Shown: one piece after another, positions 1 to 20,660 of the stretch
How the letters are laid out: each line of letters begins with the position of its first letter
How positions within the stretch are numbered: position 1 is the first letter of the stretch
IMG/VR virus record: IMGVR_UViG_3300042923_000448
Location: 1-20,660 of that record
Source: a virus
Direction: 5' to 3' (one strand)
DNA: 20,660 bases
Notes under the pieces: generated by a model
Told to the model about the DNA's origin: nothing
The model's input: the letters and a program-made list of their open reading frames with translations, nothing else
The model's database searches: none
Position numbers and translations under genes: made by a program

Positions 1-281
1 TGGGGGTCGAAAGGGAAAGGGCAGGAGTGACTTTGACGGGTCACCTGCTCAAGAGTCAGGCGATATGACGCCTGATACATAAAGTTTCGGATTCGAGAGC
101 TACGGGGACCACGTTTCCTCATGCCCGTAAGGGATGACGTGGTTGCTACACGGACGGTACGTGCGTAGAGGCGCACGGTTGATCGTTCAGGAACGGCTCG
201 AGTCCCGCGCTGCTGGCAGGCATCCACGTTCGAGCCGTGGAAGCGCCCCGTGGGGGTCAACCCATCAAAGGAGAAACAACG
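1..281. other. Non-coding leader with several hairpins
   Basis: I see no convincing gene here. The stretch can form a series of stem-loops. Bases 21-48 pair as 4 bp plus 5 bp with a 2-nt bulge. Bases 56-62 and 69-75 (TCAGGCG/CGCCTGA) form a perfect 7-bp stem with a 6-nt loop. Bases 108-113 pair with 138-143 (ACCACG/CGTGGT) around an inner stem 119-126/131-137 with a GTAA tetraloop. Bases 193-201 and 230-238 (ACGGCTCGA/TCGAGCCGT) form a 9-bp stem. No consensus -35/-10 pair was found. It may be a structured 5' leader, a non-coding RNA or a control region. The window edge hides what lies upstream. Confidence 0.45.
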
Positions 282-584
282 ATGAAACGAACACTCACCG
301 CCGCCCTGCTCACTATTGGGCTCGTCCTCACCGCAACACCCGCCCATGCGGTGACAGCGAACCCGCGGGCGATCGTCGTCACCACGTGGCCTACGTCAAC
401 GTCGATCGTGTCCCCGAAGGTGCTGACTGCACCGTGGTATCACAACGGTCGCAAGACGGTTGTGTCGACGTCGAAGTGCGCGTCGGGGGTTGCGGATCAG
501 GGCACGTTCTACCGGTGGACGCGTGTGTCTGGGGGGTACATGCCGGTGTGGGGTGCACCTGTGTACCTCATCAAGTGCCGCTAG
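282..584 (+). CDS. Small secreted protein with signal peptide
   Basis: A 100-aa protein. I chose ATG 282 because AAAGGAG lies at 267-273, 8 bases upstream; an in-frame ATG at 237 has no such site. Residues 1-23 are a classic Sec signal peptide: MKR, a hydrophobic core of about 15 residues, then an AHA cleavage motif before VTANP. The mature part is about 77 residues and carries only two cysteines (C66 and C99), which could form one disulfide. It is rich in Val, Thr and Trp and looks like a small beta-rich exported domain. I do not recognise the family. A phage protein exported from the host during infection or lysogeny could act at the cell surface, for instance in superinfection exclusion, but nothing in the sequence proves that. 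Confidence 0.8.
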   Translation: MKRTLTAALLTIGLVLTATPAHAVTANPRAIVVTTWPTSTSIVSPKVLTAPWYHNGRKTVVSTSKCASGVADQGTFYRWTRVSGGYMPVWGAPVYLIKCR

Positions 585-666
585 GAGCGGTACGGCCCTG
601 GGACGGTACATCGTCGTGCGAGTCGACGACAGGGCGCGCATCACACATCAATCGAGAGGGGCGACG

Positions 667-801
667 ATGCCTCGTGACCCGTTGGCTTGGGTTGGTAATC
701 GCCCCCCGTGGGCTGTACGCGAACGTAAACGCATCCTCGGACGCGCACTCATCACCGGGCTACTCATCACCGCAGCCCTCATCTACGGAATCACCGGATA
801 G
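667..801 (+). CDS. Small single-pass membrane protein
   Basis: A 44-aa protein starting at ATG 667 behind a purine-rich GAGAGGGGCGACG stretch. The N-terminal half is polar and basic (RERKR at about 18-23). It is followed by one hydrophobic segment at about residues 27-42 and only two further residues. By the positive-inside rule the basic N-terminus would be cytoplasmic and the short C-terminus outside. It lies 82 bases after the secreted protein and 9 bases before the KYRKKP-family gene. The family is not recognised. It is too short and simple to assign, although small membrane proteins are common among phage accessory genes. Confidence 0.6.
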   Translation: MPRDPLAWVGNRPPWAVRERKRILGRALITGLLITAALIYGITG

Positions 802-810
802 GACACAACC

Positions 811-1095
811 ATGAACGCTCAGAAGTACCGCAAGAAGCCCGTCGTCATCGAGGCCATACAGCTGACCGACAACTGGCGTGAGGTGTGTGACTGGGTGAAC
901 GCGCACACGGAGCGAGTCGACCCGTACCGTCCGACCGCGTACCTGCCCAGCGGCCCTGACGTGGACATCCTCATCGTCACACTTGAGGGCGATATGCGGG
1001 CCGTTCCTGGTGACTACATCATCCGGGGCGTGCAGGGGGAGTTCTATCCCTGCAAGCCCGACATCTTCGCGCAGACGTATGAGCGAGCCGACTGA
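811..1095 (+). CDS. Conserved phage protein, KYRKKP family (copy 1)
   Basis: A 94-aa protein of a family found across many unrelated phages and prophages. Its hallmarks are KYRKKPVVIEA near the N-terminus and PGDYIIRGVQGEFYPCKPD near the C-terminus, followed by IF and a TYE-like end. The molecular function is, as far as I know, not established. The single Cys is in the YPCKPD motif. A second copy at 11421-11696 matches at 80 of 90 aligned residues, and the two genes share a perfect run of 45 bases. This copy has a 4-residue extension (MNAQ) that copy 2 lacks. Its stop TGA shares its last base with the next gene's ATG, suggesting coupled translation. Confidence 0.9.
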   Translation: MNAQKYRKKPVVIEAIQLTDNWREVCDWVNAHTERVDPYRPTAYLPSGPDVDILIVTLEGDMRAVPGDYIIRGVQGEFYPCKPDIFAQTYERAD

Positions 1096-1313
1096 TGAAC
1101 GTTGGTGAGGCTGAGGACGCTGTCACCGAAGCACAACGAGCCCGGGACGACGCGCAACGGCTCCTGGCCCGCGCGGAATCCGCACACTGGGTCACCACCC
1201 GCAACCTCGAAACCGCACAAACCCACCTGGCCGCAATGGTCCGGTGGGTTGAGGACCGGGAACGGGTACTGAGGGAACTCACCATCGCTGAGGAAGGCGG
1301 ACACCGACCATGA
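1095..1313 (+). CDS. Small coiled-coil protein
   Basis: A 72-aa protein starting at ATG 1095 in a TGATG overlap with the upstream gene. Almost the whole length is charged and helical (repeated EA, RAR and ER segments, no cysteine, few aromatics except two Trp), which suggests a single long helix or coiled coil over residues 3-65. Its stop overlaps the next ATG (ATGA at 1310). The family is not recognised. Its place in a chain of overlapping genes and its normal codon pattern support it being real. It may be a structural adaptor or an inhibitor of a host protein, but no function can be assigned. Confidence 0.7.
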   Translation: MNVGEAEDAVTEAQRARDDAQRLLARAESAHWVTTRNLETAQTHLAAMVRWVEDRERVLRELTIAEEGGHRP

Positions 1314-1477
1314 AAGTCGAGCAGCAGATGAACGGCGATCTGTGGGTCACGGATGCCCTCGGGCGTCGCGCAACCCTCCACTGGTCCCGGTTCCACGGAC
1401 TCATCATCTCCGCGGGTTCTGCCGTGTACCTGGGTTCTCCGGAGGTCTACGCCTGGCTGAAAGAGCACATCCAATGA
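1310..1477 (+). CDS. Small hypothetical protein (55 aa)
   Basis: A 55-aa protein read from ATG 1310, which overlaps the previous stop in ATGA. Its own stop at 1475-1477 overlaps the next start in the same way. The translation begins MKVEQQMNGDLWVTDALGRR and ends with YAWLKEHIQ. It has a compact alternation of beta-like and hydrophobic stretches (LIISAGSAVYLG) without cysteines or a membrane segment. No family is recognised. The two flanking 4-base overlaps and the lack of any other gene in this interval are the main evidence that it is translated. Confidence 0.65.
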   Translation: MKVEQQMNGDLWVTDALGRRATLHWSRFHGLIISAGSAVYLGSPEVYAWLKEHIQ

Positions 1478-1833
1478 GCGGCTGGGACGCGATGGTCACG
1501 GATGCTGCCGAACAACTCCGCGCCGACCACGGGTTAGCACAAGCCGCAGCAGAAACCCGCGCTTACGACCGGACCCGCATGGGCGTCTCCTACAAGACCG
1601 GTCACCGACGCGGGTTCTGGGACGGGGTGTTGTACGTCCTTCAACAGCAAGCGTTGTGGGATTCCCTCACGGAGGGGGAAGCGATCGAAGAACTCCGCAA
1701 GGGCGGGGCAAGCCTGTACCACCCGCTGTTCAAAGACGACCCGCGCGTGTGGGTTGACTGCCCCCTGGATGGTCGGGTGACGGTCGGCGTGGAGGGATTT
1801 TGCGATGCCTGTGGATACGTATTTTGCCGATGA
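1474..1833 (+). CDS. Hypothetical protein with C-terminal zinc-binding motif
   Basis: A 119-aa protein starting at ATG 1474 (ATGA overlap). The N-terminal two thirds look helical and contain a YKTGHRRGFWDGVLYV stretch. The last 24 residues carry four cysteines, C96, C110, C113 and C118, in a CPLDG...FCDACGYVFC arrangement that should bind one zinc ion. The YKTGHRRGFWDG motif resembles a segment seen in small actinophage proteins of unknown role. The gene's end overlaps the start of the HNH gene at 1805 by 29 bases, and the Shine-Dalgarno of that nuclease (GGAGGG at 1791-1796) is inside this coding region. Function unknown. Confidence 0.75.
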   Translation: MSGWDAMVTDAAEQLRADHGLAQAAAETRAYDRTRMGVSYKTGHRRGFWDGVLYVLQQQALWDSLTEGEAIEELRKGGASLYHPLFKDDPRVWVDCPLDGRVTVGVEGFCDACGYVFCR

Positions 1834-2353
1834 ATGGGTCGACGTGCCCGGCCTCGAAGGAGGATACGTCATCAACCGGGCGGGTGTCGTCCGCTCGCTG
1901 CCACGTGTGATCACGCGCAGCAACGGGCACCGGCAGACGATTCGTGGTCGGGTCGTTGCGACCCACATGAACAGTGGCTACCTACGCGTCAACGTCTCGC
2001 ACTCGGGGCGAAGCGTCGCGGTCCTAATCCACCGGGCGCTGGCCGAAGCGTTCATCCCGAACACTGACGGCCTGCCTGTTGTTCGGCACCTAAACGACAA
2101 CCCCACCGACAACCGTCTAGAGAATCTGGCCTGGGGCACGCCGCGCGATAACGCAGCCGACTGTGTACGCAACGGGCACCACCCGCCGACGAATCAGGAG
2201 CGTTGCCACCGCGGCCACGAGTTCGGGCCGAGGCAGGCCAACGGGCGCAGGCGGTGTCCGACATGCCGCAATGCGCCACGGCTCTGCGAGTTCTGTGGCA
2301 AGAGCTACCGCGGCGTACAGAACCTGCGACGCCATAAGCACATCAAGCATTGA
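1805..2353 (+). CDS. HNH homing endonuclease with NUMOD4 and C2H2 finger
   Basis: A 182-aa free-standing homing nuclease. ATG 1805 follows GGAGGG by 8 bases. Domains in order are: NUMOD4-like DNA-binding segment, about 11-50 (W..VPGLEGGYVINRAGVVRS); HNH_3-type nuclease, about 74-115 (H76, H95, N97-N99, then the ENLAWGT motif); a CxxGHxF...CPTC zinc segment at 134-154; and at 161-182 a C2H2 finger of classical spacing (C161, C164, Y168, L174, H177, H182). HNH nucleases of this kind cut DNA lacking their gene and spread by repair. This one sits between a small early gene and ERF. Loss of it would leave the neighbours intact, as expected of a selfish insertion. Confidence 0.88.
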   Translation: MPVDTYFADEWVDVPGLEGGYVINRAGVVRSLPRVITRSNGHRQTIRGRVVATHMNSGYLRVNVSHSGRSVAVLIHRALAEAFIPNTDGLPVVRHLNDNPTDNRLENLAWGTPRDNAADCVRNGHHPPTNQERCHRGHEFGPRQANGRRRCPTCRNAPRLCEFCGKSYRGVQNLRRHKHIKH

Positions 2354-2365
2354 GTTGGAGATGAA

Positions 2366-2989
2366 ATGAGTGAGCTTGCGAAGGCTCTGACCGCGTTCCA
2401 CGCGGATCTGCCGAAGGTCGGGAAGGGATCAACCAACCCCGCCTTCAAATCGAAGTACGCGGACCTTGCCGACATTGTGTCCGTGGTCCTGCCGGCCCTC
2501 GCGAAGCAGGGGCTTGCGTGGATCACCACCCCCCGCGTGTCGGATGACGGGTTCACGCTCGAGTACGAGTTGCGGCACACGTCGGGGGAGTCGGTGACGG
2601 GTTCGTGGCCTCTCCCTGACCCGGAGAAAGCTACCCCGCAGCAGATGGGGTCGGCGGTGACGTATGCGAAGCGGTATGCGTTGTCGGCGGTGACGGGTAT
2701 CGCACCGGATGATGACGACGACGGAAACGCGGCATCGTCTGGGCCTGGTGCTGCGCCGCGTTCGAGGTCGACTCGGGTTGCTGACCCGAAGTCGAAGATC
2801 GCCGATGCCCTGCACGCGATTTCCATTGCGGCGACGGCTGAACGTCTGGACGTTATCGAGACTCACGCGAAGCAGATCGGTATCGCAGGGGTTGCTGAGG
2901 TGAGCGCGGCGCTTGAAGCGAAGCGTTCCGAGCTCGGCTCGAGCCTCACCGACCACTGGGCCGCAGCACCTATCCCGGAGGGGTCGTGA
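2366..2989 (+). CDS. erf: ERF-family single-strand annealing recombinase
   Basis: A 207-aa protein of the ERF superfamily (prototype: P22 Erf), which binds single-stranded DNA and anneals complementary strands during phage recombination and genome circularisation. The family pattern is seen from residue 1 to about 120: a helical start (LAKALTAFHADLP), NPAFKSKYADLADI at about 24-37, then beta strands (GLAWITTP, GFTLEYELRHTSGES), and the helix QQMGSAVTYAKRYALSAVTGI followed by an acidic DDDDDGN run. The C-terminal part (about 125-207) is a Pro/Ser linker plus a helical region. ATG 2366 has GGAG at 2357-2360. The gene sits in a recombination/replication module with SSB (8596) and a nuclease (7889). 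Confidence 0.92.
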   Translation: MSELAKALTAFHADLPKVGKGSTNPAFKSKYADLADIVSVVLPALAKQGLAWITTPRVSDDGFTLEYELRHTSGESVTGSWPLPDPEKATPQQMGSAVTYAKRYALSAVTGIAPDDDDDGNAASSGPGAAPRSRSTRVADPKSKIADALHAISIAATAERLDVIETHAKQIGIAGVAEVSAALEAKRSELGSSLTDHWAAAPIPEGS

Positions 2990-3207
2990 TGGAACCGTTG
3001 GAACGTCTCGGAGACGCCCTCGCAGAACTCGACGAAACCAACCGTCCGATCGTGTTCAAAGATCCGGGGGACACGGATTGGACGGTCCTCACGTTCGGGC
3101 CGCATGACCGGCGCACGTTCCCGACATGGGGAGAGGCGTACCTGCACGCGTACACGGTTGCGCGTATCCCATTCGCAGTCATCGAAACCATACAGGAATG
3201 CTCATGA
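2989..3207 (+). CDS. Small hypothetical protein (72 aa)
   Basis: A 72-aa protein. ATG 2989 overlaps the ERF stop in a TGATG arrangement; an in-frame GTG at 2986 is the alternative start. The sequence is acidic at its N-terminus (MEPLERLGDALAELDE), then mixed alpha/beta with WTVLTFGPHDRRTFPTWGEAYLHA, and ends QECS. There is no cysteine cluster and no membrane segment. The WGEAYLHAYTVAR stretch would make an amphipathic helix. The family is not recognised. The stop overlaps the next ATG (ATGA at 3204), so it is part of the same translationally coupled chain as ERF. Confidence 0.72.
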   Translation: MEPLERLGDALAELDETNRPIVFKDPGDTDWTVLTFGPHDRRTFPTWGEAYLHAYTVARIPFAVIETIQECS

Positions 3208-3449
3208 ACGCCGATCCGAGCATGTTGCAGATCGCCCACCGCGGATTCACCTACTCCGAGATGCACGCGTTTCAGTGCAACGGGTGCGGCATGTACCTTC
3301 AGGGCCTCGAGGAGTTCGAGGGGTCGGGAGACGAGGGCTGCGCAATTATGCGCGGGTGGATGGCGGAAGAGGGGTGGGTTAGCGACGCGGAGGCCGACAC
3401 CGACCTTTGCCCCGCTTGCGCTCTCACTGCTGACGGGAGCGAGCAATGA
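3204..3449 (+). CDS. Small zinc-ribbon-like protein (81 aa)
   Basis: An 81-aa protein from ATG 3204 (ATGA overlap). It has two CxxC pairs, C25/C28 (CNGC) and C69/C72 (CPAC), that would make one zinc ribbon, with an acidic helix-rich insert between them containing GWMAEEGWVSDAEADTDLCP. A GW....DLCP.C ending is common in tiny actinophage proteins of unknown role. It may bind nucleic acid or a host protein, but no enzymatic motif is present. Its stop overlaps the next ATG in ATGA at 3446. Confidence 0.72.
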   Translation: MNADPSMLQIAHRGFTYSEMHAFQCNGCGMYLQGLEEFEGSGDEGCAIMRGWMAEEGWVSDAEADTDLCPACALTADGSEQ

Positions 3450-3607
3450 CTACCCCTATTGGTGATGCGGTTCGTTCTATGGCGTTCTCCACGTTCACGT
3501 GCGCCTGGTGCGGTGTCAACCCGATGCGGGGGACAGCGGCGGATGTTGACGGGACCATGCTCCCCACCTGCGGAACACACGGAGACGACGATGACGACGA
3601 CGACTGA
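3446..3607 (+). CDS. Very small Cys-containing protein with Asp tail
   Basis: A 53-aa protein read from ATG 3446 (ATGA overlap with the previous stop) to the TGA at 3605-3607. It contains C19, C22 (CAWC) and C42 (PTCGTH), with His45 as a possible fourth zinc ligand. It ends in a run of seven Asp residues. The Asp run comes from GAC/GAT repeats at about 3584-3604 that also serve the next gene: its ATG 3591 lies inside this tract and reads the same DNA in another frame as MTTTTD. I do not recognise the family; the overlapping starts and the plausible zinc knuckle argue for it being real. Confidence 0.6.
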   Translation: MTTPIGDAVRSMAFSTFTCAWCGVNPMRGTAADVDGTMLPTCGTHGDDDDDDD

Positions 3608-3839
3608 CAGTGACCTCGAAATCCTCATCCTCAACGGGGAAGGACCATCCTGCGAGTTCAAGCATGGTGCCACCCTCCCCTGCACCGACGACGTAACCCA
3701 CCGTGTCATCGCCTGCCGACAGCAGGGGAACGTGTGTGCTGCGGCGGCTGAGTTGACCCGGTACCGGATGGAGAACGGGGCGACGTGTTCCGGATGCCAC
3801 CAACCCGCCGGCGACTGCTGGTATCTGAGGCCGATCTGA
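3591..3839 (+). CDS. Small Cys-rich protein (82 aa)
   Basis: An 82-aa protein. ATG 3591 is preceded by GGAG at 3581-3584, inside the 3' end of the previous gene, a 17-base overlap. It has many possible metal ligands: C21, C31, H37, C42, C49, then C66, C69 and C76, possibly two zinc sites. The core reads GPSCEFKHGATLPC followed by THRVIACRQQGNVCAAA. The C-terminal CSGC...DCWYLRPI looks like a small treble-clef or ribbon. No family name is assigned. Its TGA stop overlaps the ATG of the HNH gene (TGATG at 3839). Confidence 0.7.
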   Translation: MTTTTDSDLEILILNGEGPSCEFKHGATLPCTDDVTHRVIACRQQGNVCAAAAELTRYRMENGATCSGCHQPAGDCWYLRPI

Positions 3840-4183
3840 TGGGCCGTGCTACACCGGTCCCCGCGAAAACCCGCCGCATCGTTGAAGAACGGTGCGGCGG
3901 TCTCTGTGAGGGGTGCGGGCAACGGGAAGCAACCGAACTGCACCACCGCAAATACCGGTCCCGTGGCGGCGGACACGAAATCACCAACCTCATTTTCCTG
4001 TGTGGGTGGGGTAACCATACGGGATGTCATGGTGTCGCGCATTCCGCTGAGGGGCACGAGCTCGGATGGTCCGTGAACTCGTGGGCCGACCCCGCGTTGA
4101 CGCCTGTGTTGTGGCGGGGTGGGATGTCGTGGCTCACCGCTGATGGGCGTGTTGAACCTGCCGGCCTCGGGCCGAGCTTCTGA
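3839..4183 (+). CDS. HNH endonuclease
   Basis: A 114-aa HNH nuclease with ATG 3839 in a TGATG overlap. Structural zinc ligands are C23/C26 (CEGC), paired with C55 and C63. The catalytic core shows LHHRKYRSRGGGHE (H35, H36), N50 in EITNLIFLC, and the terminal His in HTGCHG (H60, H64). This is the ordinary zinc-containing beta-beta-alpha-metal fold. It has no extra DNA-binding domain, unlike the nucleases at 1805 and 12214, so it is more likely a phage enzyme acting in recombination or host-DNA processing than a homing nuclease. The C-terminal 40 residues (from about 75) are a family-specific extension rich in Trp. Confidence 0.9.
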   Translation: MGRATPVPAKTRRIVEERCGGLCEGCGQREATELHHRKYRSRGGGHEITNLIFLCGWGNHTGCHGVAHSAEGHELGWSVNSWADPALTPVLWRGGMSWLTADGRVEPAGLGPSF

Positions 4184-4196
4184 GAAGGGGTGAGTG

Positions 4197-4394
4197 ATGC
4201 GTGATGAGTCGCCATGGGTGATGAACCTTATCGGTATGGCGTCCGGTGCTGGTATCCCGGCACGTGACGCAGCAATCCGCGCCCTCTGGGTGAATCACGG
4301 GTTCACGGTGGAAGAGATCCATGAGGTGTGTTCCGTGGATTTGGGTGTTATCCGGTGGGCGCTGCTACACGCACCCATCATCCGAACCGACTAG
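4197..4394 (+). CDS. Small HTH-like protein (65 aa)
   Basis: A 65-aa protein. ATG 4197 has AGAAGGGG at 4183-4190; GTG 4194 is an alternative start. The C-terminal half has the periodicity of a helix-turn-helix: an AAIRALWVNHGFTVEEIHEV run followed by CSVDLGVIRWALLHAP, in which the first stretch resembles helix 1 plus turn and the second the recognition helix. It is similar in style to the 64-aa protein at 4545, which also ends with a short HTH-like segment. It is the last gene before the non-coding region with the DnaA box. A regulator of the early block is possible but not proven. Confidence 0.65.
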   Translation: MRDESPWVMNLIGMASGAGIPARDAAIRALWVNHGFTVEEIHEVCSVDLGVIRWALLHAPIIRTD

Positions 4395-4414
4395 CCGGGG
4401 AATTCTTCACACAG

Positions 4415-4423
4415 TTATCCACA
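4415..4423 (+). promoter_or_regulatory. DnaA box TTATCCACA
   Basis: An exact match to the bacterial DnaA-box consensus TTATNCACA. It lies in the only gap of the early block and 122 bases before the replication genes. A single 9-mer can occur by chance, but position and perfect match make host DnaA binding plausible. Confidence 0.45.
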
Positions 4424-4469
4424 GCACAAACGGTTGGTGTCGTATACCACCGGGAAGACTTGAAGAGAC

Positions 4470-4507
4470 GAGACGGCCCAAAAGGTGCGCCAACACCGGG
4501 CCGTCTC
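4470..4507 (+). terminator. Strong GC hairpin, possible terminator
   Basis: GAGACGGCCC (4470-4479) pairs perfectly with GGGCCGTCTC (4498-4507). An inner 4-bp stem GGTG/CACC (4484-4487/4494-4497) is offset by four unpaired A residues. There is no U-tract after it (TAATCC), so it would be a U-less actinobacterial terminator, an mRNA-stabilising stem in the 5' leader of the replication operon, or a protein site. It lies 37 bases before ATG 4545. Confidence 0.45.
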
Positions 4508-4544
4508 TAATCCACTCCGTCGCAACAACTGGAAGGGGACTGCC

Positions 4545-4739
4545 ATGCAGTCTATGTCCCGCGCATTCACCGCCGAACGATTCCTGGTTCTGCTCCGCGA
4601 AGACCAGGACCGCACCCGGTCCCTTGAGCGGTACTACGTGAAGCTCGCGTACCAGTACGGCGTCGAAGTGCCGGACATCGTGAAGCACTCAGGACTGCCC
4701 ATCGACCGCGTCCAGGCGCTACTTCTCGAGGAGGACTAA
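4545..4739 (+). CDS. Small HTH-like protein before the initiator
   Basis: A 64-aa protein. ATG 4545 follows GGAAGGGG at 4531-4538, which is why the upstream in-frame ATG at 4485, inside the hairpin, is rejected. Residues 8-35 look like a charged helix (FTAERFLVLLREDQDRTRSL). Residues 36-60 (YGVEVPDIVKHSG, then LPIDRVQALLLEED) look like a compact helix-turn-helix. Its end carries the GAGGAGG that serves the TTG start of the next gene, so the two are translated together. It may be an accessory factor for replication or a regulator. The family is not recognised. Confidence 0.7.
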   Translation: MQSMSRAFTAERFLVLLREDQDRTRSLERYYVKLAYQYGVEVPDIVKHSGLPIDRVQALLLEED

Positions 4740-5561
4740 TTGGCGAGGGAACACGCAAACGTCCGACTCGACATGTGGGGCGATAAGGACTGGAAAGCGT
4801 TGACGCCACCCGCTCAGTGGTTATACATGGTCCTACTCACGCACCCAAAGACGAACCGGGCCGGCGTGTCTGACTGGCGTGCCGGGAGGATCGCGCAACT
4901 GGCGCACGGCATCACCGCCCAGGACGTCCGCGGCATCGCCGCCGAGCTCGCAGGCCGCCACTTCATCGTCATCGACGAGGAGACAGAGGAAGTCCTGATC
5001 CGTTCGTTCGTGAAGTACGACGGTGTGCTGAAGCAGCCGAACATGACGATCACGATGGTGAACGACTGGACGGGTATCGCTTCCACGCGTCTTCAGGCTG
5101 TGGTCGCGTTCGAGGTGCAGAAGATCCGGGCGCGGTTCCCGGACTGGACGATCTGGGCGAATCCGAAGCTCGAGACGCTTCTGGGCACGGCTGGGGTCAA
5201 CGCTAAGGCTGACCCATCGGTTGACCCATCGCCTGACCCTACGGCTAACCCATCGGTTAGGGGTGCCTCTACTACTACTACTACTTCTACTACTACGAAT
5301 GCTTCGCATTCTGCGGCGAAGAAGCCTGAGCTTCGACTTCCGAAGGACTGGGCTCCAACCGCAGACCACATCAAACGGGCGAAGGATCTCGGTGTGGACG
5401 TGGTCGCTGAGGCCGACAACTTCCGCCTGCACGCGGAGACCCACGATCGGCACGCGGCGAACTGGAATGCCGCGTTCACCACGTGGCTGAAGAAGGCGCG
5501 CCCCTCGGCGCCGAAGCAGACCCGCAAGGTTCCCGCGAACGACGAATGGATGTACCGGTGA
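4740..5561 (+). CDS. Replication initiator-like protein (winged helix)
   Basis: A 273-aa protein that I read as the phage replication initiator or replisome organiser. TTG 4740 is set by GAGGAGG at 4728-4734 and directly follows the previous TAA. Residues 1-125 resemble the N-terminal winged-helix domain of phage replication proteins (NVRLDMWGDKDWKALTPPAQ, then GRIAQLAHGITAQDVRGIAAEL as the HTH). Residues 155-195 are a low-complexity Pro/Ser/Thr linker (DPSVDPSPDP, TTTTTSTTT). Residues 200-255 are a helical domain (W.P...H...A, NFRLHAETHDRHAANWNAAFTTWL) found in many such proteins and probably contacting the helicase. The linker DNA holds four 12-bp direct repeats, like the origin inside lambda gene O. 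Confidence 0.8.
   Translation: MAREHANVRLDMWGDKDWKALTPPAQWLYMVLLTHPKTNRAGVSDWRAGRIAQLAHGITAQDVRGIAAELAGRHFIVIDEETEEVLIRSFVKYDGVLKQPNMTITMVNDWTGIASTRLQAVVAFEVQKIRARFPDWTIWANPKLETLLGTAGVNAKADPSVDPSPDPTANPSVRGASTTTTTSTTTNASHSAAKKPELRLPKDWAPTADHIKRAKDLGVDVVAEADNFRLHAETHDRHAANWNAAFTTWLKKARPSAPKQTRKVPANDEWMYR
5209..5256 (+). repeat. Four tandem 12-bp iteron-like repeats
   Basis: Units at 5209-5220, 5221-5232, 5233-5244 and 5245-5256 follow the consensus CTGACCCATCGG. Units 1 and 2 differ at two positions, unit 3 has CCTACGG in place of CCATCGG, and unit 4 has CTAACCC. Unit 4 plus the following bases also forms CTAACC/GGTTAG around a 4-base loop (5245-5260). They encode the DPSV-type repeats of the initiator linker. 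They may be binding sites for that same protein, as iterons are in lambda O, or simply a coding repeat. Confidence 0.6.
5268..5311 (+). repeat. CTA-trinucleotide tract with adjoining inverted repeat
   Basis: A run of CTA/TAC triplets at about 5268-5296, interrupted once by CTT, is followed by GAATGC-TTC-GCATTC (5297-5311), a perfect 6-bp inverted repeat with a 3-base loop. This is the most AT-rich patch of the initiator gene and lies just downstream of the 12-bp repeats, the position of the unwinding element in iteron origins. In the protein it encodes a Thr/Ser linker. Confidence 0.5.
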
Positions 5562-6742
5562 ACGCGGAACAGACCGTCCTCGGCGCGATCCTCCGAAGCA
5601 ACAGCGTCTACCGGGAAGCCGCCCACCACATCGCGGGCTCCGACTTCCAGAACCCGTCCCTCGGGGCCGTGTTCGACGGGCTCGGGCGCCTCATCGCAAC
5701 GGGGGAGACGGTAGACGCCGTCACGGTCGAGCTGCACTTCCCCGAGTGGGGTGTGCGGGGGCTGAGTTCCGCTGACCCGTGGCATTGGTTGGACGCCGCA
5801 CCGTACCCGCACGTTGTCGGGAAGGCGGCACAGGTCGTCCGGGCCGGGTCGCTGCGGCGCCGCGGCGAGACGGTCATGAAGCAGGCGCTTGACGAGCTCC
5901 ACGACCCGGGCCAGAACCCGGCGGAGGTGATCGAACGGGTGCAGCGGGGACTCGTCAGCGAGTCACGCGGCGAACTGTCGTCGGTGACCCTCGCGGACGT
6001 CCTCGAGACCCCCGACGATCAGGACTGGATCGTCCCCGGCCTCCTCGAGCGGAAGGACCGTCTCATCCTCACCGGGCATGAAGGGCTCGGGAAAACAACC
6101 CTTGTACGGCAACTGCTGATCCTGCCCGCTGCGGGTATCCACCCGTTCACGTTCGAACCGATCGAACCCGTAACCGCCCTCGTGGTAGACGCGGAGAACA
6201 CGGCGAAACAGTGGATGCGCGCTACCCGGTGGATGGTGAAGCAAGCCGTCCGCACCACACAGACGGACCCGTCACACCGGATTCACATGTCCCTGTCGGG
6301 GCGGATCAACCTGCTTGACCCGACCGTGCTGGGTGATGTGCACCGGCTCATCGACCAGCACAAACCGGGTCTCGTGTTCATTGGCCCGCTGTACCGGTTG
6401 GCGTTGCAGATGAACACGGACGAACAGATCGCCCCGGTGATCGCGGCTCTCGATTCGATCCGTGACCGGGGTGTCGCGTTGGTGATTGAAGCTCACGCCG
6501 GCCACGCGGTCGGGGTCAACGGGATTCGTGATGTTCGCCCGCGTGGTTCGTCGGCGCTGCTCGGCTGGCCGGAGTTCGGGTACGGCATCCGCAAAGACAC
6601 AACTGATGGTGCACCCGCGAACAGGTTCGAGTTTGTGGCCTGGCGTGGTGCGAGAGAGACGAGACAGTGGCCCACCGCTTTGAGGCGTGGGAACTGGGAG
6701 GTAGGGGATTGGCCATGGCTGGTCGACGAGGAATGGATCTGA
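5546..6742 (+). CDS. DnaB-N/AAA replicative ATPase (helicase-like)
   Basis: A 398-aa protein from ATG 5546, which places VPVNAEQTVLGAIL at the very N-terminus as in DnaB. GTG 5558 (GTGA overlap) is the alternative. Residues 4-100 resemble the DnaB N-terminal domain. Residues 155-390 are a RepA/AAA_25-type RecA-fold ATPase: Walker A GHEGLGKTT (about 177-185), Walker B-like ALVVDAE (211-217), LVFIGPLYRLA (276-286) and VIEAHAGH (313-320). Such proteins act as the replicative helicase or its loader in many actinophages. The 16-base overlap with the initiator gene argues that the two work together. No primase or DNA polymerase gene is in the window. Confidence 0.88.
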   Translation: MDVPVNAEQTVLGAILRSNSVYREAAHHIAGSDFQNPSLGAVFDGLGRLIATGETVDAVTVELHFPEWGVRGLSSADPWHWLDAAPYPHVVGKAAQVVRAGSLRRRGETVMKQALDELHDPGQNPAEVIERVQRGLVSESRGELSSVTLADVLETPDDQDWIVPGLLERKDRLILTGHEGLGKTTLVRQLLILPAAGIHPFTFEPIEPVTALVVDAENTAKQWMRATRWMVKQAVRTTQTDPSHRIHMSLSGRINLLDPTVLGDVHRLIDQHKPGLVFIGPLYRLALQMNTDEQIAPVIAALDSIRDRGVALVIEAHAGHAVGVNGIRDVRPRGSSALLGWPEFGYGIRKDTTDGAPANRFEFVAWRGARETRQWPTALRRGNWEVGDWPWLVDEEWI

Positions 6743-6747
6743 GGGCG

Positions 6748-6921
6748 ATGACGAGTGGTGTTGACGAAACCCTCACCCGCGCGGGGTGCACCGCATGGCC
6801 TGAACCGGTGCGGTGTGACCGGTGCGGGTGTGAGGGCACTCGAGGCCCCGGCTCAAGGTGGGGGCTGTGCAGGGATTGTCGGGCGACGATGTCCGCGGCG
6901 GAGCAGGAGGCGTGGCGATGA
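6748..6921 (+). CDS. Tiny zinc-ribbon protein before WhiB
   Basis: A 57-aa protein. ATG 6748 lies 5 bases after the helicase stop, with GAGG at 6741-6744. Two CxxC pairs, C23/C26 (CDRC) and C41/C44 (CRDC), form a standard zinc ribbon spaced by about 14 residues. The tail (ATMSAAEQEAWR) is helical. Its stop overlaps the WhiB-like gene's ATG (ATGA), and its CDRC/CRDC layout resembles the N-terminal zinc knuckle of that next protein. Function unknown; it may bind nucleic acid or a polymerase subunit. Confidence 0.65.
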   Translation: MTSGVDETLTRAGCTAWPEPVRCDRCGCEGTRGPGSRWGLCRDCRATMSAAEQEAWR

Positions 6922-7256
6922 GCGGCGACCGTCCTAGCGCTTGCCCCCGGTGCGGCATCGTCCGACAGGTGAAGACCGGTGCGAACCGGACTGGCTACTG
7001 CCAGGACTGCACCACCCAACGCGGGCAGGGCACTGTTTCGCGGTCGTGGATGGATGACGCCGCGTGCGCGAACGTCGACCCGGAACTGTTCTTCCCGGAG
7101 GGGGAGGATGCGTGGTTCCCGACTCGGCAGGCGAAGCAGGTCTGCGCGTCCTGCCCGGTTCGTGGGATGTGCGCGGCGGATACCCCGGTGTGGGATCGGT
7201 TCTCTATCAGGGGTGGGATGACTGCCACGGAGCGACGTAGAAGGAAGGTTGCGTGA
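6918..7256 (+). CDS. WhiB-family regulator with extra N-terminal zinc knuckle
   Basis: A 112-aa protein. Residues 44-108 are a WhiB domain: the four Fe-S cysteines C50, C76, C79 and C85 in the pattern C...CxxCxxxxxC, the AACANVDPELFFPEGE segment, and the family's C-terminal GGMT.xER motif. WhiB proteins bind the principal sigma factor and tune host transcription; phage copies can interfere with host regulators. Two oddities stand out. The usual Trp of the G(V/I)WGG turn is replaced (SIRGGM), and residues 1-35 add a CPRC...CQDC zinc knuckle (C9, C12, C28, C31). ATG 6918 is in an ATGA overlap. This gene is the strongest pointer to an actinobacterial host. Confidence 0.92.
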   Translation: MSGDRPSACPRCGIVRQVKTGANRTGYCQDCTTQRGQGTVSRSWMDDAACANVDPELFFPEGEDAWFPTRQAKQVCASCPVRGMCAADTPVWDRFSIRGGMTATERRRRKVA

Positions 7257-7519
7257 TGACCGCTATCGAAGACGCCCTCGCCGCGCTGGCGCGACTGGAG
7301 CGAGCGCAGCGCCCCGCAGATGCGTCCGCGCTTCGCGCCCTGATCGCCGAGCATGAGCGCCTGACCGCCCCGCCCACCGACGAGTGGGAGTACGCGGTTC
7401 GCGACGCCGAGGGCCGCATCTGGTTCAAGGCGACGGCTGGTGCGCGACCGGGCGACATCGCCATCCGACGCCGCAAGGTCGGCCAGTGGGAGCCGGTCGA
7501 GGCCGTGAGGGATGCGTGA
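7256..7519 (+). CDS. Hypothetical protein (87 aa), coiled-coil N-terminus
   Basis: An 87-aa protein with ATG 7256 in a TGATG overlap with the WhiB-like gene; GTG 7253 is the alternative. Residues 3-38 form an amphipathic helix rich in Ala, Leu and Arg (EDALAALARLERAQ). Residues 42-85 look like a small beta domain (EWEYAVRDAEGRIWFKATAG, VGQWEPVEAV). The WEYAVRD segment is common in small phage proteins annotated only as hypothetical. The stop overlaps the GTG of the next gene (GTGA at 7516). Confidence 0.7.
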   Translation: MTAIEDALAALARLERAQRPADASALRALIAEHERLTAPPTDEWEYAVRDAEGRIWFKATAGARPGDIAIRRRKVGQWEPVEAVRDA

Positions 7520-7671
7520 ACGGTCCCTTTCCGTGTCCCACCTGCCACACCCCCTTCACCTCGGCTGGGACGGTTCACGGGTTGCACGGTAACCCTCCCG
7601 GCCTATGGGAACTCCTAGAACACCTCGCGCGTCAGGAATGCGCCAACCAAACGAACAGGAGCGGAACATGA
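7516..7671 (+). CDS. Tiny C2H2-like zinc protein (51 aa)
   Basis: A 51-aa protein starting at GTG 7516, overlapping the previous stop (GTGA) and ending in an ATGA overlap at 7668. C7, C10, H21 and H24 in CPTCHTPF...HGLHG give a C-x2-C-x10-H-x2-H arrangement close to a C2H2 finger. The rest is a helix (LWELLEHLARQE). It may bind DNA, but a single finger rarely suffices alone. No family name assigned. The evidence for translation is its conserved-looking motif and the two exact overlaps. Confidence 0.6.
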   Translation: MNGPFPCPTCHTPFTSAGTVHGLHGNPPGLWELLEHLARQECANQTNRSGT

Positions 7672-7889
7672 CTGCGCTCGGACGTTTCATGTACTCGATG
7701 CGATGCGACCACCCCGGAGGCTGCTCAGCCGAACTGGACACCGACTACGGCGGCGCGTGGCTCTACGAAACGATCGAAGAAGCCCGTGCCGCAGCACGCG
7801 ACTACGACTGGGTGACCGACGACCGGGGCCGGGACTTCTGCTGGGATCACCGGGCGAACCACCCGGACTACGCGGACGGGAGTTCGTGA
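7668..7889 (+). CDS. Hypothetical protein with C/H metal-site pattern (73 aa)
   Basis: A 73-aa protein from ATG 7668 (ATGA overlap), ending in TGATG with the nuclease gene. Possible zinc ligands are C13, H15, C19, C58 and H61: RCDHPGGCSAEL near the N-terminus and DFCWDHR near the C-terminus. The middle (YETIEEARAAARDYDWVTDDRG) is a helix followed by a turn. This layout, a short CxHxxxC start, a helix, then W......FCxxH, recurs in small actinophage proteins of unknown function. It is co-translated with the PD-(D/E)XK nuclease. Confidence 0.68.
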   Translation: MTALGRFMYSMRCDHPGGCSAELDTDYGGAWLYETIEEARAAARDYDWVTDDRGRDFCWDHRANHPDYADGSS

Positions 7890-8308
7890 TGACTCGTAGT
7901 AGACGTACCGCCAGGGCCGCAGGCACGAGTTTTGAGACATGGCTGGTCGAGTACTGGCGTGAAGCATTCGGAACCCGCCAGATCGAACGCCGCGCCCGCA
8001 AAGGCATCCGCGACGAAGGCGACATCGCCGGACTCCACAGCCACGCCGGCCCGCTAGTGGTCGAAGCGAAAAACGTGTCCCGATTCAACCTGTCCGGGTG
8101 GCTCCAAGAAGCACAGATCGAAGCATCCCACGCAGACGCAGCAATGGGTGTCGTTGTCGCGAAGCGTCGCGGCTACGGGCGGGGCTCCATGGGGGAACAG
8201 TACGTCGTGATGCGACTTCACGACTTCACGGTCCTCCTCGGCGGAACCCCGAAGCATCACTGCGACTGCCCCATCGACCACGACGACAACACAGGAGACG
8301 AAGAATGA
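7889..8308 (+). CDS. PD-(D/E)XK nuclease, Holliday-junction resolvase-like
   Basis: A 139-aa protein from ATG 7889 (TGATG overlap). The PD-(D/E)XK active site is visible: E16 in the first helix (GTSFETWLVEYW), D45 in GDIAGLH, and E59-x-K61 in PLVVEAKN, followed by a helix with QIEASHADAAMGVVVAKR. Size and layout match the Hjc/RecB-like phage nucleases usually annotated as Holliday-junction resolvases, which trim branched replication and recombination intermediates before packaging. The C-terminus (HCDCPIDHDD) adds a Cys/His cluster of unclear role. Placement before SSB and in the same operon as ERF fits a recombination role. A restriction-like nuclease cannot be excluded from sequence alone. 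Confidence 0.85.
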   Translation: MTRSRRTARAAGTSFETWLVEYWREAFGTRQIERRARKGIRDEGDIAGLHSHAGPLVVEAKNVSRFNLSGWLQEAQIEASHADAAMGVVVAKRRGYGRGSMGEQYVVMRLHDFTVLLGGTPKHHCDCPIDHDDNTGDEE

Positions 8309-8580
8309 CCGCCCGGAATGAGCAGGAGACCACCGTCACCGCGGGCCGAGACGAGGAGTGGGTGTCGATCTGGACCAACAACCCGGTCCACGCCCGCCGC
8401 CTCGACAAAGACCCGCGTGCGGAGAAAACGAAGGAAGGCCCCGATGAGTTCGGCGGCTGGTACCGCATCCGCGCAACGGACTTCGACCCGCTCAAGGGCT
8501 TCCGTCGCGCCGGGCGCACCCTCACCCCGGAGCAGCGGGAAGCCGCCGCCGCACGACTCGCCGCAGCACGCAACGCCTGA
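8305..8580 (+). CDS. Conserved small phage protein (91 aa)
   Basis: A 91-aa protein from ATG 8305 (ATGA overlap). It contains an EWVSIWTNNPVHARRLDKDPR block (residues 18-38) and GGWYRIRATDFDPLKGFRR (49-67), then a basic/alanine-rich helix (TPEQREAAAARLAAAR). I recall similar proteins near SSB in actinophages, always without assigned function. The alternation of short strands and charged loops in the first 65 residues suggests a compact beta domain. It stops 15 bases before SSB, whose own Shine-Dalgarno lies in that gap. Confidence 0.72.
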   Translation: MTARNEQETTVTAGRDEEWVSIWTNNPVHARRLDKDPRAEKTKEGPDEFGGWYRIRATDFDPLKGFRRAGRTLTPEQREAAAARLAAARNA

Positions 8581-8595
8581 ACCAAGGAGAACCAC

Positions 8596-9012
8596 ATGAC
8601 CACGATCGCTTTCCGCGGCAACACCACCGCGCCCGCAGAACTTCGATACACGGCTAACGGAAAACCCGTCGCATCCGTGACCGTCGCAGAGAACATCGGC
8701 AAGGACGACACGAAGCGAACGAACTACCACCGTGTCACCCTCTGGGGCGAGCTCGGGGAACACGCCGCACAACTCGACAAGGGAACGTCGGTGATCGTCA
8801 TCGGGCGCCTCGAGGAGCGGGAGTACACCGACCGTGAGGGGCAGACCCGCCGCACGTGGGAGGTCATCGCGGATTCGTTCGGCCCTGATCTGCGTTACGC
8901 GACTGCTGTTGTCACGAAGGCCGGTGGTCAGCAGCAGTATGCGACCGCTCAGCCTGCCGCTGATTCCTGGACGAGCCCCGGCACGTTCGGGGACGACTCC
9001 AGTCCTTTCTGA
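8596..9012 (+). CDS. ssb: Single-stranded DNA-binding protein
   Basis: A 138-aa SSB. ATG 8596 has AAGGAG at 8584-8589. The OB-fold is recognisable over residues 1-100: TTIAFRGNTTAPAELRYTANG, PVASVTVAEN, TNYHRVTLWGELGEHAAQLDKGTSVIVIGRLEEREYTD and RRTWEVIADSFGPDLRYATA. The tail ends DDSSPF, an acidic tip like the DDDIPF of bacterial SSB that recruits partner proteins. SSB coats single strands in replication and cooperates with the ERF annealing protein at 2366. It is one of few genes in this block not overlapping its neighbours, and it has its own good ribosome site, consistent with a need for high expression. Confidence 0.95.
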   Translation: MTTIAFRGNTTAPAELRYTANGKPVASVTVAENIGKDDTKRTNYHRVTLWGELGEHAAQLDKGTSVIVIGRLEEREYTDREGQTRRTWEVIADSFGPDLRYATAVVTKAGGQQQYATAQPAADSWTSPGTFGDDSSPF

Positions 9013-9026
9013 GCCGGAGGTGTCTC

Positions 9027-9188
9027 GTGAGTAAGGACTATAGGCGCCCGTCGAGGCGGGAACAGAAGTGGTTGGATGCCGTGCTGAACCCGGAACCCGA
9101 ACCCCGCCCCCACGTGTGCGGGTATTGCCGCAACCCGTTTACCGGGGGCCGAGCAGACTGCCCGAACGCTGGGAGAACCGGTGGCTGA
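9027..9188 (+). CDS. Tiny Cys-containing protein (53 aa)
   Basis: A 53-aa protein from GTG 9027, preceded by CCGGAGG (9014-9020). It begins MSKDYRRPSRREQKWLDAVL, a basic helix, then a Pro/Glu stretch (NPEPEPRPH) and C31, C34 (CGYC) with C45 as a possible third ligand. It overlaps the next gene (GTG 9181) by 8 bases. I do not recognise the family. Basic helix plus zinc knuckle suggests nucleic-acid binding. The strong ribosome site and the tight packing after SSB are the evidence for translation. Confidence 0.6.
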   Translation: MSKDYRRPSRREQKWLDAVLNPEPEPRPHVCGYCRNPFTGGRADCPNAGRTGG

Positions 9189-9471
9189 CGTGCTGCCTGC
9201 GTACCGTCACTTCGCGTCTCGAGATCTGTGCGGCCGTGCGATCGACGCCGGCTGGGCTGTCTTATGGAAGCCGCAGGAGGACACGGGCGGGAATCCGTTC
9301 ATCGTCGTGGAGGGCATGTCGGGCGACCGTTGGTTCTCTGCCGCCTGGCACACGCGTGACACGGGCAGCTACCGGTTCTGGCAGGGGAGCGTCGGAAGCA
9401 AGCACCGCCCGAGGACGGTGTCACTGAAGCGTTTGATCGAGTACGTGGAGGGGGTTTCTAGTGTCGGGTGA
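9181..9471 (+). CDS. Hypothetical protein (96 aa)
   Basis: A 96-aa protein. GTG 9181 follows GGGAG at 9171-9175 and overlaps the previous gene by 8 bases. The sequence suggests a small alpha/beta domain: LPAYRHFASRDLCGRAIDAG (helical), AVLWKPQEDTGGNPFIVVEG and DRWFSAAWHTRDTGSYRFWQ (strands), then a basic segment (SKHRPRTVSLKRLIEYVEG) ending in a helix. It is rich in Trp and Arg, with one Cys only. No domain is recognised. It overlaps the following gene by 11 bases. Confidence 0.68.
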   Translation: MADVLPAYRHFASRDLCGRAIDAGWAVLWKPQEDTGGNPFIVVEGMSGDRWFSAAWHTRDTGSYRFWQGSVGSKHRPRTVSLKRLIEYVEGVSSVG

Positions 9472-10093
9472 ACAGAACGAACTACTCGAAGCAGTCGACG
9501 AGCTCACGAAACGGGCAGTGCTGCATCAGACCGTTGCGGAGTCCCGGTTCACGTGTGTCGTGTTCGACCAGTCCCTCCTCGAACGCCTCGAGTCCGAGAT
9601 CCGGTTCTCGTTGAGTCGTGAGGGGGCCAAGAGCCTCCCGAATCAGCGGGTGCCGATCAACTCTGGTGCGCTCATGTTGTTCATGCGGATCAGTAGTCAG
9701 ATCACGGATTGGGCGCACGGGGTGAAGGCGGCTGTGTATAAGGGTGACCCTGCGCGGACGTTGCGGGCATGGTTCGTGGCGTGGTCGCAGGGGAACCGGG
9801 AGGCGGGGGAGGTGGCGGCACGGGTCCGCCTCCTCCACGGGTGGGCCGCATCCATCCGCCGCGAACTCGACCCACCCCGCCGACGCGAACTCCCCGACCC
9901 ATGCCCCGCCTGTGGGGCACACGAATACTGGCGAGACGGGGAACGCCTACCGAAACCTCTTGTCGTTGAGATCCCGAGGAACCCGGAACAGTCCCTCATC
10001 GACGAATCGTCCGCGGCTTGTCGTGCGTGCGACAAGCGGTGGGGAGCAAGAGAACTCGCCTACGAACTAGAACATAGGAGCCCCGATGGCTGA
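9461..10093 (+). CDS. Hypothetical protein with C-terminal zinc ribbon (210 aa)
   Basis: A 210-aa protein from GTG 9461, with GGAGGGGG at about 9448-9455. Residues 1-140 are mostly helical: LLEAVDELTKRAVLHQ, SLLERLESEIRFSL, a middle with SGALMLFMRISSQITDWAHG, and LRAWFVAWSQGNREAGEVAARVRLLHGWAASIRREL. Residues 148-190 carry a zinc ribbon (CPAC at 148-151 and CRAC at 187-190). Similar proteins with a helical body and a zinc tail occur in actinophages without known function. Base usage changes sharply inside the gene at about 9830, from G-ending to C-ending codons. It overlaps the next small gene by 8 bases. Confidence 0.75.
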   Translation: MSGEQNELLEAVDELTKRAVLHQTVAESRFTCVVFDQSLLERLESEIRFSLSREGAKSLPNQRVPINSGALMLFMRISSQITDWAHGVKAAVYKGDPARTLRAWFVAWSQGNREAGEVAARVRLLHGWAASIRRELDPPRRRELPDPCPACGAHEYWRDGERLPKPLVVEIPRNPEQSLIDESSAACRACDKRWGARELAYELEHRSPDG

Positions 10094-10232
10094 ATCCTCC
10101 GCGTCCGCTCACGTCTCCCACCACCACGAGGACGGCGCCGGTTGGCCGTGCCCCGAAACCGTCGACACGGACGGTCGGGTCCGCGGTCGCTGCATCGCAC
10201 CTGAACTCTTCACCGAACGAAAGGCAAGTTGA
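10086..10232 (+). CDS. Very small protein before the VUT transporter (48 aa)
   Basis: A 48-aa protein read from ATG 10086, overlapping the zinc-ribbon protein by 8 bases and ending TGA at 10230-10232, whose last base starts the transporter ATG. It has a His/Ser-rich start (SASAHVSHHHEDG), two cysteines (C22, C36) in GWPCPETVDTD and RVRGRCIAPE, and a polar tail. The two Cys and the HHH could bind a metal. No family is recognised. Its one-base overlap with the transporter gene suggests it is co-translated with that cassette. Confidence 0.55.
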   Translation: MAESSASAHVSHHHEDGAGWPCPETVDTDGRVRGRCIAPELFTERKAS

Positions 10233-10798
10233 TGAACACCACAGGCAAGCGGGTCACTGGATGGATTCTGGTGGCCGTTTTCATTTCCACGGTCGTACTG
10301 GCGAACGTACTCACCACCCACTTCGGGTTCGTCCCGGTCGGGTTCGGGTTCATGGCCACGGCGGGAACGTTCGTAGCCGGCGCGACCCTCGCACTCCGAG
10401 ACGGGGTACAGGACACCCTCGGCAGGCGGGTGGTACTCGGGGCGATCCTTGCAGGTGCCGCCCTGTCGTTCGCAATGTCGGCACCGTTCATCGCACTCGC
10501 ATCGGTGGTCGCGTTCGTTGTCTCCGAGCTCGCTGACTACGCCGTGTACACGCCGATCCGGAAGCGTGCACGGTTCGGTGACGCCAAGTGGGCCATCGCT
10601 GTAGCCGCCTCCACCGTCGTGGGGGCTGTGGTCGACACGGTCCTGTTCCTCGGGATCGCGTTCGGTCCCGCAGCGATCATCCCGGCACTCCCGGGGCAGT
10701 TGGTGGGTAAGGCGTGGGCGATGCTCGCGTTCCTTCTGATCGGGTGGGGGGTCTCACGTGTGGTACTTCGCAAACCCGTCAACCCCGCAAGTACGTGA
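10232..10798 (+). CDS. yhhQ: VUT-family queuosine-precursor transporter (YhhQ-like)
   Basis: A 188-aa integral membrane protein of the VUT/YhhQ family. ATG 10232 overlaps the previous stop. Five to six hydrophobic segments are visible (about 10-27, 35-55, 68-90, 115-138, 142-178). Family motifs include ANVLTTHFG, an AGATLALRDGVQDTLGRR segment at about 50-67, and ADYAVYTPIRKR. E. coli YhhQ imports preQ0/preQ1, the deazaguanine precursors of tRNA queuosine. Phages carrying this gene often pair it with a DpdA that puts such a base into DNA. Here the next gene, overlapping by 41 bases, is exactly such a candidate. No preQ0-synthesis gene (queC, queD, queE or folE) is in the window, so the base is probably taken from host or medium. 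Confidence 0.9.
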   Translation: MNTTGKRVTGWILVAVFISTVVLANVLTTHFGFVPVGFGFMATAGTFVAGATLALRDGVQDTLGRRVVLGAILAGAALSFAMSAPFIALASVVAFVVSELADYAVYTPIRKRARFGDAKWAIAVAASTVVGAVVDTVLFLGIAFGPAAIIPALPGQLVGKAWAMLAFLLIGWGVSRVVLRKPVNPAST

Positions 10799-11363
10799 AC
10801 GGATGAGCGCAGGAGAGCTTGGTTGCATCGTCACGCCCCGTCAAGGAAACAAGATCCCGGACGGGGCGTTCTTCTGCGCCGACAACGGCGTATTCGGCAA
10901 GGGATACCCGGGGGAAGACGCCTGGTGGGAGTGGCTAAGTTCACTCCCACCAGAGCGTTGCCTGTTCGCCGTCGCACCCGATGTGGTCGGGGACGCCGCA
11001 GCAACGTTGGTCACGGCAACCCCGTGGCTGCCCCGCATCCGCGAACTGGGTATCCCTGCCGCATTCGTCGCACAGGACGGCGCCGAAACGGTCGGTGTCC
11101 CGTGGGACGAGTTCGACTGGCTGTTCATCGGCGGGTCAACGGAATGGAAGCTCGGGCCACACGCTCGAGCCTTCACCGCGGAAGCGAAGAAGCGGGGCAA
11201 GCAAGTCCACATGGGCCGCGTCAACTCCGCTACCAGAATGCGGTTCGCGAACGCCATCGGCTGCGATTCCGCAGACGGCACTTTTATCACCTTTGGCCCT
11301 GATGTGAATCTGCCAAAGGTGCTGGGTTGGTTGCGTCAGGTCCACGCACCGACGCTGTTTTGA
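10758..11363 (+). CDS. dpdA: DpdA-like DNA transglycosylase (TGT superfamily)
   Basis: A 201-aa protein from GTG 10758 with a GGGTGGGGGG site just upstream. It has the motif order of tRNA-guanine transglycosylases: ADNGVF (D42) in place of TDSGGFQ, VAPDVVGD (D75), FVAQDG (Q106) as in VVQGG, FIGGSTEWKLG (124-133) as in GGLAVGE, and HMGRVNSATRMRFANAIG followed by CDSADGTF, where D173 aligns with the catalytic Asp of TGT. The C-terminal zinc site of tRNA enzymes is absent and the protein is about half their length, as in phage DpdA-type enzymes that exchange guanine in DNA for a 7-deazaguanine. I think it belongs to the DpdA2 group, with less certainty. Product and sequence target are not readable. 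Confidence 0.85.
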   Translation: MWYFANPSTPQVRERMSAGELGCIVTPRQGNKIPDGAFFCADNGVFGKGYPGEDAWWEWLSSLPPERCLFAVAPDVVGDAAATLVTATPWLPRIRELGIPAAFVAQDGAETVGVPWDEFDWLFIGGSTEWKLGPHARAFTAEAKKRGKQVHMGRVNSATRMRFANAIGCDSADGTFITFGPDVNLPKVLGWLRQVHAPTLF

Positions 11364-11373
11364 AAGGAACACC

Positions 11374-11424
11374 ATGCTTGCGAAGTACCACGACGAACTC
11401 AAAGCCTGGCTGGAGACGAAATGA
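11374..11424 (+). CDS. Mini-ORF (16 aa), probable gene remnant
   Basis: ATG 11374 has GAAAGGA at 11362-11368 and encodes only 16 residues ending YHDELKAWLETK before TGA 11422-11424, which overlaps the ATG of the KYRKKP copy 2. Its last part is a perfect 25-base match (11392-11416) to 14230-14254, the end of the membrane-protein gene at 14077 (EDELKAWLE). It therefore looks like the tail of such a gene, refitted with a start and ribosome site, and may serve mainly to couple translation of copy 2. Confidence 0.45.
   Translation: MLAKYHDELKAWLETK
11392..11416 (+). repeat. 25-bp perfect direct repeat, unit A (partner 14230-14254)
   Basis: The bases at 11392-11416 are identical to 14230-14254 and encode DELKAWLE in both places. 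The first copy precedes KYRKKP copy 2, the second ends the 61-aa membrane-protein gene. It looks like a trace of recombination between related gene cassettes. Confidence 0.85.
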
Positions 11425-11696
11425 AGTACCGCAAGAAGCCAGCCGTCATCGAGGCCATGCAACTGACCGACAACTGGCGTGAGGTGTGTGACTGGGTGAA
11501 CGCGCACGCGGAGCGAGTCGATCCGTACCGCCCGAGTGCCTACCTGCCCAGCGGCCCTGACGCGGACATCCTCATCGTCACACTGGAGGGCGATATGCGG
11601 GCCGTTCCTGGCGACTACATCATCCGCGGCGTGCAGGGCGAGTTCTACCCGTGCAAGCCCGACATCTTCGAGGCGACATACGACTTGGCCGAGTAG
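11421..11696 (+). CDS. Conserved phage protein, KYRKKP family (copy 2)
   Basis: A 91-aa paralogue of the protein at 811-1095, starting at ATG 11421 in an ATGA overlap with the mini-ORF. It agrees with copy 1 at 80 of 90 aligned residues. The substitutions are mild except near the C-terminus (IFEATYDLAE versus IFAQTYERAD). The DNA has a perfect 45-base match and scattered, mostly silent changes elsewhere, so both copies appear to be maintained as proteins. Function unknown. It is the last gene before the promoter-terminator module, at the end of the early gene block. Having two copies in one genome is unusual and implies recent duplication or horizontal gain of the second. Confidence 0.9.
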   Translation: MKYRKKPAVIEAMQLTDNWREVCDWVNAHAERVDPYRPSAYLPSGPDADILIVTLEGDMRAVPGDYIIRGVQGEFYPCKPDIFEATYDLAE

Positions 11697-11699
11697 GTA

Positions 11700-11728
11700 T
11701 TGCGTACGAACGTTCGTGTGTGTATAAT
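11700..11728 (+). promoter_or_regulatory. Consensus housekeeping-type promoter
   Basis: TTGCGT (11700-11705) as -35 and a perfect TATAAT (11723-11728) as -10, with a 17-base spacer, the ideal distance. The likely start site is A11736. It is by far the best promoter I can find in the window. The spacer contains a 12-bp palindrome, so it may be repressible. It directs transcription into a terminator about 65 bases on. Confidence 0.8.
11706..11717. promoter_or_regulatory. 12-bp palindromic operator candidate
   Basis: ACGAACGTTCGT is a perfect palindrome lying wholly in the promoter spacer, so a bound dimer would block RNA polymerase. It resembles but is not the actinobacterial SOS box, which needs four bases between GAAC and GTTC. 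The binding protein is unknown; small HTH proteins at 4197, 4545 or 12006 are candidates. Confidence 0.5.
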
Positions 11729-11735
11729 CGACCCC

Positions 11736-11802
11736 AGGTGGTTGAAGCACGCCTTCACACCGAAGTTCTCACCCCGTTGACACTGTCGGCGGGGTCTTTT
11801 CG
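11736..11802 (+). ncRNA. Putative 65-70-nt small RNA or terminated leader
   Basis: Transcription from the promoter at 11700-11728 should start near 11736 and stop at the terminator ending near 11800. The RNA would begin with a hairpin: GGTG (11737-11740) and TGAAG (11743-11747), with a 2-nt bulge between, pair with CTTCA (11753-11757) and CACC (11758-11761) around a 5-nt loop. A 9-nt linker and the terminator stem follow. It could be a free small RNA or the aborted leader of the downstream genes. No ORF fits inside. The existence of the transcript is inferred from signals, not seen. Confidence 0.6.
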
Positions 11803-11804
11803 TT
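11771..11804 (+). terminator. Rho-independent terminator
   Basis: ACCCCG (11771-11776) pairs with CGGGGT (11790-11795), and an inner GACA/TGTC stem (11779-11782/11784-11787) is separated by a TT/GG internal loop. The T-rich run CTTTTCGTT follows directly. This is a standard intrinsic terminator for + strand transcription, only about 65 bases after the likely start of transcription. Confidence 0.75.
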
Positions 11805-12005
11805 AACAGACCTCCTCGGTAGTCGTGCGCGGCATAACCGGGTTGCAGGATGGCGCGCCCAGGAGCGCGCCGGCACAACAGTGAGCCAAGACCGCAAACC
11901 GCGCGAGCTCCACACAGGCCCGAGCCGGGTAAAGCCGTTGGCGGGCCACACCCTTTCTTTCCGTCGCTTCCCCTGCGTCGGGGGAGCCCAATCACGGGGG
12001 TAACC

Positions 12006-12230
12006 GTGGCACTCGACAACCTTCGCGCCGACCTTGAAGAAGCGCGCCGACAGAAGCCCGCAACGTTCGCCGCGTGGCTGGAAACCGCCGACCCCACCAC
12101 TGTGGGGCTCGTCATGGAATACATCACCGACACGGGTGTGATGATTGACCCGTTGGTGGCGAAGTTGCGGAAGAACGAGATCCCCATTACGCGGGAGACG
12201 GTGGAGAAGTACCGTGACGCGCGGGGCTGA
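12006..12230 (+). CDS. Small HTH DNA-binding protein before phosphoesterase
   Basis: A 74-aa protein. GTG 12006 follows CGGGGGTAACC; longer in-frame starts up to 11850 give an unlikely Arg/Pro-rich extension, so I reject them. The pattern ALDNLRADLEEARRQKPATFAAWLET, a short acidic turn, then DPLVAKLRKNEIPITRETVEKYRDARG matches small proteins that, in actinophages, regularly precede a metallophosphoesterase. The final part is a helix-turn-helix (LVAKLRKNEIPITRETVEKY). It is usually annotated as an HTH or terminase-associated protein. A homing nuclease gene now separates it from its usual partner (12687). It may bind DNA in packaging or regulation. Confidence 0.7.
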   Translation: MALDNLRADLEEARRQKPATFAAWLETADPTTVGLVMEYITDTGVMIDPLVAKLRKNEIPITRETVEKYRDARG

Positions 12231-12690
12231 GGGTATCGCCGGGCGCTTTTGGGCGCGGGTGGAGAAGGATGCCGAATGCTGGAAGTGGACCGGCTCGCAC
12301 GCTCGCGGGTATGGGTACCTCTGGACGGCAGGCCGTAAGCGCGTCTACGCCCACCGCATCTCCTACACGCTGGCCCACGGGGAAATTCCAGAAGGCGCGA
12401 TGGTGGATCACATCTGCCACAACCGCGGATGCGTGAATCCGGATCACCTCCGGCTCGCATCGAACAAGCAGAACCTCGAGAACCTTGGGGGTCTGTACGC
12501 CTCGAACACGTCTGGCTTTCGCGGTGTGACACGGCGGCGCAACGGTACTTGGCAGGCCGAAGTCACGCACAACGGCTCCAAGCGGTATCTGGGCGTCTTC
12601 GCGACCGCGGAGGACGCCGCAACCGCAGCGGCCTCCGCGCGGATGGACCTGTTCACGCACAACGTGGCAGACCGAGGGGCCGAGAAATGA
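12214..12690 (+). CDS. HNH homing endonuclease with AP2 domain
   Basis: A 158-aa protein. GTG 12214 has GGAG at 12203-12206, inside the end of the HTH gene (17-base overlap). The HNH_3-type nuclease spans about 12-90: FWARVEKDAECWKWTGS, GYGYLW, AHRISYTLAHGEIPEG, and the core VDHICHNRGCVNPDHL with C68, H69, C73 and H78 as metal ligands. Residues 100-142 form an AP2-like DNA-binding domain (SGFRGVTRRRNGTWQAEVTH, then LGVFATAEDAATAA). The HNH-AP2 pairing is typical of homing nucleases. It sits exactly between two genes that are normally adjacent, and its stop overlaps the ATG of the phosphoesterase (ATGA at 12687), which is a neat, non-disruptive insertion. Confidence 0.9.
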   Translation: MTRGAEGIAGRFWARVEKDAECWKWTGSHARGYGYLWTAGRKRVYAHRISYTLAHGEIPEGAMVDHICHNRGCVNPDHLRLASNKQNLENLGGLYASNTSGFRGVTRRRNGTWQAEVTHNGSKRYLGVFATAEDAATAAASARMDLFTHNVADRGAEK

Positions 12691-13838
12691 CGCTCGCTGA
12701 TGACCTGGACGCGTTGACCGTCCCGACACCGCCGAAGAAGTTCCAGCAGCACGCCGAGTTCGACGAGAACGGCGGCACCGCTGCAACCGGGCCGGTGCGC
12801 CGCGTGGTCACCGACTACCGGGAACTCCTCACCCTCGCCGGCCTCGACCCCGACGCCTTCCGCATCGTCGGGAAAGTCAGTCAGTGGTCCAAGACCCACC
12901 ACGACAAAGAAGACACCTACAGTTTCTTCTTCACCTTTGAAGCCCTCACGGCCGGTGAAGAAGCCCTAGACCTACCTGCCCTCTACTCCGAAGCAAGACG
13001 CAAACCGCGAAACCCCGTCACCACGAGGGGTACGGCTGACAGCCGAGTTACTGTCGTTGCACTTTCGGATGTTCAGGCGGGCAAGGTGGACCACCGCGGC
13101 GGGACCCCTGAACTCATCGACCGGCTCGCCGGGATGAGGGAACGTCTCGCCGCGCACCTCAAAGCCCGGAAACCGCAAGCCACCGTGCTAGCCGAAGTCG
13201 GGGATCTCTTTGAGGGGTTCGAGTCCGGCGGTAACCCAATGTTCACCAACGACCTGTCGTTGGCGCAGCAGATGGACCTTGCCGGCACTGAGGTTTACCG
13301 GTTCGTGGAGGTCATGCAACGCCACGGACGGGTCGACGTTGTCTGTATCCCTTCGAATCACACCGCATGGCGGTCAGGGAAGCAGCAGCTCGGGCGCCCC
13401 GGCGACGACCTCGGACTGTTCGTCCACAAGCAAGTACAGAAACTCGCCAACGCGGCAGGGATCGACGCTCACTGGACCTACCCGGACATGTTCGACGAGT
13501 CCGTGGTCATCGATATCCTCGGCACCGGGCTTGGTGTGGTTCATGGTAACCAGTTCAACCCCGGCCAGGCCGTCACATGGTGGCAGAAGCAGCAGCACGG
13601 TGGGATGCCTACCGCACGCGCTGACATCCTTCTTACTGGCCACTATCACCACCTGACTGTGCTTCCGTCCGGGCGTAACCCGTCCACGGGGAAGTCGAAG
13701 TGGTGGTTGCAGGCGCCGACGACGGATAACGGTTCGTCGTGGTTCCGGAACGTTGGTGGCGGGGATTCGGATGCGGGGCTGCTCGTGTTCGACATCACTG
13801 AGGATGGGTTCGACCTCTCGAGCCTCACCGTCCTCTGA
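12687..13838 (+). CDS. Calcineurin-like metallophosphoesterase
   Basis: A 383-aa protein from ATG 12687 (ATGA overlap). The N-terminal 115 residues are a phage-specific domain (DYRELLTLAGLDPDAFRIVGKVSQW, TYSFFFTFEA). Residues 120-345 form a metallophosphoesterase: LSDVQAGK (D128, Q130 for the usual DxH), AEVGDLFEG (D173), PSNHTAWRSG (N224, H225, with Ser for Gly), VVHGNQ (H286), and TGHYHH (H319, H321). The motif I substitution D-x-Q is also seen in phage relatives. Such enzymes may cut nucleic acid or nucleotides; in actinophages this gene is sometimes called a DNA-binding or MRE11-like protein. The substrate is unknown. It is the largest gene between the helicase and terminase. Confidence 0.85.
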   Translation: MTLADDLDALTVPTPPKKFQQHAEFDENGGTAATGPVRRVVTDYRELLTLAGLDPDAFRIVGKVSQWSKTHHDKEDTYSFFFTFEALTAGEEALDLPALYSEARRKPRNPVTTRGTADSRVTVVALSDVQAGKVDHRGGTPELIDRLAGMRERLAAHLKARKPQATVLAEVGDLFEGFESGGNPMFTNDLSLAQQMDLAGTEVYRFVEVMQRHGRVDVVCIPSNHTAWRSGKQQLGRPGDDLGLFVHKQVQKLANAAGIDAHWTYPDMFDESVVIDILGTGLGVVHGNQFNPGQAVTWWQKQQHGGMPTARADILLTGHYHHLTVLPSGRNPSTGKSKWWLQAPTTDNGSSWFRNVGGGDSDAGLLVFDITEDGFDLSSLTVL

Positions 13839-13840
13839 CC

Positions 13841-13889
13841 ACTTACCTCACGTGGGTATACGCCACGTGTATACCCACGTGTGGTAAGT
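13841..13889. repeat. 49-bp inverted repeat with three CACGTG motifs
   Basis: ACTTACC-T-CACGTGGGTATAC on the left arm (13841-13861) pairs with the right arm 13869-13889 at 20 of 21 positions (one T-T mismatch), with a 7-base loop. Three CACGTG sites lie at 13849-13854, 13864-13869 and 13876-13881. No U-tract follows. It fills the gap after the phosphoesterase. It may be a bidirectional or U-less terminator, or a protein-binding site. Confidence 0.8.
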
Positions 13890-13909
13890 CCGCGTAAGGG
13901 CGGTGGCTC

Positions 13910-14077
13910 ATGGACACTTCCAGACGTTGCGACCGCTGTGGCGTGCAGGCGTACTGGTCCACATGGATCGACATGACCGAGATGACGTGGTGCACGCATC
14001 ACTTCCGGGAGTCCGAAGCCAAGCTGCGGGATATTGCGCTTGCCGTGATTGACCACACGTGGGAGATGGATTCCTGA
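13910..14077 (+). CDS. Small Cys-rich protein, CDRCG...CTHH type (55 aa)
   Basis: A 55-aa protein from ATG 13910, the first gene after the inverted repeat. Upstream is AAGGGCGG at 13896-13903. It has C7/C10 (CDRC) and C28, H31 (WCTHH), a zinc site in the pattern RCDRCGVQAYW...M.WC.HH. I recognise this as a frequent small actinophage protein, with the pattern CDRCGAQA......FC.HH, of unknown function. Residues 34-52 form a helix (ESEAKLRDIALAVIDHT). Its stop shares a base with the next ATG (TGATG at 14077). Confidence 0.7.
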   Translation: MDTSRRCDRCGVQAYWSTWIDMTEMTWCTHHFRESEAKLRDIALAVIDHTWEMDS

Positions 14078-14262
14078 TGTGGCGTTGGGTGACGATCGCC
14101 GCGGTAGGCATCGGCCTCATCACCGCGGCGGTGTGGTTGCTGTGCCTCCTCGTCCTCGCAGCACCCGGGTTTTTGGCCCTGTTGTTCCTGTTGCCTGTGT
14201 TCCATGCGTCCGTTTTGCCGTCGTGGGAAGACGAACTCAAAGCCTGGCTGGAGAGACCATGA
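14077..14262 (+). CDS. Small two-pass membrane protein
   Basis: A 61-aa protein from ATG 14077 (TGATG overlap). Two hydrophobic segments occupy about residues 3-25 and 28-48, with very little loop between them, followed by a charged tail SWEDELKAWLERP. The tail DNA (14230-14254) is identical to 25 bases in the mini-ORF at 11374. A two-pass membrane protein with a charged C-terminus could be a holin, but it is shorter than most, lies far from any lysis gene, and I do not assign it. Its stop overlaps the ATG at 14259. Confidence 0.65.
   Translation: MWRWVTIAAVGIGLITAAVWLLCLLVLAAPGFLALLFLLPVFHASVLPSWEDELKAWLERP
14230..14254 (+). repeat. 25-bp perfect direct repeat, unit B (partner 11392-11416)
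   Basis: Identical to 11392-11416 over 25 bases and, in both places, in the frame encoding DELKAWLE near the end of a gene whose stop overlaps the next ATG. See the partner for interpretation. Confidence 0.85.
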
Positions 14263-14456
14263 CGTCGAGGGCTGAGGATCTGACCGAAGCGCAAGCAAGC
14301 CCACAGGCTCAAGTCGCGCGAGTTAAGCCCTGTACCGCAACCCTGGTACTCGACTACGACTCACTGGACTGTTACCTGTCTGATGGTCACGCCGGCCCCC
14401 ACAAAGGACGCGGCGAACACCACGCATTCTTCTGGCAGTACGAGGTGATCCGGTGA
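14259..14456 (+). CDS. Small protein with C...C...GHxGPH metal motif (65 aa)
   Basis: A 65-aa protein from ATG 14259 (ATGA overlap). Residues 1-22 are polar. Then C25, C38, H44 and H48 appear in a PCTATLVLDYDSLDCYL, SDGHAGPHKG arrangement that looks like a compact zinc site. The GHxGPH motif after a Cys pair is a repeated pattern in small phage proteins of unknown function. The C-terminus is aromatic (AFFWQYEVIR). It overlaps the next GTG in GTGA at 14453. Confidence 0.65.
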   Translation: MTSRAEDLTEAQASPQAQVARVKPCTATLVLDYDSLDCYLSDGHAGPHKGRGEHHAFFWQYEVIR

Positions 14457-14701
14457 GCGAGGCCACGAAGATGGCCCTCGAAGCCGCCATCGAAGCGCAC
14501 GTCCACGACGAATGCGACGGCGACCTCACCGGGGCATGGGTGCTCGTCACCGAAACCACCACCCTCGCAGACATGGACAACAACGACTCCGTGTTCTTCT
14601 GGGCCACTCGTGAGAAGCAGTCCTCGTTTATGACGGATGGGCTGTTGAATGCTGTGTTGCACCGGGAACGGTACGCACGCACCGACGAGGACGATGACTG
14701 A
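14453..14701 (+). CDS. Small acidic conserved actinophage protein (82 aa)
   Basis: An 82-aa protein starting at GTG 14453 (GTGA overlap). It has a helical start (ATKMALEAAIEAHVHDECDGD), a strand region TGAWVLVTETTTLADMDNN, DSVFFWATREKQ, then a helix SFMTDGLLNAVLHRERY and an acidic tail (DEDDD). The pattern AAIEAHV.DE..G..TGAWVLV....L.DM.......F resembles small proteins I recall from several actinophage clusters, with unknown function. Its charge suggests it may bind a basic or nucleic-acid-binding partner, perhaps as a mimic, but this is only a guess. TGATG overlap with the next gene. Confidence 0.68.
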   Translation: MSEATKMALEAAIEAHVHDECDGDLTGAWVLVTETTTLADMDNNDSVFFWATREKQSSFMTDGLLNAVLHRERYARTDEDDD

Positions 14702-15045
14702 TGAAGTACCCACCTGACTACGAACTCTCATACATCGAGAGCACCGTCGAAGCCCTCAACCTCCGCGGCCTCATCATCACCCCATCCGCGGTACTCCAAG
14801 GCCTCTGGATGATCGAAGCGCGCGGCCTCGAAGACGCCGACGCGGAAACGTCGCTCTACGTGTTCCTTTACCGGCTGACACCGTTCCACGCCGGACACCT
14901 CGAACCGACATGGTTCCAAGGGTGGGAGGCCCTGGCTAACGAACTCGCCGCAGCCAGCCTTGAAGAACTCGCACACCGGTTCGGGTATGACGCGGTGCGC
15001 GTGGCTGAGATCATCCGATGGCACTTCCTGTCACGCACCAGCTGA
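14701..15045 (+). CDS. Hypothetical helical protein (114 aa)
   Basis: A 114-aa protein from ATG 14701 (TGATG overlap). Mostly helical: YIESTVEALNLRGLIITPSA, VLQGLWMIEARG, TSLYVFLYRLTPFH, a Trp-containing turn (EPTWFQGWEALANELAAASL), and a C-terminal ELAHRFGYDAVRVAEIIRWHFL segment that resembles an HTH. No cysteines and no membrane segment. The family is not recognised. It is the last gene before the hairpin at 15061 and the HNH-terminase block. Confidence 0.68.
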   Translation: MKYPPDYELSYIESTVEALNLRGLIITPSAVLQGLWMIEARGLEDADAETSLYVFLYRLTPFHAGHLEPTWFQGWEALANELAAASLEELAHRFGYDAVRVAEIIRWHFLSRTS

Positions 15046-15060
15046 CCTGCCTGTCACGAC

Positions 15061-15097
15061 CGCTTATTCCCGTTTATCCCTGTAACCGGGAATAGCG
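15061..15097 (+). terminator. Strong hairpin, probable terminator
   Basis: CGCTTATTCCCG (15061-15072) pairs with CGGGAATAGCG (15087-15097), with one bulged T, around a 14-base loop. A pyrimidine-rich stretch follows (CTCTTACTCTTCCCTTTCG) but not a clean U-tract. It sits 15 bases after the stop of the previous gene and before the HNH/terminase block, so it may end early-region transcription. Confidence 0.5.
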
Positions 15098-15133
15098 GGA
15101 CTCTTACTCTTCCCTTTCGACCCCGAGGTGCAC

Positions 15134-15481
15134 ATGCGCGTGTGCTCACAACCCGGATGCCCAACCATCTACCCCACATCCGAGGGGACACGATGCGCTG
15201 AGCACCGCCGCCAAGCGGACAGGGCACGTGGTACGGCACGAGACCGGGGCTACACAACCCCAGGACACCAAGCCTTCCGCACAGCCGTACTCACACGAGA
15301 CCCCATCTGCGTCCTCTGCCACAGTGCATTCGCCACAGTAGCGGACCACTACCCACGGTCACGCAAAGAGTTGATCGAGCTCGGACTCAACCCCAACGAC
15401 CCTGACGCTGGCCGCGGCCTATGCAAACCCTGTCACGACACATCCACAGCAGAACACCAGCCCGGAGGCTGGCACACCTGA
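15134..15481 (+). CDS. Terminase-associated HNH endonuclease
   Basis: A 115-aa HNH nuclease. ATG 15134 has GAGG at 15125-15128; GTG 15128 is an alternative. Residues 4-24 carry a zinc site (C4, C9, C21, H24). The HNH core has C59xxC62 (CVLC), the VADHYPRSR element (D71, H72), an N/D-rich turn (GLNPNDPDAGRG), and LCKPCHDTSTAEH (C97, C100, H101). This matches HNH proteins encoded next to terminase in cos phages, such as HK97 gp74, which are needed with terminase for cos cleavage and DNA packaging. The terminase genes follow after a 191-base gap, which supports that role rather than homing. Confidence 0.9.
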   Translation: MRVCSQPGCPTIYPTSEGTRCAEHRRQADRARGTARDRGYTTPGHQAFRTAVLTRDPICVLCHSAFATVADHYPRSRKELIELGLNPNDPDAGRGLCKPCHDTSTAEHQPGGWHT

Positions 15482-15672
15482 ACGGATGTTCGACAGTCCC
15501 ACCTCAAGGGGTGGGGGAGGCCCCCTTCAACCCTCCTGCCAAAGTACCGCCGGGGAGGTGTGAAAAACCTCGGACGGGTTCAAAACGTTCCAAACCGCCT
15601 CTGTTCGTAGGGGTGTTCGACTGTTCCGACGTGGCGTGATGCCGCGCAGCGTGATGCTGAGGATGTGATGTC
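15482..15672. other. Candidate cos/packaging region
   Basis: 191 bases between the HNH gene and terS with no gene. It holds a GC-rich hairpin GGGGG-AGG-CCCCC (15513-15525), enclosed by AAGGGG/CCCCTT (15506-15511/15522-15527). A near-repeat TGTTCGACAGT (15487-15497) / TGTTCGACTGT (15614-15624) could be terminase-binding sites. Position alone, between a cos-type HNH and terS, makes this the best place to look for cos. No cohesive end can be read from sequence. Confidence 0.4.
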
Positions 15673-16125
15673 ATGCCTTCTGGTGGTGCTCGTGCCCGTA
15701 GTGGCCCTTCGCCTGATCCGAGCTCGTTCCGGTCGATGGATCGGGAGTGGGTTGATCTTCCTGTTGCTGGTTTCGCCGGCACGATTCCTGCGTTCCCCCT
15801 GCCTGACGCTCTGTCGGTGGAGGTTGAGTTGTGGGATGAGTTGTGGCGGAAGCCGCAGGGTGCCGCGTGGGATGCTCTGGGCCTGAAGTTTCAGGTGGCG
15901 GCGTATGTGCGCGCGTATCTTGAGTCTGTTCAGGAGAAGGCGTCGGCGGGGTTGAAGACTGCTGTGCTTCGCATGGAGGCGGAGCTCGGTCTGAACGTTC
16001 CGGGTATGCGGTCGAATGGGTGGCGGATCTCTGACGGTTCTGTGGCGGCGCCGGTTGCGACTCCTGCTGCTCGGCAGACGTCGTCGGGTGACTGGCTGAA
16101 GGCTGTCTCCGTTGAAGGGGCCTGA
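15673..16125 (+). CDS. terS: Terminase small subunit
   Basis: A 150-aa protein assigned mainly by position directly before the large subunit (14-base overlap) and by its resemblance to P27-type small terminases. ATG 15673 has GAGGA at 15659-15663. The N-terminus is polar and disordered (GGARARSGPSPDPSS). Residues 35-105 carry helices with the pattern FPLPD...VELWDELWRKPQGAAW, then VAAYVRAYLESVQEKASAGLKTAVLRMEAELGLNVPGMRSNGWRI. The tail is Ala/Thr/Ser-rich. Small subunits assemble as rings that recognise the packaging site and deliver DNA to the large subunit. Confidence 0.85.
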   Translation: MPSGGARARSGPSPDPSSFRSMDREWVDLPVAGFAGTIPAFPLPDALSVEVELWDELWRKPQGAAWDALGLKFQVAAYVRAYLESVQEKASAGLKTAVLRMEAELGLNVPGMRSNGWRISDGSVAAPVATPAARQTSSGDWLKAVSVEGA

Positions 16126-17764
16126 CTACAAGATCCCGCCTCGTACTCGTTCTCTCGGTTACCTGGGCATGTGGTGGATTGAGAATCACTGTGTTGTCCC
16201 GGAGGGTGACACGGCTGGTGACCCGTTCATGCCGACGCTGGATCATCGTGTGTGGTTGGCGAATTGGTATGAGGTTCGTTCGACGGCGAAGCCTGGTGAG
16301 CGTAATCAGGCGTTCCGGTATCGCACGGGGCAGTGGATGGCGGCGCAGAAGGTCGGCAAGTCGCCTGGTGTGGCCGCGGAGACGTGCCTCGAGTTCGTGG
16401 GGCCGGCGCTGTTCGACGGTTGGGCGGAAGAGGGCGACTACTACGCGTGCGCCGATCACGGGTGTCCGTGTGGGGGCGTGTACTTCTACGAGGCGGGGGA
16501 GCCGAAGGGGCGCCCTTGGCCTACGCCCCGCATCCAGCTTGCGGCTGTCGTCGAGGATCAGGTGGAGAACACCTGGGGCGCTCTTATCCCGATGATCGAC
16601 TCGGGGCCGCTGTCGAACATGATCCGCACGGGTGAGGCGTTCATCCGTCACCCGAACGGGAACCGTGACTCGCGGGTTGAGATCGTCACGTCGAAGGCGG
16701 ACGGCAAGCTTGGTGCGCGTATCTCTGCGGGGAAGTGTGATGAGACGGGTCTGTGGACTGACTCGAACAAGATGAAGAAGTTCATGCGTACTTTGCGGCG
16801 TGGTGCTGCGGGTATGGGTGGGCGGGTGTCGGAGACGACGAACCCGTATGACCCGGCTGAGGCTTCTCAGGCGCAGGACACGCACGAGTCGAAGCGTAAG
16901 GACGTTCTCAAGCACTACTTCCCGCCGCCGGCGAATCTTCGATTCGATCTGAAGAAGGATCGTGCGTTGATCTTCGCGTTCAACTATGGCGGGTCGCCCT
17001 GGGTGGATCAGCGGTCGATTGAGGCGGAGTCTCAGGCGCTTGCGGAGTCGAATCCGGCTGAGGCGGAGCGGTTCTTCGGGAACCGGATCGTCGCGGGATC
17101 GGGTGCATGGTTCGACATGACGAAGTGGGCTGACCGGAAGGTTGAGACCCCGGTCACGGTGTCGGCTCGGACGAAGGTGTGTGCCGGGTTCGACGGGTCG
17201 AACAACGATGACCACACCGGCATCCGGCTCGAGACTCTGGACGGGTACCAGTTCACTCCGTTGTATGGCGACGCGCGGCGTAAGACGCATTGGCGCCCGC
17301 AGGACTGGGATGGGCGTATCCCGCGCGCTGAGGTGATGGCCGCGTGGTCGCAGCTCGCGTCTGAGTTCGAGATCGTCCGCGCGTACCTTGACCCGGCGTT
17401 CTGGGAGTCCGAGGCGGACACTCTCGCCGCAGAGCACGGCGAGAAGGTGTTCATCAAGTGGGCTACGAACCGCCTGAATCCGATGCACGCCGCGCTCGAG
17501 CGGTTCCGTACGGACGTGTACAACGTCGAGTCGGACTTCTGGCACGACGGTGACGGGGACGTTGAAGCGCATCTGCGTAACGCGATCCTCCGCGCGCGTG
17601 GTGTGGACCCCGCGACGGGAATCAACCGGTACTTCATCGCGAAGCCGACCGACCCGCAGAAGATCGACCTCGCTATGTGTTCTGTGCTCGCTCATGAGGC
17701 GCGTATGGACGCGATCGCTGCGGGAGCGCTGGCCTCTCAGCCGGACAACTTCATTTACTACTGA
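16112..17764 (+). CDS. terL: Terminase large subunit
   Basis: A 550-aa protein, the packaging ATPase and nuclease. TTG 16112 is the most likely start, overlapping terS by 14 bases; the next ATG (about residue 20) would remove part of the family N-terminus. The ATPase half has an AAQKVGKSPGVAAE segment (about 77-90) at the Walker A position. Conserved regions follow: LAAVVEDQVENTW and FIRHPNGNRDSRVEIVTSKADGKLG. The nuclease half has acidic metal-binding residues in AGFDGSNNDDHTGI (about 360) and AYLDPAFWESE (about 425). It cuts concatemeric DNA and pumps it through the portal encoded next. The DNA here is rich in G/T at third codon positions, unlike the early genes. Confidence 0.95.
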   Translation: MKGPDYKIPPRTRSLGYLGMWWIENHCVVPEGDTAGDPFMPTLDHRVWLANWYEVRSTAKPGERNQAFRYRTGQWMAAQKVGKSPGVAAETCLEFVGPALFDGWAEEGDYYACADHGCPCGGVYFYEAGEPKGRPWPTPRIQLAAVVEDQVENTWGALIPMIDSGPLSNMIRTGEAFIRHPNGNRDSRVEIVTSKADGKLGARISAGKCDETGLWTDSNKMKKFMRTLRRGAAGMGGRVSETTNPYDPAEASQAQDTHESKRKDVLKHYFPPPANLRFDLKKDRALIFAFNYGGSPWVDQRSIEAESQALAESNPAEAERFFGNRIVAGSGAWFDMTKWADRKVETPVTVSARTKVCAGFDGSNNDDHTGIRLETLDGYQFTPLYGDARRKTHWRPQDWDGRIPRAEVMAAWSQLASEFEIVRAYLDPAFWESEADTLAAEHGEKVFIKWATNRLNPMHAALERFRTDVYNVESDFWHDGDGDVEAHLRNAILRARGVDPATGINRYFIAKPTDPQKIDLAMCSVLAHEARMDAIAAGALASQPDNFIYY

Positions 17765-17779
17765 GCCTTTGGAGGGCGC

Positions 17780-19237
17780 ATGGACGCGGATGCGGCCCGG
17801 AAACTGACTCAGCGGATCTACACCCGCCTGAACAACCGTCGCCCGGATATTGAGCGGGCGGAGTCGTATTACGAGGGCGATCAGCCCCTCAACTTTGCGA
17901 CTGATGAGTGGAAGAAGGCGAACGCGTCCCGGTACGCGGATTTCTCCGACAACTGGTGTGGGACGGTTGTGAACGCTGAGGCGGAACGTCTGAAGCCGAT
18001 CGGTGTGACGAACATGCCGAAGGGTGCGGCGTCGAAGCTGTGGGACGCGTTGCAGATGAACGAGTTTGATGCTCAGTTCTCGCAGGGTGCTGTTACGGCT
18101 CTGACTGCTAAGCGGTGTTTCGTGATCGTGTGGGGCGACCCTGATGGGGAGCCGATTGTCACGTTTGAGCACCCGTCGTCGGTTGAGATTGAGTACGACT
18201 GGGAGAATCCGCGTCTGCGGACGGCCGCGTTGAAGACGTGGGTGGATGAGGACGACGAGTACGCGACCCTGTACACCGCGGAGTGGGTGTTCAAGTGGAT
18301 TCGTCCGCGGGTGACGCCGGCTAACGAGCTCGAGTCGATGTCGGAGCAGCAGCGTGAAGAGTACGCCGCGTCCGGTGGGTGGAAGCAGCGCGACGGTTCC
18401 TCGGACGATGCGTGGCCCGTCAAGAACCCGCTGGGCGTTGTGCCTGTGGTGGAGATCCAGAACCGTCCGACGCTGAAGGGCGACCCCCTGTCGGAGATTC
18501 AGGGTGTCATGCCCATGCAGGATGCTATCAACCTGCTGTGGGCGTACCTGTTTCTGGCTGCGGATTACGCGTCGATGGATGCGCGGGTGATGCTCGGCAC
18601 GCAGCCGCCCATGATCCCGATCCTGGACGCGGACGGTAAGCCGATCGGTCAGCGGCCGGTGGACATGAAGGATCTCCGGGAACGGCGCCTCATCACCATC
18701 ACTGGGGATAACGCGAAGATCGACTCGTGGAAGGCTGCGAGCCTCGACATCTTCACGGACACGATCGAGATTGCGGTGGGGCATATTGCGGCGCAGACCC
18801 GCACACCCCCGCACTACCTTGTGGCGAACAAGGGGATCTCGAACCTGTCCGGTGATGCGCTGAAGTCCGCTGAGATCGGTCTGAACAAGAAGGCTGGGGA
18901 GTTCATCACGTTCACTGACCCGCAACTGCGGGAGGTGCTGCGGTTGGTGGCTCTCGTAAAGGGTGACGCGAAGACGGCGCAGGCTACCCGGCTGGCGCGG
19001 ATCGTCTGGGAGTCCCCTGAGATCCGGTCTGAGGCGCAACTGGCGGATGCCCTGTTGAAGAAGGCGCAGATGGGGTACCCGTTCGAGTACCTGCTGGAAC
19101 TTGACGGGCGTTCGCCGGCTGAGATCCGGCGGATTATGAAGCTGCGTAAGGCGGAGCTTGACGACGCGTTGGGTGCGGGCGCGCAGATGGCGGTTCAGGG
19201 GGCCATTGATGACGGCTCTGACGAGGTTGGCGAGTGA
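17780..19237 (+). CDS. Portal protein (SPP1 gp6-like)
   Basis: A 485-aa portal protein. ATG 17780 follows GGAGGG at 17771-17776. The N-terminal pattern LTQRIYTRLNNRRPDIERAESYYEGDQPL, SRYADFSDNWCGTVVNAEAERLKPIGV is typical of the SPP1-type portal family, as are the later PVKNPLGVVPVVEI and QDAINLLWAYLFLAADYAS segments. Twelve copies form the ring at one vertex of the head through which terminase packages DNA and to which the tail attaches. The C-terminus (KLRKAELDDALGAG) runs into a 29-base overlap with the MuF gene, consistent with production at related levels. Confidence 0.95.
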   Translation: MDADAARKLTQRIYTRLNNRRPDIERAESYYEGDQPLNFATDEWKKANASRYADFSDNWCGTVVNAEAERLKPIGVTNMPKGAASKLWDALQMNEFDAQFSQGAVTALTAKRCFVIVWGDPDGEPIVTFEHPSSVEIEYDWENPRLRTAALKTWVDEDDEYATLYTAEWVFKWIRPRVTPANELESMSEQQREEYAASGGWKQRDGSSDDAWPVKNPLGVVPVVEIQNRPTLKGDPLSEIQGVMPMQDAINLLWAYLFLAADYASMDARVMLGTQPPMIPILDADGKPIGQRPVDMKDLRERRLITITGDNAKIDSWKAASLDIFTDTIEIAVGHIAAQTRTPPHYLVANKGISNLSGDALKSAEIGLNKKAGEFITFTDPQLREVLRLVALVKGDAKTAQATRLARIVWESPEIRSEAQLADALLKKAQMGYPFEYLLELDGRSPAEIRRIMKLRKAELDDALGAGAQMAVQGAIDDGSDEVGE

Positions 19238-20249
19238 CAGGCAGGCTCGGCTTGTAGCGACGTCTGAGGGGGCGTCACGGCTGGTTCTGCGGTTGTGGAA
19301 CCGGACTCGTGGCGGTGACCTTGACGCGGGTTGGGATGTGATTGCCCCGCAGGTGGAGCGGGTTGTGACGTTGGCGCAGGTTGCGGCGGCGCGTCAGTCT
19401 TCGGCGTATGTGCGGGAGGCTGGCGGGCTGCTGGGCGCCGACATGGAACCCTCATCACTGGTGCCGGAAGCGTTCGGCGGTGCGACCCGTGAGGGACGTT
19501 CGATCGCCCCAGAACTGTATGCGGCGGTCACGACCACGAAGACGCTGATCGGGCGTGGTGTCGGGGTCGGGCAGGCGTTCCGTACAGGTGCGGCGTTCAT
19601 GTCCGTTATGGCGTCCACGCTGGTGCGTGATGCTGGGCGGGCCGCTGACGGCACGTTGAGCGTCGGCAGGGGTGCCCGGTATTCGGTGCGTGTGATCCAA
19701 CCCGGGGCGTGCTCGAGGTGCGCGATCCTCGCAGGGGTGAAGGGGTACCGGGCCGACTTCGACCGCCACCCCGGGTGTAAGTGCACGTCGATGTGGTTGT
19801 TCGATGATGAGGTGCCTGACGGGTTCCACCGTGACGCGGGCGACTATTTCGAGTCGTTGAGTGCTGCGGAGCAGGAGCGGGTGTTCACGAAGGCTGGTGC
19901 TGAGGCGATCCGCCTGGGTGCTGACCCGGTGAAGGTTGTCAATGCCCGTCGCGGCATGTACACGTACGCGAAGAAGCATCCGGACGGCACGTTCTCCCCG
20001 GCACGGTTGCGGCCTATCCAGATCGGCACGTCTCGTGACGGTAAGCCGTTGATGGTGTATGCGACGCAGGAGGGCGTGACGTCGCGTGGCGTGTGGGGTC
20101 GGTCGCAAGTGTTGAACGCGAACCGGATCGGCAATGACCGTTACCGGCGCACCTCGACGTTGCGGTTGATGCCTGGGCAGATCATGTCGATGTCTTCGAC
20201 TCCGGAGCGTGCCCGCGAACTGTTGCAGCGGTACGGCTACCTGTATTGA
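19209..20249 (+). CDS. MuF-like minor head protein
   Basis: A 346-aa protein from ATG 19209, overlapping the portal gene by 29 bases. The first 150 residues are helical (RLVLRLWNRTRGGDLDAGWDVIAPQ, an Ala-rich middle). Then comes the MuF signature: VRVIQPGACSRCAILAGVKG and F.RHPGCKCTSMW, with metal ligands C168, C171, H187, C190 and C192. After about residue 205 the protein has a long extension (ESLSAAEQERVFTKAGAEAI and VNARRGMYTYAKKHPDG). MuF-type proteins are minor head components, often bound to the portal and injected or processed with the DNA. I see no protease or toxin domain in the C-terminal extension, but a MuF-fused domain cannot be excluded. Confidence 0.9.
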   Translation: MTALTRLASDRQARLVATSEGASRLVLRLWNRTRGGDLDAGWDVIAPQVERVVTLAQVAAARQSSAYVREAGGLLGADMEPSSLVPEAFGGATREGRSIAPELYAAVTTTKTLIGRGVGVGQAFRTGAAFMSVMASTLVRDAGRAADGTLSVGRGARYSVRVIQPGACSRCAILAGVKGYRADFDRHPGCKCTSMWLFDDEVPDGFHRDAGDYFESLSAAEQERVFTKAGAEAIRLGADPVKVVNARRGMYTYAKKHPDGTFSPARLRPIQIGTSRDGKPLMVYATQEGVTSRGVWGRSQVLNANRIGNDRYRRTSTLRLMPGQIMSMSSTPERARELLQRYGYLY

Positions 20250-20272
20250 GTTTCCCGCGTGAAGCGGCGAAT

Positions 20273-20288
20273 CACCCCGTATGGGGTG
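20273..20288 (+). repeat. Perfect hairpin upstream of terminator
   Basis: CACCCC-GTAT-GGGGTG is a perfect 6-bp stem with a 4-base loop just before the terminator at 20292. The pair forms a tandem stem-loop in the MuF-scaffold gap. Confidence 0.6.
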
Positions 20289-20291
20289 TCT

Positions 20292-20320
20292 AGGCGACCT
20301 GTGACGGGTCGCCTTTTTCT
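20292..20320 (+). terminator. Intrinsic terminator between MuF and scaffold genes
   Basis: AGGCGACC (20292-20299) pairs perfectly with GGTCGCCT (20307-20314), around a 7-base loop, followed by TTTTTCT. This is a textbook rho-independent terminator, yet it lies in the middle of the head operon. It may be partial and set the relative level of upstream (terminase/portal/MuF) and downstream (scaffold/capsid) transcripts. No clear promoter is seen between it and the scaffold start. Confidence 0.85.
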
Positions 20321-20344
20321 ATCCCATCCAAGGAGTGATTCCAC

Positions 20345-20660
20345 ATGACCGATGCCGAGACCGTTGAGACGACGGACGCGGAAATCATTGAGACCGACGA
20401 GGTTTCGGAGACTGCCGATGAGGTGGTTGATGAGGACCCTACTGCTGGTCTGAAGAAGGCTCTCGCTGCGGAGCGTAAGGCACGTCGGGACGCGGAGAAG
20501 AAGGCCCGCGACCTGGAAGCTGCCCGTGCTGATGCGGACAAGGAGCCCGCTGAGCAGGCTCTCGAGCAGGCCCGACGTGAAGCACGCGAGGAAGCCCAGA
20601 CGGCTTTCAATCAGCGGCTTGTGCAGGCCGAACTGAAGGCCGCACTCAAGGGCGCGGTGA
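20345..20660 (+). CDS. Scaffold protein (start; cut by window end)
   Basis: The first 105 residues are read from ATG 20345, with AAGGAG at 20330-20335. The frame remains open at the window end. It opens with a very acidic stretch (TDAETVETTDAEIIETDEVS, ETADEVVDED), followed by a charged Ala/Glu/Lys/Arg helix that should form a coiled coil (AAERKARRDAEKKARDLEAA, then ALEQARREAREEAQTAF). This composition and the position between MuF and, presumably, the major capsid gene are typical of phage head scaffold proteins, which guide capsid assembly and then leave. The acidic N-terminus with a helical body is the usual layout. The C-terminal part, which binds capsid, is outside the window. Confidence 0.85.
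   Translation, partial: MTDAETVETTDAEIIETDEVSETADEVVDEDPTAGLKKALAAERKARRDAEKKARDLEAARADADKEPAEQALEQARREAREEAQTAFNQRLVQAELKAALKGAV

Follow-up and report, generated by a model that had tools for sequence, protein, structure and literature searches.

Replication origins that lie inside the gene of their own initiator are already known. In lambdoid phages the origin is located within gene O, where four iterons in lambda, or six in Stx phages, occupy the middle of the gene together with an AT-rich tract (PMC7466680). In the RepA_N plasmids, represented by the pSK41 Rep, the initiator is composed of a winged-helix N-terminal domain, a coded linker that is dispensable as protein and a separate C-terminal domain, and four Rep boxes inside the rep gene form the origin (PMC5703833). 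The oriV of RSF1010 contains iterons, and its unwinding exposes the stem-loops ssiA and ssiB, which are recognised by the primase (PMC4234260). In the unwinding region of the Bacillus subtilis oriC, the DnaD recognition element is made up of TnnT motifs (PMC10201434). Little is known of the origins of actinobacterial phages; for the RepA of mycobacteriophages, which belongs to a different protein family from the initiator described here, Wetzel et al. reported no repeats and could do no more than suggest that the origin lies within repA or upstream of it (PMC7157519).

The DNA analysed here, referred to as the window, is a virus record of 20,660 bases. As judged by sequence comparison and analogy, its stretch 5210-5311, inside the initiator gene, is quite probably a cis-acting replication origin of a phage or prophage. 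The comparison with lambda gene O that had been drawn in an initial annotation is apt: iterons and an AT-rich tract inside an initiator gene are present here as well, but the iterons differ in sequence and length and a hairpin adjoins the tract. The RepA_N plasmids are a closer architectural match than lambda, sharing a winged helix (here predicted), boxes in mid-gene (the iterons here being putative origin boxes), a linker and a C-terminal domain. In contrast to these plasmids, the present system has no PF06970 match and is characterised by 12-bp ACCC iterons, a CTACNN tract, a covarying hairpin and a weakly DnaT-like C-terminal domain. For the candidate role of the hairpin the nearest functional model is RSF1010, in which iterons are likewise followed by an exposed short stem-loop; in the window a gene for an AAA_25 helicase lies 3' of the initiator, but there is one hairpin instead of two and the site lies inside the initiator gene. 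In open-licence full texts, neither a printed account of such an origin for this initiator family nor a description of a conserved hairpin at initiator-embedded origins of the lambda or RepA_N kind was found. New here are thus the hexamer tract and the covarying hairpin.

The initiator gene, its protein and the upstream region

By PHROG profiles, the gene at 4740-5561 is a phage replication initiator gene: phrog_3171 ('replication initiation protein') matches residues 1-257 of the window protein with an E-value of 8.9e-58 and was matched in 18 of 18 members of set A1. The PHROG and Pfam tables for the initiator contained no entry named O. An AlphaFold2 model of the initiator was built from 18 relatives; its N-terminal half is confident, residues 159-193 have a pLDDT below 50, and a small helical domain forms the C-terminus. 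The repeats lie where the initial annotation had placed them, in a disordered linker between an HTH and a C-terminal helical domain. The N-terminal 93 residues form a winged helix in the model, and RepA_N structures are among the structural matches (Z 7.8-7.9 over 85-86 residues, 3.3-3.4 Å), tied with many other winged helices. Since the N-terminal part matched generic winged helices in the PDB, the match to RepA_N is suggestive only. PF06970 (RepA_N) was absent from the Pfam matches of the window protein and of the 18 members at E 0.01, and a PDB sequence search gave no match. The C-terminal domain was matched by PF17948 (DnaT) with 20.2 bits, below the gathering score of 25 (E 0.00047), and this profile was found at E 0.01 in 10 of 18 initiator members; fold searches with the model of this domain gave nothing useful. 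The helicase gene 3' of the initiator was matched by PF13481 (E 2.2e-22) and PF00772 (E 4.2e-10). The positions of all features are collected in Table 1.

Table 1. Positions of the replication genes and of the proposed origin elements in the window
Feature	Position	Strand	Remarks
Exact DnaA box TTATCCACA	4415-4423	+	5' of the replication operon; expected number in the window 0.07
Replication initiator gene	4740..5561	+	273 aa, TTG start; phrog_3171, AF2 model, winged-helix matches
Parts of the initiator (residues)			winged helix 1-93; helical to ~150; disordered linker 159-193; C-terminal helical domain 200-256
Iteron 1, TGACCCATCGGT	5210-5221	+	0 mismatches to TGACCCATCGGT
Iteron 2	5222-5233	+	2 mismatches to TGACCCATCGGT
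Iteron 3, most degenerate	5234-5245	+	3 mismatches to TGACCCATCGGT
Iteron 4	5246-5257	+	1 mismatch to TGACCCATCGGT
Inverted half-site GGGT	5261-5264	-	fifth site, closes the array
CTA-rich tract	5269-5296	+	AT 64%; + strand 71% pyrimidine; putative site of melting / single-strand loading
Perfect inverted repeat GAATGC-TTC-GCATTC	5297-5311	.	arms 5297-5302 and 5306-5311; loop 5303-5305
Helicase gene	5546..6742	+	DnaB N-terminal domain and AAA_25 ATPase; start codon approximate; 5555-6739 scanned

In 124,653 bases of 19 loci the exact DnaA box TTATCCACA occurs 12 times, each time between -600 and -250 of the initiator start, and is present in eight of the loci (the window, L007, L008, L013, L017, L042, L046 and L056). 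By position, these boxes fit a replication control region and are not universal. Clusters of DnaA boxes were observed upstream of the initiator at L046:1959-2045 and L042:1983-2062 (approx.); in L046 three of the boxes are spaced by 12 bp. The leader at 4472-4505, which follows the DnaA box and precedes the small gene in front of the initiator, has an 8-bp outer stem around a GTGC...AACAC core. Similar leaders, in which the outer arms are different but complementary, were seen in L003, L007, L008, L013, L017, L042, L046 and L056, and the window leader is possibly a structured leader RNA. The upstream leader was misaligned by MAFFT and is therefore given without a covariation figure. Rfam contained no family for the leader or for the inverted repeat, the only match being symR, on the opposite strand of the leader (21 bits, E 0.35).

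Iterons, tract and hairpin across relatives

The four 12-bp direct repeats of the initial annotation were recovered, in imperfect form, at 5210-5257. Tandem Repeats Finder reported 5207-5256 with period 12 and score 65, and when the codon order of the window linker was shuffled 5000 times, its run of five 12-bp-spaced cores was never attained. Because the linker protein of the window is itself repetitive, the decisive evidence for iterons is comparative and does not come from the shuffles. Iteron chains were defined as ACCC/GGGT cores at steps of about 12 bp or multiples thereof, and 40 initiator ORFs were scanned. Chains of at least four cores were present in 32 of the 40 ORFs, three cores in two (L017, L111) and at most two in six (L009, L016, L023, L029, L050, L114); L051 has an irregular chain, and L050 is likewise without a regular array. 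At the place equivalent to the window half-site, GGGT is found in L002-L006, L034 and L056. The core was read in every codon phase: in 33 ORFs, 59 sites were in phase 1, 112 in phase 2 and 5 in phase 3, and 37 were inverted. Phase 2 (D/N-P) is used by the window and its close kin, phase 1 (T-P) by L007, L008, L011, L014, L015, L017, L042, L046, L053, L103 and most of L109, and phase 3 by L111 and part of L102, and the inverted units, which occur in many arrays, encode K-G or similar. The 12-bp repeats thus hold when the amino acids change, and the constant feature of the arrays across relatives is their spacing, not the peptide. The forward-site consensus is TAACCC in both main phases, with the bases outside ACCC only moderately conserved. 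Since the core occurs in all codon phases and also inverted, one DNA element underlies unrelated peptides. No relative was seen in which the DPS peptide was kept and the DNA repeats were lost. Loci obtained by genome searches (L091-L095, L113-L118) were scanned over their whole length for 12-bp runs and left out of the counts; this type of scan gave at most two except in L090 (4), L089 (4), L088 (3) and L114 (3). The Arthrobacter phage initiators L101, L106 and L107, which are short proteins without a linker, were left unscored.

The CTA-triplet tract was confirmed at 5269-5296, for which Tandem Repeats Finder gave period 3 and unit CTA, and could be refined, since comparison of the sequences shows the CTA triplet of the window to be one particular form of a conserved hexamer, CTACNN. 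With 64% AT over 28 nt against 38% for the whole gene, it is the most AT-rich patch of the gene, as had been claimed, by the small margin of a GC fraction of 0.50 (5260-5319) against 0.517 (4960-5019) in 60-base windows. A chain of at least two CTACNN units abuts the hairpin in 17 of 20 loci. Codon usage in the tracts of the 20 loci departs from that elsewhere in the same genes: serine is encoded by TCT in 43/43 cases against 33/327, alanine by GCT in 20/22 against 112/653, and threonine by ACT or ACA in 89/114 against 76/361; the P-values of this bias pool related sequences and are therefore too small. As threonine is encoded by ACC in L010, L012 and L013, the common feature of the tracts is CTAC and not AT content. 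Among the linkers listed, a pyrimidine-rich CCT/GCT/ACT version was seen by eye at the tract position in Gordonia, Mycobacterium and other phages.

Two known types of element were tried as readings of the tract and rejected. The DnaA-trio has the sequence 3'-GAT-5', which the CTA triplets of the window present on the other strand; the window fits this reading, but its relatives keep the 6-nt CTACNN, most having CTA only every 6 nt, and no DnaA box was found beside the tract, the only exact box of the window lying about 850 bp off. As for the DnaD element known from B. subtilis, the window has eight TnnT on the + strand, but at least two are present in only 13 of 20 tracts, and none in those of L010, L012-L015, L017 and L050.

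The inverted repeat GAATGC/GCATTC was verified as perfect at 5297-5311 and is the single such site in the window, with a loop of TTC on the + strand and GAA on the - strand. In 19 aligned loci the arms read GAATGC/GCATTC, GGAAGC/GCTTCC, AGAAGC/GCTTCT, GGATGC/GCATCC, AGATGC/GCATCT or AGGAAC/GTTCCT; 113 of 114 cells pair, L007 having one A-C mismatch at the outer pair, and double changes have occurred in five of the six pairs. The covariation score was attained by 0 of 500 shuffles, and pairing in slid controls amounts to 35-50%. When a tree was built from the N-terminal part only, leaving out the linker, the stem type was found to have switched at least seven times. Synonymous reshuffling with the protein fixed gave 0.0015-0.0083 per locus for TTC-type stems; for TAAA-type stems P reached up to 0.09, a weak test because the peptide itself is palindromic in code. 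Read on the - strand, loops of the TTC type become GAA with a closing C-G pair, within GCGAAGC in 17 of 19 loci, and L042 and L046 have A-T as the second pair instead. The GCGAAGC DNA mini-hairpin is reported to melt at 78 °C (PMC4686876), and the window hairpin is predicted at a modest -3.5 kcal/mol with parameters that may not know the GAA loop.

Another perfect hairpin, whose loop is TAAA or TAAC, occupies the equivalent place in L018-L020, L065, L070, L021, L050, L097 and L112, of which L018-L020, L065 and L070 are relatives by the C-terminal domain and differ in their N-terminal parts; yet another hairpin was seen by eye directly 3' of the tract in L090. A scan for TAAA-loop hairpins gave at least 120 matches; among the loci listed, complementary arms were found in 6 of 80 sites, which is about chance level and therefore says nothing on that hairpin type. 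In the initiator of another family (L076:11136-11154), CTAC is followed by a GGAGGC-TTC-GCCTCC hairpin, a similarity in sequence that suggests either exchange or convergence. Initiators that differ in their N-terminal domains (L018-L020, L065, L076) seem able to exchange the hairpin module.

Candidate mode of action and alternative explanations

The comparison across relatives shows that selection acts on each of the three elements as DNA and that their order and spacing are kept. That the linker DNA is under selection as a site, as proposed in the initial annotation, is in our view settled with hardly any doubt by the codon-phase changes, the inverted units, the codon bias of the tract and the covariation of the inverted repeat, and the locus is a clear example from nature of the underlying DNA dictating the sequence of a protein linker. 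The best reading of these elements is an embedded origin of the theta type with iterons, a melting tract and a hairpin, because the protein is an initiator, the order is iterons, tract and hairpin, and the origins of lambdoid O genes and RepA_N plasmids are likewise placed. The origin role that had been suggested for the repeats gains support from the initiator profile, the helicase encoded by the next gene, the tract, the covariation and, in some members, the upstream DnaA boxes, from which we infer origin activity.

In this origin, the N-terminal winged helix of the initiator would bind the 12-bp iterons, as its fold and the architecture suggest. Oligomerisation of the initiator would melt the adjacent AT-richer, pyrimidine-asymmetric CTACNN tract, and the weakly DnaT-like C-terminal domain together with the DnaB-like product of the next gene would load the helicase on the exposed strand. 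Least certain is the last step, in which the inverted repeat, once the tract is single-stranded, may fold into a mini-hairpin (with a C(GAA)G loop when formed by the - strand) and mark the far edge or a priming or loading point. Host DnaA may assist via upstream boxes in some members. Tentatively, and as a possibility rather than an expectation, a tripartite origin can be envisaged in which iteron binding melts the CTACNN tract and thereby frees a structure-selected single-stranded mini-hairpin, which would serve in its own right as the signal for loading or priming. If true, a theta-type dsDNA phage origin would bear an ssi-like hairpin coded in its own initiator, with a GAA loop on the - strand here and TAAA or TAAC types elsewhere.

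The inverted repeat might instead be a double-stranded dyad for a dimeric protein and not an extruded hairpin, which we regard as doubtful and which would be compatible with an origin role of the remaining elements. The stem sequences do change in concert, like operator half-sites under specificity drift, but the asymmetric TTC centre and the closing C-G pair stay the same in all 19 loci while the arms vary, whereas the spacers of dyads are usually free, and the - strand bears the GAA loop of very stable DNA mini-hairpins. Iterons can have a role in control as well as in initiation, and those of the window could form an operator or titration site for the initiator's own gene or copy number, with replication starting elsewhere, e.g. 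at DnaA boxes (4415), which cluster upstream in 8 of 19 loci. This is unlikely in view of the absence of the exact box upstream in 11 of 19 relatives, with tract and hairpin kept in 19 of 19; moreover, an operator needs no melting tract or hairpin beside its iterons, and the array sits some 470 bp inside the coding region. It is quite unlikely that the inverted repeat, perhaps with the tract, is an mRNA hairpin that regulates or pauses initiator expression independently of an origin: the repeat does lie within a coding region, and covariation alone cannot tell DNA from RNA, but no G-U pair occurs among the 114 cells of the 19 loci, whereas RNA helices usually show some, neither a terminator-like site nor an Rfam family was found, and orientation and spacing of the repeat are fixed relative to the CTACNN tract. 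That the DNA repeats are a mere by-product of repeated codons in a low-complexity protein linker, as the disorder of the linker in the model and its repetitiveness might suggest, is scarcely credible, being contradicted by the phase changes, the inverted units, the codon bias and the covariation.

With a probable origin embedded in the initiator gene, a large 'RepA-like' initiator family that includes cultured phages of Gordonia, Mycobacterium, Rhodococcus and Corynebacterium gains a testable candidate origin at base-pair resolution; the Gordonia phages Thimann and Ohgeesy (loci L097/L112) are among its members. The covarying hairpin offers a handle for finding its partner, and the candidate origin could aid the development of shuttle vectors for Microbacteriaceae.

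Occurrence in phages, bacterial genomes and plasmids

The exact tract end with the hairpin, CTACNNCTACNNANGCTTCGCNT, matched 19 stretches in viral contigs, of which 15 belong to family initiators and four appear fortuitous; in an earlier motif scan, the 13 matches comprised eight family initiators, one different initiator (L076) and four chance-like cases. In the genomes of the bacterial family CTACNNCTACNNANGCTTCGCNT was matched in 0 of 398, yet ten of the 398 contain an initiator relative, so that the exact motif is not shared by all prophages. At the level of the order, initiator relatives were present in 18 of 396 genomes, most of them by one domain only. No array, tract or hairpin was found in the Leucobacter relative (L009/L027, 48% identity), and L016, L023, L029 and L114 showed no array and no TTC-type hairpin. 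The perfect hairpin was missing in 11 of the 13 linkers scanned from Gordonia, Mycobacterium, Rhodococcus and Corynebacterium phages. The Miko RepA (L265) is another protein, and no such array was seen in it by eye.

Initiators sharing the N-terminal domain were also observed on plasmids of Prescottella equi (L266:3001-4197) and Bifidobacterium longum (L267:2998-4227), which are perhaps phage-plasmids. Both carry CCC/GGG repeats of about 12 bp in the linker, and in the Prescottella plasmid the 12-bp repeats are followed by a pyrimidine-rich tract in a similar architecture.

Elsewhere in the window record, two small and near-identical ORFs (811-1095 and 11421-11696) are located about 10.6 kb apart, and both begin with KYRKKP.VIEA.QLTDNWREVCDWVN within a few residues.

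Follow-up and report, generated by a model that had tools for sequence, protein, structure and literature searches.

A probable two-gene salvage cassette for 7-deazaguanine modification of phage DNA, formed by a VUT/YhhQ-type transporter and a compact DpdA-like enzyme

In a survey of phage 7-deazaguanine modification, phages encoding a DpdA protein without preQ0 genes formed the largest group; their modification status was considered difficult to predict, and uptake of an exogenous precursor was proposed for them (Hutinet 2019, PMC6884629). The same study found YhhQ in some phages, uncorrelated with any phage group, cited Zallot 2017 for YhhQ as a preQ0 transporter, and is our source, from work on other phages, for the protection from restriction that DNA 7-deazaguanines confer. 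More recently, a 2025 preprint reported YhhQ in ∼9% of bacterial dpd islands (PMC11888242). A salvage route made up of a transporter and a DNA insertase has already been proposed for the YhhQ of dpd islands and phages (PMC11888242; PMC6884629), and the general idea, with phage DpdA and with YhhQ in some phages, is thus not new.

Here we analyzed a stretch of 20,660 bases, hereafter the window, which is the whole of a virus fragment record. Its terminase is most similar to that of Brevibacterium phage AGM1 (56.5% identity) and its nearest relatives are actinophages. The order of genes is ERF recombinase, DnaB-type helicase, SSB, the transporter/enzyme pair studied here, terminase, portal and a structural gene. 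The features of the pair are the following.

10232..10798, + strand: VUT/YhhQ-type queuosine-precursor (preQ0-type) transporter, ATG to TGA, 188 aa, phrog_4899
10758..11363, + strand: compact TGT-superfamily protein (DpdA-like), proposed 7-deazaguanine insertase, GTG to TGA, 201 aa, phrog_15826
10758..10798, + strand: overlap of the transporter and enzyme genes, 41 nt, two same-strand ORFs

The ORF calls agreed with a preliminary description of this DNA on both genes and on their 41-base overlap. An AAAGG-like ribosome site lies just 5′ of the transporter gene, and the overlap makes translational coupling of the two genes probable; that both proteins are made together, as the preliminary description put it, would follow from this arrangement. 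The GTG start at 10758 is credible because the N-terminal motif that follows it (YFANP/YLANP) is kept in Aoka gp40 and Sonali gp81, two relatives whose genes are free of any overlap with a transporter, and a start at the next in-frame ATG (10803) would lose this motif. As that description had also noted, neither queC, queD, queE nor folE was found in the 20,660 bases of the window. A minus-strand ORF of 1122 aa (15671-19039) was rejected as a relevant gene, being antisense to the terminase and portal genes in DNA of 63% GC.

Two repeats were seen in the window. A small gene of ∼92 aa is present in two copies (822-1091 and 11423-11692) that lie 10.6 kb apart and share 90% identity over 270 nt; one of them, the second, stands directly 3′ of the transporter/enzyme cassette. 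A 36-nt segment, GACGAACTCAAAGCCTGGCTGGAGA, occurs at the ends of small ORFs (11392-11427 and 14230-14265) in copies that are 86% identical.

The identification of the first gene as a VUT/YhhQ transporter was upheld by two family models: the protein clearly passed the Pfam Vut_1 cut-off (52.1 bits, E=1.2e-13; cut-off 27.2) and barely passed that of TIGR00697, the queuosine precursor transporter family (51.7 bits; cut-off 50.95). Its score with NF008406, the E. coli YhhQ equivalog, was 35.6, far short of the cut-off of 252. In PHROGs it belongs to phrog_4899 (E=1.8e-39), a family without assigned function. A structure model built from the one VUT sequence was poor (pLDDT 55) and was left unused.

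The enzyme was harder to place. Its sole PHROGs match was phrog_15826, labelled "unknown function" (E=6.5e-90). No TGT match was obtained in Pfam, NCBIfam or PHROGs; PF01702 (TGT) gave nothing at E≤10, the PDB sequence search returned no match with either the single protein or a 107-row profile, and the phrog_887 (DpdA1) profile did not detect it. With hhalign, the enzyme scored 90% against five DpdA1 proteins (E=1.7e-6) and 95.8% against 18 VUT-adjacent phage DpdA-type proteins (E=7e-9, 136 columns); the controls VUT, QueC, QueD and FolE all remained below 1%. The alignment to six bacterial TGTs was not significant, and that of TGT to DpdA1 was likewise weak with so few rows. Membership of DpdA2 was rejected, hhalign giving 0.3% to DpdA2 of Vibrio phage nt-1, and so was membership of DpdA1, to which the likeness is remote. 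The kinship with TGT/DpdA is real but remote, and, judged by the tests run, the enzyme represents a compact DpdA-like subfamily outside DpdA1 and DpdA2.

The structure model of the enzyme, built on 105 relatives, is a TIM barrel with a pLDDT of 97.2. Foldseek matched it to several TGTs and to the DNA preQ0 insertase DpdA (7ui4, E=1.5e-4) among solved structures, and many of the matches among viral models were phage queuine tRNA-ribosyltransferases, Sonali gp87 among them. The top PDB fold matches were ribulose-phosphate 3-epimerases, so that the barrel alone is not diagnostic of TGT. Nine residues (P74, D75, Q106, F123, G125, G126, K131, H151 and D173) were invariant in 107/107 diverse members, and D42 was kept in 106/107. 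In E. coli TGT, the residues involved in substrate binding and catalysis are D89, D143, Q187, G213-G214 and D264; D42, D75, Q106, G125-G126 and D173 of the enzyme follow the order of these motifs, a correspondence drawn from that order and from an alignment that is weak. The confident barrel and the motifs in matching order place the enzyme in the TGT superfamily by fold and active site. Hence the preliminary assignment to this superfamily with DpdA features stands as regards superfamily and motifs, and does not extend to membership of DpdA1 or DpdA2. Although simple HMMs did not recognise the enzyme as a TGT, the profile comparisons did not place it outside the superfamily, the outcome that had been named as a refutation.

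Because the enzyme shares its superfamily with tRNA-guanine transglycosylase, and VUT proteins feed the tRNA queuosine pathways of bacteria (TIGR00697), it might be supposed that the enzyme acts on tRNA, where imported preQ0 or queuine would give a queuosine-like base that improves late translation. We regard this as unlikely. The profile similarity is to phage DpdA and none was measurable to bacterial TGT; the zinc motif CxCxxC, present in 5/6 TGTs, was found in 0/107 enzyme members and 0/5 DpdA1 proteins; a length of ∼200 aa is too short for the extra TGT domains; and the Que-type contexts seen contain preQ0-synthesis genes only.

Genomic context was scanned starting from enzyme sequences only, in IMG/VR and in bacterial and archaeal genomes. 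The scans returned 414 (first scan) and at least 531 (second scan) relatives in IMG/VR; bacterial and archaeal genomes yielded 47. Among the best 80 of the 414 viral relatives, 65 had a VUT gene, 7 others had Que genes and 8 had neither. The non-redundant set comprised 110 clusters at 75% identity, with 1.54 Mb of flank in which 49 VUT genes were found; 48 of the 49 lay within 450 nt of the enzyme, all on the same strand. The transporter preceded the enzyme in 65 of 88 VUT-bearing loci, usually overlapping it or at a distance of 40 nt or less, and followed it in the other 23. The association is not due to chance, as dozens of divergent phages have the pair, Mycobacterium phages Bhagsy, Majeke and Ksquared among them.

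Where VUT is lacking, QueC, QueD or QueE often adjoins the enzyme, and curated NCBI cut-offs were exceeded by QueC, QueD and QueE at one such locus (L022) and by QueC at another (L036). In many contigs the only Que neighbour is QueC, which yields preQ0. In one relative the enzyme adjoins a QueT transporter, which is a third way to obtain the same precursor. A DpdA in the functional sense is expected beside genes for making or importing preQ0, and the enzyme was found adjacent to VUT, QueC/D/E or QueT. About 40% of the non-redundant relatives had no precursor gene nearby. The neighbours of relatives without VUT or Que genes were, by Pfam, mostly methylases, HNH, terminase and integrase proteins and one QueT, with no universal third partner among the neighbours checked.

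Several further observations concern these neighbourhoods. Among the named neighbours of the VUT/Que-less relatives, C5-cytosine and N6/N4 DNA methylases were some of the most frequent (5 and 2 of 79), a hint that different DNA modifications may be combined. Many Burkholderiaceae genomes (Caballeronia, Paraburkholderia; loci L098-L128) have a divergent branch of the enzyme whose flanks lack both VUT and Que genes; these loci are probably prophages, and their hosts may make preQ0. At three loci, one of them ReqiPine5 gp02 (L003, 8706-9623), the enzyme adjoins a PAPS-reductase/N-type ATP-pyrophosphatase gene that is not QueC by TIGR00364 and is possibly a base-tailoring enzyme.

The reverse search used VUT queries alone and covered 127 phage loci; a diverse VUT alignment was unsuited to scanning and the single VUT of the window retrieved five close relatives only. 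A TGT-superfamily gene was found within 500 nt on the same strand in 117 of the 127 loci, 36 of them of the phrog_15826 family and 81 of DpdA type, and 40 of 48 VUT clusters had such a partner. The DpdA-type neighbours that were sampled matched phrog_887 or phrog_1279, both labelled "queuine tRNA-ribosyltransferase". The compact enzyme occupies the position that is held in other phages by DpdA of known type. These data bear on the reading in which there is no pathway at all, the enzyme being some other TIM-barrel enzyme, the transporter importing another vitamin, and the two being neighbours by phage gene order. The lead of other TIM barrels among the PDB fold matches would fit such a reading, as would the first name of VUT, which was that of a vitamin transporter. 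It is nevertheless strongly disfavoured, and we consider it very improbable, given the adjacency of nearly all VUT genes, the occurrence of both gene orders, the replacement of VUT by QueC/D/E and QueT, and the recovery of TGT/DpdA neighbours by a search that started from VUT.

In mycobacteriophages Arib1, Techage, LOCV1-5 and Nix22, as well as at locus L282, only the start of VUT is matched and no enzyme gene lies beside it, suggestive of a cassette in decay.

Importer and synthesis genes largely excluded each other. QueC and QueD were detected in 0/19 VUT-type contigs (20-91 kb; among them the complete ReqiPine5 genome of 59 kb and the closest relatives of the window), with both genes detected in Que-type contig L032 as positive control; conversely, Vut_1 was detected in 0/20 Que-type contigs and in the VUT-type controls. 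Two genomes combine them: L196 carries both kinds, and phiG7 carries VUT together with DpdA1 and preQ0 genes. The enzyme tree requires at least 6 changes between the VUT and Que supply types, and Que-type members are scattered within its actinophage clade. One and the same enzyme has repeatedly exchanged its supply module, a pattern that would be difficult to account for if the enzyme did not use a 7-deazaguanine. The preliminary description had read the absence of que genes as a sign that the base is scavenged rather than made. Absence from 20 kb alone is weak evidence, but with the whole ReqiPine5 genome and 18 other contigs the case for salvage becomes much stronger, and the mutual replacement of VUT and Que genes agrees with it.

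Some genomes encode a full DpdA1 and preQ0 genes besides the enzyme (Arthrobacter phage Sonali, R29Z, phiG7, L029 and L137). Its role there may be accessory, or it may place a second mark or work in a different sequence context. Carried over to the whole family, this coexistence would suit an enzyme that is no insertase by itself and serves as accessory subunit or specificity factor of another transglycosylase. We find this explanation doubtful, since DpdA1 was absent from 18 VUT-type contigs and from Que-type contigs L032 and L035, and the enzyme keeps all TGT-like catalytic positions. The phrog_887 search of the contigs matched nowhere, controls included, and the absence of DpdA1 is therefore taken from an alignment search, in which positive controls were detected.

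Some architectures of the enzyme are unusual. In two Seuratvirus-type phages, phiG7 (L009, 5699-6291) and SHIN8, it appears to be split over two overlapping ORFs, as if frameshifted, and adjoins a complete DpdA1/preQ0 cluster. At L025 (9944-12583) it forms the N-terminal part of an open frame of ∼880 aa, the remainder of which gave a sub-threshold match to a PD-(D/E)XK nuclease (21.6 bits; cut-off 22). The domain is also found within a 499-aa marine virus protein (A0A0F7L9Z1).

All in all, the pair is probably a salvage cassette of two genes for modifying DNA with a 7-deazaguanine, and comparative genomics backs both halves of the pathway first suggested for it, import and a TGT/DpdA-type enzyme. 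In this model, the VUT protein would supply the infected cell with an imported 7-deazaguanine base of preQ0 type, and the 201-aa TIM-barrel transglycosylase, which lacks a zinc site, would put this base in place of guanine in phage DNA. D173 is the probable nucleophile, and D42, D75 and Q106 are predicted to hold the base. The presumed benefit is protection of the modified DNA against restriction enzymes of the host. We favour preQ0 as the base because QueC is so often the only Que neighbour and YhhQ is a preQ0 transporter, and DNA rather than tRNA as the target because of the similarity to phage DpdA, the phage location and the small size of the enzyme. More tentatively, phrog_15826 could be a separate minimal DNA transglycosylase subfamily that occurs in phages of many phyla and does not depend on DpdA1. 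In that case its base would come from an interchangeable supply module (VUT, QueT, QueC alone or QueC/D/E), and in phages with DpdA1 it would lay down a second 7-deazaguanine mark or act in a different sequence context. An importer tied to an insertase in a defined, large family leads to the prediction that such phages modify their DNA only when external preQ0 is available. An insertase of ∼200 aa would be small for the superfamily and an attractive tool for DNA labelling, and the analysis proposes names for over 400 phage proteins that lack annotation and for their "membrane protein" neighbours.

How does this family compare with those already described? The SEA-PHAGES GenBank name "DpdA-like tRNA-guanine transglycosylase" (Aoka gp40, Bhagsy gp55, Sonali gp81) denotes the same family, for which we found no functional or comparative study in the literature; the VUT gene beside these enzymes is labelled only "membrane protein" or hypothetical. 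E. coli YhhQ (COG1738), the preQ0 transporter, shares the Vut_1/TIGR00697 family with the window transporter but is longer (∼221 against 188 aa), and the latter falls below the YhhQ equivalog cut-off. Bacterial and archaeal TGT (PF01702) and bacterial DpdA (PDB 7ui4) share with the enzyme the barrel and the order of catalytic motifs (DSG, D, QG, GG, FD in TGT; DNG, PD, QDG, GG, DG in the enzyme), whereas the enzyme has no PF01702 match, no zinc motif and about half the length. DpdA2 of Vibrio phage nt-1 (YP_008125322, phrog_10773) has the same proposed function and is flanked by preQ0 genes, but at 464 aa it is more than twice as long, with undetectable profile similarity. DpdA4 is not known outside archaeal viruses. 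Phage DpdA1 (phrog_887; 9g, Seuratvirus, Sonali gp87) shares the TIM barrel and remotely homologous, aligned motifs, is likewise accompanied by preQ0 synthesis or transport genes and occupies the same position next to VUT; it differs in length (∼225-310 against ∼200 aa), and both can occur in one genome. In contrast to the lack of correlation reported for phage YhhQ by Hutinet 2019, VUT is here tightly tied to a compact insertase family and to DpdA of known type. The near-obligate association of this compact family with its supply genes, and the alternation of importer and synthesis genes around it, appear to be new within the literature surveyed, with the proviso that the names DpdA3 and DpdA4 may overlap with it.

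What the first reader, a model, noticed from the sequence alone, without database searches (positions are those of the whole stretch)
11700..11804. Consensus promoter that meets a terminator after about 65 nt
A near-perfect promoter (TTGCGT-17-TATAAT) at the early/late boundary makes a transcript starting with a hairpin and ending in an intrinsic terminator, 200 bases before the next gene. Two readings are possible: a small regulatory RNA, or an analogue of lambda pR'-tR', where late genes need an antiterminator to pass the stop. I know of no such description for this module. It is the only strong promoter I find in 20 kb.
Basis: partly seen in the sequence, partly recalled or inferred. Interest (0 to 1): 0.72.

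Follow-up and report, generated by a model that had tools for sequence, protein, structure and literature searches.

The report
Phage late promoter guarded by terminator
The strong phage promoter that runs into a stop signal about 65 bases later is real and is kept, stop signal included, in dozens of related viruses of actinobacteria beside one uncharacterised zinc-ribbon gene, so it looks like an on/off gate for the virus's late genes, built like phage lambda's but with different parts.

Summary
TTGCGT-17-TATAAT (11700-11728) is the best promoter-like site in the window, and the stem at 11771-11795 (-17.6 kcal/mol, then CTTTTCG) is among its best terminators. Relatives show an architecture, not an accident: in about 45 diverse actinophages and prophages a promoter is followed after 3-67 nt by an intrinsic terminator. 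Promoter, hairpin and terminator sequences are swapped between relatives; the order is kept. A DUF7341/DUF7340 (phrog_1467) zinc-ribbon gene ends at the promoter in about half; in the window three cargo genes intervene. The transcribed part carries a motif (roughly AAGTGYGYCnAAA) at a nearly fixed place, with TGYG near +13 to +16, close to where the lambda late promoter pauses. Downstream lie a structured leader, a 74-aa ORF, MRE11, HNH, terminase and structural genes, with no other strong promoter. Best reading: a pR'-tR'-like late gate opened by an antiterminator, for which phrog_1467 is the candidate; no homology to lambda or phage 21 Q was found. All evidence is sequence-based; no transcript or antitermination has been measured. 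A small-RNA role is not excluded: one relative's terminator is an Rfam abiF RNA.

The parts
9461..10093 (+). DUF7341 + DUF7340 protein (phrog_1467), helical N-domain and 4-Cys zinc ribbon; candidate antiterminator/late regulator
   Evidence: Pfam, PHROGs; upstream of the cassette in 40 of 41 loci scored, L146 being the exception; AlphaFold pLDDT 86.9
10229..11696 (+). cargo genes between regulator and promoter: Vut_1 transporter (10229-10798), phrog_15826 (10758-11363), phrog_419 (11421-11696)
   Evidence: the cargo differs between relatives
11700..11705 (+). -35 element TTGCGT
11706..11717 (+). palindrome ACGAACGTTCGT in the spacer, operator-like; sequence differs among relatives
11723..11728 (+). 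-10 element TATAAT; predicted start of transcription about 11735
   Evidence: start inferred
11737..11761 (+). 5' hairpin GGTGgtTGAAGcacgcCTTCACACC
   Evidence: fold; 5' hairpins in relatives
11747..11759 (+). window copy (GCACGCCTTCACA, weak match) of the motif AAGTGYGYCnAAA, placed as a promoter-proximal pause; GG at 11740-11741 and CG at 11750-11751
   Evidence: pause role inferred
11771..11803 (+). intrinsic terminator, stem 11771-11795 and T tract
11805..12005 (+). conserved structured leader RNA; helices about 11917-11948 (GCCCGAGCC/GGCGGGC) and 11966-11987
   Evidence: no Rfam match
12006..12230 (+). first gene after the leader, 74-aa protein, no family match
12145..12690 (+). HNH endonuclease ORF between the 74-aa ORF and MRE11
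12684..13838 (+). MRE11-like exonuclease (phrog_284), marker gene used to find relatives
20292..20320 (+). second strong intrinsic terminator, inside the late operon after the MuF-like gene

Best explanation
It is a late-operon gate built like lambda pR'-tR'. Host RNA polymerase starts at about 11735 from a strong promoter, probably pauses at about +16, and without help stops at the terminator, giving a short RNA of about 65 nt. When the phage has made its late regulator, polymerase is modified near the promoter and reads through the terminator. It then passes the structured leader and transcribes the 74-aa ORF, MRE11, the HNH gene, terminase and the structural genes. The candidate antiterminator is the DUF7341/DUF7340 (phrog_1467) zinc-ribbon protein encoded at 9461-10093. 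Shown: the anatomy, its conservation with exchange of parts, the gene linkage, the fixed-distance motif and the lack of another strong promoter. Inferred: the pause, the read-through, and the identity of the antiterminator (about 0.4 for phrog_1467 itself).
For: Promoter followed by terminator at the same place in most relatives with the region, down to about 47-52% MRE11 identity, including Leifsonia and Arthrobacter prophages. Promoter scores beat same-locus background over 41 loci scored (Fisher 1e-27; not phylogenetically independent). Promoter, hairpin and terminator types are shuffled between genomes that share a leader. phrog_1467 sits upstream in 40 of these 41 loci and ends within about -53 to +30 nt of the -35 in about half. 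Out of sample, the same order follows this gene in Gordonia phages Birdsong and Squiddly, with GMA1, Phistory and Kukla as weaker cases, and in three or four of nine Microbacteriaceae prophages chosen by DUF7341 alone. Transcribed motif LL 101.7 against at most 61.2 in shuffles; YGYSYC 19 of 27 occurrences at 18-24 nt after the -10, shuffles expect 2.5. Upstream motif GCGACACGC LL 73 against at most 45 in shuffles. Late genes follow and run across the record ends in Footloose. Further strong terminators lie inside late operons. Known antiterminators Q, AlpA and GafZ use this anatomy; AlpA's terminator begins 54 nt from the start (PMC6606751, PMC9371919, PMC7969949, PMC11150451).
Against: No transcript data of any kind. 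phrog_1467 has no detectable homology to the Q21 or lambda Q Pfam models (Q82 not tested), and its fold search gives no informative match. Near-identical phrog_1467 proteins go with different spacer palindromes, so the palindrome is probably not its binding site. A -10-like element at +1 to +6 is not consistently present. Out of sample, several loci with this gene lack the arrangement (Che8, Mendokysei, prophiGD91-2, L199, L200, L203), and the prophage test is small (4 of 9 against 2 of 15 controls). The window's own copy of the motif is weak.
Confidence: 0.58

Rival explanations
1. The short RNA itself is the product: a phage small RNA, for instance an antidote or decoy for RNA-bound host defence proteins, made from a strong promoter and ended by its own terminator.
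For: In relative L108 the terminator hairpin at this place is an Rfam abiF RNA (43.4 bits, gathering score 37; exact GCCUCUCAACGA) while no Abi_2 gene was found in that record; abiF-motif RNA neutralises AbiF in trans in C. difficile (PMC12373285). The cassettes are swapped between genomes as defence-related modules are.
Against: Only 1 of 36 records matches abiF RNA and the window does not. Hairpin sequences fall into several unrelated types between relatives, whereas order and position are kept. There is no other strong promoter for the downstream genes.
Confidence: 0.17
2. Ordinary boundary: the terminator only ends the early operon and the promoter simply fires late genes under an activator or repressor, with enough leaky read-through; no antitermination.
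For: All genes point the same way, so early transcripts must be ended somewhere. Operator-like palindromes lie in several promoters and a shared motif lies upstream of the -35.
Against: The order is promoter then terminator in all classes, which would waste the late promoter; terminators are strong (about -14 to -23 kcal/mol); the motif at about +13 to +19 has no role here.
Confidence: 0.16
3. Attenuator or riboswitch: an alternative RNA fold of the leader disrupts the terminator in response to a ligand or protein.
For: A 5' hairpin precedes the terminator in many relatives.
Against: Pairing of the upstream RNA with the terminator's 5' arm is weaker than the terminator in 24 of 24 and above shuffle level in only 2 of 24; in many relatives the first hairpin is itself the terminator; no Rfam match.
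Confidence: 0.06
4. Chance arrangement of a promoter-like and a terminator-like sequence.
For: Single sites of this kind occur by chance; terminator-like sites as a class are not enriched in the window (9 found, 10.9 expected).
Against: Conserved in position across dozens of diverged phages.
Confidence: 0.01

Closest known systems
Lambdoid Q - pR' - tR' (lambda, 21, 82)
   Same: regulator gene upstream of the late promoter, pause-like position near +16, terminator soon after the start, late genes beyond, transcription running on across the genome ends
   Different: actinophages; regulator unrelated by sequence to the Q21 and lambda Q models; no consistent Q-type binding element or -10-like pause element found; conserved structured leader after the terminator
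AlpA - PalpB - tB of Pseudomonas aeruginosa
   Same: promoter with a terminator a few tens of nt from the start and a specific regulator (PMC7969949, PMC9371919)
   Different: not a phage late operon; AlpA contacts a spacer element, here the spacer palindrome varies independently of phrog_1467; no homology shown
GafZ of the Caulobacter gene transfer agent
   Same: antiterminator unrelated to Q acting on a late-type phage gene cluster (PMC11150451)
   Different: its terminator lies after the first gene; works with GafY and IHF
HK022 put RNA
   Same: phage leader RNA near terminators
   Different: put acts as RNA ahead of the terminators it suppresses; the conserved leader here lies after the first terminator
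abiF RNA / AbiF (RF03085)
   Same: one relative carries an abiF motif as its terminator; C. difficile RCd22 is also a short leader RNA ending at a terminator (PMC12373285)
   Different: the window and the other 34 records have no such motif, and no Abi_2 gene was found in 20 records

Membership tests
Lambdoid Q-pR'-tR' late module | sigma70-type promoter followed by an intrinsic terminator before the first late gene | tested here: met
Lambdoid Q-pR'-tR' late module | antiterminator of a Q family (PF06530, PF03589, PF06323) encoded upstream | tested here: not met
   PF06530 and PF03589 absent from the window and 15 relatives; PF06323 not tested; instead phrog_1467 is upstream
Lambdoid Q-pR'-tR' late module | regulator binding element between -35 and -10 | tested here: inconclusive
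   palindrome in the window spacer, but inverted repeats only modestly enriched (7 of 42 at p<0.05, combined p 0.008) and variable with near-identical phrog_1467
Lambdoid Q-pR'-tR' late module | promoter-proximal pause from a -10-like element in the initial transcribed region | tested here: inconclusive
   TANNNT only in some; instead a TGYG-type motif at about +13 to +19
Lambdoid Q-pR'-tR' late module | late genes, across the genome ends, lie downstream | tested here: met
   Footloose gene order, window ORFs
Lambdoid Q-pR'-tR' late module | regulator-dependent read-through | not testable with these tools
   needs transcription assays
AlpA-type antitermination | AlpA binding element GGGACG between -35 and -10 | tested here: not met
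   the window spacer between TTGCGT and TATAAT does not contain it
GafZ-type antitermination | GafZ homologue | not tested
   no model of GafZ was searched
abiF RNA (RF03085) | covariance model score at or above 37 bits | tested here: not met
   window 0 matches; 1 of 36 records matches
Known Rfam leader or riboswitch | match to any Rfam 15 family | tested here: not met
   no match at gathering score or at E up to 5

The most novel reading that the evidence does not exclude
DUF7341/DUF7340 (phrog_1467) zinc-ribbon proteins are a new family of phage antiterminators, unrelated to Q, that control late transcription in many actinobacteriophages through exchangeable promoter-pause-terminator cassettes.
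Probability: 0.4. Interest if true: 0.8.

Novelty: new variant of a known kind. Interest (0 to 1): 0.62.

Why it matters
How actinobacteriophages switch to late transcription is poorly known, and my searches of the open-access library found no antiterminator described for them. If right, one uncharacterised gene family and one compact DNA cassette explain the switch in many phages, including cultured Microbacterium and Gordonia phages where it can be tested. It would add a further unrelated protein family to the same solution reached by Q, AlpA and GafZ.

Tried and rejected
Rfam search of the window and leader: nothing. Attenuator by alternative pairing: not supported; an earlier version of that test used a constraint that blocked all pairing and is discarded. 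Spacer palindrome as the phrog_1467 binding site: disfavoured because near-identical proteins go with different palindromes. The small wHTH gene coupled to a phrog_1467 homologue in the TTGACA-promoter group first looked AlpA-like; it is an HTH_17/excisionase-type domain below the Pfam cut-off with no shown link to P. aeruginosa AlpA, so that link is dropped. DUF7341 'absent' from that group is corrected: a diverged homologue is present in the member tested (phrog_1467; weak profile match of the ribbon). Mycobacteriophage Giles, remembered for an abundant small RNA: no such arrangement in the region checked. Structure search of phrog_1467: no informative match; zinc ribbon weakly like Elf1 (Z 5.4-5.5), N-domain generic helices. 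A collection scan with phrog_1467 itself gave only one locus, already known. The genome scan with MRE11 gave two prophages. The tmRNA-like look of a stretch in L104 was not confirmed by ARAGORN or Rfam.

Full report
What is there. The window is a 20,660-base viral contig of an actinophage, with WhiB, SSB, MRE11-like, terminase, portal and MuF-like genes on the + strand. At 11700-11728 lies TTGCGT-17-TATAAT, at 11771-11795 a terminator stem of -17.6 kcal/mol followed by CTTTTCG, and the next ORF starts at 12006. The promoter is the best-scoring site in the window on either strand (15.6 against 14.0), and TTGN3-N16-18-TATAAT is expected 0.023 times in shuffles. The stricter consensus scan does not list it because the -35 matches TTGACA at only three positions. 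The spacer contains the window's only perfect 12-bp palindrome, ACGAACGTTCGT.

Relatives. The pattern CGAACGTTCGTN5TATAAT occurs in three other viral contigs. Searches with the downstream proteins gave about 80 further loci, two prophages in Leifsonia and Arthrobacter and Microbacterium phage Footloose. In most with enough sequence, a promoter is followed by an intrinsic terminator upstream of the small ORF and MRE11. Distances from -10 to terminator stem are 3-67 nt, median 35, in 42 non-redundant cassettes. In some the first hairpin is itself the terminator. The parts are exchanged: genomes sharing one leader type carry different promoters and terminators, and one terminator class is shared by Footloose, several contigs and Gordonia phage Birdsong. 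In that class the seven outer base pairs are kept in all eight distinct sequences, two of the pairs with compensatory changes. So position and order are selected, not sequence.

The linked gene. A DUF7341/DUF7340 protein (phrog_1467) is encoded upstream in 40 of 41 loci scored; the exception is L146, a distant homologue without the arrangement. In about half, its stop codon lies within about -53 to +30 nt of the -35. In the rest, including the window, cargo genes intervene, different in different phages. Only four cysteines and a few other positions are invariant. The AlphaFold model is confident (pLDDT 86.9): a helical N-domain and a zinc ribbon. It has no informative match among solved structures, and relatives are predicted in several other actinophages. 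A subgroup with mostly TTGACA promoters has a diverged zinc-ribbon protein (phrog_1467 in the member tested) followed by an overlapping small wHTH gene.

Out-of-sample test. In phages found through phrog_1467 alone, the promoter-hairpin-terminator order follows the gene directly in Gordonia phages Birdsong and Squiddly. GMA1, Phistory and Arthrobacter phage Kukla are weaker cases, and Che8, Mendokysei and prophiGD91-2 lack it. Among nine Microbacteriaceae genomes chosen by the Pfam model, it is clear in L202, L204 and L206, and by eye in L207. The automatic count is 4 of 9 (one of them, L205, doubtful) against 2 of 15 control ORF ends, which is suggestive only.

Sequence signals at fixed distance. 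In 42 non-redundant cassettes the transcribed part holds a motif close to AAGTGYGYCnAAA, likelihood 101.7 against a maximum of 61.2 in shuffles, mostly starting 15-19 nt after the -10. TGYG starts cluster at 19-22 nt, and YGYSYC falls at 18-24 nt in 19 of 27 occurrences against 2.5 expected. Counting the start of transcription as the seventh base after the -10, the pyrimidine of TGYG lies at about +15 to +18. TGYG is the 3' part of the elemental pause consensus, and lambda pR' pauses at +16/+17 (both from general knowledge). A fixed distance from the promoter suits a pause element better than a freely placed RNA-binding site. The window's copy is weak (GCACGCC), though it keeps GG-N8-CG at the right place. 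The -10 hexamers were partly assigned by eye. A second motif, GCGACACGC, lies 10-20 bp upstream of the -35 in many. Inverted repeats around the spacer are only modestly enriched and vary between phages with near-identical phrog_1467, so they are more likely operators for another regulator.

Downstream. The 200 nt after the terminator is a conserved structured RNA leader: 93.9% of cells pair against 37-56% when partners are slid, with compensatory changes in 7 of 16 pairs. It matches no Rfam family. In Footloose, L101 and L108 a tRNA-Leu gene lies in this region. No promoter-like site of comparable strength lies between the terminator and MRE11, so these genes must depend on read-through from this promoter or from upstream. 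[quoted passage not shown] Further strong terminators lie inside the late operons (window 20292-20314, Footloose 10011-10038), which a processive antiterminator would also overcome.

How it most likely works. The anatomy is that of known promoter-loaded antiterminators: Q (PMC6606751), AlpA, whose terminator begins 54 nt from the start (PMC7969949, PMC9371919), and GafZ (PMC11150451). I infer that polymerase starts at about 11735, pauses near +16, and stops at about +65 unless modified, and that the phrog_1467 protein is the likely modifier. Not shown: any transcript, pause, read-through or protein contact. It is not a member of the Q21 or lambda Q families. The attenuator reading is disfavoured. 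The small-RNA reading stays open, helped by the abiF RNA in one relative, with no Abi_2 gene found in that record.

Limits. Relatives share ancestry, so the combined p-values overstate the evidence. Many contigs are fragments. Promoter calls use a simple consensus score, not an actinobacterial model.

Noticed in passing
L108:5146-5181: The terminator hairpin of this relative is an Rfam abiF RNA (43.4 bits) although no Abi_2 gene was found in the record; possible decoy or antidote against AbiF.
   Followed up: partly
window 11805-12005: Conserved structured leader RNA with compensatory changes and no Rfam family; a tRNA-Leu gene lies in the same region in Footloose, L101 and L108.
   Followed up: partly
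window 10229-11363: Vut_1 transporter (family of vitamin/queuosine-precursor uptake) next to a phrog_15826 protein, as a cargo pair; by general knowledge possibly linked to modified guanine in DNA, not tested.
   Followed up: no
window 811-1095 and 11421-11696: Two clearly related copies of one small protein (phrog_419 in the second copy) in one contig.
   Followed up: no
window 1-20660: Only one perfect 12-bp palindrome is present where roughly 8-9 are expected from base composition, hinting at avoidance of palindromes.
   Followed up: no
window 20292-20314; Footloose (L179) 10011-10038: Strong intrinsic terminators inside the late operons.
   Followed up: partly
L104, within 1000 nt upstream of MRE11: A stretch in the leader looks tmRNA-like to the eye, but ARAGORN and Rfam do not call it.
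   Followed up: partly
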